From positions 1 to 64,000 of the forward strand of contig NZ_JAUKPO010000021.1 of assembly GCF_030503435.1 (NCBI RefSeq): a stretch of DNA of 64,000 nucleotides. Reading direction: 5' to 3'. This DNA comes from Rhodocytophaga aerolata. GTDB lineage: Bacteria; Bacteroidota; Bacteroidia; Cytophagales; 172606-1. Numbering within the stretch: the stretch's first letter is position 1; every line of letters starts with the position of its first letter. The translations under genes were made by a program, and so were the position numbers. The notes beneath the pieces are model-generated. The model ran no database searches and was not told the origin of the DNA. It saw only the letters and a list, made by a program, of their open reading frames with translations. Below are positions 1 through 64,000 of this stretch, one piece after another.

Positions 1-30
1 ACCACATACCCACAGCCTAACGACAATAAC

Positions 31-89
31 TGACACAGTCTAATTTACACTCCCTTCTTTTTTTTCCTGACACAGTCCAATTTACAGTC
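31..89. repeat. Two direct copies of a 22-nt repeat (possible IS end remnant)
   Basis: Positions 31-52 and 68-89 carry near-identical 22-mers that begin TGACACAGTC and continue with an AATTTACA core; they differ at two positions and are separated by a T-rich spacer. On the minus strand they read as an end-like sequence closing with GACTGTGTCA. They lie just outside the 3' end of the IS110 transposase. They look like terminal sequence of another insertion element, but no matching partner is visible in the window, so this is a guess. Confidence 0.4.
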
Positions 90-146
90 TCTCCTATTAT
101 CTCTATCATTTTTACTTCTGACTAACGTCCATGTGTGATGCTGATT

Positions 147-1502
147 TTAGCTCATAGCAAAACCTACATCTTCCGGCTTGAGGTCTAATTTAGCAATCTT
201 CTTTCGGATGCGTTGTACGAGTTTCATCTTTCTTTTCTGATCCATAAACAAGTACTGACTAGGTGGATTATACGGGACATGCTTTACAATCATATTCCAG
301 ATAATGACTGCCAGTTTACGGGCTGTGGCCGATATAGCCGCTGTTCTGCCTCTTCTATAGCTGATGCGGTTGAAGAAAGCAGACAAATGGGTATCCTTCA
401 GATTGCCTATCGCATTGGCCGCTTGCCTAAGAGCAATTTTCAAGCGAGTACTGCCTTTGGCGATCTTCTTGCTTAATACTTTCCCCCCACTAATTTTGGT
501 ATTGGGGCATAGTCTGAGCCAAGAGGTAAATTGCTTGGCTGAGGAAAACTTTTTGATACCTTCACTGCCCACTTCACTCATCAAAGCAATCACGGTTGCA
601 TGACTCACCCCTTCGATGCGCATCAGATCTACTCCGTCAAAGTACTGGTAAGAAAGCTGGTTTAAATCCATATTCTTTGGTGCATTCTTATTGACCTTTT
701 TGTGCGGCTTGGCTTCTGCTTGCAAGGCCTTTTTTGTTTCATCTTGATTAATCTGCTCACTGAGTAGCTTGGCAATCGCTAGATCACATTGCTCGATCTT
801 TGCTTGCAGAGTTTTATACAGCTCAAATTCCTGCTGTAACCCAAATAGATAATCTTTGCGGCCATTGCTCTGCAAGGCTTTGGCGATTTCTTCTTTTGAT
901 TTTCGGCAGTTGCTATGACGCAAGGAGGCCAGTCCCTCTGGGTTGGTTTCTCCCGCACAAATGGCTTCGATGATGGCTAACCCTGTCAGTCCACATACAT
1001 CCTTGACTACTACATCTAAGCGCAGATTTAAAAGGCGCAGGTACTTCTGGATTTTCTGAGTAGTCATCGCCGATGTTTCTAAAAGCGAAGTGCGATGCCG
1101 ACAGTAAGTCCTAAGCTGTTCCGTAGCTAAATCAGGTAAAAAGCTAGTAGTCAATAAGCCAAGGCTATGAAGTTTTTGGATCCACTGACAATCCTGTACA
1201 TCGGTTTTCCTACCTTTGATGTTTTTAGTGAATTTACCACTACACAGATAGACCTCAAAGCCGGCCTCTTGTAGCATAGTAAACAGGCTCTGCCAATAGG
1301 TACCTGTCGATTCCATAGCTACCGTGGTAATCTTATTTTCTCGTAGCCAGCTGATGAGTTGCTGCAGGTCTTCATTGTAGACACCAAACTCGCGCACGTC
1401 TTCGGGGTTCTGGCCTATTGCTACATAATGGGAGCGGCTACCTACATCAATACCGGCCGCATAGCGGTGGATCACTTCCATGGACAAGGATTTCTTTTTC
1501 AT
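147..1502 (-). CDS. IS110-family transposase (DEDD recombinase)
   Basis: The product is a site-specific DNA recombinase of the IS110 family. The N-terminal RuvC-like DEDD domain is visible: GIDVGS (first Asp), AMESTGTYW (Glu), then GRKTDVQDCQW (last two Asp). The C-terminal Transposase_20 domain follows, with MRIEGVSHATVIALMSEVG and a conserved Ser region near SGGKVLSKK. Between them lies a charged, coiled-coil-like linker. I chose the ATG at 1502 (MKKKSLSMEV); ATG 1481 is equally plausible, because family similarity starts at about MEVIHRYAAGIDVG. The open frame extends further upstream to 1577, but that part looks like leader sequence. The gene appears intact, with no frameshift, unlike the second IS110 copy at 15.8 kb, to which it is only distantly similar. 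Confidence 0.93.
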   Translation of the reverse strand: MKKKSLSMEVIHRYAAGIDVGSRSHYVAIGQNPEDVREFGVYNEDLQQLISWLRENKITTVAMESTGTYWQSLFTMLQEAGFEVYLCSGKFTKNIKGRKTDVQDCQWIQKLHSLGLLTTSFLPDLATEQLRTYCRHRTSLLETSAMTTQKIQKYLRLLNLRLDVVVKDVCGLTGLAIIEAICAGETNPEGLASLRHSNCRKSKEEIAKALQSNGRKDYLFGLQQEFELYKTLQAKIEQCDLAIAKLLSEQINQDETKKALQAEAKPHKKVNKNAPKNMDLNQLSYQYFDGVDLMRIEGVSHATVIALMSEVGSEGIKKFSSAKQFTSWLRLCPNTKISGGKVLSKKIAKGSTRLKIALRQAANAIGNLKDTHLSAFFNRISYRRGRTAAISATARKLAVIIWNMIVKHVPYNPPSQYLFMDQKRKMKLVQRIRKKIAKLDLKPEDVGFAMS

Positions 1503-1650
1503 TTTCTTTGAATAGATTAAAAAAGTCCTAAGGAAATGTATCTTTAATATGAAACTATTCTGAACGGGGTAGCTCATAGCTCCTCCACTGAAATCACCTC
1601 AAGCCTTTCTGTTGGAGCAGAAGGGCTTTTTACATTTCTGACCAGAATTA
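1503..1650 (-). ncRNA. Leader of IS110 element with hairpin; possible bridge RNA region
   Basis: IS110 elements encode a bridge RNA in non-coding sequence flanking the recombinase. Here the roughly 150 nt upstream of the transposase hold a hairpin at 1601-1628, with arms AAGCC-TTCTG and CAGAA-GGCTT around a six-base loop and one mismatch. On the plus strand the same hairpin is followed by a T run, so it could equally be a terminator. There is no direct proof of an RNA; the call rests on position and family knowledge. Confidence 0.3.
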
Positions 1651-1763
1651 CGCACGGGCTGTGAACACCAGAGAAAAAATCGGTCTTACCTAGGACAAGG
1701 TAAAACTACCTACGTTAGCTCTAGAAATCAATATTTCTTCCCTTATAGAGGAATTACACATAA

Positions 1764-1850
1764 CGCACCAAATGCAGCCGTCAAACCGTGGCCTTCTGTT
1801 CTGGCTATGCGGGTTTGGCGGCCCGGTTGCCGGCCTGCATGGTGTGCTGG
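1764..1850 (-). repeat. attC-like imperfect palindrome (site A)
   Basis: Nested inverted repeats fold this stretch into one long stem: CACCA (1766-1770) with TGGTG (1840-1844), TGCAG (1773-1777) with CTGCA (1835-1839), and AACCG (1784-1788) with CGGTT (1824-1828). The loop contains TGCGGGTTTGGCGGCC, which resembles the loops of the sites at 20.5 and 21.1 kb. It directly abuts the first copy of the tRNA-fragment repeat, just as site F abuts the second. The arrangement resembles a folded integron attC site, but no cassette gene is seen next to it. Confidence 0.45.
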
Positions 1851-2340
1851 TTGCACAACACTACTAATACTAAAAAGTTGTTAATGGTAAATCAACAAGA
1901 GATTAAAAGGATAGTAACTTTAGACAGATAAGTTGTTCGATAATGCTTTTGAAGAAAAAATGATCGTTTTTTAAAGTTAATAGCGAAAAGCCCAAAAACA
2001 CCCTTTTTCGATTAAAAAAACAACCTAAAAAAATCTCAGCAGATCGGATACAGAGAAATTTTTAAAATAAAAACTGCCTAATTTGCGAAATTAAGCGGTT
2101 TTTGAAGTGATTCCGTTTGGATTCGAACCAAAGACCTACTGCTTAGAAGAGAGTCGTATACATACTGTATATCAAATAGTTATACCACTCAGGTCTCATA
2201 TAGGTCTCGAAAAATAATTTTTAAATGGCCTATTTTACCTTGTTTCGCTAGGAAAAATGAATGGCTGAGTCATGCTAATTAAGCTGTATGCACAAGCAGT
2301 ACCCGTTAATAGATAGCCCCTTTCCCCTACTGTTTTTTGG
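1850..2340 (-). repeat. Dispersed repeat copy 1 with tRNA-Arg-like 3' half and terminator
   Basis: This is the first of three same-orientation copies (others near 24280 and 54836). On the minus strand, 2149-2106 reads as the 3' half of a tRNA: anticodon loop CTTCTAA (anticodon UCU, Arg), stem arm GCAGT, variable loop AGGTC, T-arm TTTGG-TTCGAAT-CCAAA, and acceptor arm CGGAATC with discriminator A. No 5' half is present; the sequence before the loop (ACTCT) cannot pair with GCAGT and no GATTCCG acceptor partner lies upstream. Directly after the 3' end is a U-tailed hairpin at 2070-2103. This is typical of a tRNA 3' end used as an integration site and carried along with an element. Confidence 0.75.
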
Positions 2341-2460
2341 CTTCTACTCTTAAGTAGCATATTTATAAACTTTATAAAGAATAGGCTATAAATATTACCA
2401 TTCCATATGCTAGTTATTAGAATATTGATTTTAATGCATATTCTCTGTGCTATACACAGA

Positions 2461-3570
2461 CTACTTATTTAATTCGCTCTCAAGAGTTATATTCTTCCAG
2501 TTATAAGAATCTTTGGAAATTTTCCAGATAAACCCATCTAATATGTAGTGAGTAATCTGAGGAAGCGCTAGAAAAGGCACTAGGAAAGACAACAGTTGCT
2601 TATCCGTGGTTTTAGGCAGCACCATAAATAATTGAAATAACTCAGGATGATCATTCCAGACTAATGCATTCCACAAGCCTTCTTCCACATAAGCCAGAAG
2701 GAATATCAACAATAGAAATACCAGAATCCCATAACCAGTAAAAATCATACTCATCTTTCCTGGAACTACAGTAGAACCGAGATGATACTTTTTGCGGCCA
2801 TAAATCCAGACTAAGGCCATATAGGGAATCCCATGCGATACTACATTGAGAAGTGTAAAAGCTAAGTCCCCATTAAAATACACAATGCCGAAATACCATG
2901 ATAGATACGTGCCTATGATTATCAGATTACTGGGTATATTTATCGTTCGGTGCTTAACAAGTGTTATTGTTTCTTTTGCTAGGTACACACCTATAATAAT
3001 CCAATAAACTATTCCAGAAATAGATGAAAGCCATTCTGACTCAAAGAAGTAGAAGTCTCCTTTTATGAACCAGTTAAAATTCCGGTCAGTATGTACGTGC
3101 CAGAAAATGATCGGGTACAAGGTTGCTGTATATGTAGCGACCATATTTATTCCACTGCTTAAACCTCCATTCTGTTCTTTGCGAGAGTAGATTCGCATAA
3201 AACCATATTGCTGCCTGATAAAATGAAAAACAGCAATGTATGCTAGTAAACGCCAGAAAAGCATATCATCGATTGAATAAACTACTGCACCGGCTATCCA
3301 GCCAAAAAATGGAATACCTATTAAAGTGTTCCTTTGCTTAGTAAATGTTTCTTTATCAAAATACGTCCGGTAAAGAGTACTATACACATGGGCTACATCC
3401 ACAAGCAGTACCAAAACAAGCCACGCCCAGGAAGGCATATTAGTGTTATTCTGAAAGTACACTGGCAACAGAAAAATAATAAACAGCGATAAAAATGGTG
3501 GTGAGAGTATAAAAACTAGGTCTACTGCTGCAGCGTATATCCAGGGCTGATGGATCTTAACATTTTTCAT
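2461..3570 (-). CDS. Polytopic membrane protein of unknown function
   Basis: I do not recognise the family. The 369-aa protein has about eight hydrophobic segments, starting with VDLVFILSPPFLSLFIIFLL near residue 17 and spread over the whole length, with short basic loops. This suggests an inner-membrane protein with no soluble domain. It is the last gene of the speD operon, 11 nt after the FAD oxidoreductase, so it is probably co-transcribed and may act on the same membrane or polyamine-related substrate. The sequence gives no catalytic hint; His residues cluster in loops (for example FHFIRQQYGF and VSHGIPYMALVW), which would suit a membrane enzyme, but this is speculation. Confidence 0.8.
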   Translation of the reverse strand: MKNVKIHQPWIYAAAVDLVFILSPPFLSLFIIFLLPVYFQNNTNMPSWAWLVLVLLVDVAHVYSTLYRTYFDKETFTKQRNTLIGIPFFGWIAGAVVYSIDDMLFWRLLAYIAVFHFIRQQYGFMRIYSRKEQNGGLSSGINMVATYTATLYPIIFWHVHTDRNFNWFIKGDFYFFESEWLSSISGIVYWIIIGVYLAKETITLVKHRTINIPSNLIIIGTYLSWYFGIVYFNGDLAFTLLNVVSHGIPYMALVWIYGRKKYHLGSTVVPGKMSMIFTGYGILVFLLLIFLLAYVEEGLWNALVWNDHPELFQLFMVLPKTTDKQLLSFLVPFLALPQITHYILDGFIWKISKDSYNWKNITLESELNK

Positions 3571-3581
3571 TGTTCACTTAA

Positions 3582-5237
3582 TTAGGATGCTATACTCCCC
3601 AATGCTTCTTTAGCTGCCCGAATACCTTGATAAAATGCCTCTTCAAACAGGGACACACCCCCCAGATCCGAATGGGCAAAATATATTTTATTATCGAAGG
3701 GCATACTTGCTTTTTTACGCGTTTCACTCCAGATAAAACCAGGTGTTGGCCGCACCATGCCATGCCCCCATAACCATATATCTACTTTTTCTACTACCTG
3801 TGCTATATTTTTATGGGCTTTTGTTAAATCATCCATGATTAGCTGTATCCATTCATCATGACCCTTTTGCAAAGCTTCTCTACGAGCTATTTTAGGATCT
3901 TTATCTGCCAGGGGCCAATAATAGGTAAGTACAAGTTTCTCCTGCTGAGCAGCATGGCTATTCAACTGTTGATGCCTTGCATGTACATATCCCAAAGCAG
4001 GGCTTTGATAAATCACATTATCCCAGCTTAAAGGGCTTCCTTTCCGCTCCATCGGTTTAGAAAGAGTAAGATTGGCTACCACCCAAGGGGAGTAAGAATA
4101 CATACTGTAGAAGTTCTGATCCCGCAAGGGTATTTCGGGAAGCAGACGTTGGTTAACAAACTGTGGAGAAGCCATGATGCACTTTTTTGCCTGAATTCTT
4201 TTGGTTGTATGGCTTTTCACATCCAGAAAATCAATATGTACAGCTTCACCCTCGGTAGCTATTGTATATACCAATGCGCCTGTACAAACTTTTGATTGTA
4301 TGAGTTTGTGCAGTTGCTTTACCAGCCATCCATTACCTTCCGGCCAGGTAAGCACGGTATTGGTTTCTGCATTAGCAGCCACGCCTCTACGGGCTGCAAA
4401 GTAATGTATACCCGCCCAGGCTGAGGTGTCTTTTAAAGCGGTTCCATAATCATCCCGGCAGCAATACTCTACATACCAATGTAAATACGGAGAATCCAGC
4501 TGTTGAGAAAGTAAGTAATCAAGCATCGTTACCTGATCAAGCTCTAGAAATTCCTTATCTTGGGAGGAATTTTCTACTGGCAAGGTAAATGCATATTTCC
4601 CATCTGAGCCTTGTAGTTTTCTGTAGGTGTCCATCAACTTCAGAAAAGTGGCAATTTGCTGCTGATCCTCTTCTGGCACACCAAAGTGTGGTATAAGGCT
4701 ATCCTGCCAGTATCCATTAATATATAATCGTTCCTTTGGATCAAAACATAAATGATACTCATTATAAAAGGGCAAGCCTTGTTCATTGAAACCTGTAATC
4801 ACTTCTGTCTCCTGCAGAAACTTTAGTAATTCTTCCTGATCAAGATTAGGCAGCGGTAAATAGTGTGCGCCCCAGGGATAAGAGGAAACCTCATTTTTTC
4901 CACTGGCCGCATTGCCTCCTACATGCGATTCCAGCTCCAGCAAACAGCAAGAATCAATATTGTTTTTCTGTAACCACCTGGCAGCAGATAAGCCCGCTAC
5001 TCCCCCTCCGACTATCACATATTCATAATTCAGTATTTGAGAAGGCGCTTGTTTAAATAAGGCATGTTCTCCTCTGAGTTTATGTCCTAGTGAGGCAGCG
5101 CCGCCTTTGATTTCACCAGCTACCTTTGTAAGTTTAGTCGCCGGAGCACACTCAGTAAGCATTCCGGGCAGGGTGAGTCCGGCTAATGCTGCTGCACTTT
5201 TACGGAAAAACGATCGTCGCGAGAAAGGACCTATCAT
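3582..5237 (-). CDS. Tat-exported FAD-dependent oxidoreductase (amine-oxidase-like)
   Basis: A flavoprotein oxidoreductase of the NAD(P)-binding/amine oxidase superfamily. The N-terminus carries a twin-arginine signal (SRRSFFRKSA followed by a short hydrophobic stretch), so the folded, FAD-loaded protein is expected to be exported to the periplasm. A Rossmann FAD-binding motif starts near residue 73 (VIVGGGVAGLSAARWL), followed by an acidic strand end and an HVGGNA motif. The C-terminal part (IYFAHSDLGGVSLFEEA) resembles the second flavin-contact region of amine oxidases. It lies 6 nt after the spermidine-synthase-like gene, and its placement in a speD operon suggests a polyamine or aminopropylated compound as substrate. 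That is inference; a desaturase-like activity is also possible. Confidence 0.85.
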   Translation of the reverse strand: MIGPFSRRSFFRKSAAALAGLTLPGMLTECAPATKLTKVAGEIKGGAASLGHKLRGEHALFKQAPSQILNYEYVIVGGGVAGLSAARWLQKNNIDSCCLLELESHVGGNAASGKNEVSSYPWGAHYLPLPNLDQEELLKFLQETEVITGFNEQGLPFYNEYHLCFDPKERLYINGYWQDSLIPHFGVPEEDQQQIATFLKLMDTYRKLQGSDGKYAFTLPVENSSQDKEFLELDQVTMLDYLLSQQLDSPYLHWYVEYCCRDDYGTALKDTSAWAGIHYFAARRGVAANAETNTVLTWPEGNGWLVKQLHKLIQSKVCTGALVYTIATEGEAVHIDFLDVKSHTTKRIQAKKCIMASPQFVNQRLLPEIPLRDQNFYSMYSYSPWVVANLTLSKPMERKGSPLSWDNVIYQSPALGYVHARHQQLNSHAAQQEKLVLTYYWPLADKDPKIARREALQKGHDEWIQLIMDDLTKAHKNIAQVVEKVDIWLWGHGMVRPTPGFIWSETRKKASMPFDNKIYFAHSDLGGVSLFEEAFYQGIRAAKEALGSIAS

Positions 5238-5243
5238 AAGAGA

Positions 5244-6758
5244 CTATTGAAGATATGAGGCCCATTCCTTCTCAAAGTAATGTACCAGTACTTGATTATT
5301 TAATTTATTTACTTCTGCTTCCAAAGCCATCATGTCTTTAGGAAATATGGTCATTTGCCGGAATGTTTCGCTGTTGATAAAGCGCAAATTTGGTAAAAAG
5401 GCGGAGGGAATCTGGTAAGAGTTTTCTTTTAAGGCCATTATGTACCCCCAATCGCCAAACGAGGGTACAAATGTGTGATACGGAACCGTAAAAAATCCTA
5501 CCGACTGCATAGTGGTATTCACACACCAGAATGATTTGGGTGCTACGTAGGGAGAAGTAGCTTGCACTACAATAATTCCTTTTGGCGCTAAACTCCGGTA
5601 GAGAAGCTTATAGAGGGAATTGGTATACAACTTACCTACCGAATAATTTGAAGGGTCCGGAAAATCTACTGCAATATAGTCAAACAGTTCCTTCTGCTCT
5701 TTCAACCACTGAAAAGCATCCGCATTTATTACTTTTACTTTGGGAGAAAGCAGTGACTGTTTATTGATATCCAGCAAAAGCGAATTAGTGGAAAACAGTT
5801 TGGTCATAGCCTCATCTAGATCTACCAGGGTGATAGACACTACAGAATGATATTTTAGAATCTCTCGTACAGCTAGGCCATCTCCTCCACCCAACACCAA
5901 TACTTTTCTGGGGGACTTAATGCCTTGCATAGCCGGGTGCACCAGTGCTTCATGGTAGCGGTATTCATCGGCAGAGCTGAACTGAAGATTGCCATTGAGA
6001 AACAACCGTAACTCGCGGTCATTTTTGGTAAGTATAATGCGTTGATACGGAGAAGATTTTGCATAAATGATAGTATCCCGGTAAGCTAAAGACTCCGAGA
6101 AACTCATAATTCTTTCAGAAAACACAAAGCCGGTAAGAAGAAGCGCTAAAGTGGCTAGTGAGCTTATTTTCAGAAACTTTGCCCAACTGGTTTCTTTTTC
6201 AAACTTAACAGCTACAATCAAGGCTACCAATACATTGAGTATTCCAAAGAAAAAAGAGGTTTTTATCAGCCCAAGATTGGGCACAAGTAACAAGGGAAAG
6301 ATAATAGATGCCAGCAAAGCGCCTATATAATCGAAGGTAAAGACTTGCGATACGAGGTCTTTGAATTCAAACCGGCCTTGTAGAATCCGCATTAGCAGGG
6401 GAATTTCTAGCCCAACAAGCGTGCCCGTTAGAGAGACTAATAAATAAAGCAGTATCCGGAAAGATTCTACCTGTTCAAAGAGCAGAAACAATAAAGAAGA
6501 GCTGGTACCACCAATGAGCCCTACCAGTATTTCAATCTGAATGAACCAGCCAATCAGGTTGCGGTTAAAGAACTTAGACAGATAGGAGCCAATTCCCATT
6601 GAGAACAGGTAAACCCCAATAATTGTAGAAAACTGGGTAACTGAGTCTCCCAACAGATAACTGGCCAAAGTACCGGCCACTAATTCATAAATTAACCCAC
6701 AGGTAGCTACCACAAACACTGATAGCAACAGTAAAAGGGGGATTTGCTTATTTTCCAA
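5244..6758 (-). CDS. Membrane-anchored spermidine synthase-like protein
   Basis: This 504-aa protein fuses about seven N-terminal membrane helices (residues 1-215) to a cytosolic aminopropyltransferase/SpeE-type domain. The Rossmann SAM-type motif is VLVLGGGDGLAVREIL, followed by the acidic VDLDEAM strand and the IAVDFPDPSNY motif, which corresponds to the catalytic D-x-x-D-P region of spermidine synthases. Soluble SpeE is about 290 aa, so the added membrane half is the notable feature. It would use decarboxylated SAM, supplied by the speD gene at the start of the operon, and transfer aminopropyl groups at the membrane. Downstream gene spacing is 6 nt. The acceptor is unknown and may not be putrescine. 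Confidence 0.88.
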   Translation of the reverse strand: MENKQIPLLLLLSVFVVATCGLIYELVAGTLASYLLGDSVTQFSTIIGVYLFSMGIGSYLSKFFNRNLIGWFIQIEILVGLIGGTSSSLLFLLFEQVESFRILLYLLVSLTGTLVGLEIPLLMRILQGRFEFKDLVSQVFTFDYIGALLASIIFPLLLVPNLGLIKTSFFFGILNVLVALIVAVKFEKETSWAKFLKISSLATLALLLTGFVFSERIMSFSESLAYRDTIIYAKSSPYQRIILTKNDRELRLFLNGNLQFSSADEYRYHEALVHPAMQGIKSPRKVLVLGGGDGLAVREILKYHSVVSITLVDLDEAMTKLFSTNSLLLDINKQSLLSPKVKVINADAFQWLKEQKELFDYIAVDFPDPSNYSVGKLYTNSLYKLLYRSLAPKGIIVVQATSPYVAPKSFWCVNTTMQSVGFFTVPYHTFVPSFGDWGYIMALKENSYQIPSAFLPNLRFINSETFRQMTIFPKDMMALEAEVNKLNNQVLVHYFEKEWASYLQ

Positions 6759-6818
6759 GGATAAATAGGTTGTAAGTAAAATGTAGTAGGGGGTCTATAT
6801 CACAGAATGCATTATGTG

Positions 6819-7037
6819 TTATCCATGAATAGCAGAGGCCACAATGACGGACACGGCAACAATAAAGGCAGCAGCAATAATGGCTAAGGCTTTATTCTGC
6901 TTTACTAAAATCTCTTTCCATAGATCTTCCGGCGTTACTTTTTCAGCAATCCAGAAAGAAATAAAGAGAATGAAAATACCGATAAAGGAGTAGATAAAGG
7001 CTCCTGCTACATACTTCAGGTTGATAATTTCTTGCAT
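6819..7037 (-). CDS. DUF350 small membrane protein
   Basis: A 72-aa protein with two membrane helices (about residues 9-30 and 48-70) separated by a charged loop with KVTPEDLWKEILVKQN. Size, helix spacing and the small-residue-rich second helix match half of the duplicated DUF350 family (YjfL-like), here as a single unit. DUF350 genes are repeatedly found with AdoMet decarboxylase and spermidine-synthase-like genes, as here. It sits between the 51-aa small protein and the synthase in the same operon. The molecular role is not known. Confidence 0.8.
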   Translation of the reverse strand: MQEIINLKYVAGAFIYSFIGIFILFISFWIAEKVTPEDLWKEILVKQNKALAIIAAAFIVAVSVIVASAIHG

Positions 7038-7048
7038 ATATATTGTAT

Positions 7049-7204
7049 TTATTTATGATAGCCCTTTTGCTCACGTGGCGACCAATTCGATGCATCTGAC
7101 CCGGTAAAGCGTTTTCCGGTAAGGCCAGCATACACATAAATGCCCAGCATTAACAGTACAAAAGCCAGGTAATACTTTGCTCGTAAAAGGGTGCTTTTGT
7201 TCAT
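7049..7204 (-). CDS. 51-aa single-pass membrane protein
   Basis: A small gene that reads MNKSTLLRAKYYLAFVLLML and ends in PREQKGYHK. It has one membrane helix (about residues 11-28) with a basic N-terminus and a polar, Trp-containing tail. Its ATG overlaps the TGA stop of the preceding DUF4178 gene (ATGA), which argues for translational coupling, and the DUF350 gene starts 11 nt downstream. The tight fit on both sides supports a real gene. The function is not recognised. Confidence 0.72.
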   Translation of the reverse strand: MNKSTLLRAKYYLAFVLLMLGIYVYAGLTGKRFTGSDASNWSPREQKGYHK

Positions 7205-8487
7205 ATTGTATATTCACTATTAATCCAGCGTTGTTTTTCAAAACTATCTGCCCGCCACCACTGAATAGCAGGATACAATCCGAGGATTAGCAGTATGATA
7301 AAGAAATTCGACCACATGGGTACATTCCTAGTGAGTTTCAGTGTATAATTATATTCCTGGCTTAGGCTCCCTTTCAAAGGAAATATATTTAAATGGTAGT
7401 TGCCAGCAGGGATGGCAGATAAGAACCTGGTGGAAGACTGGCTTCCCTCTGACCAGTACTGGCCTCCGTCGTATCCGTCATAAAACTCTGTCCCTATTTC
7501 TATTTGAAATTCTTCTCCTGTATCATCGTTAATTAAGGTAACTTCTGCTTCCAGCCAGTCATCGTTTAAGGGTGCGAATAAATAGAATTCCATGTTAGAA
7601 GTTGAAAATAGACCTTCTTTTATAGTAAATTGGGAAGTAACCACAGGTGTAGGGTCCTTATAAGCAGGTGCATGATACGTATTCCGGAAGACCTCTTCCT
7701 CTTTAACATTGAAAGTAATAAAGAAGTGAATAATAGTTAAAAGCAATACTGCCACAATCGAAAAAATTTTCAGGGATGATATATCCGTAGCAAACGGCAT
7801 AGGCTGAGCTGCACCAATGCCTATTTTTTCTGGTGCAGGAGCTTTTATAGAAAATGCCTCCCGAATTTGTTCTGGCTCTGTATATTCTCCTTGAAACCAG
7901 GTAATACTATCCGTTTTTTTCTGCTTAACAAGCAAATAAGGCGGGGCAATAAACTCTTCTACGACCGTACGGGTATCTGTAATACTCCAGGCAAACTCTC
8001 CAACTGCAAAAACCGGAGTAGCTCTGTATTTGAGGAATAAGTGGTAATAGTGGGAGTCAAAGTCAAACTCCATGCTTCTGTCACTTACCTTTGGATAGAT
8101 ATTCGTAGGTACAATATAGTTCCAGTGCCCATTGTACTCATTCAAAAAAGCATAGCCATACACCGGATTAAATAAAGTATACTCATTCCAGTAATAATCC
8201 GGCCCTACCTCCTTCCACTGGATATATCCGATAACTTCATATACCACTCCTTTCAATTTTCCTTTTTTTCCTACGGGCAGGTAGGGGCTGGTAGTCGTTT
8301 TTTTGAAGCTCGTCAGCGTGCTCCAGTGGTCAGTTGAAGTAAGGGTATAAAGCTTTCTGCAAGAGCCACAGGCAACATACTTCGTTTGTAGGTAAGCTCT
8401 AATATGTATAGTAGCTGAGCACCCTTTACAAGTAATTACTGCCGGAGAAGGCAATGTTTCGGTGCTTGTTAATTTAAATCCAGTCAC
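7201..8487 (-). CDS. DUF4178 protein with zinc ribbon and two membrane helices
   Basis: The 428-aa protein begins with a zinc ribbon (CKGC near residue 20 and CGSC near residue 37). A DUF4178-type beta domain follows (GKKGKLKGVVYEVIGYIQWK, then WNEYTLFNPVYGYAFLNEY). It then has a membrane helix near residue 235 (FSIVAVLLLTIIHFFITF), an extracytoplasmic beta-rich segment of about 140 residues, and a last helix (FFIILLILGLYPAIQWW). This suggests a cytosolic sensor or adaptor domain joined to a periplasmic domain. It overlaps the upstream DUF4178 gene by 14 nt and is coupled to the 51-aa gene by ATGA. DUF4178 has no assigned biochemical activity. Confidence 0.82.
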   Translation of the reverse strand: MTGFKLTSTETLPSPAVITCKGCSATIHIRAYLQTKYVACGSCRKLYTLTSTDHWSTLTSFKKTTTSPYLPVGKKGKLKGVVYEVIGYIQWKEVGPDYYWNEYTLFNPVYGYAFLNEYNGHWNYIVPTNIYPKVSDRSMEFDFDSHYYHLFLKYRATPVFAVGEFAWSITDTRTVVEEFIAPPYLLVKQKKTDSITWFQGEYTEPEQIREAFSIKAPAPEKIGIGAAQPMPFATDISSLKIFSIVAVLLLTIIHFFITFNVKEEEVFRNTYHAPAYKDPTPVVTSQFTIKEGLFSTSNMEFYLFAPLNDDWLEAEVTLINDDTGEEFQIEIGTEFYDGYDGGQYWSEGSQSSTRFLSAIPAGNYHLNIFPLKGSLSQEYNYTLKLTRNVPMWSNFFIILLILGLYPAIQWWRADSFEKQRWINSEYTI

Positions 8488-9118
8488 GCAGATCCCGTAA
8501 GTGTTTAAAATTAAATCTTTTAAATGGCACTAGTTGGCCGGTATAAACGGTCGTCTTGTAGTGAGCAAGCAAATGAATAAGTGCTTTCTGATGATTATCT
8601 GTGCTCAGTTCTACACTCGTAAATCTGATATTTTCTTTACTATGTTCAGGCAACTCTCCTTCCATGTATATAGTCTCGTTTATGTCTACCCGCTCTACCT
8701 CATAGCTTTTGTTATCTGGCAACTCAAGCGTTCTGCCTGCTTTTAACTTTGCAACGACCGATGCATTGAGTAAAAACTCTTTGCGTTGCAGCATCATATA
8801 GTCTCCATAAGCTTCCGCTAACCAGCCATACGCCCTTTCAGAAAACAATACTGCCCATAGGTTGCGGTAAAATTTTTCGAAGCTATATTGTATCCGACCG
8901 ATCACTTCAAATGGTTTGTCTTCAAACTGACCCATTGTGCCTAATCGCAAAGGAGACATATCTTCAAGCACAGCTTTTTCCTGTTGTAAAAACTGAGCTG
9001 TACCCTCTGACTTCTGATAAGAGCAGACACATCCAGGACAAATAAGTATAGAAGAAACAGAAGTTTTATAATTTATCTGTTTGGCACAAACCGGACAATG
9101 GAGCGAACTTACTGGCAT
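8474..9118 (-). CDS. DUF4178 protein with zinc ribbon, soluble
   Basis: A 214-aa soluble paralogue of the next gene. It opens with a zinc ribbon (CPVC near residue 8 and CPGC near residue 28) and continues with a DUF4178 core (DKPFEVIGRIQYSF followed by YGWLAEAYGDY). It has no membrane helix. The start lies 19 nt after the speD stop, and the gene end overlaps the longer DUF4178 gene by 14 nt, so the two are probably made together and may form a heteromer. The function is unknown; the link to polyamine synthesis comes from gene context. Confidence 0.82.
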   Translation of the reverse strand: MPVSSLHCPVCAKQINYKTSVSSILICPGCVCSYQKSEGTAQFLQQEKAVLEDMSPLRLGTMGQFEDKPFEVIGRIQYSFEKFYRNLWAVLFSERAYGWLAEAYGDYMMLQRKEFLLNASVVAKLKAGRTLELPDNKSYEVERVDINETIYMEGELPEHSKENIRFTSVELSTDNHQKALIHLLAHYKTTVYTGQLVPFKRFNFKHLRDLRDWI

Positions 9119-9137
9119 ATACTTATATTTTGCAACA

Positions 9138-9491
9138 CTACCTCTTCACTTCTTCCTGTGTATGGCGAGTAGTCTTAAAGAATGCAAGTGTATCCTCAAA
9201 TAGAGCCCTGGTAATGGTGTCATTGTCTTTTTTAAAGTTAGACAAGTATATATCAAAAGTAGCTAGACCATACTCAGGCCAGCTATGAATAGCAATATGT
9301 GACTCTGTGAGACAAATAACACCTGTAAAGCCTGCATCCGGGAAGCTATGAAATACTTCGCCTACACTCGTAAGACCATACTGCTGAATTTTATCTATAA
9401 ACAATGCTCTAACAGGCTCAAAATCCCTTAGTAGGGCATATTGATCCGTGTAAATTTCTGCAAGGATATGTAATCCTGGATTGTACTTCAT
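9138..9491 (-). CDS. speD: S-adenosylmethionine decarboxylase proenzyme (class 1B type)
   Basis: Decarboxylates S-adenosylmethionine to give the aminopropyl donor for spermidine-type synthesis. The self-cleavage site is visible as LTESHIAIHSWPEYG: cleavage between Glu and Ser makes the pyruvoyl cofactor, and the downstream His and the C-terminal Phe-Asp-rich strand are also conserved. The length of about 117 aa matches the small bacterial SpeH/SpeD form. I chose ATG 9491 (MKYNPGLHILAE); a GTG at 9500 would add three residues. It is the first gene of the nine-gene minus-strand operon and would supply decarboxylated SAM to the membrane-anchored synthase three genes after the DUF4178 pair. Confidence 0.93.
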   Translation of the reverse strand: MKYNPGLHILAEIYTDQYALLRDFEPVRALFIDKIQQYGLTSVGEVFHSFPDAGFTGVICLTESHIAIHSWPEYGLATFDIYLSNFKKDNDTITRALFEDTLAFFKTTRHTQEEVKR

Positions 9492-10090
9492 AGCAGACAC
9501 TAATAGTGATACAAAAATGACAACATACTTGCCATCAGCTCACTCCTATTGTTTTTTCGGAAACAGAACAGAAAAACAAGTAGAAGCATTTGTTACTTTT
9601 TGCGGTGAAACCAAAAATAAAGCATTTCATCCTCATGAAAATTGCTACTTTTCTTAAAACCTTACATTTATTTCAATCAAAATCAGGTTGGTTTGGGTTA
9701 CCATTTGACGAAGAATAAAGCTGTAAATACTAGTCATCAAGTATATCAGAAAAGCTTTACACTCTTAGATTAAGAATTAAAAAGCCTCATTTCAACATTT
9801 CAAAATACAGGAAAAATAATAAATGGCACATTTAATTCCCTGGCAAGAAATACATATGGAAACTTAAAGTGAGCCTTGCTAATTATACATCAATATATGT
9901 ATACGCGTAAATATTTTATACCAATTTTGTTGTATTATATTATTTTTTTGTATATTTATACCTATTATTTATGCTCACATTAACTCTCAAAAGCTTATAA
10001 TATGAGTTAATTCACATATATGTTCTCTCTTATTTAACTTTTGTTGTATATAGTTGAATTTATCTTACTGTTGAAATAAACTTGTTACTT
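9492..10090. other. Divergent promoter region, AT-rich, no gene seen
   Basis: About 600 nt separate the divergently transcribed speD and SWIM operons. The stretch is very AT-rich, especially 9900-10080, and must hold both promoters. I see no open frame of value and no convincing inverted repeat operator. Exact -33/-7 elements cannot be fixed by eye. Confidence 0.5.
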
Positions 10091-11431
10091 ATGTCCGAAA
10101 CTCTTACCTATTCTTATCATCAACCCTCCTCTTTACAAAAAGCACATCTACAGGATGAACTATTTTTGGCTAAATACAGCGAAGTAGAAAAAAAAGAAAT
10201 TCCATGTTTTTTCTGGGGCAGCTTAACGGACCCATACATTACAGCCAGATGCTTAATAACCCTGTCTACAGTTGTTAAGTCAAGCTTTAGTCTATCTCCT
10301 TTTCAACTAGCTATGTTGAAAGACCCGATTGTAACAGCAGGAAATGAGAAAATAAGGTTTGAGGGTTTCTCCCATTGCGCTGGAGTGTATGCTAGAGTAG
10401 ATGTATTGCCAGGAGGCTATGATGGAGAATTCTTAGAAAACGGTACTACTAACGTAGATTTTAACCAGCCCATGCTCTCAGCCTTGAGCACCATTCAAAA
10501 AAATGAACGGGTAATGCTTTCAGTAGGTAAGAAAGAAGTCTCCTTGCATAAAGAGAATATGAAGGTAGTGGAGCGGAAAGTGCCATTGCCTACTAAGTGG
10601 ATAAAAGGTCTCACTACTGTACAACTCTATCTATCCCAGTCTGAAAAAGTACTTTCATTTAACCGCATACAAGCCCTTCAGCTTTTTCAGAGCATGCCGA
10701 ATGGTAAACCTAAAACAGATTACTATCTGCAGATGCGTGGAAACACACCGGTATTCTCACCTGTAAAATCCACTTACTCAGTATGTATTGGAGGTGCGCA
10801 CAGGTTAAAGCTGCTGGAACCGCTGCTGCCTCATATTGATAAGCTCTGTGTATTTCCCCATCCTGATATGCAATCTACCAACTGGCAATTGTATTTTGGA
10901 AATGTGCGCTTTTGCTTATCGATCTCCAGAGATGCCTGGCGGGGATTTTCAGGGGAAGGCGCTGCACTTGAATCACTTATAGAAGATGTCCCTGATGAGT
11001 GGATAGATGCAATTGATAAATACAGCTATATTAATCAAGCATTCAATTCAACCCTGTTTGCTATCAATGAAGGTGTAGATTTAAAAACCGTAGGCAACTT
11101 AACTAGCCGTCTGTCTGCGATGGGTTTATTAGGGTACGACCTGGATGAGAATCATTTTTTCTATAGAAGATTGCCTTATAAGTTGGGAAGGATTTTGAGC
11201 TTAAATCCTAGATTGAAAGAAGCAGAGAAATTGCTGGAAGAAGGAAAAGTGGAAATCCTTTCCAGGACAGATACCAGGGTTGAAGCTAATGTGGAGGGAA
11301 GTGGTGTAAAGCATGTAGTGGTTTTAGAAGGAGATCAGGAAAGATGCACCTGCACCTGGTACAGCAAGCATCAGGGAGAAAGAGGTGTATGTAAACACCT
11401 GCTGGCTGTTAAGAAAAAACTAATCAATTAA
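10091..11431 (+). CDS. SWIM zinc-finger protein
   Basis: The 446-aa protein ends with a SWIM motif: C-x-C (CTC) followed by CKH near residue 435, inside CTCTWYSKHQGERGVCKHLL. SWIM fingers bind nucleic acid or protein. The upstream part is mixed alpha/beta with no recognised catalytic motif. I chose ATG 10091 (MSETLTYSYHQ) because the earlier in-frame start only adds a short unconserved stretch. The next gene starts 20 nt after its stop, so the two form an operon. In other bacteria such SWIM proteins travel with DUF6493-like proteins and with MoxR-type AAA ATPases and vWA proteins. No MoxR or vWA gene is present in this window. Confidence 0.82.
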   Translation: MSETLTYSYHQPSSLQKAHLQDELFLAKYSEVEKKEIPCFFWGSLTDPYITARCLITLSTVVKSSFSLSPFQLAMLKDPIVTAGNEKIRFEGFSHCAGVYARVDVLPGGYDGEFLENGTTNVDFNQPMLSALSTIQKNERVMLSVGKKEVSLHKENMKVVERKVPLPTKWIKGLTTVQLYLSQSEKVLSFNRIQALQLFQSMPNGKPKTDYYLQMRGNTPVFSPVKSTYSVCIGGAHRLKLLEPLLPHIDKLCVFPHPDMQSTNWQLYFGNVRFCLSISRDAWRGFSGEGAALESLIEDVPDEWIDAIDKYSYINQAFNSTLFAINEGVDLKTVGNLTSRLSAMGLLGYDLDENHFFYRRLPYKLGRILSLNPRLKEAEKLLEEGKVEILSRTDTRVEANVEGSGVKHVVVLEGDQERCTCTWYSKHQGERGVCKHLLAVKKKLIN

Positions 11432-11451
11432 TCAAATCCTCTGTATCTCTT

Positions 11452-14430
11452 ATGACCCTTCTCGAACTATTTACCTCCCTGTTAGAAAAACAGCAGGAAC
11501 AAAAATTACCTGCGTTGCTAAAAGATCTGACGTCTGCTCAGAAAAAGGAACTAGTACCGCATATTAAGACACTATCTAAGGAGTATTTTGAGTATAGGCC
11601 AGCTATTATTCTCAGTCTAAACTCTTATACACGAAAAGCATCTCCAGTACAAGAAAAAATTTTACGAATAGCCGCTTTTGTATGCTTCAATTATACTGAC
11701 TACAAAAAACATGATACATTCGGCTATATTCTGAACAATCGTATGTTGGAAGATATACTAGAATGGTATTGCCCGGATTGGCTAAGCAGCTACATCAATG
11801 GCTATAGACAAGCCAATTTTATGCACTATCAGTTGACTTACCAACGGTTAATGGAACTAGCAGATAAAGGTTTTATCGTTCCACAAAAAGAATTACTTGT
11901 GAAAGTACTTCCTCAAAGTATTTATGAGCGAAGCGACAATAAAAATGACTGGCAATACAAACCTGAGCATCTGCTTGCTAGTGAAGTCACACTTAAGGAG
12001 CACATCTGGTATCTGTTTGAGCTTGAGTCAAACATTAATTGGAGTAATAGATATATGCGGTTTGATCAGGAATTAGTTAGTGACCAAACGAGCTGGATCT
12101 TTACCTTGATAAGCTTATCTGATGAAGGAAAAATAGACCGTCAGAGATTACTTAAAGAATCTTTACTGGCTACTTGTAAAAACTTCAATAAAACTTTATC
12201 CGGCTGGTTTGCTCAATTATTTACTGCTTTAGCACCTGATAAAGAAGAGTTAATAGGATTACAAGTGGAACTGTTTGCTACCTTTAATTCTCCCCATAGC
12301 AAACCCATTACCACAAGCTTGCAGTATTGTAAAATATTAGCACAACAAGCAAGATTTGATAGCCAGAGATTTTTAGATTACGTGCCCCTGCTGCTTTCTT
12401 CCAAAACAAAAACTATTCTATCTGCTACACTTAGTATTTTAGAAAAGTTAGCAAAAAAACATCCCGGTAGTAGAGAGCAAATATGCTTAGTTTCTAGCCA
12501 AGTATTTATCCATAGAGAAGAAGACTTACAAACAAAAGCGGCCGCTATTATTGAGAAATATGGGGATAGCTCTTACACTGAGTTGCAAGTTGCTTTACTT
12601 CCTTATTATGATTCCATGCTCTCTACACCTAGAACTATACTTAAGCATTTCCTCCACCAAAACGTAGCAGAACCAGATTCTCCACTAAGCTTACCCGAAT
12701 CTTTCCAGCCTATAGTGCAGATAAGCGAAGAAAATCAGATAAAGCCAATTGAGACTATAGATGAATTGATCTACCTGGTTAGCCAGGCTTTTGATAACAA
12801 CGAATCGTTTCATGTGGATGTATTACCTGCTGCACTGATTAATTTACAAAATGAGATAAAAGGCGATGCCATTGCCAAGTTAGCTTCTGCTTTTCAAAGG
12901 GCATATAAGATAGTTTTAGAAGGTTGGCAAAGTACAAGTGGCCACCTGGATCACCTGCTGGCTACATTCTTTATTGACTATGGAAGATGGTTAGTTAAGA
13001 AATATCCCCATGAGACAAAATCAATCCAGGAACTTCACTCAAAATATACGGCTAAAGACGAAGGCTATCTCAAGCAATGGTCCTTCTATAATTTGAGAAT
13101 AGGCAAATTACACGACTGGAAGACATACAATAATGATACGATGTATGAGCCATACAAACAGTTACTGTTAGCTGCATTAGCTAAGATTATAACAGGCAGT
13201 ACATTACCACTTTTGTCTACACCAACGCATACGCCAGGATGGATTGCTCCGGTAGCATTGATTAAGCGGTTAAGCCAGTACCAGAACAAAGGAGTAGTGC
13301 CAGAGCCAATAGACTTTCAGATCGCCCTTTCCAGATGTGCTTTTGAGAATATGGAAGAAGCATTACAGGAAGCTACAAGTAAGCTCTCAGGTGAATACAG
13401 AGAACTGATTAAATTTCTATTAGTAAGAGAATCCCGACCACATGGGCCACTTACACAACAAGTTCTGTGGATGGTTGCTGCCCTTACCAAATCTCCTCTA
13501 AAAACACACGAGGAGTTTGCTCATTTCACTTGCACAGAGTTATCAAGAAATTTTCTGTCTGGTCAGCATTCCTGGAAAACGTATGTTGAGGCCTACACTT
13601 ATGATAGATATGACTATGTAAACCGGAAAACAGTACTAGTGCATGATACAAGAAAACTATTGGAGATAGACAGTAAGGCTACCGGTAAGAGACAAATAGG
13701 GTTGAGCACAATTCTTAAATTTTTCACTGCTAAAAGTGAAGATGAAAAGTTATTTTATGAGCATTTGAAGATCAAGGATCAATATCTGTCGGTAGAGCAC
13801 AATGACATTAAAAGGTTGCTATTACTTATTCCTCATAACCCTGAGCCTATACTTGCACAAATTGCGAACAAATGCTTGAAGTATCCAAGCTATGGAGAAG
13901 CAGGAGACACAAAATTGCTCATTAACACGCTGGAATGCTTACTGGGTATCTGGAAAGAATTTGGTGAAATGGCCCATCTATTTGTAGCCGCTTGTATGCT
14001 GAATTCCGATAAAACAGTCCGCTCCTATGCCGCAGCCATCTGGGTGGAAGGCATACATAAGAATTCAATCAATAGTGAACTGGTAGGTGAAATTCTGGGT
14101 AAGCATGAAAGCATTGAATTTGCCCCTTTGAAACGGTTGATAGATTTGATAAACAGTAACATGATGGGTATTTCAGGAAAGCATACTAAAGCATTAGAAA
14201 ACATGATTACCGCTTTACTTACCCAACTTCTGGACACACCTATCCACAATCATAAAAAACTCCTCCAACTTTATTTGGAAATACTTTCACTCAATAAATC
14301 TATTATCCGAAATACAACAATTATCCATCAACTGAGCGTTTGGAAATCTACAGCAAGTCTACAAACTGTGATTACAACTCTTGAAAAGAAAGTTATAGGT
14401 AAAGAAGAGTACCTACTCTTAACGGCATAA
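11452..14430 (+). CDS. DUF6493-like helical-repeat protein
   Basis: A 992-aa, mostly alpha-helical soluble protein with a repetitive leucine-rich helical pattern suggesting HEAT/ARM-like solenoid structure (for example residues 295-370 and 790-990). No signal peptide, membrane helix or catalytic motif is seen. Size, composition and its place right behind a SWIM protein match the DUF6493 family, which I assign from context and overall resemblance, not from a search. It probably acts as a scaffold in a multi-protein complex with the SWIM protein. Base composition is like its neighbours. Confidence 0.7.
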   Translation: MTLLELFTSLLEKQQEQKLPALLKDLTSAQKKELVPHIKTLSKEYFEYRPAIILSLNSYTRKASPVQEKILRIAAFVCFNYTDYKKHDTFGYILNNRMLEDILEWYCPDWLSSYINGYRQANFMHYQLTYQRLMELADKGFIVPQKELLVKVLPQSIYERSDNKNDWQYKPEHLLASEVTLKEHIWYLFELESNINWSNRYMRFDQELVSDQTSWIFTLISLSDEGKIDRQRLLKESLLATCKNFNKTLSGWFAQLFTALAPDKEELIGLQVELFATFNSPHSKPITTSLQYCKILAQQARFDSQRFLDYVPLLLSSKTKTILSATLSILEKLAKKHPGSREQICLVSSQVFIHREEDLQTKAAAIIEKYGDSSYTELQVALLPYYDSMLSTPRTILKHFLHQNVAEPDSPLSLPESFQPIVQISEENQIKPIETIDELIYLVSQAFDNNESFHVDVLPAALINLQNEIKGDAIAKLASAFQRAYKIVLEGWQSTSGHLDHLLATFFIDYGRWLVKKYPHETKSIQELHSKYTAKDEGYLKQWSFYNLRIGKLHDWKTYNNDTMYEPYKQLLLAALAKIITGSTLPLLSTPTHTPGWIAPVALIKRLSQYQNKGVVPEPIDFQIALSRCAFENMEEALQEATSKLSGEYRELIKFLLVRESRPHGPLTQQVLWMVAALTKSPLKTHEEFAHFTCTELSRNFLSGQHSWKTYVEAYTYDRYDYVNRKTVLVHDTRKLLEIDSKATGKRQIGLSTILKFFTAKSEDEKLFYEHLKIKDQYLSVEHNDIKRLLLLIPHNPEPILAQIANKCLKYPSYGEAGDTKLLINTLECLLGIWKEFGEMAHLFVAACMLNSDKTVRSYAAAIWVEGIHKNSINSELVGEILGKHESIEFAPLKRLIDLINSNMMGISGKHTKALENMITALLTQLLDTPIHNHKKLLQLYLEILSLNKSIIRNTTIIHQLSVWKSTASLQTVITTLEKKVIGKEEYLLLTA

Positions 14431-14514
14431 TTGAATAAATAACAGCCAGTATTCTTCTAATCCTGTGGTATATTTTTATAATTTACTTACTCAACCTAAA
14501 CATTTAATCTGAAT

Positions 14515-15135
14515 ATGACTATTTCTGACAATCTTGAAACTTTTAATGGCAAATCGGTTGTGGATTTTTCTGCTGCAGAAGGTATTACTGAACTGGATGA
14601 AGTTGTATACCGCTTACGCCTGGATTATGAAGATTTTGATAAAGGTAGATCAATCACCGGGCTAATTGAAAGCTTTTGTCAACACCCGAATGCTTCGCAG
14701 GTAAAAGAACTCATTATAGGGGCATATGATTTTGACAGTTCGGTTAACTCAAGCATTGTTGTGGATAGCCTAGTAGTCAACAAAGACATTTTGTCTAACC
14801 TTACTGCTTTATTTATAGGTGATATTACGTATGAAGAGCAGGAAATTTCCTGGATTCAGCAAAGCAATGTAGAACCACTTTTTACAGCTTTTCCTAAACT
14901 TGAACTTTTTCAGATAAGAGGTGGCGAAGGCTTACGCTTAGGAAAACTTTCGCATAACCAGTTGAATAAACTAATAATAGAAACAGGCGGTTTACCCACC
15001 GCAGTAATTAGAGAAATAGGTAACGCACAACTTCCTCAATTAGAGCATCTGGAATTATGGCTAGGTTCTGAAAATTATGGGTTTGATGCCAGTATAGAAG
15101 AGTTTGCGCCCATTTATGCCATCAGGCATATATAA
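14515..15135 (+). pseudogene. STM4015-like leucine-rich repeat protein, 3'-truncated
   Basis: The product resembles the N-terminal two thirds of STM4015-family proteins, which are built of leucine-rich-like repeats: LFQIRGGEGLRLG and LEHLELWLGSENYGFDASIEE are typical. Family members are usually about 300 aa, but this frame stops at 206 aa with an unrelated tail (APIYAIRHI). The break falls near 15110-15135, where sequence from a minus-strand membrane-protein gene begins. It is third in line after SWIM and DUF6493, 85 nt downstream, an arrangement known for the intact set. Probably a broken gene, although the shortened repeat protein could still be made. Confidence 0.65.
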
Positions 15136-15465
15136 GAAGAGGGCGAAAGCCAACACAAATAGATAGGTACTGTAGGTATACAAATAGTTTGCGTTACTGT
15201 CAACAAGTTGCTTTATTTTTAACTTAATCCAATGTCGGTAGATTAGCAGAGAAAGAAGAAATATTACTAATGGAATACTTCTTAAATATTTGTCTCCTTG
15301 ATCATAATCGATATAAAATAAGGATACTATTGAAGCTAATGTCAAAAAACAACAAATAACTAAGTGAAGTGATGGGTAGATTATTGAAGAAACGATACTC
15401 AACTCTGACTTTATTTGCAAAAAGACAGTATACAGAATAACTCCTATTACAATAGTTAGCAGCAT
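15061..15465 (-). CDS. Four-helix membrane protein with chimeric C-terminus
   Basis: The frame encodes 134 aa with four hydrophobic segments (about residues 1-18, 28-48, 60-77 and 92-112). The last 20 residues or so (PDGINGRKLFYTG onward) are encoded antisense to the end of the STM4015-like gene, so the original C-terminus appears to have been lost at the same junction. No family recognised. It may be a truncated remnant; support is the consistent membrane-protein pattern and an ATG with an AT-rich upstream region. Confidence 0.5.
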   Translation of the reverse strand: MLLTIVIGVILYTVFLQIKSELSIVSSIIYPSLHLVICCFLTLASIVSLFYIDYDQGDKYLRSIPLVIFLLSLLIYRHWIKLKIKQLVDSNANYLYTYSTYLFVLAFALFLYMPDGINGRKLFYTGIKPIIFRT

Positions 15466-15598
15466 GCTTTTATCTTTTTTACTATTTTACAGTCATTAGA
15501 CTTGCTTTTATATTTCTGTTTTTACTTGCCACCAATCTTTAGATTAGGTCAATATAACAATTCAAAGAGATTGATACAATAAAAACCATTGTTGTAAC

Positions 15599-15803
15599 AT
15601 TTGTGGGTAAGTGGGTAACCCGAAGGGTTATCCATCTTATCCACAAATAGGCGGCCGGTGCACTAGGCGCTAATAAGGCGGTCAGGTCCTATGGTCCGAT
15701 TCAGTCCGGTCGTTTTTTCTGTGAGAAAGAATCATATAGATTTTCGGGTTTCCAGGCCCAGTATCAAGGTTTCGATGCATGTCTCACTATTACTTTCAAC
15801 AGT
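15599..15803 (+). ncRNA. Structured leader of IS110 element, candidate bridge RNA
   Basis: The 205 nt just upstream of the second IS110 transposase are strongly structured. The first element is a 50-nt hairpin at 15599-15648: outer arms ATTTGTGGGTAAG and CTTATCCACAAAT (13 bp with one G-U), inner arms GGGTAACCC and GGGTTATCC (9 bp with one G-U), and a GAA loop. A second stem pairs GGCCG (15653-15657) with CGGTC about 26 nt later, enclosing GTGC/GCGC. A 5' stem-loop followed by loop-bearing stems ahead of the recombinase matches the layout known for IS110-group bridge RNAs. Donor and target loops cannot be assigned here without element ends. Confidence 0.55.
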
Positions 15804-16845
15804 ATGAACACATTTGCTCACCCTCAAACTTATGCTTTTATCATAGGCACAGATATTTCTAAGGAGAGCTTAGATGTATGCTTGATCCGAGTAGCAGATA
15901 AACAACTCTGCTATCAGAAATTCAACAATAATATGCAAGGTTTTCAAAAGATGAAACTTTGGTTAAAACAATATGGCTGTGAACTTGAGTCCGATACACT
16001 CTATTGTATGGAGCATACCGGATTATACACTAGAAGACTGGTCCATTACTTGTTAAGTAGGCAAGTCGCTGTCTGGTTAGAAACACCCTTGCAAATGAAG
16101 CGCAGTATTGGCCTTGCCAGAGGAAAAGACGATAAAATAGATTCAAGTGAATCGAGAATGATTCACACGCATTCCCAAATATGCTTTCCTACATCAAGAC
16201 AAAGCCATTTTAGTGAATCTAAGTGGACTAACACTGGAAAAGTTGAAAGACTTACAGATCAGTCGTAACCGGCTACTAAAAGCATTAAAAAGTATCAAAA
16301 CCACTGTCAATGAATTACTTTCTGTCGATACTGCTTCCGGTAAAACCATACAACAGCTTAACCGGGATGCGATTCGTGGATTAGAAAAGAGCTTAGAGCA
16401 GGTAGAAGAAAAGATCAGTGAATTTATCGAGCAAGATGAAGCCTTAAAGAAAAAGTACGATCTAGTTACTTCTATTAAAGGAGTGGGTAAAGTTTTAGCT
16501 ATTACCCTTCTGGTTTACACCCAGGGCTTTACTAAAATGGAAGATGGGAGAAAACTTGCCTGTTATTGTGGGGTAGCTCCATTCGAGTATAGAAGTGGCA
16601 CAAGTGTGTTTGGCAAAACAGGGGTATCCAAGTTTGCCAACAAAGAACTCAAACGGATCTTGCACCTGGTCTCGATGAATAGTATCCAATACAATGGCGA
16701 ACTGAAAGCGTATTTTAAGCGAAAGGTGGCAGAAGGCAAGCCCAAAATGAGTGTACTGAATGCTGTCCAGAATAAGCTCTTGCATAAGATTGTAGCTGTG
16801 GTCAAAAGAGGTACACCGTATGTAGAGAAATTGGATAAAATATAG
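15804..16845 (+). pseudogene. IS110-family transposase split by a 20-nt palindrome
   Basis: The N-terminal DEDD domain is readable from ATG 15804: GTDISKESLDV (Asp), CMEHTGLYTRRL (Glu), RGKDDKIDS (last Asp pair). The frame then enters an inserted palindrome at 16147-16166 and reads nonsense to a stop at 16266-16268. In the +1 frame the protein resumes directly after it (RIPKYAFLHQDKAILVNLSG) and continues through a coiled coil and the C-terminal Transposase_20 domain (VTSIKGVGKVLAITLL, CGVAPFEYRSGTSVFGKTG) to 16845. Removing 19 or 22 nt restores one frame of about 340 aa. Everything else is well conserved, so the disruption is recent or is bypassed in some way. Confidence 0.88.
16147..16166. 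repeat. 20-nt palindromic insert in IS110 transposase
   Basis: GTGAATCGAGAATGATTCAC: two perfect 7-nt arms (GTGAATC/GATTCAC) around GAGAAT. It sits at the point where the transposase frame breaks, between codons for DS and RIPKYA. The same design occurs at 18339-18358 in the IS91 transposase, with a covarying base pair in the arms. Confidence 0.85.
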
Positions 16846-16869
16846 CTAAAAACATTTGACTTACTCATA

Positions 16870-16962
16870 GATTTCGGAACAAAGCCACCCAGCGGCGTGG
16901 CTCGATGCGTTAGCACTGCGCTTCAGCAGCGTGCTGACCGGTTGTGGCCGATGTTGCACTAA
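16870..16962 (-). repeat. attC-like structured spacer (site B)
   Basis: Located between the IS110 and IS91 elements. It has several short inverted repeats, including AGCCAC/GTGGCT and an AGCAC/GTGCT hairpin whose loop region carries TGCGCTTCAGCAGC, similar to the loops at 20.53 and 21.09 kb. On the minus strand it begins with GTGCAAC, which matches in complement the TTGCAC at the cassette-like boundary near 19385. The symmetry is weaker than in sites D and E. Confidence 0.4.
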
Positions 16963-17021
16963 ACCTACGGTAGCTTTTGCAGAGTAAATAGAGAAGTTTG
17001 CAAAAAAGTAAACCAACACTT

Positions 17022-17921
17022 ATGCAAACTTCTCACACTCATGAGGCTACCCTTGTAGCCAGAGCCTGTTTAAATGTAGCAGGTTTCGCAGAACTGTACA
17101 ACCGCCTGGAAAAAAAGATGGTCATTTCAGGTAAAAGCCTAAGCACCTTGGAAAATTACAGCCGGCACATGGCTCATATTGCCCTGCACTACAATTGCCT
17201 GCCCACAGCCCTGGATGCCGAACAGATTGAGGACTATCTGTTTTTGATCAAGTCCCAAAAAGCTCCTTCGGATTCCTATTTCAAACATGCTGTTTATGGC
17301 CTGCGCTTTCTCTTCCGCCTAGAGGGGCTTGATGAACGGGCTATTGAACTGCCCTCTCTCAAAAGGGATAAAAAGCTGCCGGCTGTCTTGAGCAAAGCCG
17401 AAGTCAAGGCTTTGCTTAAAGCCCCTACGCTTTTAAAACACCGCCTCTTACTGGCTATCATTTATGGCTGTGGCCTGCGTTGCAGCGAGGTGAGAAACCT
17501 GCAGATCAAAGATGTGGATTTAGACCGGGGTATGCTCCACATCCGCCAAGGAAAAGGACGTAAAGACCGCTACGTGCCTTTGAGATCGATGCTATGCCGA
17601 GGAATCAAAACCTATCTGGATGCAGAAAGACCCAGACACTACTTGTTCAATGGCAAAGACTACCGTTCTCCCCTATCGGAAAGAGGTGTGCAGTGGCCAT
17701 TGAAAGAAGCTGTCAAAAAAGCAAAGATTCTCAAACCTATCTGTGTCCATACCCTGCGCCATTCCTATGCCACTCACTTGCTGGAAGATGGCATCGATAT
17801 CCTCTCTATCAAAGAACTCCTTGGCCATGAAGCTATTGAAACCACCCTTGTCTACCTGCACATTGCCCGTATCAAACCTGTGCTGTCTCATTGCCCCTTA
17901 GACACGCTCTATCAATCGTGA
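17022..17921 (+). CDS. Tyrosine recombinase associated with IS91 element
   Basis: A 299-aa tyrosine-type integrase with an N-terminal SAM-like core-binding domain (residues 15-105) and a catalytic domain holding all key residues: Arg in GCGLRCSEV, Lys in GKGRKDRYVPL, H-x-x-R in HTLRHSYATHLLEDG, His in LLGHEAIETT and the nucleophile Tyr in LVYLHIA. ATG 17022 was chosen over an upstream TTG. Its TGA overlaps the likely GTG start of the IS91 transposase (GTGA), so the two are coupled; such pairs are common in Bacteroidota IS91 elements. It lacks the extra motif between the second and third patches that marks integron IntI, so it is not the missing integron integrase. Confidence 0.92.
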   Translation: MQTSHTHEATLVARACLNVAGFAELYNRLEKKMVISGKSLSTLENYSRHMAHIALHYNCLPTALDAEQIEDYLFLIKSQKAPSDSYFKHAVYGLRFLFRLEGLDERAIELPSLKRDKKLPAVLSKAEVKALLKAPTLLKHRLLLAIIYGCGLRCSEVRNLQIKDVDLDRGMLHIRQGKGRKDRYVPLRSMLCRGIKTYLDAERPRHYLFNGKDYRSPLSERGVQWPLKEAVKKAKILKPICVHTLRHSYATHLLEDGIDILSIKELLGHEAIETTLVYLHIARIKPVLSHCPLDTLYQS

Positions 17922-19106
17922 GGCCGGCTTTTGAACTAGCTCAGCTCCTGCAAAGCCATTGGCTTACTCTTTGTAACTCTACGCATTTCAATTCCTATCA
18001 ATTACGCACCTTAGATGCGCTAGCAAGATGCCGAACCGCTTCGTTAGGTGGACATCTAGATGCCTGCTCAGCGTGTGGATTACTACGTATTTCCTATAAC
18101 TCCTGCCGCAACCGGCATTGTCCTAAATGCCAGAACTTGCAGAAAGAAGAGTGGATGCTTTCCAGAGAAGCAGAATTGTTGCCTGTCTCTTACTTTCATG
18201 TAGTCTTTACCTTACCTGACAGCATCAACCCCTTAGCCCTTGCCTATCCGGCAAAAGTCTACAACCTGCTTTTTCAAGCTGCCTGGCAGACCATACAAAC
18301 CTTTGCGGCAGACCCTAAACATCTGAGTGCCAAAGCAAGTGGATCGAGTTTGATCCACTATGATCGCTATCTTACATACCTGGGGGCAGAACCTCTCGCT
18401 CCATCCCCATCTGCATTGCATCGTGCCCGGTGGCGGCATCACCGGCAGTGGGAAATGGAAAAGGGCCAGAAGCCAAGGAAAGTTTCAGGACCCGATGCTG
18501 ACAACGTCTGCTGGTCCGTTTCCTGTTAAAGCGTTGAGCAAGGTCTTTCGAGCTAAGTTTGTTAAAGGAATAAGAAAACAGTTTCCAACCCTAGGGCAAA
18601 GCTTCTTTATCCCCTTATTTTCAAAAGAGTGGGTAGTATATGCCAAAAGGCCCTTCTTTGGCCCTAAGCAGGTGATTGAATATCTGGGTAGATATACCCA
18701 TAAGATTGCCATCTCTAATCACCGCCTGCTGTCCCATCAGGATGGCAAAGTCACCTTCGCCTACAAAGATTACCGGCAAAAAGGAGCCAAAAAGCAACTC
18801 ACGTTGACTGCCCTAGAGTTTGTCCGGCGTTTTTCCCTGCATATTCTCCCGAAGGGTTTTGTCCGCATACGCCACTTTGGGTTTCTCAGTGCAAAAACCA
18901 AAGTCTCTGCCCTGCCCTCGCTGATGGCAAGCTTTGGAAAATGTTTGGTGACTTTAACTCCAGAAGAAAAAAAGCAGAAAGCCAAAGAAAAGTTAAATGT
19001 AGATCCGCTTTGCTGTCCGGCTTGCAACACACCGACGATGGTCATTATAGGCTACTTCACCAGAGCCGGACCCACAGAGCAGTTGCCCTTTCAGGTAGGG
19101 ACCTGA
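17918..19106 (+). pseudogene. IS91-family HUH transposase split by a 20-nt palindrome
   Basis: A rolling-circle (Y/HUH) transposase. The first part has the N-terminal zinc-binding segment (CSACGLL, then CRNRHCPKCQNLQK) and FHVVFTLPDSINPLA. After LSAKA the frame meets a palindrome at 18339-18358 and is shifted; the right protein resumes in the +1 frame at 18360 with MIAILHTWGQNLSLHPHLHC, which holds the HUH motif, followed by the catalytic YLGRYTHKIAISNHRLL. Translation in the original frame stops at 18529. Removing 19 or 22 nt restores a protein of about 390 aa, normal for the family. The GTG start at 17918 overlaps the recombinase stop. Confidence 0.88.
18339..18358. repeat. 20-nt palindromic insert in IS91 transposase
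   Basis: GTGGATCGAGTTTGATCCAC: 7-nt perfect arms (GTGGATC/GATCCAC) around GAGTTT. Relative to the insert at 16147-16166, the arms differ by one compensatory pair (A-T to G-C) and the six-base centre keeps GAG and the last T. It enters the codon frame at the same phase and causes the same +1 shift. Confidence 0.85.
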
Positions 19107-19390
19107 GCTTAGCTACTTTTCTCTTTCAGACCAGTGCTGTCTGAGAGGGCTTGCCTGCTTTCCAAAAGCAAGGTGGTTCGGCTATTGCCTTTCCTAGCAA
19201 GAATAGCCGTCCAAAACAAGCCTATTTTCCTTTTGTATCGGTTGCTCAGGGTCTCTCTGAATTACCCCGATAACTAAAAAGCACTTTTTGCTGCAAAAGT
19301 GCTTTCCTCATAAGACTTGCCAAGGTTGCCCTTTTCCTATGCTTTCCCCATAGTAAAACTACCCTAAACCAGCCCGGTTCCGTGCAACAC
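19107..19390. other. Non-coding 3' part of IS91 element
   Basis: About 280 nt without a convincing gene. It contains several GC-richer stem-like stretches, as expected for the terminal part of an IS91-type element. Confidence 0.4.
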
Positions 19391-19442
19391 CGGCTTCATG
19401 TCCGGTCGTGCCGACCACATGAAGCCTTATTTGTTAGCGGAA
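19390..19442 (-). repeat. attC-like site downstream of kelch gene (site C)
   Basis: A compact hairpin: GGCTTCATGT (19392-19401) pairs perfectly with ACATGAAGCC (19417-19426), and inside it GGTCG pairs with CGACC around a TGC loop. On the minus strand the site opens with TTCCGCTAAC (19442-19433), the exact complement of GTTAGCGGAA at the start of the kelch cassette (20490-20481). It ends at a G-TT step (GTGTTGCAC). This fits the R''...R' arrangement of an attC site. Confidence 0.6.
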
Positions 19443-19449
19443 GTTGTTC

Positions 19450-20463
19450 TTACTTAAGAACGTACTCCCAAAAATCATTCTCAAAGGTAACTTTGCTGCT
19501 ACTTCTATTATCCCCCGTGCCAACATAGGCTTTCCCATTGACCACATCAGCTATAGCCTCGAATTTTCCCTCTCCCGAATAATCCTCCACCTTCTTCCAG
19601 GAGTCGGCTGAGGGGTTATACTGCCAGAAGTCTTTGTAAGTGCCCTGATTGGTATATTCTCCTTCGATGCCCCCGCCAATGTATCCCAACCCGTTCAAGG
19701 CAAACCCAACAGCTCCATAACGGGCTCCTCCTCCTAAACTGGCTTTTTGCGTCCATTGATCAGTGGTGGGGTTATACTCATACAATTCTTTATGCGAAGA
19801 ACCATTGAATCCTGTCCCAATGTATCCTTTATCGCCAATGGCAAAGCTAACGGCATAATGTAGGATATCCGGCAAATTCTTCTTGGGAGTAAGGGTATTG
19901 GTGAACGGATCAAATTCCCAGAGGTTATTTCGGTTCTGAATGTAGGCCTTGTTGCCGATGACAAAGGCCGTTCCACCCAGGGAGGAATCAAACTCACCTA
20001 TGTCAAAAGTAACCACTTTCTCCCAGGAATTGGTCTGAGGGGTGTAGGCCCAAAGATCTCGGTAGTAGACGTGATCGCAAATACCGCCCGCGGGAGGACA
20101 ATCCAAGCGATAGCCAAGTCCCAAATAACCTTTTCCGTTCATCGAAAAGCTGATGGCTTGACCCACGACCCCTCCTGGGAAGTCGGCTATGCGGACCCAG
20201 GAAGTGGTGGAGGCATTATACTGCCAAAAATCCCGTAGGAATTGCTGGGCATTATTTTCCATTCCAAACCCACTTCCTAAGTATAATTTATCCCCGATCA
20301 CAAAACTGACCGCTTCCTTCCGACCCGTGCCGGGAAAGCTGGGTTTGGTAACCCACACATTCTTTTCTTCTGCTGAAACAGGAGGGTCTCCCTCCTTCTT
20401 ACAGGAAGTTAAAACAATGAGGAACAGCGCTGGAATGACTAAAAAGGAGTAGTTTTTTAACAT
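19450..20463 (-). CDS. Kelch-repeat lipoprotein
   Basis: A 337-aa exported lipoprotein: signal peptide with lipobox LTSC near residue 20, then at least five kelch-type repeats, each with a Gly-Gly-like turn and aromatic spacing (for example GDKLYLGSGFG, NGKGYLGLGY, GDKGYIGTGF, NGLGYIGGGI, NGKAYVGTGD). A beta-propeller anchored to a membrane and exposed outward is expected; the binding partner is unknown. The gene is the only one in a cassette bounded by the 10-nt inverted repeat 19433-19442/20481-20490. It has little room for a promoter of its own, which is typical of cassette genes. Confidence 0.88.
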   Translation of the reverse strand: MLKNYSFLVIPALFLIVLTSCKKEGDPPVSAEEKNVWVTKPSFPGTGRKEAVSFVIGDKLYLGSGFGMENNAQQFLRDFWQYNASTTSWVRIADFPGGVVGQAISFSMNGKGYLGLGYRLDCPPAGGICDHVYYRDLWAYTPQTNSWEKVVTFDIGEFDSSLGGTAFVIGNKAYIQNRNNLWEFDPFTNTLTPKKNLPDILHYAVSFAIGDKGYIGTGFNGSSHKELYEYNPTTDQWTQKASLGGGARYGAVGFALNGLGYIGGGIEGEYTNQGTYKDFWQYNPSADSWKKVEDYSGEGKFEAIADVVNGKAYVGTGDNRSSSKVTFENDFWEYVLK

Positions 20464-20480
20464 AGTAAATTAGATTTAAT

Positions 20481-20580
20481 TTCCGCTAACGAGCCAAGCA
20501 TATATGCAATAGTTGCCTTTTGCTGTAGCCTTGCGCTTTGGCGGCACAATTGGCGTTCTATATGCGGTGTTCTATGCAAG
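20481..20580 (-). repeat. attC-like site between kelch and 158-aa genes (site D)
   Basis: A 100-nt spacer that folds on itself through GCATATA/TATATGC and a weaker GTTGCC-type inner stem, with a loop carrying TTGCGCTTTGGCGGC. On the minus strand it starts with CTTGCATAGAAC (20580-20569), which is complementary to the start of the 158-aa cassette (21042-21057), and ends at G-TTAGCGGAA, the start of the kelch cassette. The stop codon of the 158-aa gene lies inside its first arm. Confidence 0.65.
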
Positions 20581-21048
20581 TTTTATTGTTTTTCTATAGG
20601 ATTCTACTTTTATTCCCTGCTGTCTCATATGCTGAGTAAACTCATCTGTTCGGTCATAGCCTAGCGAATAAAATCTTTCTGTTTTATCATGTGTAATGAT
20701 ACGGATGCCAGGTCCTGCTGAATCTATTTTTATGATCTCTATCTTGATAATCTCCTTTAAGGGAAATCTCCATTCATTACGCCATAGCACATTCCAATCA
20801 TTACGGAAGATGACTTTATCCTCCTCTACATATACATCCCAACACCCAGGCATTATTAACAAATAAATCAAACCAATGGCGAATAACTCAAAACCGATCA
20901 ACTCTAAAATAGTAGCATCTGAATTTCCAGAAAGTTTAAAAAGTGGAGCAACAGACATAGCAAATAATAAATGTCCTACAATATGCGAACCATTCGGATA
21001 GTATTTTGCCCTCATACTATTTGATTTATTTTTCAAATTCACTTGCAT
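20572..21048 (-). CDS. Small membrane protein with PH-like cytosolic part
   Basis: A 158-aa protein with two membrane helices (about residues 27-42 and 49-66) followed by a beta-rich domain (VYVEEDKVIFRNDWNVLW, then GIRIITHDKTERFYSLGY) of the kind seen in bacterial PH-like or DUF3592-style membrane proteins. No family could be fixed. A second start (MRAKYYPNG) lies 11 codons in at 21015 and may be the true one, since the first ATG falls inside the cassette boundary repeat. The gene fills the cassette completely, with the start and stop codons both lying in the terminal repeats. Confidence 0.72.
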   Translation of the reverse strand: MQVNLKNKSNSMRAKYYPNGSHIVGHLLFAMSVAPLFKLSGNSDATILELIGFELFAIGLIYLLIMPGCWDVYVEEDKVIFRNDWNVLWRNEWRFPLKEIIKIEIIKIDSAGPGIRIITHDKTERFYSLGYDRTDEFTQHMRQQGIKVESYRKTIKLA

Positions 21049-21142
21049 AGAATGAACATCGCTAAAGGCAACTATGGCTTTGAGCTGGAGTCTTGCGCTT
21101 AGGCAGCCTAGTTGCCGAATTAGCCGATGTTAGGCCATGTTA
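21042..21142 (-). repeat. attC-like site upstream of 158-aa gene (site E)
   Basis: The clearest of the sites. Stems: AACATCG (21055-21061) with CGATGTT (21125-21131); CTAA with TTAG; GGCAACTA with TAGTTGCC; GGCT with AGCC, separated by one- to three-base bulges. The loop carries CTTGCGCTTAGGC. On the minus strand it opens with GGCCTAAC (fits the RYYYAAC core) and ends GATG-TTC. The opening arm matches, in complement, the start of the 338-aa cassette at 24183-24197. Confidence 0.75.
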
Positions 21143-21207
21143 TTGTATGCGTCCGGTGAAACAGCCTTGATATGTGGTAATCCGCAATCCTAAATTAGGA
21201 GAAAACG

Positions 21208-21518
21208 ATGACACAAATGCGGACTGAAAAAGAAATGTTTCCCTCAGTGGAAGGATGTCTTGCAAGCAGTATCATCCAAAAAAGTTTAGCAAAAAACATG
21301 CACTTGCCCTACATCTGATGCCGTATCGGGGGGCAAAATACCGCAAAGCTCACCTCTCAGCGCCATTCAAACCGGCTACTACAGAATGCATCAGGTATCC
21401 ACTCCTCCAAGCAACTATAAGTAGTATGGAAGCAACCGTACGTCTTAGTACACCCACCTTTCCTAGCTTGAAGGCTTACAACATAAAGGCGAATAACAAC
21501 ACGGGGCTGTGGTACTAA
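21208..21518 (+). pseudogene. Decayed IS66 accessory-protein (TnpA-like) fragment
   Basis: From the ATG at 21208 the reading is MTQMRTEKEMFPSVEGCLAS, then IIQKSLAKNMHLPYI and a stop. It aligns with the N-terminus of the minus-strand IS66 TnpA-like frame at 23087 (TEQEMFPLVEGWLKSGLTQK). Similarity continues in a shifted frame (GAKYRKAHLS against GRYRKSQPNN). A frameshifted, truncated remnant; no partner genes or ends remain on this side. Confidence 0.6.
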
Positions 21519-21535
21519 TCAAAGAAAGCTGCTGA

Positions 21536-22135
21536 CTATCTTTGGGTAATTATCGATTCTTTGCGTACTAATCTTATGGGTGCTGTCTGAGTAGCATCTA
21601 TAGATATAATGCCATATACCGTTTGTCCAGGCTCTATTTTTTTACCTGATAAATTATATTGGTGAAGCTCCTCACGGAAGTTTTTGTTTGATGAGCCTGC
21701 CACTATCATATTACCTACAGCAATAGGAATTCCAATGGGAAGCGTTGTAGTACTCAACGTAAGTGTTAAAGGCAAGTAAAACAAGTAAGTAGGAACCGTT
21801 TGCTTGATTTTTTTTCCAACAACTGTCGGATCTAGAGGAATGATTTCTCTATTGCCTTGTTCCCAATTAAGGTCTTGTGAAAAACTCAGTGTGGTGTCTG
21901 TATTATTGGTCACTTTTACAGCAACAACCTTGATATCTCTTTTGTCCTCTTTTTTAGCATAACGTCTGTTACCTTTCAGAGATAATACATCATAGCGATA
22001 AGACAAACTAACACCTCCATTTTCTTCAGTGTAATGATATTCGAGCTTTTTAGGGCTTATTGCTTTGTAATTTCCAGCACAGCCAAAAGAAAACGTTACT
22101 AATAGTAAAAAAATTAAATGGGTAAAATTTTTCAT
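21536..22135 (-). CDS. Lipoprotein of unknown function
   Basis: A 199-aa protein with a signal peptide and lipobox (SFGC near residue 19). The mature part is beta-rich, includes a hydrophobic segment (YLFYLPLTLTLSTTTLPIGI) and ends with a DATQTAPIRLV strand. No family recognised. It lies between two decayed IS66 pieces and inside the large first cassette, so it may have arrived with the IS66 insertion or be a second cassette gene whose boundary was erased. Confidence 0.72.
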   Translation of the reverse strand: MKNFTHLIFLLLVTFSFGCAGNYKAISPKKLEYHYTEENGGVSLSYRYDVLSLKGNRRYAKKEDKRDIKVVAVKVTNNTDTTLSFSQDLNWEQGNREIIPLDPTVVGKKIKQTVPTYLFYLPLTLTLSTTTLPIGIPIAVGNMIVAGSSNKNFREELHQYNLSGKKIEPGQTVYGIISIDATQTAPIRLVRKESIITQR

Positions 22136-22424
22136 AAAAATGTTTCAAATTAATTTGATTTTTTGCAATGTTTAAGAAAAAGCCGTAAGTATTATTGCAT
22201 CATGGATGAACCAATGCTTACCTTTTAAACTTTTATTTTTTCTTAATAAGTATAGTGAGCAAAAAGTAATAGAAGGGATAAATTAAGCTTATGTAATGAA
22301 TTTGACGGATACTTTCATACTCACAGCCTTTAGCACTTCAAAGCCAATATGTAAACGTCTTCTGCAGGCTTTCTCACTGCCAAGACTTTAGGCTTTTAAG
22401 TATCTTTTTGCTGTGCCCTAGCAA
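22136..22424. other. AT-rich spacer upstream of lipoprotein gene
   Basis: About 290 nt holding the presumed promoter of the minus-strand lipoprotein. No gene, strong repeat or hairpin seen. Confidence 0.4.
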
Positions 22425-23087
22425 CTATATCCAACAATATGAAAACGATGAAAATAAGTCCATTTTTATAACTCCAGATTGTGTCGTTTTTCTAGCTTTT
22501 TCAGATAGGCATTTACCTGGCCTAGCGCCTTTTTTATAAAAACCACCCAGTGATAGAGTTAAATGAGTACACATACAATCAGGGCAACTACTAAAAGATG
22601 AGCAGCTATATGATAAAGATCTAATGATAAGACCACTCAAGGCATCAAAACGTTTGCGCATGTCTACTGCCTGCCCATAGGGGAAAAACGCTGTGAAGCA
22701 TTTAGGGTGAACATAAGGAGAGTAATTCTTATAAGTAATCAACCAGTATCAGGGAAGAAAGTGGATGACTGCTCCTGTAGGCAGAACAACTTCCATACTG
22801 CCTAAAGGAGTAAGTGCCGGTGTGGGACTTGGAAGTGGGCTAAGGCAGATAAAACCTGAAGAAGCCTCTGTAGCTACTAATTCTTTGGTAGCTTTGCTTG
22901 TAATCACTTCTGATTTGACTGTGGTAGCATTGTTAGGCTGTGATTTGCGGTATCTGCCGACACAATAAGCTAAAATATGTACCGGTAGCCGATGATTACT
23001 GCAAAACAGTTTTTGTGTCAGGCCGCTTTTTAGCCATCCTTCCACTAGTGGAAACATTTCTTGTTCTGTTTTAAATCCGGATGCCAT
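22425..23087 (-). pseudogene. Decayed IS66 TnpA/TnpB remnant
   Basis: Two consecutive minus-strand frames. The first (23087-22749, 112 aa) has an IS66 TnpA-like helix-turn-helix start (FPLVEGWLKSGLTQKLFCSN) and ends in VVLPTGAVIHFLP, typical of the C-terminus of such proteins. The second (22742-22425) begins like TnpB (FFPYGQAVDMRKRFDALSGL), degenerates, and shows a further TnpB-like patch (LGGFYKKGARPGKCL). No large TnpC transposase is present. A nonfunctional remnant. Confidence 0.7.
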
Positions 23088-23163
23088 TATCTTTAGCAGT
23101 TTTCTGCTAAATTACTTTGGCAACCACCCGTAAATCAAGGCTACTTCAGGAGGTGGATACATG

Positions 23164-24180
23164 TTATTTTCTTACTTTATAGTCTTGCGTGTCAGTGTAT
23201 TCACCAGCAATCCAATGACAAACATATTCGTTATCATCCCAAGAAATTATTCGTACTAAAATCTCAGATTCAGCTGAAGTGTTAGTATCCCTGATTGCCT
23301 TCTCGTCTACTAGCCCATACGTGTCATGAGTAGTCCACTTTAAAAACCGTCTTAAAATAACTTTTCCTTGCTCGTTATAGTAGTCCTGGGATTGCTCAGT
23401 TCTTGTAAATACGACTTTGTCACCATTGGTGGATTCGAATGCTCCTGTTTTTATATGAACTGGAGTATATACTTGATCTGTATAAGGACAAGTAAACCAC
23501 AAGTCGGAGATGTTAGCATTCAACTCGATCTGTTGCAGTTGCAAGGCTTGTTGGTTGTCAGAGTTAGCGAAGGTGTTAATAATATAGGAATTGAATAGTA
23601 CACTGTCTTTAATGGTGTAATCAATCATCAGGGACTTATTGCCATTGGGATAGGCCACCATCAGTAATCTGAAGTTTGTCTTGTCAAAAAAGTTCATCGT
23701 AGTGTACCCTGTGCTCGATTTGGCAGTAATCACATAACAGTCAAAGTTTTGAAATTTTTTATCGGCAAGCCGCGACAGCTGGTAGCCAAGCATCTTGTAG
23801 CCAAATTGGATTTGAGCATAGGTTTTTAGTTTTATCTCCTCCATCATCTGCAAATCGTCAACTTGAATAAGCGACGAACCATTTACGCTGGTTAATTTTT
23901 TACTATCAAAGTAGGTCGTTTGCGGAACATGTGTCATCGACAAGATACTCTGCACATATTTGTTTCCTGTCTTTCTTTTTTCAGTAATGATAGCCGTTGA
24001 TTTATCTGGTTGAATAAGTAAGTAGGTAATAGTTGAGGAATGGATTTGAGCGATTTGTTTTTCTCCCCCACAAAATGAAAGGGAGGAGTCTACAATCTGT
24101 GCGGCTGTTAGAGCATCAGATGGCTGTCCTATTGCTAGGACAGAGAATAAGAAGAGAATTAGGGTATTGAGTATTTTCAT
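23164..24180 (-). CDS. Secreted LolA-fold-like protein
   Basis: A 338-aa protein with a signal peptide (ILNTLILFLFSVLAIGQ). The mature part begins with ALTAAQIVDSSLSFCGGEKQ and continues as a long set of beta strands with SSTITYLLIQPDKSTAIITE, LADKKFQNFDCYVITAKS and YPNGNKSLMIDYTIKDS. This pattern is that of the LolA/LolB or outer-membrane lipoprotein-sorting-like fold often found in Bacteroidota. Role unknown; periplasmic lipid or hydrophobic ligand binding is possible. It is the main gene of the first cassette (start repeat at 24183-24197) and lies a few bases inside that boundary. Confidence 0.75.
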   Translation of the reverse strand: MKILNTLILFLFSVLAIGQPSDALTAAQIVDSSLSFCGGEKQIAQIHSSTITYLLIQPDKSTAIITEKRKTGNKYVQSILSMTHVPQTTYFDSKKLTSVNGSSLIQVDDLQMMEEIKLKTYAQIQFGYKMLGYQLSRLADKKFQNFDCYVITAKSSTGYTTMNFFDKTNFRLLMVAYPNGNKSLMIDYTIKDSVLFNSYIINTFANSDNQQALQLQQIELNANISDLWFTCPYTDQVYTPVHIKTGAFESTNGDKVVFTRTEQSQDYYNEQGKVILRRFLKWTTHDTYGLVDEKAIRDTNTSAESEILVRIISWDDNEYVCHWIAGEYTDTQDYKVRK

Positions 24181-24182
24181 TG

Positions 24183-24290
24183 TTAATATGGCCTAATGTA
24201 CCAAAAACCTTCGCAACCCGTCCTGCTGCCGTGGAGCTATATGGTAAGACAGGGTAGGCTGTTGTAGGTTTGGTTGCTTGTTGCACAACA
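24183..24290 (-). repeat. attC-like site at head of cassette array (site F)
   Basis: Inverted arms ACCAAA-CCT (from 24201) and AGGTTTGGT (to about 24274), plus CAAC/GTTG inside, form a long imperfect stem. On the minus strand it ends at the start of the 338-aa cassette (ATTAGGCCATATTAA). Its outer edge merges with dispersed repeat copy 2 through TTGCACAACAC, exactly as site A merges with copy 1. The loop lacks the TGCGCTT motif of sites D and E. Confidence 0.45.
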
Positions 24291-24775
24291 CTACTAATAC
24301 TAAAAAGTTGGCAATGGTAAATCAACAAGAGATTGAAAGGATAGGAACTTTAGATAGATAAGTTGTGTCGATAATGCTTTTGAAGAAGAAATGACCGTTT
24401 TTAAAAGTTAATAGCCAAACGGGCAAAAACACCCTTTTTCGATTAAAAAAATCATCACCAAAAAATCTCAGTTTATTGGATACTGCATAATTTCAAAAAC
24501 AAAAAACTGCTTAAATACGCAAATTTAAGCGGTTTTGAGAGTGATTCCGTTTGGATTCGAACCAAAGACCTACCGCTTAGAAGGCATTCGACTGTCTGCT
24601 GTCAGTCAAGTAGTTATACACCATAAGTCTGAAATAGGTCCGAAAAAATAATTTTTAAAACCAAGTTTTTACCTCCTTTCGCTATGAAAAATCAATGGCT
24701 TAGCCAGGCGAAAGAAGCGTTTTGCACGAGCAATGCCCCTTGAAAGTTATTCCCCTCCCTCCTGCTTTTTCCACA
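24280..24775 (-). repeat. Dispersed repeat copy 2 with tRNA-Arg-like 3' half and terminator
   Basis: The second same-orientation copy, alignable with copy 1 over nearly its whole length from TTGCACAACACTACTAATAC onward. The tRNA-like 3' half is at 24583-24540 (minus), with anticodon loop CTTCTAA, T-arm TTTGG-TTCGAAT-CCAAA and CGGAATCACT end; it differs from the other two copies by one base (GCGGT instead of GCAGT). A hairpin with arms AAACTGCTTAAAT and ATTTAAGCGGTTT follows its 3' end. As in copy 1, no 5' half of the tRNA can be found. Confidence 0.75.
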
Positions 24776-25252
24776 AATTAAAACTAGCAAGTTCCTATGT
24801 ACAAGAAAGGTTTAGCTTAAAACTTTACTTGTCAATGAATGGCCGCAAGAAGTTGTTTCCCTTACTCAATCCTTTTTAGGCACAGTACTCTGATAAATGG
24901 TACAAGATTGGGATACAAGTCCTAATGTAAAAATATAACAATACTGTATTTGTATGCGGCTTGTTCATAAAGGGAGGTTTAATTACCTCTCAATCTGTAT
25001 TCCTATAAGCAGAAGAGATTATCCAAAAGCTACAACTTCCTTTCTTATGGAGATGACATAGTATCATATAATTTCATTATCGCGAGCGTTACTTCAATAA
25101 ATGGTTCAGTTGTCCATAGGGAACTTATATGAATACAAAATATGATTTTAGTAATATAAATTTATATTCTACTAGTAATCCCAGATATATTACTGTATAT
25201 TGCAATCTTAAGTAGCCTTCCCCATTACGTAATATATAGCATATGATGTGAG
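24776..25252. other. Upstream region of sigma factor gene
   Basis: About 480 nt between repeat copy 2 and the ECF sigma gene. AT-rich toward the 3' end (25090-25200), where the promoter is expected. No gene, strong repeat or operator seen. Confidence 0.4.
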
Positions 25253-25852
25253 ATGAATAAAATGTTCGCTCAGTATACTGACACTCAGCTTTGGCAAGCT
25301 TTTACTACAGGTAATAAGGAGGCCTTGTCCTATATCTATCTGCAACATTACAAATACCTGATTAATTATGGAATCCGGCTGTACTCCAAAGAAGAAGTTG
25401 TAGAAGATTGCATACACGACATTTTTACTGAATTATGGCAGCGTCGCAAAAGTACTACTCACCTTCTCTCCATCCGTCTATATTTACTCAAAGCTCTGCG
25501 TAACAAAATATATAGTTACCTTAAAAAGCAACAGACTTCTTTGGATGTAAATTTATATACAGATAATTATCATTTTACTGTTGAATATTCCTTTGAAGAA
25601 AACCTGATCAGAGAATTAGGAGATGAGGAATTAAAACGAAAGCTGGTCTGTGCATTAAATCAATTATCAGCCAGGCAAAAAGAAGCTATTTACTTGCGCT
25701 TTTACAACAACCTTGACTATGAACAAATAGCTATGGTCATGGGCATCAGTAACCAATCTATCCGCACACATGTTTATCAGGCCATTAAACTATTACGGGA
25801 AAAATTGGCTGTAGAGCTAACTCTTGTAGCTCTTTTACTAAAATTACTATAG
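25253..25852 (+). CDS. ECF RNA polymerase sigma factor (FecI-like)
   Basis: A 199-aa sigma-70 family extracytoplasmic-function factor. Region 2 spans about residues 25-90 (YLQHYKYLINYGIRLY, EDCIHDIFTELWQRR), which recognises the -10 element. Region 4 spans about 130-185 (LNQLSARQKEAIYLRFYNNL, then YEQIAMVMGISNQSIRTHVYQAIKLLREKL), a helix-turn-helix for the -35 element. It ends in a hydrophobic tail (VALLLKLL). An anti-sigma FecR gene follows 180 nt later and a SusC with an STN domain after that: the standard trans-envelope cascade in which ligand binding at the outer membrane releases this factor to transcribe susC-susD. Confidence 0.93.
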   Translation: MNKMFAQYTDTQLWQAFTTGNKEALSYIYLQHYKYLINYGIRLYSKEEVVEDCIHDIFTELWQRRKSTTHLLSIRLYLLKALRNKIYSYLKKQQTSLDVNLYTDNYHFTVEYSFEENLIRELGDEELKRKLVCALNQLSARQKEAIYLRFYNNLDYEQIAMVMGISNQSIRTHVYQAIKLLREKLAVELTLVALLLKLL

Positions 25853-26035
25853 TATAGCTTAGCATTGATTTAATACTATTTTGCACACGTCCAATCAATA
25901 ATGAAATACAACTAGCTTAAAATAGTCATACCCTGCCAATTGTCTCTATAAAAAAATTCAAAAAAAATTTCAAAAACCCTACTACAAAATCTACATCCCG
26001 GAGACTTTATAGAAAATCCCTTAGCTTCCTTGCGA

Positions 26036-27055
26036 ATGATGAGTAACTATACCTCCTTTCAAACCGAAGATTTTGTGTTGGATGAATACTTCCGTAGCTG
26101 GGTAGCTCATCCTACGGCTGAAAAAAATGCTTTCTGGGAGCATTTTCTTTCGGTCTATCCTCATCAACGCAAATCTGTGGAAGAAGCCCGTGTACTAGTG
26201 CAGGCGTTGCAGGTAGATTGGAAACCTGTTTCTGAGCAGCAAGCACGGCAATCTTACCAGACGCTGGAAGAGAAATTATTTAACTCTAAAACTACTCCTC
26301 TATGGAATTGGAAGCAGCAAGCTGTATGGTACCGGGTTGCAGCAGCTATTACGTTATTACTAGTAGCATTTGCCTCTTGGCTGATCATCCAATCATTTAA
26401 TAACACCACCACTTACCAGACCGCTTATGGAGAGATCCGAAAGATTACCCTGCCCGATGGATCGACAGTTACCATAAATGCCAATAGCAAGCTTATTTAT
26501 ACAAAAGAATGGAGTAGCATAGAAAACCGGGAAGTATGGTTGGAAGGGGAAGCTTTCTTTGATGTAAAACATCTTAAAAACCACCAGAAATTTCTGGTCC
26601 ATACGGCAGATAAGTTTACTGTAGAAGTACTGGGCACTACATTTAATGTGTTCAAACGCGAAAGCGGTACACGGGTAGCCTTACAGTCTGGTAAGGTCAA
26701 ACTCAATATTGGCAATGACAACAAGCATACTGATGTCATTATGCAACCAGGGGATCTGATAGAAGTAGAATCAGAAAAGGGTACCTACTCGAGAAAAAAG
26801 GTAAATCCACAGCTGGCTTCTGCCTGGACTGAGCATAAACTCATCTTTGATAATACGCCATTATCCGAAGTTGTATCTATTCTGGAAGAAACCTATGGGT
26901 TGCAGGTAACCATATCTGATCCGGCACTCCTAGAGAAGAAAGTTTTCGGATCTTGTCCAACAGAGGATGTAGATGTACTGCTGGCTGCAATTTCCAAGCC
27001 TTTTGGTTTATCGGTAAAACGGAACGGGAAAGAAGTATTTATTTCTAGCCCTTAG
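26036..27055 (+). CDS. FecR-type anti-sigma factor
   Basis: An inner-membrane anti-sigma protein. Residues 1-95 are cytosolic and helical (sigma-binding), followed by one membrane helix (AAAITLLLVAFASWLII). The periplasmic FecR domain starts with YQTAYGEIRKITLPDGSTVT and contains the typical NANSKLIY, VWLEGEAFFDV and FTVEVLGTTFNV blocks. The C-terminal DUF4974 segment (DNTPLSEVVSILEETYGLQV) completes the usual Bacteroidota form. It would receive the signal from the STN domain of the next gene product. The start is one of two adjacent ATGs (26036, 26039); a TTG six bases earlier is less likely. Confidence 0.92.
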   Translation: MMSNYTSFQTEDFVLDEYFRSWVAHPTAEKNAFWEHFLSVYPHQRKSVEEARVLVQALQVDWKPVSEQQARQSYQTLEEKLFNSKTTPLWNWKQQAVWYRVAAAITLLLVAFASWLIIQSFNNTTTYQTAYGEIRKITLPDGSTVTINANSKLIYTKEWSSIENREVWLEGEAFFDVKHLKNHQKFLVHTADKFTVEVLGTTFNVFKRESGTRVALQSGKVKLNIGNDNKHTDVIMQPGDLIEVESEKGTYSRKKVNPQLASAWTEHKLIFDNTPLSEVVSILEETYGLQVTISDPALLEKKVFGSCPTEDVDVLLAAISKPFGLSVKRNGKEVFISSP

Positions 27056-27183
27056 TGCTTTCAGGCATCTACATCTAATAGATATGTAAAATTCATCTGA
27101 TTTATTACTACCTATTCTGAGGCAATTTTATTGTCTCCCAGTAGCTTATTGTATTTATTCTTTACCTCTAACTATACCATACC

Positions 27184-30100
27184 ATGAAAAAAAACCTTTA
27201 CCTTTCAATGCTAGCCTCATTCCTCTGCTGCATTGCCGGAGCCTCCCCCGGGCAAGACTTATCTTCAGATAAAGGTATTTTGCTGACAGCCACCTTTGCA
27301 GAGACAGAACCCCGGCAAACCAAAACGCTAAAAGCAGCTTTAACTGAACTTGAAATCAAGTACAAAGTATCTATTATGGCTAGCCAGGAACTAATAGAGG
27401 ACAAAACAATCAGTTCTATGCCTTCTGATAAATCCCTGGAAGAGACTCTACGCAACCTGCTCAACGGTACGAAGCTGAAGTATGAAAAAATAAGCAACAA
27501 TGTATATGTAATTTCTCCTCTTACTCAACAAGAGCAGGGGCATATCCGGGAAATAGAACCCAAACAACCCACCATGTCTGAAAAAGAAAAAAAAGCCCTA
27601 CCCTTATCGGCCATAGAAAACTTATCGCGCCAACATCTTTCTACCTTACAAAAGAGAGTTATAACGGTCTCCGGCAAGGTTACTTCAGAGACCAATGAAA
27701 GCATTCCTGGTGTAAACGTTTTGTTGAAAGGCACCTCTACCGGCACGACGACCAATAGTGATGGTAATTTTGCCATTACAGTTCCAGATGGCAAAGGCAC
27801 CCTTGTTTTTTCATACATAGGCTACACCACTGAGGAAGTTCCCATTAATGATCAAACGACGATTAATGTACAGCTCAATCCTGATATTAAATCACTAACA
27901 GAGGTTGTCGTAGTGGGATACGGCACTCAGGAAAAAAAAGATCTGACCGGCTCAGTTGCCACCATTGACAGCAAAAGTATAGCAGACCGCCAGTCACTTC
28001 AACTCTCTGATGCCCTGCAGGGAACAATGGCTGGGGTAACCGTTACCAGAGGTGGTGGGCAACCCGGTGCAGGCTCTACAGTACGCATCAGAGGAGTAAC
28101 TTCCCTAAATGTAAATGATCCTTTGGTGATTGTAGATGGGGTACCTGGCCTAGGTATTAATGATGTAAATCCCAATGATGTAGAAAGCATTACGGTATTA
28201 AAAGACGCTGCTTCACAGGCTATCTATGGTGCAAGAGCCGCTGCAGGGGTTATCCTGGTAACTACTAAGAGAGCCAGCGAAGGAAAACTACAGGTAAGTT
28301 ACGATTATGAATTTGGGCTCAACTCTCCTACAATGCTTCCTTCCTTTGCCGATGCACAGACCTACCGCATTCTGGCAAACGAACGCTCGAGAAACGATGG
28401 AGGCGGAAATATATTCAATACCACCGAAAATGAGAATTATGCCCAGTTACATGCCAACAATCCGGATCTTTATCCGGATACCGACTGGCAGAAGGCTGTA
28501 TTGAGCAAAAATAACACGCAGCGGCACCGTCATGATGTAGCTCTTTCTGTGGGCAGCGAAAAAGTAAAGACCAGAGCTTCACTTAGCTATGTTTCAGAAG
28601 ACGGATTGTATGCCAACCGGAACTATGAAAGGTATACCTTCCGGGTAAACATCAATCTGCGCTTAAGCAAGATGCTGGAAGCCAGCATTGATGCCTATTA
28701 TAAACGAACCAATACCCTGGATCCCAATCAGGATGGGGTGATTGCCCTGGCTAGACGCTATCCCGGCATTTACTCTGCTATCAGAACAGACGGAGAATGG
28801 GGAGAAGGCAAAGATGGGGAAAATCCACTGGCTCAGACAATGGAAGGAGGTACTCTGGATCAGATATTCAATCAATACAGTGCAGTTATTGGCCTTGCCT
28901 TTACTCCGCTGGAAGGTTTAAGCATCCGGGTAAACTTTTCTCCTACCTATAACTACAATTTATATGACCGGTTTTCTACTCCGGCTCTTATTCCACGTCT
29001 AGGAAGCAACTCGCAATTCTGGCCTCAAAACCCAACCACTCTTGAAAAACGGCAAACATCCTTTATTAACCTTACCCGGCAAGCGACTATAAATTATACC
29101 AAGAAACTTGGTGAGCACAGCATCGGCGCATTAGCCGGATACGAAGAGATTAGCTCTGATTATGAAGAAGTGAGAACCACCAGCAGAGAGTTGAGTGTGA
29201 ATTTACGCTCACTTACCTTTGGGGACCCGGCCCTGGCTAACAATTCCCAGTTTGCTTCGCAAAACGCCCTCAGGTCCTATTTTGGAAGAGTTTCCTACGA
29301 TTATAAAGGTAAATACCTGATCCAGTCTAACCTGCGTGCGGATGCCTCTTCTAGATTTGCACCAGATAAGCGGTGGGGCTTGTTTCCATCGGTTTCTTTG
29401 GGTTGGGTAGCTACCAATGAAAATTTCAATTTGCCGGGTTTTATATCTTTCTTGAAACTCAGGGCCTCGTATGGGGAGGTGGGTAATGAGCGCATTGGGG
29501 AAGAGAGAACTGGAGGCAGTGAGTTTTTTAACTACTATCCCTATCAAAACTTATTTGAACGGGCCAATGTGGTGTTTTATAACAATGGCAACTTCATCTC
29601 AAATCTGGGTATTCGACAGGACTTCCTTGCTGACAGGCTGATTGTGTGGGAAACTACCAAAACGGTGGATGCAGGCCTGGATATTCACCTATTTAATAAT
29701 CAATTGACCTTTGCTGCCGACTACTATCATAAAAATACACAGGACATAATTCTGACCCTGGATCTGCCTAATTACTTGGGCTATGCCAACGATACCAAGA
29801 CCAATGTGGGCTCGATGAAAGTAAAAGGTCTGGACCTGGAAGCTGGTTACCGGAATATGATCGGCCAGTTCAGGTATTCGGTGAATGTGAATGCTTCCAC
29901 TGTTGGCAGTGAAGTAACCAATGTAGGAGGTAGAAAGGATTTTACTACTGAGGGAGGCACCAAAATCAATATTGTAGGAAGTGAATTTAATGAATGGTTC
30001 GGCTACCAGACCAATGGAATCTTCCAGACCAAAGAAGAAGCTGATGCGTATGGTACGAATGCCGCCGCTGGTGATATATGGATAGTGGACCAGTTAACGA

Positions 30101-30672
30101 TAGATACCGATGGAGACGGTCTTGCCGATGCAGGTGATAAGATTATTAACGAAGAAGATAGATTACCGCTGGGGGCTTCCCTACCCAAATTTACCTATGG
30201 CGGAAATGTATCCATGAGTTTCAAAGGTTTTGACTTATCCCTGGTGTTTAATGGCGTAGGCAAACATACCAGAAGATATGCCGGCTTCCAGGTGCGTCCC
30301 TTCGACGAAACATTTGGCAATATATCGGCTAATCTGCTGGGTAGCTACTGGAGTACAGATAACACCCCTGAACAAAACCTTTCGGCCAACTACCCCAGGT
30401 TCTCCGGCCGCTCGGAAAGAAACAACTATGCGGTATCCGATTACTGGCTGTTTAATGGCAGTTATTTCCGGATGAAAAATATTACCCTAGGGTATTCTCT
30501 TCCACAATCATTAGTGGAGAGAGTCAAATTATCTCAGGTGCGGTTTTATGCTTCATTAAGAGATTATATCACCCTAGAGAAAAATTTTCTTACCGGATGG
30601 GACCCAGAAGTGGATGATTCCGGATACCCGATTATGAAATCTGTCCTGTTTGGTGTAAACCTTAAATTTTAA
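27184..30672 (+). CDS. SusC-like TonB-dependent transducer with STN domain
   Basis: A 1162-aa outer-membrane importer. Order of domains: signal peptide (1-22); STN domain (about 48-110, LKAALTELEIKYKVSIMA), which contacts FecR; carboxypeptidase-regulatory-like domain (about 160-235, VSGKVTSETNESIPGVNVLL); plug domain with the SusC signature (VVVVGYGTQEKKDLTGSVAT, RIRGVTSLNVNDPLVIVDG, SITVLKDAASQAIYGARAA); and a 22-strand barrel to the C-terminus (LFGVNLKF). The STN domain and upstream sigma/anti-sigma pair show it signals as well as transports. The SusD gene follows after only 4 nt. Confidence 0.95.
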   Translation: MKKNLYLSMLASFLCCIAGASPGQDLSSDKGILLTATFAETEPRQTKTLKAALTELEIKYKVSIMASQELIEDKTISSMPSDKSLEETLRNLLNGTKLKYEKISNNVYVISPLTQQEQGHIREIEPKQPTMSEKEKKALPLSAIENLSRQHLSTLQKRVITVSGKVTSETNESIPGVNVLLKGTSTGTTTNSDGNFAITVPDGKGTLVFSYIGYTTEEVPINDQTTINVQLNPDIKSLTEVVVVGYGTQEKKDLTGSVATIDSKSIADRQSLQLSDALQGTMAGVTVTRGGGQPGAGSTVRIRGVTSLNVNDPLVIVDGVPGLGINDVNPNDVESITVLKDAASQAIYGARAAAGVILVTTKRASEGKLQVSYDYEFGLNSPTMLPSFADAQTYRILANERSRNDGGGNIFNTTENENYAQLHANNPDLYPDTDWQKAVLSKNNTQRHRHDVALSVGSEKVKTRASLSYVSEDGLYANRNYERYTFRVNINLRLSKMLEASIDAYYKRTNTLDPNQDGVIALARRYPGIYSAIRTDGEWGEGKDGENPLAQTMEGGTLDQIFNQYSAVIGLAFTPLEGLSIRVNFSPTYNYNLYDRFSTPALIPRLGSNSQFWPQNPTTLEKRQTSFINLTRQATINYTKKLGEHSIGALAGYEEISSDYEEVRTTSRELSVNLRSLTFGDPALANNSQFASQNALRSYFGRVSYDYKGKYLIQSNLRADASSRFAPDKRWGLFPSVSLGWVATNENFNLPGFISFLKLRASYGEVGNERIGEERTGGSEFFNYYPYQNLFERANVVFYNNGNFISNLGIRQDFLADRLIVWETTKTVDAGLDIHLFNNQLTFAADYYHKNTQDIILTLDLPNYLGYANDTKTNVGSMKVKGLDLEAGYRNMIGQFRYSVNVNASTVGSEVTNVGGRKDFTTEGGTKINIVGSEFNEWFGYQTNGIFQTKEEADAYGTNAAAGDIWIVDQLTIDTDGDGLADAGDKIINEEDRLPLGASLPKFTYGGNVSMSFKGFDLSLVFNGVGKHTRRYAGFQVRPFDETFGNISANLLGSYWSTDNTPEQNLSANYPRFSGRSERNNYAVSDYWLFNGSYFRMKNITLGYSLPQSLVERVKLSQVRFYASLRDYITLEKNFLTGWDPEVDDSGYPIMKSVLFGVNLKF

Positions 30673-30676
30673 GCGC

Positions 30677-32374
30677 ATGAAAAAGTCAAGCTATACAAAA
30701 TATATATATGGTGTATTACTACTATGCCTCTATAGTTGTGCAGACCTGGATGTTACTCCGAAAACAGCCATCTCTTCCGGCAATTTCTTTAGCAATGTTA
30801 AGGAACTGGAGATAGGACTCAATGGTCTGTATGCCCTGAATTTATGGAAAGTAGACCGCGATTATTGGACAGATGATATGCACCACCGGGGTGGCGGAGG
30901 GGTAGATAACGACATTTCCAGGGCCACGCTCAATTCAGAATCAGCGCTTTCAGGCAGCTACTGGAGAGATTTATACGATGGCATTAAGCGGGCCAACACC
31001 TTACTGGAAGAAATGCCAAAAGCAAAAGCAAACGTAGAAGAGAGTGTCTATAACCGGATTGAGGGAGAAGCCAGAGCTATCCGGGCGTATTTCTATGGCA
31101 TATTGTTAACTAAGTTTGGCGATGTACCCCTGATTACCAAATCAGTCAATGTAAGCGATGCCCTGAACCTGGCAAGAACCCCACAGGTGGAAGTATTACA
31201 ATTTGTGTATAACGAGCTAGATGCAGCCGCACAGGTATTACCCAATGAGAATCAGAACCGGGCGACAAAAGGATTTGCCTTAGGCATGAAAGCCAGAATA
31301 GCCCTCTATAATAATGATTTTGCTATAGCACGGGATGCAGCTAAAGCTGTGATAGATTTAGGTATATATCAGCTGGATCCCAACTTCCGCAATCTGTTTC
31401 TGAAAGCCGGAGCAGCCAGTAAAGAGATGATTTATTTTGTACCACAATCCTTCACATTTAACGTGACTCTGGATAATACAGCTACCAGAGACTTTTTACC
31501 CCGCAATGCCGGAGGTTTCGGAGCTCAATTACCCACCTGGGAGGCTGTACATATTTTCGAAAGTTCGGATGGACTGCCGATTGATGAATCTCCGCTATAT
31601 AATCCGCTTAGCCCCTTTGATAACAGAGATCCCAGGTTAAAGGAAACCATTGTGGAGTTTGGCACCGACTGGTTAGGCTACATTTATCAACCTCACCCGG
31701 ATTCTATCAGAACATTAAACACTCTGAGCCGAACCCTAGTGAATAACAATGACTCTAGAACAGTAGCTAATTTTGCTTCATTTACCGGATTTCTATGGAA
31801 AAAAGGCATAGATCAAACCTGGGCAGATACCCGCCTCGCTGATCCCAATATCATTATTCTCCGCTATGCCGACGTACTATTGATGTATGCAGAAGCCTTA
31901 ATCGAGTTAAACGAAAATTTAGAGGCAGCTCAGAACGCTATCAATCAGGTAAGAGCCAGAGCCTATGGCACCACAGTAGCCAATACTGTAGCTTATCCGG
32001 CGGTTACCGAATTAGCACAGGCAGAGCTGCGAACCAGGCTCAGAAGAGAGCGCCGGGTGGAACTTATGCTGGAAGGCTTGCGCTACCAGGACCTGATCCG
32101 ATGGCGGATTGCCAAAAAAGCTACTGACAGAAAACTCCTTGGCCTACCTAATCCAACAGACCAGATCCGGAGCCAGTGGCCTTTCAATAATATGATTCTA
32201 CCAGACATAGATCCGGATGGAGTAGTTATTTTTAATTCAGATGCCTTGATTACCAATAAGTATGCCCGTTTGCTGCAAGATTATGACTTTGATGAATCCC
32301 GGATGTACTTCTGGCCTATCCCGGCAGCAGATAGGTTATTGAATGCTGGCTTAACTCAGAATCCAGGCTATTGA
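30677..32374 (+). CDS. SusD/RagB-like glycan-binding lipoprotein
   Basis: A 565-aa surface lipoprotein that caps the SusC barrel and binds the glycan. Lipobox LYSC near residue 20 is followed by ADLDVTPKTAISSGNFF. The TPR-containing SusD core is visible through RANTLLEEMPKA, IEGEARAIRAYFYGILLTKFGDVPLI and the C-terminal block RYADVLLMYAEALIELNENLE with RRERRVELMLEGLRYQDLIR. It ends in the typical LTQNPGY. It pairs with the SusC directly upstream. Ligand specificity cannot be read from sequence. Confidence 0.95.
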   Translation: MKKSSYTKYIYGVLLLCLYSCADLDVTPKTAISSGNFFSNVKELEIGLNGLYALNLWKVDRDYWTDDMHHRGGGGVDNDISRATLNSESALSGSYWRDLYDGIKRANTLLEEMPKAKANVEESVYNRIEGEARAIRAYFYGILLTKFGDVPLITKSVNVSDALNLARTPQVEVLQFVYNELDAAAQVLPNENQNRATKGFALGMKARIALYNNDFAIARDAAKAVIDLGIYQLDPNFRNLFLKAGAASKEMIYFVPQSFTFNVTLDNTATRDFLPRNAGGFGAQLPTWEAVHIFESSDGLPIDESPLYNPLSPFDNRDPRLKETIVEFGTDWLGYIYQPHPDSIRTLNTLSRTLVNNNDSRTVANFASFTGFLWKKGIDQTWADTRLADPNIIILRYADVLLMYAEALIELNENLEAAQNAINQVRARAYGTTVANTVAYPAVTELAQAELRTRLRRERRVELMLEGLRYQDLIRWRIAKKATDRKLLGLPNPTDQIRSQWPFNNMILPDIDPDGVVIFNSDALITNKYARLLQDYDFDESRMYFWPIPAADRLLNAGLTQNPGY

Positions 32375-32514
32375 GGGAAGTTGTATAGATGTGAAAGATA
32401 ATGGAGACTTTTTAGAAGTAAATTTCTACACCGGCTCATGACACGTCCTTTGCAACACTTCAACCAGCTTACTTTTTATATATCTAAAATTCTATTTAAA
32501 ACCATTTTATACAA

Positions 32515-35019
32515 ATGCTGAAAAATCGGTTTACCCCCTGGATATTATCCATAGTAGTAGCTATTATTTCCTGTAAAACGGACAAACCTAAAGAAGCGGC
32601 AAAAAAATCTCCGGAAACTCCTTTTCTGATCAGCGGTGTTTATCCACATCTGGCATATTACAATAAGGAAGGTGAATGTGGTACAGGAGCTGTTGTTCCT
32701 TGGGCTGACCGCTTGTGGGTAGTCTCCTACGGTCCACACCTGCCTTACGGATCATCCGATAAGTTGTATGAAATTACCCCAGACCTTCAGCAGATTGTAA
32801 GGCCGGAAAGCACTGGTGGTACACCCGCCAACCGGATGATCCATAAAGAAAGCAATCAGCTGTTCATAGGCCCTTATGCCATAGATGATCAGCGGAATGT
32901 ACGCGTAATTTCTTATAAAGAAGCGCCTGGCCGATATACCGGACTTGCCCGCCATTTAACCGATCCTGCTAGTAAGCTCTATGTGGCCACGATGGAAGAG
33001 GGATTTTATGAAGTAGATGCCAAAACTTTGCAGACCACCATGCTCTACCAGGATGCCAATGTAAAACAACCCAAAGAAGACGATATTTCTACCAACCAAC
33101 ATGGGTCTTTGTTACCAGGGGCGCATGGCAAAGGTGTTTATTCTGGACAAGGTGTGATGGTGTATTCCAATAACGGAGAAGCATCCCAAGCAGCACTCAA
33201 ACAATTTGACATCGAAGCTGGCGCCTTAGCCGAATGGAATGGGAAAGACTGGAAACTCGTGCGGCGCAACCAGTTTGTAGAAGTTACCGGGCCAGGCGGA
33301 ATTTACGGAAATCCTAATCCGGAATCAGATCCGATATGGGCTACTGGCTGGGATCATAAGTCTGTGCTGCTTGGTGTACGAGATACTGGCAAATGGACCT
33401 TTTTCCGTTTACCTAAGGCAAGTCACAGTTACGATGGAGCTCACGGCTGGAATACCGAATGGCCCCGCATCCGAGATATAGGCACCCCCGGAAAACCAGA
33501 CTATCTAATGACCATGCACGGTATGTTCTGGAAGTTTCCAGGGAATTTCTCTTCTGCGAATGCATCTGGTATCCGCCCCCGTTCGTCTTACCTGAAAGTG
33601 ATTGGAGATTTTACCCGCTGGAACGATGGACTGGTGTTTGGCTGTGATGATTCAGCTCAGAAAGAATTCTTGAATAAAAGAAAAGTAAAAGGCAATATAG
33701 AAGGCCCTGGCGAGTCGAACTCTAATTTATGGTTTACGACTGTTGATTTGCTAGATCAACTAGGGCCAACAACAGCCTCAGGTGCTGTATGGCTTAAGGA
33801 GTCTGTAAAAGGAGGCGTAGCCTCTGAACCTTTCCTGTTTTCCGGATGGCCTAATCGTACGGCTTGGGTCAGCAATCAAGGAAAACAAGCCGTAACGTTT
33901 ACATTTGAAGTAGATAAAGAAGGTAAAGGTACCTTTACAACTTTACGTTCAGTAAAAGTAGAACCCTATACTGCTTTGCAAGTAGAGTTTAGTGAAAAAG
34001 ATCAAGGGGAATGGATTCGTGCTATACCAGATATAACTACCGTAGCTACCCTGCATTTCTCCTATTCAGATACCGATACCCGCAAATCGGCATCAGATCA
34101 AATATTTACTGGATTGGCTGATGTGAGCAGTACGCAGGCAATAGGAGGCTTATTGTATGGCCTAGGCGATAACAGGCGGGCGCTGGGGATAGCAACTACT
34201 CTATTTGATGGCAACAATCAAACAGTTACTAGTAGCTATTATGAACTAAGTGCAGCTATGAAACTAGAACCCAAAGAAGATGCGAAAACACTGGAATTTA
34301 TTAATCAGAAATTTGCCATTCCTCAGCAAGCAGTTACCATAGATTCCTCTTCTGTGCTTGTAATAGATGACTTAGGGAGAAGATGGCGGCTTCCAATGGG
34401 GAATGAAGCGTTTACCAACTTGACAAATAAAGCCAGCCTTCGCATAGCCAGAGAAGTTGCTACGGAAAGAGATTTATTCAATTGTATGGGTACCTTTTAT
34501 GAACTGCCTGCTGAAAATGCCGATGGCTTTGCCAAAATCCGCCCTGTCTCTTCCCACAGCTTCCGCATCCATGACTATGCCAGCTACCGGGGTTTGCTTG
34601 TAATGACTGGTATAGATCCGCAAGCCGGCAAAGATAACCCGCATATTATAGTTTCGCAAGATGGTAAAGCTGCTCTATGGGCAGGAGTCATTGATGATCT
34701 ATGGAAAATGGGCAAACCCACCGGCAAAGGCGGTCCTTGGAAAAATACTCAAGTGAAAGCAAACACCCCTTCAGACCCATATTTGATCGGATTTTATGAT
34801 AAGCGGAAATTATCGCTTTCACATGATCTGAAACAGTCTGTCACGTTCCATATTGAAGTAGAACCTATTGGTCATGGGCCCTGGATGTCCTATAAAAAAG
34901 TAACGGTAGAGGCCGGTCAAACATATGAGTATAGTTTTCCGGACAGTTTTCAGGCCCGTTGGATTCGATTCAGTACAGACAAAGCTACAACTGCTACTGC
35001 ATGGCTAACCTATGAATAA
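32515..35019 (+). CDS. 834-aa lipoprotein of unknown family with duplicated beta domain
   Basis: Not recognised. Signal peptide with lipobox (IISC near residue 20). Residues about 35-330 look like a beta-propeller or similar repeat (LWVVSYGPHLPYG, MIHKESNQLFIGPYA, LYVATMEEGFYEVD). A beta-sandwich-like unit at about 436-520 recurs at about 752-834: EPFLFSGWPNRTAWVSNQ with VTFTFEVDKEGKG and EWIRAI aligns with DPYLIGFYDKRKLSLSHD, VTFHIEVEPIGHG and RWIRFS. It is the last gene of the plus-strand SusCD locus, about 140 nt after susD, so it is probably a surface glycan-binding or glycan-cleaving protein. Conserved His and Trp residues (NQHGSLLPGAHGKG, SYDGAHGWNTEW) could form an active site. Confidence 0.75.
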   Translation: MLKNRFTPWILSIVVAIISCKTDKPKEAAKKSPETPFLISGVYPHLAYYNKEGECGTGAVVPWADRLWVVSYGPHLPYGSSDKLYEITPDLQQIVRPESTGGTPANRMIHKESNQLFIGPYAIDDQRNVRVISYKEAPGRYTGLARHLTDPASKLYVATMEEGFYEVDAKTLQTTMLYQDANVKQPKEDDISTNQHGSLLPGAHGKGVYSGQGVMVYSNNGEASQAALKQFDIEAGALAEWNGKDWKLVRRNQFVEVTGPGGIYGNPNPESDPIWATGWDHKSVLLGVRDTGKWTFFRLPKASHSYDGAHGWNTEWPRIRDIGTPGKPDYLMTMHGMFWKFPGNFSSANASGIRPRSSYLKVIGDFTRWNDGLVFGCDDSAQKEFLNKRKVKGNIEGPGESNSNLWFTTVDLLDQLGPTTASGAVWLKESVKGGVASEPFLFSGWPNRTAWVSNQGKQAVTFTFEVDKEGKGTFTTLRSVKVEPYTALQVEFSEKDQGEWIRAIPDITTVATLHFSYSDTDTRKSASDQIFTGLADVSSTQAIGGLLYGLGDNRRALGIATTLFDGNNQTVTSSYYELSAAMKLEPKEDAKTLEFINQKFAIPQQAVTIDSSSVLVIDDLGRRWRLPMGNEAFTNLTNKASLRIAREVATERDLFNCMGTFYELPAENADGFAKIRPVSSHSFRIHDYASYRGLLVMTGIDPQAGKDNPHIIVSQDGKAALWAGVIDDLWKMGKPTGKGGPWKNTQVKANTPSDPYLIGFYDKRKLSLSHDLKQSVTFHIEVEPIGHGPWMSYKKVTVEAGQTYEYSFPDSFQARWIRFSTDKATTATAWLTYE

Positions 35020-35129
35020 ATAGAATAATCTTCTCTGGTCATATATTTAACATACATGAACTGGGAAGATTCCTGATCAGTAGTAATTTGAGACTATATT
35101 CGGCCCAAATGGTCTGACTGATTTTCAAG

Positions 35130-35171
35130 AAAAATTAAATTCATAGAAATATTTCTATGAATTTAATTTTT
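35130..35171. terminator. Perfect 42-nt palindrome, possible bidirectional terminator
   Basis: Two 21-nt arms (AAAAATTAAATTCATAGAAAT and its exact complement) meet at 35150/35151 without a spacer. The stem is AT-only apart from two G-C pairs, with an A run before and a T run after, about 110 nt downstream of the 834-aa gene. A terminator working in both directions is the simplest reading; a protein-binding site is possible. Confidence 0.55.
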
Positions 35172-35532
35172 CCCAGAGTGTAATAACCTTTTCACCGCTT
35201 TTTTAGAGGTAGGCTTTAACTTGATTAGTAGGAAAAATAATTATAAATATGCTTTTTCTCTCTAATCAATTGGCTTTATTCTAGATGTTTTTAGTAGGAG
35301 TTTTGTCAGCTTCTTTTGATAGATTATAGATAATATGCGTACATAAAACAAAACGTTGGGTAAATAAGCTTATTTGGTATAGATTTATTTTATTTTGTTC
35401 AATTTTTGCCTACCCTGCATATATCACTACCCTTTGGTTTACCTGATAGGAATACGACATACATCAAAGGGAACAAGGATGTTTAAGACAAATAATTTTC
35501 ACTTATTATGGGTTCTGCTATGGCTATACATT
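35172..35532. other. Spacer between palindrome and IS5 element
   Basis: AT-rich, about 360 nt. I see no gene and no clear signal other than the left inverted repeat of the IS at its end. Confidence 0.4.
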
Positions 35533-36446
35533 GAAGCTGTTTAGGATTTAGATTTTTGGTTGATTTTACGTAGAAAACGAATTGAGAAAGCTAACAGTAA
35601 TAGGGCCACCCAGGTAGTAGCTTTCTTTTCAAACCTGACAAGTAAAGCTTTGAAGCTATCCATCCAGGCATTGGCATGTTCAATAACGGTTCTGCATTTA
35701 TATAACTCTTCATCAAAGTATACATACTCCTGTGTTTGAGGGACACCATTTCTGGAATTGAGGGCTATGTTAGCTTCAATGTGTTTTTCTTTACATAGCT
35801 TTAATTGTTGTGAATCAAAGCCTGCATCCGCATTTAAAAACAGGCCTTTCAAATTAATGCCTGCCTGAGTGAGAATTCCACATAGTTCTTCAAATAAAGT
35901 TTGTATATCAAACAAGTCATGATGGTTGCCTTCTTGTGGGCTAGCACAAGCTAACATGTTTCCTTGATTATCAGCTAAAAACAAACTGTTAGTAGTTTTT
36001 GTCTTTTTTCTTGCCTGATAGCCCACTGCCTCTCCGCCCTGTTTACAAGGTGTATGACTCCCATCCAACTGCATAGATGACAAATCTAATTTATCCTTAT
36101 GAGCAGACAGGATAGCAATCCATACTTTGCTCCACGAACCATCTTTGACCCACTCTCTGAAATGATAATAAGTCCCTTGCCAGCTTAAGCTTTCTGTAGT
36201 AAAAAATGCTGTAAGGGCAGCATTCTCCATTGGCAACCTGTTTTTAACCGGTATAAAATTAATTCTACTACTTCTCTGAGCAATTCTTTGCTACATGCTT
36301 TGCCTCTTTCTCCTACGGAAAGATTTGTTAATATGTATTTGTCTATACTATCTTTATCTAAGATTTCCATTGGGTGTGTTTTTTATGCGTTGCAACACAA
36401 AATTCACTCTTCTTTGGAAATCTTTTTCTTTATCCTAAACAGCTTC
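35533..36446 (-). mobile_element. IS5-family insertion sequence (IS427-like), about 914 bp
   Basis: Terminal inverted repeats GAAGCTGTTTAGGAT (35533-35547) and ATCCTAAACAGCTTC (36432-36446) match perfectly over 15 bp. Both are flanked by ATT (35530-35532 and 36447-36449), a plausible 3-bp target duplication. Inside lie two overlapping transposase frames. The element separates the plus-strand SusCD locus from the uronate locus and appears intact. Confidence 0.75.
35541..36370 (-). CDS. IS5-family transposase made by -1 frameshifting (orfA + orfB)
   Basis: orfA (36370-36185) encodes MEILDKDSIDKY to CQWRMLPLQHF and stops soon after. orfB (from about 36236 to 35541) overlaps it in the -1 frame and encodes FTTESLSWQGTYYHF onward with the DDE residues: Asp in QLDGSHTP, Asp in NADAGFDSQ and Glu in TVIEHANAWMDSF. 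In the overlap the orfA codons TTT TTA are preceded by T, giving the slippery heptamer TTTTTTA (complement of 36200-36206). Slipping back one base joins the frames exactly where family similarity demands. This mechanism is known for IS427-group elements; its use here is inference. Confidence 0.82.
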
Positions 36447-36507
36447 ATTGAGTAATTTAATTATTTACGGGTTCAGAACAACTTATCCTCCCGGTAGACA
36501 ATTTTTT

Positions 36508-38061
36508 TCAGCGAATGGATAGCAGGCTCTTATCAGCAATCAGAACCGGAGCATCGTATACGGGAATATTTTTAAAAGTATACTTGCTCCCATCCTTGCT
36601 CCACTGGTTTGCCGGAATTTCATATACCCCACCTGTCAGTATATCTACATACACTGGCTGGTCGAAGTTGCCATTAATGAACGTAAAGCTAATATCCCGT
36701 GTCTGGTTAGAATCCGTAGGAATATATTCATCTACCCAGATGGAGAACAATTGTTTGCCAGTTGTCTGATGTGAATATCCGTATACGGCTAGGCTGCGGT
36801 CAGTGCTTTTGTTATATTTTACTTCACCTTTAGCAGCTACAGCATTCGGATTATACGTAGGATGCACCTGCTTAATCCGCCGGAGTGAATGGTCAAAAAC
36901 GGAGGTAACATGCTGCATGGCGTAGTAAGCCATTTTAGGCCGGATGGCCCGTTTGGTGGAATCTGATTCAATAATTCCTTTTACATTCAACTTACTAATC
37001 GGGCTATTAACAGCAGGATAATTTATATCAATAATTCCCAGAATACTGCATTCAATATCATGCCCTAGGTTAGCGAGCATACGTCTGGTATTCCATTTGG
37101 CCTGTGTCAGTTCGCTCCATGCATAATCTCCCAGGGCACCCCGGCCAAAGCCACCAGTAGAGGGGCAACCATTTTCTCCTTGCCGCAACTTGACGTCAGG
37201 TGCATAAGTATCCAGTACCCTTCTTAATTCTGCTACATGGCCATTATTTGCATCCGGATTATACACATAATCATGGTAGGTCATGTTATCAAACAAAGAC
37301 ATTTTGCCTTTATCATGCAGAATTTTAAAAAATGCGTCTGCATACTGGAGGTCAATGTGGCCCATAGACAACCCGGAGATTTTCGCATCTGGCTGAATCC
37401 GTTTAATAATTTGGGCAGTGCGTATATTTAAATCAGCCACCATTTCTGGCGTATTAATGGTATTATCCCCAAAATTGGGCTCATTCCATACTTCCCAATC
37501 TTTCACTTTATCTTTATACCTTTTTACCAGAGCTTCCACCCATTTATCCCAGGCAGCCAGCGCCTCCGGTGACTGGGGAACACCTGCACTCAGGTTTACG
37601 CCACCCCCATTCGGGTAGATAGTATTGCCGTACGATGTTTCCAGCCAGGGTTGAAAGCTTCTTTTGACCGCATCGTCAATGATTTTATCCAGCCAGGCCC
37701 ACTCATATTTTCCTTTAACCTTTTCGGTTTTAGCCCATCCGGCCTGCATCCGAAGCCGCTTAATACCCAGAGGAGCAATATATTCCTTATACTGTTCATA
37801 ATCGGCCATATCGCGGTCAAGCGTTTCGCAGCCCAGAATCCAGTTAGAAGATTTTATTTCATGGGTAGTGCGGGGTTTTATAGACCCAATTCTTTTAAAA
37901 GGAATGTTGAAATCAGTTTTTACCCGGTTGGCCGAAGTATCGATGCGCTGGGCATATACAAAAGAAGGAGATATAGCCCAGCAAAAAATACTTAACAAGC
38001 AAATCAATAGTAGCTTTCGGATGTCGGGAAACGATTGAAAAAAAATGATTTTATTCTTCAT
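36508..38061 (-). CDS. Secreted clan-A-like glycoside hydrolase (GH39/GH5-like)
   Basis: A 517-aa exported enzyme: signal peptide ending about VYAQ (residue 38), then a (beta/alpha)8 barrel. The acid/base Glu is in WEVWNEPNF and the likely nucleophile Glu in RQGENGCPS, the normal spacing for clan GH-A; SYGNTIYPNGGG and MTYHDYVYNP are further barrel loops. A small C-terminal beta domain (VYVDILTGGVYEIP, then IPVYDAPVLIADKS) follows. It is a clear paralogue of the enzyme at 46621. It lies 62 nt after kduD and probably shares its transcript. The exact GH family and substrate are not certain; beta-xylosidase-like or uronate-glycan-directed activity is possible. Confidence 0.82.
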   Translation of the reverse strand: MKNKIIFFQSFPDIRKLLLICLLSIFCWAISPSFVYAQRIDTSANRVKTDFNIPFKRIGSIKPRTTHEIKSSNWILGCETLDRDMADYEQYKEYIAPLGIKRLRMQAGWAKTEKVKGKYEWAWLDKIIDDAVKRSFQPWLETSYGNTIYPNGGGVNLSAGVPQSPEALAAWDKWVEALVKRYKDKVKDWEVWNEPNFGDNTINTPEMVADLNIRTAQIIKRIQPDAKISGLSMGHIDLQYADAFFKILHDKGKMSLFDNMTYHDYVYNPDANNGHVAELRRVLDTYAPDVKLRQGENGCPSTGGFGRGALGDYAWSELTQAKWNTRRMLANLGHDIECSILGIIDINYPAVNSPISKLNVKGIIESDSTKRAIRPKMAYYAMQHVTSVFDHSLRRIKQVHPTYNPNAVAAKGEVKYNKSTDRSLAVYGYSHQTTGKQLFSIWVDEYIPTDSNQTRDISFTFINGNFDQPVYVDILTGGVYEIPANQWSKDGSKYTFKNIPVYDAPVLIADKSLLSIR

Positions 38062-38123
38062 GTACTAGTTTTGTCTGGCTATAAGGTAAAATGATAGATT
38101 CGGTTAATGTATGGATATTTAAT

Positions 38124-38894
38124 TTATCTTCCCATCCATCCGCCATCTACGGTAAGAATGGTTCCATGCACATAATCAGAGGCGGCTGAGGCTAAAAAGA
38201 GGATAGCTCCTTTAAAATCATCCGGCTCGCCCCAACGGCCTGCTGGTATGCGGCTCAGGATAGAGGCGCTTCTTTCCTGGTCGTTGCGGAGAGCTTCGGT
38301 ATTGTCTGTACTGATGTAGCCTGGGGCAATCGCATTTACATTCACTCCTTTTCCGGCCCATTCGTTGGCGAGGGCTTTGGTCAGAGAGCCTATTGCGCCT
38401 TTACTGGCTGCATAGCCAGGTACATTAATTCCACCCTGAAAAGTAAGCAGGGAGGCAGTAAAGATGATTTTTCCTTTACCTCTACTAACCATATCTTTTC
38501 CGATTTCCCGGCTTAAAATAAACTGTGCATGGGTGTTTATTTCCATTACAGTATCCCAATAGGTATCTGGGTGTTCGGCAGCAGGTTTGCGAAGAATGGT
38601 ACCTGCATTGTTTACCAGAATATCAATTACGGGGTTTTCCTTTTTTACCTTTTCTATAAATTCATACAGACCTTGGCGTTGGGCAAAATCGGCCTGATAG
38701 GCTTTGAAAGAACGGCCAAGTGCCCTAATATCTTTTTCTACTTCACTTCCTGACATTTCAAGTGAAGCAGAAACGCCTATAATATCTGCGCCTGCTTCTG
38801 CCAGGGCAATAGCCATCGCTTTTCCAATTCCCCGTTTACAGCCGGTGACCAGGGCTGTTTTGCCTGTTAAATCAAATAAGTTAACTATTGACAT
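38124..38894 (-). CDS. kduD: 2-dehydro-3-deoxy-D-gluconate 5-dehydrogenase-like SDR
   Basis: A 256-aa classical short-chain dehydrogenase. NAD-binding TGCKRGIGKAMAIALAEAG, NNAG, catalytic Ser in TASLLTFQGG and Y-x-x-x-K in YAASKGAIG are all present. Overall sequence is close to KduD (VNVNAIAPGYISTDNTEALR, RIPAGRWGEPDDF, DYVHGTILTVDGGWM). KduD reduces 2,5-diketo-3-deoxygluconate to 2-keto-3-deoxygluconate in breakdown of unsaturated uronates; related SDRs reduce the alginate product DEH. It is divergent from the IclR regulator, and a 15-nt palindrome lies 7 nt before its start. Confidence 0.88.
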   Translation of the reverse strand: MSIVNLFDLTGKTALVTGCKRGIGKAMAIALAEAGADIIGVSASLEMSGSEVEKDIRALGRSFKAYQADFAQRQGLYEFIEKVKKENPVIDILVNNAGTILRKPAAEHPDTYWDTVMEINTHAQFILSREIGKDMVSRGKGKIIFTASLLTFQGGINVPGYAASKGAIGSLTKALANEWAGKGVNVNAIAPGYISTDNTEALRNDQERSASILSRIPAGRWGEPDDFKGAILFLASAASDYVHGTILTVDGGWMGR

Positions 38895-38900
38895 AGGTTG

Positions 38901-38915
38901 TTCAATAATGTTGAA
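38901..38915. promoter_or_regulatory. Candidate IclR operator upstream of kduD
   Basis: TTCAATAATGTTGAA: inverted arms TTCAA/TTGAA with a five-base centre, placed in the 63-nt gap between kduD (minus) and the IclR gene (plus). A sister site (TTCAATATTATTGAA) lies just before the susC start at 54.24 kb at the same distance from the ATG. Confidence 0.6.
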
Positions 38916-38957
38916 TTAAAAAATAATTATATTGCCGTATCTTTTTTATCCTTTTAC

Positions 38958-39701
38958 ATGATTCAAGTTATCAACCGGGCACTGGAAATTTTAGAATATG
39001 TATCCAAACAGGGCGGTGAACCTGCTTCCTTAAGTGAAATTGCAGAGGCTGCCGGTATTCATCAGACCACGTGTGCCAATATCATAAAAACACTAACCGA
39101 CAAAAATTATCTGGAGCACCTAGGGCGTAAAAAGGGTTACCGCCTGGGTGCAAGTGCCTATCATCTGACAGGTAATCTGGCCTACAATCAGAACCTGATA
39201 CTGGCTGCTAAACCCATCATGGAAGCATTGACAGCCAAACTCAATGAAACCAGCTTGCTTGGTATTCTACGGAACAACAAGCGTTTTCTGGTGCATGTAG
39301 TCACTAGTGACCAGGATCTGCAGGTTCGGACCCGTTCTGAATCTGATATCTACCCAACTGCTTCCGGCAGAATGCTGATGGCTTCCCTTCCTGCCAAAGA
39401 ACTGGATAATCTGATACAAATTTTAGGATTACCTCAACCGCACATCTGGCCGGATATTCACTCCAAAGAAGACCTGCTGGCGGCTTTACAGGATATCCGC
39501 AAAAAAGAGATTGCTGTAACGCTTTCAACTAAACACATTGTGGGTTTAGCAGTACCCATACGTAAAAATGCCCAGGTTATTGCTTCATTAAGCATTTTTT
39601 TACCGGAAAGCCGCTTTACCTCCACCCACAAAGAATCCATTCTCCAAGAGTTACGCAGTGCTGCCCAACAAATTAATGAACGGCTACAGATGGAAAGCTA
39701 G
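38958..39701 (+). CDS. IclR-family transcriptional regulator (KdgR-like)
   Basis: A 247-aa regulator. The N-terminal winged helix (residues 1-62) reads MIQVINRALEILEYVSKQGG, LSEIAEAAGIHQTTCANIIK; the C-terminal IclR effector domain covers about 75-245 (LNETSLLGILRNNKRFLVHV, YPTASGRMLMASL, AVTLSTKHIVGLAVPI). IclR proteins of the KdgR type sense uronate breakdown products such as 2-keto-3-deoxygluconate and repress their operons. I chose ATG 38958 since conservation starts there; an upstream in-frame ATG at 38898 would overlap the presumed operator. It is divergent from kduD and probably controls it, itself, and the large susC operon. Confidence 0.9.
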   Translation: MIQVINRALEILEYVSKQGGEPASLSEIAEAAGIHQTTCANIIKTLTDKNYLEHLGRKKGYRLGASAYHLTGNLAYNQNLILAAKPIMEALTAKLNETSLLGILRNNKRFLVHVVTSDQDLQVRTRSESDIYPTASGRMLMASLPAKELDNLIQILGLPQPHIWPDIHSKEDLLAALQDIRKKEIAVTLSTKHIVGLAVPIRKNAQVIASLSIFLPESRFTSTHKESILQELRSAAQQINERLQMES

Positions 39702-39751
39702 TGCCACTTTTTTACACCCCCCAACCACCTAAAGAGGGCTAATGGTAATGA

Positions 39752-40771
39752 CTAGCTTTTCTGGCAGTCTAACAGGTATTTCATTCCAGCCGGATTCTGA
39801 TCTATGGTTTCAAACACTTGTTGAATATCTTTCAGGGGCGAAACCTGGGTAATCAATTTATCTAGGGGCAAAACCCCGGAAGCAGCTAAACGAATGGCTT
39901 CCTCAAAATCCTGGGGTTCGTACACACGGGCACCAATTAATTTGAGTTCCCGCCAGAAGAAGCGGAATAAATCTACTGCTTTGGGCTCGCTATGTATAGC
40001 CACCATCACAATCCTGCCACGGGCTCTGGGTAATTGGGTCATCACTTGAACGCCAGCCTGTACACCAGAGACTTCAAATACTACATCGGCCATAGCGCTT
40101 TTGGTAAAACTTTCTACTTCTTTTACAACATCGGTTTCCATAGGATTTACCACTTGTAGCCCGAGAGACTGGCACAATTCCAGGCGTTTTGCATTGGGTT
40201 CAGAAATCAGCACAAGAGCACCTTTGAATTGGGCTACCAGGGCAATTAACAATCCAATAGGGCCACCACCAATTACTACCACATATTCGCCTTTTTGCAA
40301 TTCACCCATTCGAACATCATGGCAAGCCACTGCCAAAGGTTCAATCAACGCACCTATATGTAAGGGCAAAGCTTCGGGAAGCAGGTGCAGGGTATGTGCC
40401 GGAACATTCCAATAGGATTGCATCCCTCCAACTGAATCTATACCGATGAATTTGAGGTTTTTACCAATATGGGTATTCCCATTATCTGACGGATCTGCTT
40501 CTCCTGGCTGCAATGGCCGGACGGCTACTTTTTGTCCTGCTTTCACACTGGTTACATCTGGGGCTATTTCCACCACCTCACCGGAAACCTCATGACCGAT
40601 TACCTGCGGTAGTTGCACCCGCTTGTCCATTTTGCCATGGTAAATGTGTACGTCTGTTCCGCATACACCACAATAGGCCACTTTCAGACGAACCATTCCA
40701 GGTAACAAGGGTTCCTGTGTTCCTTCTTCAATCGTAAATGTGCGGTTTCCCTGATAATAAGCTGCTTTCAT
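39752..40771 (-). CDS. Zinc-type alcohol dehydrogenase (MDR family) without structural zinc
   Basis: A 339-aa medium-chain dehydrogenase. Catalytic zinc ligands are present: Cys37 (CGVCGTDVH), His60-Glu61 (GHEVSG), and a downstream Glu/Asp in ALIEPLAVACHD. The NAD(P) Rossmann motif is VVVIGGGPIGLLIALVAQ. The loop that in most relatives carries four structural-zinc cysteines is replaced by PLQPGEADPSDNGNTHIG, with no Cys. It is the last gene of the susC operon and overlaps the VOC gene by 4 nt. It likely oxidises or reduces a sugar acid intermediate (for example a hexonate), but the substrate is not shown by sequence. Confidence 0.85.
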   Translation of the reverse strand: MKAAYYQGNRTFTIEEGTQEPLLPGMVRLKVAYCGVCGTDVHIYHGKMDKRVQLPQVIGHEVSGEVVEIAPDVTSVKAGQKVAVRPLQPGEADPSDNGNTHIGKNLKFIGIDSVGGMQSYWNVPAHTLHLLPEALPLHIGALIEPLAVACHDVRMGELQKGEYVVVIGGGPIGLLIALVAQFKGALVLISEPNAKRLELCQSLGLQVVNPMETDVVKEVESFTKSAMADVVFEVSGVQAGVQVMTQLPRARGRIVMVAIHSEPKAVDLFRFFWRELKLIGARVYEPQDFEEAIRLAASGVLPLDKLITQVSPLKDIQQVFETIDQNPAGMKYLLDCQKS

Positions 40772-41169
40772 GATTCGTTGAATTGACGTTCTAAAATTTG
40801 TAACATATTGCCTTCCGGATCAAACAGGTTGCGGACCTTACCTCCGCCAATAGCATTGATTACTTCGCCGCCCCATGTTACTGCTTTGCTATCCAGATAG
40901 ATAATAGCTTTTTCTATATTTTCTACCCGTAGGGCTACATGAGACCATCCGGGTGTCCAGGTAGTGCGGGTTGGCCTGAGGGTTTCATCTTTAGGCATAA
41001 TTTCCAGAAGGGTGTTGTCGGGAGCTTTGAGAAGCCAGACAGGTTTGTCGTGCCTGAAATATTTTTTGTAGCCCAATACCTCACAATACCAGTCGGCCAG
41101 TTTGTCTACATTGGTAGCAGCTACTGCCGGATGGTCTACTCCACTTATTTTGAAAGGTGAATCTGTCAT
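40768..41169 (-). CDS. VOC-superfamily (glyoxalase-like) protein
   Basis: A 133-aa protein with two beta-alpha-beta-beta-beta modules of the vicinal oxygen chelate fold: VDHPAVAATNVDKLADWYCE opens the first and SHVALRVENIEKAIIYLDSK the second. Metal-ligand candidates are His13 (VDHPA), Glu56 (LLEIM), His82 (SHVAL) and the late Glu in MLQILE. It overlaps the dehydrogenase gene (ATGA-type) and follows the heparinase-like gene by 18 nt, so it belongs to the uronate pathway operon. It may isomerise or cleave an unsaturated uronate, but the fold serves many reactions. Confidence 0.85.
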   Translation of the reverse strand: MTDSPFKISGVDHPAVAATNVDKLADWYCEVLGYKKYFRHDKPVWLLKAPDNTLLEIMPKDETLRPTRTTWTPGWSHVALRVENIEKAIIYLDSKAVTWGGEVINAIGGGKVRNLFDPEGNMLQILERQFNES

Positions 41170-41187
41170 TAGATGGGTTGTAAATAA

Positions 41188-43338
41188 TTAAGAAATGAAC
41201 GTAAACTCTTTTTCTACTTCCTGTAATTGCCACTTCTTTTGATGCCTATTTATTATTTCTATCTGCAAAGCAGATCCATTACCTATTTCTATTTGCCAGG
41301 TTTCGTTTCCATTTGATAATTGACATGTAGTGGACTGGCTAGAAAATGCCCATTTATTTATCGCTCCATAGGCATCAAAAGCAAAGGCATGTATCATAAT
41401 CCTGGAGGTATCCGGTTGCTTTTCTGTAAAACGGTAAAGCAATCCGCTACCCGGTTTTCCCTCTCCTACTTGATTGGGTTCGGGATGATAGGCATCATGT
41501 ACATAGCCATATACCGGACCGCTCATTTTAGCATCGCCTCCATGAAAAATCTTTAATCCAGCAGAACCCCGGTATAGGGCAATCTGATTAGGCTGAGGAG
41601 TGAATACCTGTGTTTCTCCATCCCGGTTATTGAGTAGCCAGTTCCAGATAGTGGTTACTGGCTGGGAAGATTTTATCCGGTCTATGACAAAAAGTACATG
41701 GCTGCCGGCTTGTATCCAGAACCTGGAAAATTCTTTGATTGGCTTGCCATACAACCCTGCCGCTTCTGCCCCTACCACCGATACTTCACCAGAATGGGCA
41801 ATGAGTAATTGCTTATTTCCGCGGCTTACCGGAGCCCCCGCCTTGCCATTGCTTATCTTTCTTCTGCCTGCCAGGCTTTGCTGCTCTAAGAGTTTAATTT
41901 TCGCTAAATCTTCCTGTAAGCCTAAGCCTTCCTGTTCAACCAGGAATGTGCAGGTATTATGGGTCTGGGTAGCACTCTCCAGGCCATGAATCAGATTACG
42001 GTAGCAGCTATGTCCAGGGTCTACCAGTAGCCTTTCTTTGTTATGTGCCAGAATAAAACTATTCAAATCTCCATGTAAATGCCCAGGACCATATAAAGCT
42101 TTGCTTCCCCCCTGAATAGCTACTATTGTTTTCCCGTTCCAACTGTCCCGGATAAATGCATGGCCATTACTGAATATGACTGTTTTAGGCAAGTTTGCTT
42201 CTTCGGGTGAAATAGATTTAGGGCTTTGTAGCAATAATGGTAAGGTGAGAAATCCCCAGTCATTGTGGAATCCGAAGGTAGCCAGATGATTGGGTTTCTG
42301 GGTGGGAACAGGTGCATAATAGGTATCAAACAGCCACTGGGCTAATCCGGCTTCTTGGGGCATAGCTTCTTTGCAACGTGCTGCTATATGCAATAATAAA
42401 TCTCCCGATGGACGGAATAGGGCAGCACTGTCATTAAAGTTAGCAGCCCGGGCGCGTGGTTGTTCTCCCCAGCCAGTCATCGGTTTGCTATACAACATGC
42501 TGCTGGCCACCCAAGGCATACCTTTGGCATAAGCTGCAATAGAAAGTTGTGAAGCGATATCGGGGTACTTCCGGCAGGTTGCTTCATAAGCCATCATCAG
42601 GGCAAAGGCCAAATAATTGCCATACTGCAACGATTCTGCATACGAACCATCTGGCTGAAAAGCATCCGCACACAGAATGGCTTCTGCTAGATATTCTTCC
42701 AGAATATCTCTCCTTTCAATAGCTGCCGCAGCTACCAGTATGCCGGAAGTCATAATCCCCCGCCAGTTGGCCAGATGGGTGTTCTGCTGTAGCCAACGCT
42801 GACAAAGCACAATACCTTTTTGGTGTAAGGCAATAGCAATTTCTTCCTGCTCTGCCGCTGTAAATACTTCTCTGGCTAAATCATATACGGCCGCTACAGC
42901 CCAGCACAAATGGGCTGTTTCCAGATGCCCGGTATAGGGCTGGCTATGATCCCGGAACCAGGGACCTACCCAGTCAGCCTCTGGCCTCCGTACAATTCCC
43001 AGAGTAACTTCCCGTAACCAGCACCCTAGCTTTTCCTCTGGTGCCAGGGCATACACCATGGCTGCATCTGACAGGTATTCGGCTGCCGGATACCACCACT
43101 GAGTATCGCCATGCAAACCAAGCAAACCAGGATTAGCTACTCTTGTGGCCACTCTGTTCTGTAAAGCCACCCAGAAGCGGCTTACTAATACATGGTTTTG
43201 CATGATGGCTTCCTGGACTTGCTTTTTTTCGCCTTCTGTCATAAAAATACAGCTGGAGGAAATATTCTCAGCCAAAGCCTCTTTTCTATTAGCTAAGGAT
43301 GATACAGGAAGATTGGCGGTTATGTTTTCTTCTTTCAC
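41188..43338 (-). CDS. Heparinase II/III-like polysaccharide lyase, no signal peptide
   Basis: A 716-aa protein with an N-terminal alpha-helical toroid (about residues 60-360; NTHLANWRGIMTSGILVAAA, DGSYAESLQYGNYLAFALMM) and a C-terminal beta-sandwich domain typical of heparinase II/III (GPGHLHGDLNSFILAHNKER, LLVDPGHSCYRN, TQTHNTCTFL). The Tyr of SYAESLQYGNY and the His residues listed are candidates for beta-elimination catalysis. The N-terminus (MKEENITANLPVSS) shows no signal peptide, so action in the cytoplasm on imported oligosaccharides is likely. The substrate should contain uronic acid (alginate, glycosaminoglycan or similar). It lies 26 nt after the RraA-family gene. Confidence 0.85.
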   Translation of the reverse strand: MKEENITANLPVSSLANRKEALAENISSSCIFMTEGEKKQVQEAIMQNHVLVSRFWVALQNRVATRVANPGLLGLHGDTQWWYPAAEYLSDAAMVYALAPEEKLGCWLREVTLGIVRRPEADWVGPWFRDHSQPYTGHLETAHLCWAVAAVYDLAREVFTAAEQEEIAIALHQKGIVLCQRWLQQNTHLANWRGIMTSGILVAAAAIERRDILEEYLAEAILCADAFQPDGSYAESLQYGNYLAFALMMAYEATCRKYPDIASQLSIAAYAKGMPWVASSMLYSKPMTGWGEQPRARAANFNDSAALFRPSGDLLLHIAARCKEAMPQEAGLAQWLFDTYYAPVPTQKPNHLATFGFHNDWGFLTLPLLLQSPKSISPEEANLPKTVIFSNGHAFIRDSWNGKTIVAIQGGSKALYGPGHLHGDLNSFILAHNKERLLVDPGHSCYRNLIHGLESATQTHNTCTFLVEQEGLGLQEDLAKIKLLEQQSLAGRRKISNGKAGAPVSRGNKQLLIAHSGEVSVVGAEAAGLYGKPIKEFSRFWIQAGSHVLFVIDRIKSSQPVTTIWNWLLNNRDGETQVFTPQPNQIALYRGSAGLKIFHGGDAKMSGPVYGYVHDAYHPEPNQVGEGKPGSGLLYRFTEKQPDTSRIMIHAFAFDAYGAINKWAFSSQSTTCQLSNGNETWQIEIGNGSALQIEIINRHQKKWQLQEVEKEFTFIS

Positions 43339-43364
43339 AATACTATAGTTATAACAAGTTCATT

Positions 43365-44066
43365 TTAAAAGTATCCACCATTAGCCACCACATCAGTCGG
43401 CTTCATCCCGCTGTTCACCATGTCTTTGATTTCTATTTCCTTGCGGAGGATTTTTTCTGCTGCAATCAGCACATCATAGGCAATAGATTTGGGGATAGAA
43501 ATTACGCCATCAATATCACCGAATATCCAGTCGCCGGGTTGTACAATAATTTCTCCAATCAACACCGGTTTCTGGTAATGATACATCTTGAACCTGCCCA
43601 GCATACCGGTATTGGTTCTGTATTTATAGAACACCGGAAACTGCTGCTCTAAAATAGCGTGTGTATCGCGGATACCATTTACAATAGCTCCCCGGCAACC
43701 AGCCCGGATAGCTGCCATCGTCATGACTTCGCCCCATTGGGAAGTTACCGTATCACCAGTGCAATCCCAGACCACTACCGAATCGGTATGCAAGGCTTCC
43801 AGCATCTGTGCCCTGGTTTCAAATTCTCCGTCGGTGGTGATATCCGGCGCACCTTTTACGGTAAAAGCTTGTCCGGCAATTTTCATTTCTTCCCGTAGGG
43901 GCGCAAAACCGGCAGGCAAACTGGTGGCATGCATCTTATACTGGAAGCGAAGCACGTCATTTACGGCACCGGTAAATAATTGCAAATAGCGCTCACGCAT
44001 TTCGGAGATAGAAATTGGGTAAAAGTCCTTGTTGTAGTCTTTACCATTTGTTTGCTTTGGTATCAT
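43365..44066 (-). CDS. RraA-family aldolase-like protein
   Basis: A 233-aa member of the RraA/HMG-aldolase family. The signature region is GCRGAIVNGIRDTHAI, where the Arg-Asp pair binds the metal-enolate in the aldolase members, followed by IVQPGDWIFGDIDGVISIPK. Members act as 4-hydroxy-4-methyl-2-oxoglutarate aldolases or oxaloacetate decarboxylases; RraA itself inhibits RNase E. Here, between an SDR and a uronate lyase, an aldolase or decarboxylase step on a 2-keto acid is the better guess. The expected N-terminal start at MIPKQTNGKDYNKDF is kept. Confidence 0.85.
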   Translation of the reverse strand: MIPKQTNGKDYNKDFYPISISEMRERYLQLFTGAVNDVLRFQYKMHATSLPAGFAPLREEMKIAGQAFTVKGAPDITTDGEFETRAQMLEALHTDSVVVWDCTGDTVTSQWGEVMTMAAIRAGCRGAIVNGIRDTHAILEQQFPVFYKYRTNTGMLGRFKMYHYQKPVLIGEIIVQPGDWIFGDIDGVISIPKSIAYDVLIAAEKILRKEIEIKDMVNSGMKPTDVVANGGYF

Positions 44067-44137
44067 CCTGCTATAAATTTCATATGATGTATTTTACATT
44101 AATGGCCACATGGAATGGCTTGTTATTATGCTATTGT

Positions 44138-44836
44138 TTAAGCAAGCCATTTCATGTTGTCAAAATTAATTTCACGAATCAGCATATACTCCGGCTGGCT
44201 CAGGATAAAGCCTACTACCCTGGCTACATCTTCGACTTGTAAAAACTTTTCCCTGGGTACTTTGCGGTCTCCCCAGTAATCGCTGTCTACCGGGCCTGGG
44301 TTAATGTCTGTTACTTTAATGCCTTCTTTGAGCACCTGATCGGCCAAGCCGCTGCTCAGGCCGCGGGCTCCGAACTTAGAGGCACAGTAAAGCGGTGCAT
44401 TGGGGTTGGTGCGCTGACCAGCCATAGAAACGACTGTAATAATATGCCCCTGCTTTTTGGGTTTCATTATTTTCAAAGCTTCCCGGTTACAGAGAAATAC
44501 ACCCCGCATATTGGTATTTACCATTCTATCATACGTTTCCAGATCCGTTTCGGCCAGGTTAGGGCTGGGGATGCCAATACCAGCATTGTTAATGAGCACA
44601 TCCACTGTTCCAAATGCCTCTATGCAATGGCTGAAAGCCTGCATTACATCTTTTTCCTGGCTTACATCACCCTGGAAAGAGTGCAGATTTGAATTATCTA
44701 ATTCGTTATTCAATTTTTTGCTGCGGCTCATTTCAAAAACCTTAGCCCCCTTTTCCAGAAGATGAATACTAATGGCCCGTCCAATGCCTCCTGCCCCACC
44801 AGTAATAAAGCATACTTTATCTTTTACATTTTCCAT
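44138..44836 (-). CDS. SDR-family oxidoreductase
   Basis: A 232-aa classical short-chain dehydrogenase: ITGGAGGIGRAISIHLLEKG for the cofactor, NNAGIGIP, catalytic Ser in VVSMAGQRT and YCASKFGARG (Tyr-Lys). It is distinct from KduD in the tail (ITDINPGPVDSD-like). An acidic/basic pattern after strand 2 (MSRSKK) hints at NADPH use. Position in the susC operon between the symporter and RraA-family genes suggests reduction of a uronate-derived keto sugar, the DEH reductase role, but this is not proven. Confidence 0.85.
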   Translation of the reverse strand: MENVKDKVCFITGGAGGIGRAISIHLLEKGAKVFEMSRSKKLNNELDNSNLHSFQGDVSQEKDVMQAFSHCIEAFGTVDVLINNAGIGIPSPNLAETDLETYDRMVNTNMRGVFLCNREALKIMKPKKQGHIITVVSMAGQRTNPNAPLYCASKFGARGLSSGLADQVLKEGIKVTDINPGPVDSDYWGDRKVPREKFLQVEDVARVVGFILSQPEYMLIREINFDNMKWLA

Positions 44837-44889
44837 GATATCTCTGTTATATGTTTTGTTTTATGTAAATGGCTAATAGTTTTATTGAT

Positions 44890-46605
44890 TTACTCCTGGT
44901 GTATAATGGCTTTTTTCTCTGATGCTGTGACCTGAATGGCTTCTCTCTTGTTTGCTCCATTTTTACTACTCAGCCACAAAATGCCAGCTGTAATAAGGCA
45001 AAGGATACCTGAAGCCATAGACAATTGACCGCTGATGTCACTTACTGATGGTATACTCATGAGTATAAATAACACGCCGGTACTACCCAGGGCTACGGCA
45101 AACAAATAGGCGATAGAGGTAAGAAAAGCAGATTGTGCCGCCGGTTTGTCCTTTTCGGGTACGGGCGTTGCCAGCCTTTGAAAAAATATCCGCACTCTTT
45201 CCAGGTATGCTGCATCCCGGTTTTTAATTAAACCAGACAAAAGGAACACGGCCAGGCATAAGCCAATCTCAATTAATGTGGCTGCTTCCCAGGAAATCTC
45301 TGGCTTCTGGTTAAGTATCAAACCTGCTACAATACCTGCAACTACTGTCAGCAAGGCACCCCAGGGTTGTGGACGTCGCAAGAGTATACCAAAAATCAAC
45401 GGGATCACCATAGGAATGGCAAACAATCCGGTAAACAGTTTATTGGCTTCAAACGCACCACCGAACCTGCCTACAAACAAAGCTCCCAGAGTAACTAAGC
45501 TTCCTACCACCAGGGTAGACGAACGGGCAACCAGCATCAAGTTCCTGGGACTTGCTGATGGGTGAATCAGGCGTTTGTAAATATCTCCGGTAAGTACACC
45601 GGCTACTACATTGTATTCGGCACTTACCGTAGACATGGTAGCTGCAAACATGGCGGCAATCATCAAACCCATTATACCTTGCGGAAGCAGTTCCAGGCAC
45701 ATACTCACATAAGCCATTTCCTTATCTGCCAGGTTCGGTAGCAGGACTTTTGCAGCAATAGCCGGTAAGAGAAAGAAAACCGGAAACACCATAAATAAAG
45801 CAGCAGATACTAAACCCACTTTTTTTCCAGCGGCCTCATCCCGCACACTGTAAAACCGCTGAATAAATGCCCAGTTGCCGCTGAACTTAATGAGAACCAT
45901 TATATAGTAGGCGATCAGAAACAAGGGAGCACCTTTTGGCCCGTTTGTCCAACTAAAGTGTGCCGGAATTTGTTGCGCTAAAACTTCCAGTCCACCCACG
46001 GCCCGCAAGGAAAGCGGCACGAGAATTAAAGTCGTAAAAATCAGGATAACAAACTGTACGGCATCCGTTACCACAACTGCCCACAATCCACCCATCACTG
46101 TGTATACGACCACCACCATTCCAGATAACAGAATGGAGGTTTCCAGACTTAACGGCGTAGCTGCAGCTACAAACAATCCAATGGCATACAGGCGCACCAT
46201 ATTGTCCAGAATTTTAAATGCCACGCCACCCCAGGAAAAAATCTGCCTGACAGGTGCATTGAAACGGGTTTCCAGAAATTCTACTGGTGTAATAATGCCT
46301 GCCCTGCGCCAGCGTTTGGCGAGTATAAAGGCGGCAAATAAAGCCGGCGGTACAGAACTCCAGAGGATAGTTAGAGCTACCAGGCCATGTTCGTAGGCAA
46401 TGCCTGCATAGGCTACAAAGATAAAGGTGCTGAACATGGTCATGAAGTTGCTGATGGCACCGGCAAGCCATGGCACCTGGCTATCTCCTTTAAAGTAGTC
46501 GCCTATATTCTTCACATACCTTCCCAGAAAAATCCCGATACCTGCCATCATGGCCATATAAATGACAATGGCTGTATAGTCTAATGTTTGGAGTGTTCGC
46601 ATCAA
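44890..46605 (-). CDS. Sodium:solute symporter (SSS family)
   Basis: A 571-aa inner-membrane transporter with about 13-14 helices. It opens with LDYTAIVIYMAMMAGIGIFL, followed by the family pattern GDYFKGDSQVPWLAGAISNFMT (discontinuous helix 1) and FSGNWAFIQRFYSVRDEAAGKK. Two adjacent ATGs (46605 and 46602) can start it. It probably imports the mono- or oligosaccharide produced in the periplasm, driven by sodium. Its presence in a SusCD operon with a lyase lacking a signal peptide suggests that small oligomers are carried in. Gene spacing: 15 nt after the GH gene and 53 nt before the SDR. Confidence 0.93.
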   Translation of the reverse strand: MMRTLQTLDYTAIVIYMAMMAGIGIFLGRYVKNIGDYFKGDSQVPWLAGAISNFMTMFSTFIFVAYAGIAYEHGLVALTILWSSVPPALFAAFILAKRWRRAGIITPVEFLETRFNAPVRQIFSWGGVAFKILDNMVRLYAIGLFVAAATPLSLETSILLSGMVVVVYTVMGGLWAVVVTDAVQFVILIFTTLILVPLSLRAVGGLEVLAQQIPAHFSWTNGPKGAPLFLIAYYIMVLIKFSGNWAFIQRFYSVRDEAAGKKVGLVSAALFMVFPVFFLLPAIAAKVLLPNLADKEMAYVSMCLELLPQGIMGLMIAAMFAATMSTVSAEYNVVAGVLTGDIYKRLIHPSASPRNLMLVARSSTLVVGSLVTLGALFVGRFGGAFEANKLFTGLFAIPMVIPLIFGILLRRPQPWGALLTVVAGIVAGLILNQKPEISWEAATLIEIGLCLAVFLLSGLIKNRDAAYLERVRIFFQRLATPVPEKDKPAAQSAFLTSIAYLFAVALGSTGVLFILMSIPSVSDISGQLSMASGILCLITAGILWLSSKNGANKREAIQVTASEKKAIIHQE

Positions 46606-46620
46606 TGAAAAGAATTAAAA

Positions 46621-48105
46621 CTATTTGGACATCCGTAAGGCAGAAGATTCGGCAATCAGTACTGGGTAGTCGGGTACTGGTATCTGGGTAAACGTATGCG
46701 TAGTACCTGACTTTTTCCATTGTTTGGCTGGAATCTGATAAACCACACCTGTTATTAAATCTACAAAAACTGGCTGTTTAAATGAGCCTTTTACGGTTAT
46801 ATCTGTAAGCGTAGGCTCATAGGTATCCGCAGGTTTGGCTTCTTTATTCCAAACTGTTACAAGCGTGCCTTTTGTTGGCTGGTGAGCATACTGAAAAGCT
46901 GAAATGTTTTCTCCCTTTACCTGTACTTCCTGTGTGGAAGATAGCTGTATCTGACTATCAAAAAGCGAGAAAACATGCTGCGCTGCCTTATACGCCATTT
47001 TAGGCCTTTCAATGGTTTTATCCGGATTGGTCTTTAACAAACCCTTGGTATTCACGCCTACCATATGGTCGCCGGCGGCATAATGCATATCAGAGATGGT
47101 AAACAGATTGGTAGCAATACCCCGTCCATGATCGCCCAACATCCGGCGCAAGTCCCATTTAGCTTGTGTCAGTTCCGTCCAGTCGTGGTCGCGCATGGCT
47201 CCGATAGTCACTTCTTTAGGAGTGGAAGGTGCCCCGTTTTCACCCTGCATAAACACCACATTTGGGTTATATTGCCATACCATCTGGCGCAGTTTTTCAA
47301 TGATTGGGTAAGAGTTATCGGGATTGGGGCTGTAGCCATGATAAGTAAGGATGTCTACCAGATTGAGTTTGTTCTGTTCTTTCAGCATGATAAATAGAGG
47401 TTCTACAAATTCCAGGCGATTAGGGCTGGCCAAACCGAAAGCCATCAGCTTGGCATCTGGCTGAATACTGCGGATAAGTTCTGCCGTGCGGATGTAAAAA
47501 TCCGCATAGCTTTCGCCGGTAATTTTATCTTTGGCAAGGTCTGGCTCGTTCCAAATTTCCCAGTCTTTCACCTGGTTTTTATAACGGGTTACCATTGCCC
47601 GTACCCAGTTATCCCAGGCTTCAAAAGCTTGTGGCGCAGTGGGCAATGCACCAGCCAGTTTAGCCTCTCCACCTCCTTCATAAATGGGGTTGCCATATGA
47701 TAATTCGATCCAGGGAGAAACGCCTTGGGCAACAGCATCCTGTACAATGGCATCCAGCCAGGCAAAGTCATACTGTCCTTTTACTTTTTCGCATTTAGCC
47801 CAGCCACCTTGTAAACGGATACGTTTGGCACCCAAAGGTCCCAGGTACTTTTTGTAGGAATGGTAATCTGTATAATCGCGGTCCAGGGTTTCGCCTCCGA
47901 TAGACCAGCTGCTGGCACTTATTTCTTTGGCGGTACGCGTTTGCAGCTTTCCCACTTCAGGAAAAGAAACATTGAGGCCAGTTTCTATAGCCAATGGTTT
48001 CTGTGCAGACACCTGTTGAATTTGTGCAGCTACTGGTGTAACCCAGATCAGACAACCTACGGCTACTGCTGTAATTACTTTCTGAATGACTCCGAATTTC
48101 TTCAT
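46621..48105 (-). CDS. Secreted clan-A-like glycoside hydrolase, second copy
   Basis: A 494-aa exported enzyme with a signal peptide (VITAVAVGCLIWVTPVAAQ). The acid/base Glu is in WEIWNEPDLAK and the likely nucleophile Glu in FMQGENGAPST; LDRDYTDYHSYKKYLGPLGA and LTYHGYSPNPDN match the paralogue at 36508 in position and wording. The C-terminal small beta domain is also shared (VFVDLITGVVYQIP). Both enzymes probably act on the same glycan but on different linkages or chain positions. It is co-transcribed with the lyase-like protein upstream and the symporter downstream. Confidence 0.82.
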   Translation of the reverse strand: MKKFGVIQKVITAVAVGCLIWVTPVAAQIQQVSAQKPLAIETGLNVSFPEVGKLQTRTAKEISASSWSIGGETLDRDYTDYHSYKKYLGPLGAKRIRLQGGWAKCEKVKGQYDFAWLDAIVQDAVAQGVSPWIELSYGNPIYEGGGEAKLAGALPTAPQAFEAWDNWVRAMVTRYKNQVKDWEIWNEPDLAKDKITGESYADFYIRTAELIRSIQPDAKLMAFGLASPNRLEFVEPLFIMLKEQNKLNLVDILTYHGYSPNPDNSYPIIEKLRQMVWQYNPNVVFMQGENGAPSTPKEVTIGAMRDHDWTELTQAKWDLRRMLGDHGRGIATNLFTISDMHYAAGDHMVGVNTKGLLKTNPDKTIERPKMAYKAAQHVFSLFDSQIQLSSTQEVQVKGENISAFQYAHQPTKGTLVTVWNKEAKPADTYEPTLTDITVKGSFKQPVFVDLITGVVYQIPAKQWKKSGTTHTFTQIPVPDYPVLIAESSALRMSK

Positions 48106-48222
48106 GCGTACAAAAGTTTAAGTATCAAGTTTTGGTGTTGTAACCTTTTCTCGGCTACTTGTATTTTCTCTGATTTCAGCTCTCCTGACATAGGATTTGC
48201 TTGGGCAAAAGACTTATAAATT

Positions 48223-49632
48223 TTATTCCCTTTTTAGCTTAGTCTCGCTTTCTGCCCGCTTGTTTTTTCCCGAAAACTCAGCTACCATATCTTTCAAATT
48301 GGCAATGAACACGTTACGGGTATTTCCTTCAAATCCGTTAAAAATCACATACTGGCCAGTGCGGTCCCAGGCCGGATGCGGATCAATGCGGAACTCTCCT
48401 TGTACATCGGAAACAAAAATGTTCTGTATCACCTCTTCCTGACCGGTACTTGTATGGAGCAACCGGATGGGCGATAACCCTTTCCCAGGAGAAACTGGCT
48501 CTTCCGGATAGGCATCAGTGATCACCAGCGGAAGGCCTGCCGGATGAAAAGAAGGATGCCCGGAACCTGGAGCAAAAGCTACTTTGAGGTCTGTGCCATC
48601 GTATTTTGCGGTGATGAATTCTAGGCCGGGTTTGCCATCTACATTCAGGTTCATAGAAACATGTTCACCATCTGGCATCCAGTTAATATGATGCCCGCCT
48701 TTGGCCCATCGTTCTGGTGTAATAGCCGTTCTCAACTCTGTTCCATCAGCCCGCATTGTAATGACTGCTCTTCGCCTCGCACCACCCCCAACAGGCGACC
48801 ATTGTATAGTAGTTAAAAGCCGGGTGCCTTGTGGGTTCCATTTCACCTGAAAGCAATAATATTCATGTGCCTGTGGATTAGGTATGGTGATGGCAGGTAC
48901 TGTTTTCTCATAAATCTGCTTAATGCTAACCAACCGACTGGTTTTTCCGGTAGCAATACTGGTAATATCAATTCCATCTGTTTCTACCGGGCCGATGTTG
49001 CGGGGAGTTAATGTATCCGGTAACACTACGCCATAGCCTACCTGTGCATATCTCGAAGAAATCAGGTTGTAAGAGGCAAGGTATTTACCATCGTTAGAGA
49101 CCATAAACACGGTTCCGCTTAAGCGTTTCGATTTTCCGGTGAGGGGGTTTAGCTGCACAGCAAACGCTTTCCAGGTAGTAGTGTCTACATCATTAAAATA
49201 AAGTTCTTTGTCTGAAGCTCCCCATTGCACATTGGCTCCCATCTGCATTTCCCAACCACGTGATTGAGCTACCACCCGTTCTTTACCTGTTTCTAAATCC
49301 ACCAACACCACTTCCCCGGCATCTCCAGGCTTTGGTGACTGGTTTTCATAAGGAAAACGGAACAGTGCCAGATACCGGCCAGACGGACTCATAGGGGAGG
49401 TATCAAAGAAGCGGTGAATGATTCTTCCGGAACTTATTTTTTTCACACGTCTAACCACGGATGAATCACTTAACAAAAGCCTAGATTTTTTTACACCTAA
49501 CAACCTATTCTGCTGTGAACTATACCCTTGAAAACTCATTTGAGATTGTCTCTTGCTTTTCATAAGTCCCACACCAGTTCCTCCAGAGGAAGCAGAAAAA
49601 GTAAACAGGATAAGTACTATCAGATACTTCAT
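48223..49632 (-). CDS. TolB/PL22-like beta-propeller protein, secreted
   Basis: A 469-aa protein with a probable signal peptide (KYLIVLILFTFSASSGG) and repeated propeller blades (SPSGRYLALFRFPYEN, VSNDGKYLASYN, WNPQGTRLLTTIQWS, WMPDGEHVSMNLN, WDRTGQYVIFNGF). Conserved histidines occur in GGHHINWMPDG, GSGHPSFHPAG and RIDPHPAWDR, a layout like the metal-binding histidines of oligogalacturonate lyases (PL22). A lyase role on unsaturated or uronate oligomers is likely but not certain; a plain TolB-like binding propeller is the alternative. It starts 10 nt after susD and precedes the GH gene by 117 nt. Confidence 0.75.
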   Translation of the reverse strand: MKYLIVLILFTFSASSGGTGVGLMKSKRQSQMSFQGYSSQQNRLLGVKKSRLLLSDSSVVRRVKKISSGRIIHRFFDTSPMSPSGRYLALFRFPYENQSPKPGDAGEVVLVDLETGKERVVAQSRGWEMQMGANVQWGASDKELYFNDVDTTTWKAFAVQLNPLTGKSKRLSGTVFMVSNDGKYLASYNLISSRYAQVGYGVVLPDTLTPRNIGPVETDGIDITSIATGKTSRLVSIKQIYEKTVPAITIPNPQAHEYYCFQVKWNPQGTRLLTTIQWSPVGGGARRRAVITMRADGTELRTAITPERWAKGGHHINWMPDGEHVSMNLNVDGKPGLEFITAKYDGTDLKVAFAPGSGHPSFHPAGLPLVITDAYPEEPVSPGKGLSPIRLLHTSTGQEEVIQNIFVSDVQGEFRIDPHPAWDRTGQYVIFNGFEGNTRNVFIANLKDMVAEFSGKNKRAESETKLKRE

Positions 49633-49642
49633 GAGTTAACTG

Positions 49643-51097
49643 TTAATATCCTGGATTCTGTGTGAGCTGACTGTTAAGATCGGTTTCCCGTTGAGGGATT
49701 GGATACAAGTAGTGAAATTCCTGTACCGGATATCCTTTGTTTTTCATTACCTCTACATAACGCCCGGTGCGTAACAGATCAAACCAGCGGTGGCCTTCAA
49801 AAGCCAACTCTACCCGGCGTTCCTGCTCTACAGCCAGTGAAAAATCAGCCTGGCTTAAGCCTGTTTTTTCAGGAAGACCTGCCCTGGCCCGCACCTGGTT
49901 GAGAAAAGGTTCGGCGGCGGAAGTTTGCCCCTGATTATTTAACGCTTCTGCATACATTAATAGCACATCGGCATAACGCAAGAGTGGAAAGTCTGTGTCT
50001 GCATCCCCGGCTTGTGGGCCTTCCTGCTTATATTTTACTACATGGCGGACATTAACCGTAGATCCATTCGCGGCTTTGTAAGCGGTTTGCATAGATGCCT
50101 CTTTGCGTAAATCACCTGGTTCATAGGCATTTTCCATATCTGCTGTGGGCTGCATAAAACCTCCGCCTGAACCTGTAGTTCCGAATAAGGTATTCTGGAC
50201 ACCCCAAGGCGTTAAATCTGACCAGAGGGCACTTCCCTGGCCTACAAGTCCTGTTTTATACTGCACAGCCAGGATGACATCTTTATTATTTGTATAAGAG
50301 GTGGCAGGACTGAAGGTAGCGGCATACGGGGTAGACAAATTAAACTGGCCAGAAGTAATGACTTCATTCAGCTTTTGTGCTGCCAGGTCTAACTGGTTTC
50401 TGGTCAGGTACACTTTTCCAAGCAAAGCTTTGGCAGCCCATTTAGACGTACGTCCGGCTTCAACAGCTGGGATGGTAGCAGGCAAGTTATTTTCGGCTAT
50501 AGTTAGGTCATTAATGATCAGGTCGTATATGACGGAGGCATCCGTTCTGGTTATATCATTTGCCCCATAGGGGTTATCTATTCCTTTATCAATCAGCTGC
50601 ACATCACCAAATAAGCGGACTAGATTGAAATAATTATAAGCCCGCAGAAATCTGGCTTCTCCTTCATAACGTGCTTTTAAAGCCTCATCAAACGCAGCAG
50701 CCGGGAGTTTATCCAGAATCGTATTTACCCGGCCAATGCCGATGTAATGCCCAGTCCAGGCACTAGTTGTCACCGTATTTGATAAGGAGATGTTGAATTC
50801 ATCAAGTTCAAACTGTGATAGATTTGAAACAGCTTTGGTAGCTCCATGTGTGCTGTTATCTGAAACTACTTCTGTTAGCCATAACATACTGGCGTTGGTT
50901 CCGCCATTCCCATAGAGGCCAGGATGTTTGAAATTGGCATAGGCCCCAATAATAGCATTATTAAAATCAGCCCCTGTTTTGTAAAAATTTTCAGCGCTTC
51001 TGGCAGTTTGGGGCACTTCATTAAGAAAATCTTCACAACTGCTGAAAAAAGCCACAAAAAAAATGGCGAGTATGTATTTTGAAATGAATGTTTTCAT
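49643..51097 (-). CDS. SusD/RagB-like glycan-binding lipoprotein
   Basis: A 484-aa surface lipoprotein: lipobox FSSC near residue 21, then EDFLNEVPQTARSAENFYKT. SusD core motifs: ARFLRAYNYFNLVRLFGDVQ, KWAAKALLGKVYLTRNQLDL, PLLRYADVLLMYAEALNNQG, VEQERRVELAFEGHRWFDLL, ending LTQNPGY. It partners with the SusC encoded 20 nt upstream. Only distantly similar to the SusD at 30677, so the two loci probably bind different glycans. Confidence 0.95.
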   Translation of the reverse strand: MKTFISKYILAIFFVAFFSSCEDFLNEVPQTARSAENFYKTGADFNNAIIGAYANFKHPGLYGNGGTNASMLWLTEVVSDNSTHGATKAVSNLSQFELDEFNISLSNTVTTSAWTGHYIGIGRVNTILDKLPAAAFDEALKARYEGEARFLRAYNYFNLVRLFGDVQLIDKGIDNPYGANDITRTDASVIYDLIINDLTIAENNLPATIPAVEAGRTSKWAAKALLGKVYLTRNQLDLAAQKLNEVITSGQFNLSTPYAATFSPATSYTNNKDVILAVQYKTGLVGQGSALWSDLTPWGVQNTLFGTTGSGGGFMQPTADMENAYEPGDLRKEASMQTAYKAANGSTVNVRHVVKYKQEGPQAGDADTDFPLLRYADVLLMYAEALNNQGQTSAAEPFLNQVRARAGLPEKTGLSQADFSLAVEQERRVELAFEGHRWFDLLRTGRYVEVMKNKGYPVQEFHYLYPIPQRETDLNSQLTQNPGY

Positions 51098-51117
51098 GTG
51101 CTTCTTAATTAATGACT

Positions 51118-54100
51118 CTAAAAGCTAAGATTTAAACCCAATGTAAAAGAACGGTTAAGCGGATACGTACCGAAGTCTACACCAAAGGCCGTCTGATTGC
51201 TTTCTGCAATACCTACCTCCGGATCATAGCCAATATACTTAGTGAAGGTGTACAGGTTATTTGCCGCTACATACACCCTGGCATTCTGAACTTTGATGTT
51301 TTTCAGCCATGCAGCAGGCAAAGTATAGGCAAGAGTAATATTCCGGATCCGCCAGTAAGAAGCATCAAAAATATAGAGCGAACTATAAGATGTGTTGCCA
51401 TTTAAACCACCCCGGATGGCCCTTCCCCACAACCGGCCATACTGACTGGAACCTGGCTCTTCCGGCGAACGCCAGCGTGCTTCATCAATAAAACTCAGGT
51501 TATTCTGTACGCCTGAATTATTAATGGCAAACATAGCATTGTACACATCTTGCCCATACATGCCATTGGTAGTGATGTCGAGGGTAAAGCCTTTGTAAGA
51601 GAACGAATTGTTAAAGCCAAAAAAGAAGTCAGGATTCGGATTGCCGATTACTTCACGGTCGTTGTCATCTATTTTTCCATCCTCGTTCACATCTTTCCAG
51701 CGGATATCTCCGGCTTTGGCATTGGGTTGACCACCAATCTCGGCTGCTTCCTGGTCTGAGTTGAAAATACCGATGGCACGTCTGCCGTAAAATACACCAA
51801 TCGGATAGCCTACCTGGGTTACGTTGGAATTGGCCCTAGGAGCAGTACTGCCAAAAATCCTGGCGGTTTCTTCATTCATCGCCAGCACCTTATTTTTGTT
51901 AAAGGTGATATTGAAGCTGGTGCTCCATTGAAATTCGCCTACTAAATTCCGGGTATTGATCCCTAATTCGATCCCCTTATTCTGCACCTCTCCCACATTC
52001 ACAAACGCATTGGTAAACCCGGTGGCAGAAGGTGTCTGGATATTAAACAGCATGTCTTTATTGCGCTTATCGTAATAATCACTGGTAATATTTACCCGCC
52101 CGTTCCACACCGACAAGTCAATGCCAATATCCAGCTGACTTTGCGACTCCCAGCTTAAGTCGTTATTAGATAAAGAAGAAGCAGCTAAACCTGGAACGAC
52201 TGCATCGCCAATGACATAGTTGTTACTTCCCAGCAGACTGATGGCCCGGTAATTACCAATGGCATTGTTTCCGGTAACTCCATAACTGGCCCGCAGCTTG
52301 AGGTCGTTCACAAAGGTTATGTTGCTCATGAAGTTCTCATTGGAAATACGCCAGCCGATAGAAGCGGAGGGGAAAGTACCCCAGCGGTTGTTTTTACCGA
52401 AGCGTGAGGAGCCATCACTGCGGACGGTAGCGGTGAGCAAGTATTTATCTTTATAGGAATAATTGGCCCGTGCCAGTAAAGAAACCAAGTTATTTACTTC
52501 AATATTTTGGTTTCCACCATTGACTATCCCTCCGTTAATGTTGGTAATAAGGTCATCCGGGAAATTTCCGGCAGTAACCGTAACACTATTATTATAGGCT
52601 CTCTGGGCAGTGAATCCACCTAAGATATTGATCAGGTGATCGCCACCCAGGTTCTTTTTATAGGACAGTGTTGTTTCACTGAGCCAGTTGGTATTCTCTG
52701 TGTTAGAAGCCCTGGCTGTGGCCGGACCAGTAGGCGCCGATGAAGAAAGGGTTGAAGGATTCCACAAATTGGATTTGTAATAATTTAAATCTACGCCAAA
52801 GGATGAGCGCAATTTTAAGCCTTCCAGTAAGGTATATTCCAGGTAGGCATTACTTAGGATTCTGAATTGAGAGGATGGATTTTGTAATTCATTGGCAATC
52901 TTAACAGGGTTTTGAATAGCTGCATTTCCATCAACCGGCGGAATAGTGTTGCCGTAACTGCCGTCTTCGTTATATACAGGCACAGACGGGTCCATACCAG
53001 TGGCTGAAGCAATAATACCCAGTGCCCCATAGTGTCCCGAAGCAGGTACTTCCCGGAGTTGCGTATAGCTGGGAAGTAAGCTTACGCCAAAGGCTAAGTT
53101 TTTGGAAAGCTGCCCATCCAGATTGGCCCGGAAATTATACCGCTTTAACCCAGAATTAATGATTATCCCTTCTTGACTAAAATATCCCCCTGAAACGGCA
53201 TACCGGATTGACTCTGTACCTCCGGTAGCCGACAACTGATAATTATTAATAGGTGCCCTGCGGAAAATAGCATCCTGCCAGTCAGTAGTTGGCAGTGTAG
53301 AAGGATCTCTGTATTTATCGGATATATCAAAATTAACTCCAGGCCTTACCGTATTATTGTCATTGATATTTCCATTAGGAAAATTATCCAGATAACCGGC
53401 ATTACGGGCATCTACCACCATCCCGGCAAACTCCTGCGCATTCATCAGATCCAGTTTTTTACCCACCTCCTGAAAGCCCATATAACTGTCGAATTCAATC
53501 CTGGGTGCACCTGATTTTCCGCGTTTGGTAGTGATAATAATAACTCCGTTAGAACCGCGTGATCCATAAATAGCCGTAGCAGAAGCATCCTTGAGCACAT
53601 CTACTGATTCAATATCATTGGGATTAATCGTATTCAAAGGATTGCCGATACCTGCGTTACTCACCGGATACCCATCAATGACAAATAAGGGTTGTACCCC
53701 ACCGGTTATAGAGGAAACTCCCCGTATGAGTACATTTACATTTCCGCCCGGTGCACCTGAAGTAGTAGAGATCTGTACACCGGCAATCTGTCCCTGCAAG
53801 GCCTGATCTACACTGGAAACCTGTATTTTCTGTATATCTTTTGCATTTACTGAACTGATGGCCCCAGTTAAATCTTTTTTCTGCTGTTCCCCATACCCTA
53901 CTACTACTACCTCCCCTAACGTTTGTAAATCTGGCACAAGCTTTACATTGATCTCGGCCTGATTATTTACTGACATTTCCTCTGTTGTATAGCCGATATA
54001 AGAAAATACAACCACCGAACCATTATTATTCAATCTTAATGAATAACTACCATCTGTTCCGGTAACCGTACCGTTAGACGTACCTTTCTCCAGCACATTC

Positions 54101-54234
54101 ACGCCGGGAATACCTTGGTTATTTTCGTCAGTTACCTTTCCGGTTAGGGAGTTTATTTGGGCTAACGCTTGAAACGTAATGAGCAAATAGCTAAGAGCTA
54201 TTACCCATTTAAGAGGTGGGACAAGTTGTTTCAT
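51118..54234 (-). CDS. SusC-like TonB-dependent transporter
   Basis: A 1038-aa outer-membrane importer: signal peptide (VIALSYLLITFQALAQ), carboxypeptidase-regulatory-like domain (residues 30-100, LTGKVTDENNQGIPGVNVLE), plug (EVVVVGYGEQQKKDLTGAIS, VLIRGVSSITGGVQPLFVID, SVDVLKDASATAIYGSRGSN) and barrel ending in FTLGLNLSF. It lacks the STN domain, so unlike the SusC at 27184 it is not wired to a sigma/anti-sigma pair; regulation is likely by the IclR protein. It is the first gene of a ten-gene operon running down to 39752, with a palindrome right before its start. Confidence 0.95.
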   Translation of the reverse strand: MKQLVPPLKWVIALSYLLITFQALAQINSLTGKVTDENNQGIPGVNVLEKGTSNGTVTGTDGSYSLRLNNNGSVVVFSYIGYTTEEMSVNNQAEINVKLVPDLQTLGEVVVVGYGEQQKKDLTGAISSVNAKDIQKIQVSSVDQALQGQIAGVQISTTSGAPGGNVNVLIRGVSSITGGVQPLFVIDGYPVSNAGIGNPLNTINPNDIESVDVLKDASATAIYGSRGSNGVIIITTKRGKSGAPRIEFDSYMGFQEVGKKLDLMNAQEFAGMVVDARNAGYLDNFPNGNINDNNTVRPGVNFDISDKYRDPSTLPTTDWQDAIFRRAPINNYQLSATGGTESIRYAVSGGYFSQEGIIINSGLKRYNFRANLDGQLSKNLAFGVSLLPSYTQLREVPASGHYGALGIIASATGMDPSVPVYNEDGSYGNTIPPVDGNAAIQNPVKIANELQNPSSQFRILSNAYLEYTLLEGLKLRSSFGVDLNYYKSNLWNPSTLSSSAPTGPATARASNTENTNWLSETTLSYKKNLGGDHLINILGGFTAQRAYNNSVTVTAGNFPDDLITNINGGIVNGGNQNIEVNNLVSLLARANYSYKDKYLLTATVRSDGSSRFGKNNRWGTFPSASIGWRISNENFMSNITFVNDLKLRASYGVTGNNAIGNYRAISLLGSNNYVIGDAVVPGLAASSLSNNDLSWESQSQLDIGIDLSVWNGRVNITSDYYDKRNKDMLFNIQTPSATGFTNAFVNVGEVQNKGIELGINTRNLVGEFQWSTSFNITFNKNKVLAMNEETARIFGSTAPRANSNVTQVGYPIGVFYGRRAIGIFNSDQEAAEIGGQPNAKAGDIRWKDVNEDGKIDDNDREVIGNPNPDFFFGFNNSFSYKGFTLDITTNGMYGQDVYNAMFAINNSGVQNNLSFIDEARWRSPEEPGSSQYGRLWGRAIRGGLNGNTSYSSLYIFDASYWRIRNITLAYTLPAAWLKNIKVQNARVYVAANNLYTFTKYIGYDPEVGIAESNQTAFGVDFGTYPLNRSFTLGLNLSF

Positions 54235-54241
54235 ATTTTAC

Positions 54242-54258
54242 ATTCAATATTATTGAAT
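54242..54258. promoter_or_regulatory. Candidate IclR operator upstream of susC
   Basis: A perfect 17-nt palindrome, ATTCAATATTATTGAAT, centred on one T and placed 7 nt before the susC start codon. The 15-nt core TTCAATATTATTGAA differs at two positions from the site before kduD (38901-38915). The position between promoter and start suits repression. Confidence 0.6.
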
Positions 54259-54835
54259 TAATATTTTACATTACAATAGTATAATATAGATTTGTATTTT
54301 ACAACTTTTATATTGGATTTATTTTTAGAGGAATTAAAGGGAGAGTATAGGAATATGGTTTAATAACCAATAAGTAAATTTCATCTTTATAGAGGAAATT
54401 AAAACAAAAGACAATACAGCTTTTAAGAAGGAATTGATTATAAAAAAATTACATTGAATCCAGTTAAGTAAGCTATATTGATGTTAACCTCTTTATGACA
54501 CCCGACAATAATCCACTCCATAGTCGGTACAAGAGTTCAGACTCAGCAAGGTTTTGGTAAAAGAGATGATTGAATGTCTAAAGTATGAAGTGAATCCTTC
54601 TCCTTCTCGAACCGGTAAATTGAAATTTGATTACATTATGATCTAAAGGTGTTTGAGTTATAAAAAAGGCAGGGATAAATTTTCTTAGTAGTTAATTTAA
54701 TCATTCTCTAGTGCTACTATCTTTCCAATATTGCATTGAAATTACTGTTTAAGCTCCTCCTCTTTTAACAAATAATTGGTTTTGTATCCCCATTTGTCTA
54801 TCTACTCTTACAACTTTTAATTGATGTATCTAGTA
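54259..54835. other. Upstream region of susC operon
   Basis: About 580 nt, AT-rich near the gene (54259-54310), where the promoter is expected. Nothing else recognised; no gene. Confidence 0.4.
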
Positions 54836-55228
54836 GAAAAATAGACCATTTCTTAAAGTTAATAGCGAAACGGGCAAAAACACCCCTTTTTGATTTAAAA
54901 AATCAACCTCAAAAAATCTCAGCAGATCGGCTACAGAGAATTTTTAAAAAACAGAAAACCGCCTAATTTGCGAAATTAAGCGGTTTTTGGAGTGATTCCG
55001 TTTGGATTCGAACCAAAGACCTACTGCTTAGAAGAGAGTCACCTGTACACTGTCAGTCAAGTAGTTATATACAATAGGTCTGAAATAGGTCCGAAAAAAT
55101 AATTTTTAAAACACCCTTTTTACCTGCTTTCGCTAGGAAAATAAATGGCTTTGCCAGGCTAAAGAAGCTTTTTGCACGAGAAGAGACCCTTGAAAGATAA
55201 CCTCTTCTTCCCTATTGTTTTTTGCCTT
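54836..55228 (-). repeat. Dispersed repeat copy 3 with tRNA-Arg-like 3' half and terminator
   Basis: The third same-orientation copy, starting later than the other two (it lacks the TTGCACAACAC part and the attC-like neighbour). The tRNA-like 3' half lies at 55034-54991 (minus), identical to copy 1 over this part. The terminator hairpin at 54956-54988 is the best preserved: AAAACCGCCTAATTT and AAATTAAGCGGTTTT around a GCG centre. Downstream similarity (TAGGTCTGAAATAGGTCCGA and TTTTGCACGAG) shows the whole unit was copied, not just the tRNA part. Confidence 0.75.
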
Positions 55229-55748
55229 ACTTGCCCACTTTCGTCTGACTACGTTAAACTATCTCCCCTTGGAGTAACTTGAAGGATCTAGCTGCTAAAA
55301 CTGCGCTCTTTCCCTTTTGCATTGTATTGGATAACACTTAGTATAGTCTTTACCTGAAAATGCTTGTTGTCCATCCGCTTCTAATTCTTTTTTCATCGTC
55401 TAAGCGCAATTTGATAAGGCTAGATCTTCAGCTGGTTGAGTCTGATTGCTACACTGTTGAGCTAATTTTACTGCTTATTGTTTAAACTCTCGTGAATATG
55501 ATCTTTTAATAGCTATTAATACTTTAGCTTCCTAGATGAAGTAAGTATAATTACTTTTTTTCCTTCTAACTTTAAGGTTCTTCCAAAAGTTATTTACTCA
55601 GGCAGATTATAGGACACTTTTGAGATTTATCGTATGTAGAAGACAATCAAATAAACCCTTGTAAAAAATCTATCTTATGCCAAGGGTTCATTTATTCCTA
55701 TCAATTTGTCTTATTCTTATCTATTATTCATACTTATTAGCTTGCTGA
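55229..55748. other. Spacer with hairpin downstream of lipoprotein gene
   Basis: No gene is supported here. A hairpin at 55649-55697 pairs AACCCTTG (55654-55661) with CAAGGGTT (55681-55688), with AT-rich outer pairs; it lies about 50 nt past the stop of the minus-strand gene at 55749 and may be its terminator. Confidence 0.45.
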
Positions 55749-56756
55749 CTAAGGCAGCTCTACTTTGATATCTACAGGCCGCCAGTTGCCATAGTTGGGA
55801 CTTCCCGATTTTGCTTCTACTCCCATGGGAGTAAACCATACCTTTGTAGTGCCAAGTGCCTCCTTGGGCTTTAATCCATGGTGTGGATACAAAGATGCAT
55901 AGGGTCCTGTCTGGCGCAGTTTTAGTTGTCTTCCATCCTTGAGTTGAGCACTGATGGTATAACGGCCAACAGGTAAATTGTTGATGGTAAAATTCTTGGT
56001 TCCCACCATTTTGGTAACCGTAAAGGTTTTGGCTTCTCCATAGAGGGTTTCTCCATCGGGTGTCAGTTTTATTTCAATCTCTGCATTGTAAGGGAGACTC
56101 CCTGGCGTAGCCCACATATCATCTGGATCTCCTAAGTCATAATTGATGTATAAAGAACCTCCAAAATAGCCGCCAGATGACCAAGGCTTCTCAGCTCGTT
56201 CGTCTTCATCGGCTAGCCCGTAGGTTAACAAAACAAAGTTTTTTACCAATCCTTTGGTAGATTCAAAACTTTCCACTTTTCCATCTGCCGGGTAAAGGCC
56301 AATGCCTGCCTTTCCGGTTCTATAGGTGATGCTGCACCCGGCTGCCCAGATCTCGGCTGCCCCAAAAGGAACCAGCACTTCATAATACCCATTCTCATCC
56401 GTCTCGGCTGAGGCTGAAGAGTAGGAACCTCCCACTACTGTAGATCTTACGCCTATATAAGCTCCCTGCAATGGTTTACCCGTTAAATCAGCTACATACC
56501 CTATTAGTTTGCCTTCTTTGGCTTGTACTTTAGGGAAAGTCGGTGTTTTGGGCATATAGTTCTCCATGACATTTACATAATCCTCATCACCTGAAAGCTT
56601 GAAAGCTGCTTCGCCATTGATTACAGGAGGAGGTGTTGGTTTCCCCCAGGTAGGCTTGTCTTCATCATTGGTTGACGGGAAGTCTTGGACATCATCTTTG
56701 TCACAGCTCATGATTCCACTGAGCAAAACTATTAGTACGAGAATTTTAGATTTCAT
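55749..56756 (-). CDS. Carboxypeptidase-regulatory-like lipoprotein
   Basis: A 335-aa lipoprotein (lipobox IMSC near residue 18) with an acidic, Pro-rich linker (EDKPTWGKPTPPPVING). A CarboxypepD_reg-like beta-sandwich follows at about 80-175 (KLIGYVADLTGKPLQGAYIG, TDENGYYEVLVPFG), then a second beta domain with INNLPVGRYTISAQLKDGRQ. Such proteins sit on the outer membrane and often help anchor surface structures. It is transcribed away from the two-component genes, sharing the 267-nt region that holds the long hairpin. Function unknown. Confidence 0.82.
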   Translation of the reverse strand: MKSKILVLIVLLSGIMSCDKDDVQDFPSTNDEDKPTWGKPTPPPVINGEAAFKLSGDEDYVNVMENYMPKTPTFPKVQAKEGKLIGYVADLTGKPLQGAYIGVRSTVVGGSYSSASAETDENGYYEVLVPFGAAEIWAAGCSITYRTGKAGIGLYPADGKVESFESTKGLVKNFVLLTYGLADEDERAEKPWSSGGYFGGSLYINYDLGDPDDMWATPGSLPYNAEIEIKLTPDGETLYGEAKTFTVTKMVGTKNFTINNLPVGRYTISAQLKDGRQLKLRQTGPYASLYPHHGLKPKEALGTTKVWFTPMGVEAKSGSPNYGNWRPVDIKVELP

Positions 56757-56895
56757 AGGAAATAGAGATTAGTTTATTGATTTACTATTGAATATAGCAT
56801 GTAGCCTGGCATAAAGAAGTACATGAAAAACACCTTGCCAAGCCCAATTGTCGATTCAGCTATATTCAAAGTTGCTCAGTTTTCTTATCCAAATC

Positions 56896-56964
56896 AATCC
56901 ATAAAAAGGAGGATTTTTTCCTCCTCCTTTATGAGGAGACATAAAATCCTCCTTTTTATGGATT
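56896..56964. promoter_or_regulatory. Long hairpin in divergent leader of sensor kinase
   Basis: Perfect 22-bp inverted repeat: AATCCATAAAAAGGAGGATT plus TT (56896-56917) and its complement (56943-56964), with a 25-nt spacer that itself has CTCCT/AGGAG complementarity. The left arm contains AAGGAGGA and the right arm TCCTCCTT, which look like ribosome-binding and anti-ribosome-binding sequences. It lies 60 nt before the likely kinase start and ends with a T run on the plus strand, as in an attenuator. Confidence 0.6.
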
Positions 56965-57023
56965 TTTTCATTTTGATTGTAAGAGTCAAAATTTTTAAAA
57001 AACTTGTAAAAAACTTAGAGCAA

Positions 57024-59039
57024 ATGAATCCCCGAATTCACTCTTATGTATGGCTCTGCTTAGGGGTAGTATTATCAGGAATATGCTTTCCTTCTTTCTG
57101 CCAGCATGAAAGTATAGCCTTAGATAGCCTAAAACGACAATTATTTATTCATCCCGAAGATACCAGCAAGGTAGGGTTATACATTGAGATAGGACAGCAG
57201 TATGAGGGAGACCAACCAGACTCTGCCCTGTATTATTATGAGCAGGCTGGTGAACTGAGTAAAAAACTAGACTATCCGGCAGGACAAATCAGCTACATTG
57301 CCAACTACACCCAATTGTTAAACTATCAGGGTAAATATGATCAGGCTTTAGCCCTGAATTTGTTGGCAGTAGATATTGCGAGCAAAAATGATCTAAAACT
57401 GCAACTGGCAAAATCATACGTAAATGTTGCAGTGAGTCATCAATATAAAGCCCAGTTTGAAACCTGTTTGCAGTATTACCTGAAAGCAATACCCATTTTT
57501 GAAGAATTGAGCTTTGATACAGGTTTGTATATTCTTTATGCCAACCTTTGTGCCCTATATGGACAAACCCTGGAAGAGTATGACAAAGGTCTAGCCTATG
57601 GGGACAGGGCTATCCGGCTTGCCAGAAAACAAGGGAACTTGTATGGAGAAGCCTCTGCTCAGATAAATAATGGGGTCGTGTTTACTAAAATGAAAAACTA
57701 TACTCAGGCACTAAAAGTAACGGATGAAGGATATATGATTGCCAAGCAAATAAACAGTCTGTACTTACAAAAAACAGCCCTAGTCAACACGGCAGATATC
57801 TACCTAGCGCAAAGACAATATAAGAAAGTAATACTATTGGCCACTCAAGCCTTAGAATTATCTAAAACACTATCTGATATAGAAGGAGAAGCTCTTTCTT
57901 TGGGGAGCTTAGCCTGGGCTTATCTGCATGAAAAGAACTATTTGAAAGCCAAACGATTTGCTAGCCAAGCCGTAGCCTTGTGCCGGGTTCACCAGTTAAG
58001 AGATGAACTGGGAAAGAAGCTTGTACAACTAGCTCAAATTGAACTGGCTCTGGGCAATCTGGATGCTTATGATATGTTAAAGGCAGAAGGAGATTCGCTG
58101 GAAAAAGCCATTCTGAATGCAAGCCTGCGGCAGAATTTACAGGAACTGGAAACTAAATATGCCACCGCCCAGAAAGAAAATAAAATCAAGCAGTTAGAGA
58201 AGGAGAAACAAATTAGCGAGTTAACCATCCGGCAGAAAAACATGATGGTCAGTATATTTATTGGTACGACTTTATCACTTTTAGCTTTCGGATTGTTGTT
58301 TTACCGCAACACACGTAATCAGAAAACCATTCTGCATCAGACACACAAGCTTCAGGAGCAACGCATAAGAGAACTTGAGCAAGTTCAGCAACTACTAGCC
58401 GTGCATGCCATGCTGCAAGGCCAGGAGGCAGAACGCAGCCGTTTAGCCAAAGACCTACATGATGGATTAGGAGGTATGTTATCAGGCATTAAATTATTGT
58501 TTGGTGAGATAAAAAGTAATCTAACATTAACGGATCAGGAGAGCAGCGATTTTTCCAGAGCCTTGCAACAGTTAAACACTACCATAACCGAATTACGGAG
58601 GGTCGCACATCATATGATGCCTGAAGCCTTGGTACGTTTTGGGCTAATCCGGGCCTTACAGGAGTATTGCCATGATCTAAGTAATTCAGCATCCCTTGCC
58701 ATAGACATTCAGGCCTTTGGTATGGAAGACCGCCTAGATGAGGAGACGGAAGTTATTCTCTACCGGGTAGTACAAGAGTCACTCAATAACGTGGTTAAAC
58801 ATGCAGAGGCCACCGAAGTACTTGTGCAATTGATACGGACCGGGGATCAAGTAAGCTTGACATTGGAAGACAATGGAAAAGGTTTTAACCTTAGCCAAAC
58901 TAATACAGGTATCGGGCTAAAGAACATCCGCTCACGCATACAATACCTAGGTGGCCAACTGGACATACAAAGTACTGCTGGCATAGGCACCACTATCACG
59001 ATAGACTTCTACCTCCAAAAGTCTATAGTTTCTGTATAA
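57024..59039 (+). CDS. TPR-containing sensor histidine kinase (NarL-partner type)
   Basis: A 671-aa kinase from ATG 57024: signal peptide (VWLCLGVVLSGICFPSFCQ), about six periplasmic TPR repeats (residues 35-350), a coiled coil, one membrane helix (ISIFIGTTLSLLAFGLLF-like, near 410), then a HisKA_3 dimerisation domain with the phospho-acceptor His in RLAKDLHDGLGGML, and a HATPase domain (VVQESLNNVVKHAEA, LEDNGKGFNL, GIGLKNIRSRI). A longer frame from 56823 exists, but it runs through the long hairpin and lacks a signal sequence at its start. The response regulator follows after 51 nt. Confidence 0.9.
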   Translation: MNPRIHSYVWLCLGVVLSGICFPSFCQHESIALDSLKRQLFIHPEDTSKVGLYIEIGQQYEGDQPDSALYYYEQAGELSKKLDYPAGQISYIANYTQLLNYQGKYDQALALNLLAVDIASKNDLKLQLAKSYVNVAVSHQYKAQFETCLQYYLKAIPIFEELSFDTGLYILYANLCALYGQTLEEYDKGLAYGDRAIRLARKQGNLYGEASAQINNGVVFTKMKNYTQALKVTDEGYMIAKQINSLYLQKTALVNTADIYLAQRQYKKVILLATQALELSKTLSDIEGEALSLGSLAWAYLHEKNYLKAKRFASQAVALCRVHQLRDELGKKLVQLAQIELALGNLDAYDMLKAEGDSLEKAILNASLRQNLQELETKYATAQKENKIKQLEKEKQISELTIRQKNMMVSIFIGTTLSLLAFGLLFYRNTRNQKTILHQTHKLQEQRIRELEQVQQLLAVHAMLQGQEAERSRLAKDLHDGLGGMLSGIKLLFGEIKSNLTLTDQESSDFSRALQQLNTTITELRRVAHHMMPEALVRFGLIRALQEYCHDLSNSASLAIDIQAFGMEDRLDEETEVILYRVVQESLNNVVKHAEATEVLVQLIRTGDQVSLTLEDNGKGFNLSQTNTGIGLKNIRSRIQYLGGQLDIQSTAGIGTTITIDFYLQKSIVSV

Positions 59040-59090
59040 TTAGGAGTAGCAGCACGTTTTACTTATATAAAGAGGGTAGAATTCACGTAA

Positions 59091-59720
59091 ATGGAAAAAA
59101 TAAAAGTTCTCCTGATTGAGGATCATCCTATGATGATTGAAGGTCTTAGAAGTACACTAGCTAGTGTGGCGGATATAGTAGTGGCAGGGTACGCTTTAAA
59201 TGGACAGGATGGATTGAATTTACTCTACAAAATTCCTGTAGATGTGGTAATCTCTGACATTAACCTTCCCGATATCAATGGTATAGAATTATGCAAACAG
59301 ATTAAAGAAGCCTTCTCAAATGTAAAAGTACTGGCACTAAGTAATTTTAATCAATATGACTATATCAGCCAAATGATGAAGAATGGTGCAAATGGATATG
59401 TGCTGAAGAATGCTACCAAAGAAGAACTACTTGAGGCAATTTATGCGGCCACAACTAATAAAAAATACCTAGGCCCAGAACTCATGGACACCTTGTTGCA
59501 AGGTCCTGCACCAGTTTCAGCTAACCTTCCCAGGCTTACCCGCAGAGAAAAAGAAGTGTTAAGCATGATAGCTTCCGGACTGACTAATCAGGAAATAGCA
59601 GATAAACTTTTTGTAAGCATCACGACTGTAATCAGCCATCGCAGAAATCTGCTCACAAAATTTGAAGTAGCAAACACAGCAGCCCTCATCTCTCTGACTA
59701 TGAAGCATGGATTACTCTAA
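59091..59720 (+). CDS. NarL/FixJ-type response regulator
   Basis: A 209-aa two-domain regulator. The receiver domain (1-120) has the acidic pair Glu10-Asp11, phospho-acceptor Asp56 (VVISDINLPDI), the Ser/Thr position in ALSNFN and Lys in GYVLKNATKE. The C-terminal LuxR-type helix-turn-helix (about 145-209) reads LTRREKEVLSMIASGLTNQE then IADKLFVSITTVISHRRNLL. It is the partner of the kinase directly upstream. The targets are unknown; the divergent lipoprotein gene and the leader hairpin are plausible ones. Confidence 0.94.
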   Translation: MEKIKVLLIEDHPMMIEGLRSTLASVADIVVAGYALNGQDGLNLLYKIPVDVVISDINLPDINGIELCKQIKEAFSNVKVLALSNFNQYDYISQMMKNGANGYVLKNATKEELLEAIYAATTNKKYLGPELMDTLLQGPAPVSANLPRLTRREKEVLSMIASGLTNQEIADKLFVSITTVISHRRNLLTKFEVANTAALISLTMKHGLL

Positions 59721-59834
59721 GCTTAAAGCCTTGCTAAGTTAGGTCAATAAAAACGTAAGGTGTGAAGCAAGACAAAGCTTTGGAGTCTTTTCAGCAAACA
59801 ATTTTCTCTCAGGCACCTCTCCACTAACAGGCGC

Positions 59835-60152
59835 ATGAAAGATACAAAGGGAGTATCCCAAGGATTGACTATCTTGGCAGTTATGACACAAGCCTCTCCC
59901 TGTTATAAATGTGGCCACTCAACGCATGCCTGGGGCAAAGACCCGATGAATGTTGTTTGTAATGCTTGCTATGTGGTTATAGAAAATCTACAAGGCATAA
60001 GTATCATGAACTCACAAGAACTCTGCACCCATTGTCTGTACTGGATCTCGGCCGATAAGAAATTTGGCAGATGCCGCAATTCGCATTCAGGGTTATTTAA
60101 TACTTTCACTCCGGTAAGCGAATCCTGCTCTCAATTTTTAAATCTAGATTAA
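59835..60152 (+). CDS. Small Cys-rich putative zinc-ribbon protein
   Basis: A 105-aa protein with three cysteine pairs: CYKCGH (residues 23-28), CNAC (42-45) and CTHC (64-67), plus later single Cys in FGRCRN and ESCSQF. The first two pairs make a plausible zinc ribbon, and the third with the later cysteines could form a second metal or disulfide site. No family recognised. It lies 115 nt after the response regulator on the same strand. An internal ATG (MNSQELCTHC) could give a shorter product. Coding status is supported by the regular Cys spacing. Confidence 0.6.
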   Translation: MKDTKGVSQGLTILAVMTQASPCYKCGHSTHAWGKDPMNVVCNACYVVIENLQGISIMNSQELCTHCLYWISADKKFGRCRNSHSGLFNTFTPVSESCSQFLNLD

Positions 60153-60674
60153 AGCTATTTTACATTGCTTCTCACCTTGTGGAATTCCGCTTAAAAAGGA
60201 CAATATAGTAGGAAACAGTAAGCTTCCACCCTAAAGCTTATCCTAGCTAATTTTGCAAGTAATACATACGTACTATTATTTAGGACGCCAAAAGGGAAGT
60301 TTATTAGCCATAAATCTATACTGGTTTTTTACTTTTATTTACTAGGTGTAAAGAACTCACAATTGATTTTTTTTGCAAAAGCTTACCTTTTATGTTCCAC
60401 CACTTCCCCTATATACGACAAGTTTATAGGCAGAAGCCACATTGCCGGTATGGAATGAATATCAAGGAAATTTTCCAAGATAAGGGAGGCAAAATAACCT
60501 CATTTGCTTTACCTTTTCTACTTGAGCCTCGGCAATAGCTTGCTGCTACGCATTAATCCATGCCAACAAAGGAGTATTTGCCATTTTATTGAACCGGTTT
60601 ATCTATCATACGTATCATATTATCAATTGCTTGAACACACCTGAAAAATAAAATGTATTTAACCTGCAGATACA
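60153..60674. other. Spacer, no gene seen
   Basis: About 520 nt, AT-rich in 60300-60400. No credible open frame or strong inverted repeat found; the promoter of the DUF3616 gene should lie near its 3' end. Confidence 0.4.
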
Positions 60675-61763
60675 ATGTTTACAAAACATGTACTACTCCG
60701 ATTTGATGATAACGTAAAAAATTATTCAAAAGGCAAAGATGTACGAGATGGCTTATCATCCGTGGAACGTTCCGGAAATTATTTGTGGCTAGCCTGCGAT
60801 GAAAGTATTGGTCTGGAAAGAGTGAAGATCGATGAAAATGGTCATTTTTCTCAACACCAATCTTTTTGTTTGCTGGATTATATCCAGTTGCCTGCTGGTG
60901 ATGGCTGTGAAATAGATATCGAAGGGTTGTGTTTTCATGGGCAGTATTTATGGCTGGTTGGCTCACATAGCCTGAAAAGAAAAAAGCCGAAGCAAGAATC
61001 AGATAATGTAGAAAAGCAACTCCAGAAATTAGCGAAAGTAGAAGCCGATGCTAACCGGTATATCCTTGCACGGATTCCTTTATTGCACAACCCACAGACA
61101 GGCGAATACCAGCTTTGTAGATCTTGTGTGCATCCAACTGAACCTGAAACTGTATTAACTGCAGCTCAACTAGTTGGCTGGCAAGAGACCAATCAGTTGA
61201 TGCAAGTATTGAAAGAGGATAGCCATTTTAAAGCTTTTATGGAAATTCCAGGAAAGGATAATGGCTTTGATATTGAAGGTCTGGCAATCAAGGGAGAGAA
61301 ACTATACATTGGTTTGCGGGGACCGGTGCTTAGGGGCTGGGCTGCCATCCTGGAAGTAGAAGTAGTAAATACAGAATACGGTTATTTTGCTTTAAAAGAA
61401 CAGGCAGATGGGAAGCTATATAAAAAACATTTCCTGCATTTAGGAGGAATGGGCATCCGTGAATTAGCTATTCTAGAAGAGGATCTATTGATTCTTGCCG
61501 GACCTACCATGGATTTAGATGGAGAGATTGCTGTATTCCGGTGGATAAACGGCGTACATCAACAGAAGGAAGCACTTGTGGGAAGTGAAGAGCTCGATAA
61601 ATTATTTACAATACCTCATGGTTGTGATATAAATTCAGGAAAGGATAAAGCAGAAGGAATGACTATTTTTGATCAAAGACACCTGCTCATTGTCTACGAT
61701 AGTCCGGCTGAGGGCAGAAAAGCAGCAGGCAATGTGGTAAAAGCTGATTTGTATGAAATATAG
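60675..61763 (+). CDS. DUF3616 domain protein
   Basis: A 362-aa soluble protein matching the DUF3616 family: DDNVKNYSKGKDVRDGLSSV, then NYLWLACDESIGLERV, DIEGLCFHGQYLWLVGSHSL, FDIEGLAIKGEKLYIGLRGP, GIRELAILEEDLLILAGPT and a final DKAEGMTIFDQRHLLIVYDS. The repeated D-I-E-G-L blocks suggest a six-bladed propeller related to esterase-like phytase folds, with acidic residues that could bind calcium. No signal peptide. Substrate and role unknown. It stands alone, with gaps of more than 400 nt on both sides. Confidence 0.85.
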   Translation: MFTKHVLLRFDDNVKNYSKGKDVRDGLSSVERSGNYLWLACDESIGLERVKIDENGHFSQHQSFCLLDYIQLPAGDGCEIDIEGLCFHGQYLWLVGSHSLKRKKPKQESDNVEKQLQKLAKVEADANRYILARIPLLHNPQTGEYQLCRSCVHPTEPETVLTAAQLVGWQETNQLMQVLKEDSHFKAFMEIPGKDNGFDIEGLAIKGEKLYIGLRGPVLRGWAAILEVEVVNTEYGYFALKEQADGKLYKKHFLHLGGMGIRELAILEEDLLILAGPTMDLDGEIAVFRWINGVHQQKEALVGSEELDKLFTIPHGCDINSGKDKAEGMTIFDQRHLLIVYDSPAEGRKAAGNVVKADLYEI

Positions 61764-62177
61764 AATCGATTCGATAAGCCTCGCATGCGTTCTGTTATTT
61801 TAGTATCCCTTCCTCTTTTATTAGGTGTGAAGTAATATTCATGCAAAGATGTACTGGCAGGCTAATCCGACAATCGCATAACTAGCTTGAAGTCGCTTTA
61901 TACTCCCCTTTTTTAAACTACCTAGATGCTGAAGCATGAAATATGGTAAAAGGGCTATCACTACAAAAAAGTAGCTATCCATCCAGGAGGGCGGATTGTA
62001 GAGCTGTCCAGACCTGTTACTAAAGCAATATCAGATCCATACTTGGAGTATTAACATAGGTTGAAGTGCTAAAGACTATGAATGCAAAACATAGACTGCC
62101 AATGCCTGTTTCCAAGTTGCTAATGTTGGAAGAAGTGAAATACATAGGTCATTCAAACAGCGTCTTAGAACCATTAT
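61764..62177. other. Spacer, no gene seen
   Basis: About 410 nt between convergent genes. No clear terminator hairpin or open frame could be picked out by eye. Confidence 0.4.
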
Positions 62178-62768
62178 TTACTCTAGATTAATTATCCCTG
62201 TTTCACTTCTGACAAGACTGCCATCCGATTTTCTAATTTCAATAATGAAGCTCAGTTGATTGGTAAGCGTGGATGGAGGAGGAAGATATATATGTATACC
62301 TCGTGTCATAAGATAGCTATTGTTTTTCTTTACATAATCAATAAAGGCTTGAACACTGTATTTTTTGTTAGGATCATGAGGTAACCCAAACAAGGCGCTA
62401 TCAGTTAACTTTTCCCTGTCTGTACTTGCTGTAAAATAGCCTTCTTTACTATAGATGTCAATGGCTTCAATAGGATACTTAAAACCCTCATCACCTTCAG
62501 GCGAACATTTGGCATAAGCTGAAGGAAAAAATAAATATACCGGCTGAGCTTGATGGATGGCCGTGTGAATGCCCCTATACGTAAGTTTTAGACGTATGCT
62601 ATCATTCTTTGAGAAGCTAGTCACTTCTATCCCCCTTGAGTTGATGGCATCTATATCCACTTGTCTAAAGTCAAAGTAGGGAAGTATAGATGCACAATTA
62701 TCACAGGTGGTAAAAACCAATAACTCAGCTAAGGGGAGGAGAAGTAATAGTAGAAGCTTTCGTTTCAT
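62178..62768 (-). CDS. Lipoprotein of unknown function
   Basis: A 196-aa protein with a very hydrophobic signal peptide (KLLLLLLLPLAELLVFTTC) ending in a lipobox-like FTTC at residue 22. The mature part has a beta-strand pattern (DSIRLKLTYRGI, YLFFPSAYAKCSPEGDEG, YPIEAIDIYSKEGYFTAST), and the tail LSFIIEIRKSDGSLVRSET suits a DUF5034-like Bacteroidota lipoprotein; that family name is a guess. It has no close neighbours. Confidence 0.75.
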   Translation of the reverse strand: MKRKLLLLLLLPLAELLVFTTCDNCASILPYFDFRQVDIDAINSRGIEVTSFSKNDSIRLKLTYRGIHTAIHQAQPVYLFFPSAYAKCSPEGDEGFKYPIEAIDIYSKEGYFTASTDREKLTDSALFGLPHDPNKKYSVQAFIDYVKKNNSYLMTRGIHIYLPPPSTLTNQLSFIIEIRKSDGSLVRSETGIINLE

Positions 62769-63317
62769 GACTAAGAAATAGATGGTTAATAGAGTAAGTT
62801 GTCTGAGTTTATATTAGCGCTGATTAACTTTCCTTTCATGTTAACCACATAGCTAAGTAACCTGAAGAAGATTCCTATAGCTATTACTTGTTTGTGAGCA
62901 AACGAAATTGGGCAAAATGTCTAGAAACATGCAAGGGATAAATACAATCAAAGTAACTGTTTGCTCCCCTTTCCTGATCCTTCAATTGAAGTTCTAAACA
63001 AGCTTATTATTGATACTTATTATCCTGTCCACTATGTTATAGCAAGTCCAACCCCTAACTTTCAAAGTTCATTGGAGCCTTTTCATAGTTTAAATTTTGG
63101 CAGAAATAAAAAGTGGCTGTCTGAAAAATATACTTATGAGCAGCCGCCTTTTATATCAGCAGCTCACCTAACAACCCTTCGTCGGCGGACTATTTGCAGC
63201 CCATTCTTTACGCTTTACCAAGGTCTTTATGCCTGCTTTAAGTTCAAGCCTTACTTAAGCTTTAAAATAGGTCCTGCATCAATGGCATGGCTATACCCGA
63301 GCGCTACATCTAATGGT
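62769..63317. other. Spacer between lipoprotein genes
   Basis: About 550 nt. A plus-strand open frame starts here and runs antisense into the next gene, but it has no protein-like features and is not called. No other signal seen. Confidence 0.4.
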
Positions 63318-64000
63318 TTATTTATTTGGCAATTTTTCCAAATATTCGATATCCTCCTTCTCCAGCCCATCTTTATCAGTAATGTTCCAGATTATTTCCT
63401 GAATCTCGCGCGTAATTTCCCCGTAACTAAAAGCTGTGGGCTCAGAACCATCAAAAGCAGAATAAGCCAGTTTTTTCTTTTCAACTAATTTTAAAAAGTT
63501 TCTAATCTGGGGCGCGTTAGAGATATTGCCAAATTTGTAAACCATCTCAGGATCAGAAAATTCTTTACTTTTATTGATACAGTATGCAAGTAACTTAATG
63601 TTACATCCACCACTACCAGAAGGTGTTGGTGGAACTTTAACAACAATTTTTTCAATAATGATTCCTCCTTGGTAGAGGTGAGCAGTAGACACTAATACAT
63701 CACCTATTGGCCAGATGATCGTACCAGCCGGAATCGTTAAAAGCTTTTCTTCATCTTCGGTATTTCGAAACTTTACGTTCAGTACCATCCACTCACCTGT
63801 GCCATCAAAAATGCATGAATTGGCTTCAGGTTCGGCAAGACTCGAACCCCTGATTTCTTCAATCTGAAACCATGGGGGCACAACAAACGGAGGACCTTCG
63901 GGCTCACCGGGCTGCTTCCCCATGCCTTTGATTTTGCCGGAAAGCTCAGCCATTTTTTCTCCTTCATCCTCGTTTGAACAGGATGAAAAGATGACAATCA
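63318..64000 (-). CDS. Lipoprotein of unknown function, 5' end outside window
   Basis: Reading continues without a stop from the internal ATG at 63953 to the window edge, and the upstream codons give VIFSSCSNEDEGEKMAELSG, a lipobox (FSSC) followed by an acidic linker. The true start is therefore beyond 64000. The mature domain contains GTGEWMVLNVKFRNTEDEEK, LTIPAGTIIWPIGD and a C-terminal helical part (FSYGEITREIQEIIWNITDK, EDIEYLEKLPNK). No family recognised. Confidence 0.72.
   Translation of the reverse strand, partial: IVIFSSCSNEDEGEKMAELSGKIKGMGKQPGEPEGPPFVVPPWFQIEEIRGSSLAEPEANSCIFDGTGEWMVLNVKFRNTEDEEKLLTIPAGTIIWPIGDVLVSTAHLYQGGIIIEKIVVKVPPTPSGSGGCNIKLLAYCINKSKEFSDPEMVYKFGNISNAPQIRNFLKLVEKKKLAYSAFDGSEPTAFSYGEITREIQEIIWNITDKDGLEKEDIEYLEKLPNK

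What the first reader, a model, noticed from the sequence alone, without database searches (positions are those of the whole stretch)
16147..18358. The same 20-nt covarying palindrome splits two unrelated transposase genes in the same codon phase
GTGAATCGAGAATGATTCAC (16147-16166, IS110) and GTGGATCGAGTTTGATCCAC (18339-18358, IS91) share 7-nt arms, a GAG..T centre and one compensatory arm pair. In both, the palindrome begins at codon position 2, 22 nt separate the last codon of the upstream frame from the first good codon downstream, and the shift is +1. Both proteins are otherwise well conserved on each side. Two unrelated genes 2.2 kb apart being hit by the same design suggests either a minute mobile palindrome, a footprint of some element or defence that targets transposases, or a sequence that is removed or bypassed during expression.
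Basis: seen in the sequence. Interest (0 to 1): 0.87.

Follow-up and report, generated by a model that had tools for sequence, protein, structure and literature searches.

The report
Minute hairpin inserts in transposase genes
Very short hairpin-forming DNA pieces break the reading frame of many jumping-gene enzymes in one family of bacteria, yet several of those enzymes still look functional, which suggests that the cell may skip the pieces when it reads the genes.

Summary
The two palindromes are real and beyond chance. Uninterrupted relatives show that each puts 22 nt in place of one codon, a net gain of 19 nt. They belong to a class found in this bacterial family: ~20-nt hairpins (7-6-7) and ~30-nt hairpins (GGACC...GGTCC), with covarying stems, nearly always in transposase genes of unrelated insertion sequences. 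A third member lies in the same IS91-like gene, 18488-18517.

Many host genes do not look dead. In one-contig genome G004, an IS3-type element with two inserts has 8 copies, 7 identical over 1320 bp; an IS1182-like element with three inserts has five. Six full-length IS1182-like copies hold 20 inserts, all frame-breaking, but no other frameshift and one stop away from inserts; their pairwise dN/dS matches intact copies. Other copies are decayed.

Best reading: mobile hairpins skipped as structural units during expression (cut from mRNA or jumped by the ribosome). No RNA or protein was seen. Main rival: young, recurrent disabling insertions, with transposition in trans.

The parts
15804..16145 (+). 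5' part of the IS110-type transposase frame, up to the last codon before the insert
   Evidence: ORF; PF01548 DEDD_Tnp_IS110; aligned to intact relatives L197, L088, L198
16146..16167 (+). 22 nt standing for one codon; contains the 20-nt palindrome 16147-16166 (7-6-7 hairpin, net gain 19 nt)
   Evidence: Exact match; empty site in relatives; RNA fold -7.2 kcal/mol, z -4.24
16168..16845 (+). 3' part of the IS110-type transposase frame
   Evidence: ORF end 16845; PF02371 Transposase_20; alignment
16998..17921 (+). Tyrosine recombinase gene (Phage_integrase) just upstream of the IS91-type gene; uninterrupted
   Evidence: ORF; PF00589 and PF13495
17930..18337 (+). 5' part of the IS91-type transposase frame (zinc-binding domain), up to the last codon before the insert; the frame is open from 17891
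   Evidence: PF14319 Zn_Tnp_IS91; ORF
18338..18359 (+). 22 nt standing for one codon; contains the 20-nt palindrome 18339-18358 (net gain 19 nt)
   Evidence: Exact match; empty site in G004 copy L211; insertion of 19; RNA fold -9.8 kcal/mol, z -4.37
18360..19106 (+). 3' part of the IS91-type transposase frame (Y2_Tnp)
   Evidence: ORF; PF04986
18488..18517 (+). Second hairpin insert in the same IS91-type gene: 30-nt class A element GGACCCGATGCTGACAACGTCTGCTGGTCC, here in frame (net gain 30)
   Evidence: Short extra matches; pattern search; absent from L117 and L211; insertion of 30

Best explanation
The palindromes belong to a class of minute mobile hairpin elements (main forms: 20-nt 7-6-7 and 30-nt GGACC-N20-GGTCC). 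They insert into transposase genes, usually in place of one native base. Many host genes stay functional because the hairpin is skipped as a structural unit when the gene is expressed, so that the ordinary transposase is made. Shown by sequence: the inserts and their empty sites; covarying stems; recurrence in several IS families; multiplication of interrupted ISs; purifying selection across interrupted genes. Inferred: that skipping happens at all, and at which level. I lean slightly towards excision from the mRNA over a gene-60-type hop, because insert length and codon phase vary freely and take-off and landing triplets do not match; a ribosome hop with relaxed matching remains open.
For: Empty sites in intact relatives. 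Class A: 27 places in 4 of 8 family genomes, 0 reversed-pattern controls. Class B: 30 places in 5 of 8, 1 control place. Nested element (L387) and compensatory differences at one shared site. Covariation: class B 97.0% of cells paired vs 84.4% shuffled, 26 vs 7.5 double changes; 20-nt class 97.1% vs 79.8%, 13 vs 3.6 (0 of 500 shuffles reach either; rows chosen by me, see Tried and rejected). IS3-type element with two inserts: 8 copies in one-contig genome G004, 7 identical over 1320 bp at different places. IS1182-like element with three inserts: five copies, four compared and identical over 1566 bp, two with own 4-bp duplications. Six full-length interrupted IS1182-like copies: 20 inserts, 17 shift the frame and 3 are in frame but contain a stop; no other frameshift; 1 stop away from inserts. 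dN/dS 0.096-0.159 in 15 interrupted-interrupted pairs vs 0.123-0.157 in 3 intact pairs; copy L381 has 8 inserts and 0 stops in 440 codons away from them, where neutral drift of 0.1 substitution per site would give about 6. IS21-type pair with the same insert: dN/dS 0.11 and 0.06 on the two sides at dS 0.67 and 1.03.
Against: No RNA or protein data. Pairwise dN/dS mixes old and recent branches, so recent loss of function is poorly seen. G004 holds an intact IS1182-like gene at 70% identity (L382) and intact IS3-type genes (L318, L319) that might act in trans. Absence of closer uninterrupted copies rests on lists where only 40 of 95 and 40 of 64 G004 candidates were scored. Only 2 of 7 IS3-type copies show a 4-bp duplication. 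Interrupted copies with other damage exist: IS200-type on C127, IS1182-like L384-L387, and IS3-type pairs with dN/dS up to 0.72 and stops. Class A elements lie in both orientations relative to the gene, odd for an RNA signal. Take-off and landing triplets agree at 2 or more letters in 1 of 20. Identical hairpins in strongly diverged flanks also fit recent re-insertion.
Confidence: 0.5

Rival explanations
1. The hairpins are young, recurrent DNA insertions (selfish, or a brake on ISs) that do disable the transposases. Host genes look intact because the inserts are recent; interrupted ISs were multiplied by transposase supplied in trans or by a copy since lost.
For: Identical hairpins at the same site in copies whose flanks have diverged to saturation (L268 and L313; L372 and L384). 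Identity raised only within about 15 nt of shared sites, at 5 of 8 sites. Patchy presence among copies. Intact relatives in G004 as possible donors. Decayed interrupted copies.
Against: Eight inserts with no other damage in L381. Compensatory and length differences at shared sites imply long residence in the genes. Seven identical copies of an IS with two inserts and no closer uninterrupted copy among those scored. Would need a targeting rule for transposase genes of unrelated families; flanks show no obvious one (by eye).
Confidence: 0.33
2. Classical translational bypassing as in T4 gene 60: peptidyl-tRNA leaves a take-off codon and re-pairs with a matching landing codon beyond the hairpin.
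For: Hairpins inside coding sequence; 29-nt net inserts recall the 29-nt hop reported for Prevotella loescheii, also a Bacteroidota member (review passages).
Against: Take-off and landing triplets agree at 2 or more letters in 1 of 20 inserts; insert length (16-47 nt net) and codon phase vary; 11 of 20 gaps have no zero-frame stop.
Confidence: 0.08
3. REP or REPIN-like palindromes moved by a RAYT-type Y1 transposase, lying in IS genes by accident and without any role in expression.
For: Size and palindromic form resemble REPs (PMC3116915 passages; PMC3733652 abstract start).
Against: REPs are by definition extragenic; of 13 class-format sites in 813,900 bases of the own genome 12 lie in transposase genes and 1 in an unassigned ORF. 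No RAYT gene was searched for.
Confidence: 0.06
4. Chance, normal family sequence, or assembly error.
For: None found.
Against: Chance expectation 0.02; empty sites in relatives; the same elements in several independent assemblies including a one-contig genome.
Confidence: 0.01

Closest known systems
Byp elements of Magnusiomyces capitatus mitochondria and the bypassed 50 nt of phage T4 gene 60 (known to me here from passages of reviews PMC5009743, PMC8211752, PMC3022353)
   Same: Short blocks inside coding frames that break the frame; several per gene; hairpin-forming (byp mobility and hairpins: recalled, and titles of cited papers)
   Different: Bacterial chromosomes; transposase genes of unrelated ISs; defined 20-nt and 30-nt formats with covarying stems; no take-off and landing match; skipping not shown
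29-nt translational hop reported for the plaA adhesin gene of Prevotella loescheii (review passages)
   Same: A 29-nt coding gap in a Bacteroidota gene; 29 nt is the usual net gain of the 30-nt elements here
   Different: Single gene, not a transposase; its sequence was not compared; the review says it was not followed up
Small dispersed repeats (SDR) of cyanobacteria, Elhai et al. 2008 (only the citation in PMC3116915 seen; details recalled)
   Same: Mobile repeats of a few tens of nt
   Different: Cyanobacteria; no claim known to me of skipping during expression
REPs and REPINs (PMC3116915 passages; PMC3733652 abstract start)
   Same: 20-40 bp palindromes, miniature mobile DNA
   Different: REPs are extragenic; these lie in transposase genes
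Rickettsia palindromic elements (recalled)
   Same: Palindromic mobile DNA inside coding sequence
   Different: About 100-150 bp and in frame (recalled); here 20-30 nt and frame-breaking in 20 of 20 tested IS1182-like cases

Membership tests
Translational bypassing elements (byp, gene 60) | Frame-breaking block inside an otherwise intact coding sequence | tested here: met
   20 of 20 inserts in six full-length IS1182-like copies break the frame (17 by length, 3 by a stop); no other frameshift
[quoted passage not shown]
   Agreement at 2 or more letters in 1 of 20
Translational bypassing elements (byp, gene 60) | Kept in the mRNA but not translated | not testable with these tools
   No RNA or protein data
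Translational bypassing elements (byp, gene 60) | Hairpin in the skipped block | tested here: met
   Covariation; folds z -4.24 and -4.37 for the window palindromes, -1.47 to -4.18 for five 30-nt elements
Intron-like elements removed from mRNA | Insert absent from mature mRNA | not testable with these tools
   No RNA data
Intron-like elements removed from mRNA | Same insertion site in diverged homologues | tested here: met
   8 sites of the IS1182-like gene hold inserts in 3 to 5 of 14 aligned copies each
REP / REPIN | Extragenic location | tested here: not met
   12 of 13 class-format sites in transposase genes, 1 in an unassigned ORF; 48 of 49 contexts judged transposase
REP / REPIN | Linked RAYT (Y1) gene | not tested
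   Not searched for
In-frame palindromic elements (Rickettsia type) | Insert keeps the reading frame open | tested here: not met
   0 of 20 inserts in the six full-length IS1182-like copies keep it open; one window insert, 18488-18517, does

The most novel reading that the evidence does not exclude
A bacterial family carries intron-like elements with net lengths of 16-47 nt, defined by covarying hairpin or pseudoknot-type structure, that recur at fixed positions in transposase genes of unrelated IS families and are cut out of the mRNA, or jumped by the ribosome, regardless of length or codon phase. They would be among the smallest intervening sequences known and a common bacterial form of skipped coding inserts.
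Probability: 0.4. Interest if true: 0.95.

Novelty: new variant of a known kind. Interest (0 to 1): 0.85.

Why it matters
If the inserts are skipped, bacteria hold a rich natural set of bypassed or spliced sequences, a phenomenon that the reviews I saw rest on one phage gene, one yeast mitochondrial genome (with relatives) and an unfollowed 29-nt report in Prevotella. That would make directly testable whether blocks of non-coding bases inside bacterial genes can be tolerated routinely, and by what machinery. If they are not skipped, they are still very small mobile DNA with a striking bias for transposase genes, which bears on how ISs are restrained. Ordinary annotation would call these genes pseudogenes.

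Tried and rejected
Chance: rejected. Normal family sequence: rejected by empty sites. Assembly error: rejected, same elements in several genomes. A genome-wide excess of the 7-6-7 geometry: 110 found vs 62-74 in four order-3 shuffles, but other loop sizes show equal or larger excess, so the geometry alone is not diagnostic. Arms copied from the flank (GATTCA beside the IS110 insert): dropped by eye, other inserts show no such match. In-frame tolerance: rejected for the full-length IS1182-like set. Fixed codon phase: rejected. Codon-matched hop: not supported. A recombinase core site was considered from the 7-6-7 layout and the neighbouring integrase and was not tested.

Results against my reading. 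Interrupted copies with other damage: the IS200-type gene on C127; IS1182-like L384 (two stops, one 1-nt deletion), L385 (one deletion, one stop near the end besides one at an insert), L386 (recombined; several), L387 (one deletion, one stop). In the six full-length interrupted copies one search lists four stops: codon 93 in L373, and three that abut inserts (L375 and L383 at 381, L381 at 151); one search counts only the first, since codons near inserts were left out. IS3-type pairs with a shared insert gave dN/dS up to 0.72, several with stops; wide windows for L340/L344 and L068/L079 crossed other inserts and gave 0.15-0.65 with stops. 5 of 7 IS3-type copies show no target duplication; copy L236 has a 1-nt difference outside the inserts. 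L343 lies in no recognised transposase; the 20-nt palindrome of L021/L076 lies in an ORF without a Pfam match. In the class-wide sample class A matched 24 genomes besides G000, all at 3 mismatches, against 7 genomes in the reversed control; I did not read those loci.

Rows chosen or dropped. One search used 12 class B sequences picked by me (32-nt variants and the weak G006 hit left out); their search pattern leaves the covarying positions free. One search used 10 of the 20-nt class turned to one orientation; ATGAATC-TTTCTT-GATTCAT (L259) was left out because its loop does not fit, and the L076 palindrome was left out too. Four of the 49 contexts (L313, L314 and two in L317) came from loci picked for IS3 similarity. 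The contigs were chosen because earlier searches had hits there; C158 had only weak hits.

Odds: lowered from 0.55 (my note) to 0.5 on re-reading (intact 70% relative in G004, capped candidate lists).
Full report
OBSERVATION. Both palindromes are present letter for letter; chance expectation in the window 0.02 at up to 3 mismatches. The genes are IS110-type and IS91-type transposases. Three IS110 relatives (L197 and L198 in the same genome, L088 in same-genus genome G004) have the codon GAA where the window has 22 nt; the G004 IS91 copy L211 has GGT. Net gain 19 nt each. The IS110 gene has no other damage over 326 codons, and its dN to relatives (0.068-0.101, 3 pairs) is like that among the intact relatives (0.074-0.086, 3 pairs); dS is saturated in most pairs. 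The IS91-like gene also carries an in-frame 30-nt hairpin at 18488-18517.

A CLASS, NOT A PAIR. In the 9.07-Mb genome the pattern GTGNATC-N6-GATNCAC without mismatch has five sites: the two in the window, an IS200-type tnpA on C127, and two diverged IS3-type copies on C117 and C167 broken at the same place (IS200 and IS3 here by my reading of the translations). The decayed tnpA holds four such palindromes, three perfect and one with a mismatched pair. A DNA search with the IS91 region gave extra short hits to a 30-nt element. Class A (GGACC-CGATGCTGACATCGTCTGCT-GGTCC): 27 places in 4 of 8 family genomes, 0 reversed-pattern controls. Class B (GGACCT-p-AT-q-AT-p'-AT-q'-AGGTCC, p' and q' being reverse complements of p and q): 30 places in 5 of 8, 1 control place. 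In a sample of 395 genomes of the class, which held only G000 of the family, 24 other genomes match class A, all at 3 mismatches, against 7 in the reversed control; these were not read. In 813,900 bases of the own genome 13 sites fit the two formats (5 of the 30-nt, 8 of the 20-nt form; three shuffles gave 3, 1, 1 and 0, 0, 0): 12 in transposase genes, 1 in an unassigned ORF; contig C158 (385,700 bases taken) has none.

HOST GENES. I read the surroundings of class A hits in 19 loci, and others; by my reading each touches a transposase frame on at least one side; four further hits lie in copies of the IS3-type element. Of 49 distinct class A and B contexts examined, 39 match a small IS3/IS91/IS110 panel on at least one side; Pfam finds a transposase or integrase domain for three more (DUF772, rve, IS66); one is the close relative of such a gene (L350); five I judged by eye (and others); one, L343, is unassigned. 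Family names IS1182, IS21, IS66, IS200, IS630 and IS982 are recalled labels, backed by Pfam only where a call is cited.

GEOMETRY. Where empty sites are known, an element of N nt usually adds N-1; exceptions occur. In the full-length IS1182-like set net lengths are 16 to 47 nt and all three codon phases occur. The same site recurs in diverged copies. In the cases I read, class A elements at a given site share one orientation, while over all sites both orientations occur. At one IS1182-like site the hairpin is 30 nt in one copy and 32 nt in two others, which differ from each other by compensatory changes; a fourth copy holds a 30-nt element inside a 32-nt one. Stems covary: class B 97.0% of cells paired vs 84.4% shuffled, 20-nt class 97.1% vs 79.8%. 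Class B pairs in a crossing (pseudoknot-type) order, p-q-p'-q', though alternative inner hairpins would show the same pairs. Nested RNA folds: z -4.24 and -4.37 for the window palindromes, -1.47 to -4.18 for five 30-nt elements.

ARE THE HOST GENES ALIVE? In G004, one contig of 8,983,451 bases, an IS3-type element with two inserts has 8 copies, 7 identical over 1320 bp at different places, two of the 7 with a visible 4-bp duplication. The next full-length relative scored in G004 is 68% identical and carries the same orfA insert. An IS1182-like element with three inserts has five copies (one split by another insertion); four compared are identical over 1566 bp, two have own 4-bp duplications, and the right flank of one matches the left flank of another. 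The next full-length relative scored in G004 is 70% identical and intact (L382), a possible donor in trans. Only 40 of 95 and 40 of 64 G004 candidates were scored in these two searches.

Of 14 IS1182-like sequences aligned (one standing for the five identical copies), nine are full length: three intact, six with 20 inserts. All 20 break the frame (17 by length, 3 in frame but with a stop); there is no other frameshift, and one stop away from inserts. dN/dS is 0.096-0.159 in 15 interrupted-interrupted pairs, 0.070-0.161 in 18 mixed pairs, 0.123-0.157 in 3 intact pairs. L381 has 8 inserts and no stop in 440 codons away from them; a neutral drift of 0.1 substitution per site would give about 6 (2.5% quantile 2), one of 0.05 about 3 (quantile 0). 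Five partial or recombined copies also carry hairpins and four of them show other damage. An IS21-type pair with the same insert has dS 0.67 and 1.03 and dN/dS 0.11 and 0.06 on the two sides, without stops; IS3-type pairs range from 0.06 to 0.72, several with stops.

MECHANISM. DNA insertion is shown by empty sites, nesting and spread. Skipping during expression is inferred from selection and multiplication. Take-off and landing triplets agree at two or more letters in 1 of 20, and length and phase vary, so whatever skips the inserts would recognise structure rather than codons. I favour removal from the mRNA by a little over a relaxed ribosome hop; the data do not separate them. The chief rival is quick, site-recurrent, disabling insertion with transposition in trans. 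Identity raised only close to shared sites (5 of 8 sites within 15 nt) and identical hairpins in saturated flanks are what that rival predicts; long retention of a constrained element fits them too.

KNOWN WORK. Review passages describe bypassing in T4 gene 60, 81 byps in Magnusiomyces mitochondria and a 29-nt hop reported for Prevotella loescheii that was not followed up (PMC5009743, PMC3022353, PMC8211752). REPINs and SDRs are the nearest miniature repeats (PMC3116915 passages; the SDR paper itself was not held). Eight literature searches listed no paper on such inserts in bacterial transposase genes among the rows shown; most subscription papers are not in that library.

IDENTITY. G001 is very probably the MAG Cytophagales bacterium YX1bin7: its contig C11 and record JAUJMU010000017.1 both have 90,417 bases and hold the same class A element at the same position.

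Noticed in passing
L387 (G000 contig C123, IS1182-like copy): A 30-nt class B element sits inside a 32-nt one, so the elements insert into each other.
   Followed up: partly
L274 (G002:C153) and L353 (G001:C3): Chimeric IS remnants in which unlike parts of IS3-type genes meet at a hairpin, as if hairpins mediate recombination between copies.
   Followed up: no
IS3-type orfA in G001 and G004 (L266, L279, L280, L287, L288, L313, L314, L232): Class A elements sit directly before the run of A that in IS3 elements serves as the -1 frameshift site (role recalled), in several diverged copies.
   Followed up: partly
L067 (G000 contig C127, about 9080-9390): One decayed IS200-type tnpA holds four different 20-nt palindromes within about 310 bases.
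   Followed up: partly
L021 and L076 (G000 contig C115, about 23692): Palindrome ATGGACC-GAGAAT-GGTCCAT in an ORF open across it, with no Pfam match; possibly an insert outside transposases.
   Followed up: partly
L343 (G002 contig C126, 73228-73257): Class-B-like hairpin with further GGACC motifs beside it and no recognised gene; a degraded IS or a true non-IS site.
   Followed up: no
L046 and L269 (G001 contig C10, 175065-176074): Three hairpins (one 20-nt, two 30-nt) within 1 kb of transposase-like reading frames.
   Followed up: no
L042 (G005 contig C15, about 35034): A 20-nt palindrome with loop AGATAC in an IS982-like gene of a third genus; the same loop (GTATCT) as L046 in G001, with different but self-complementary arms.
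   Followed up: partly
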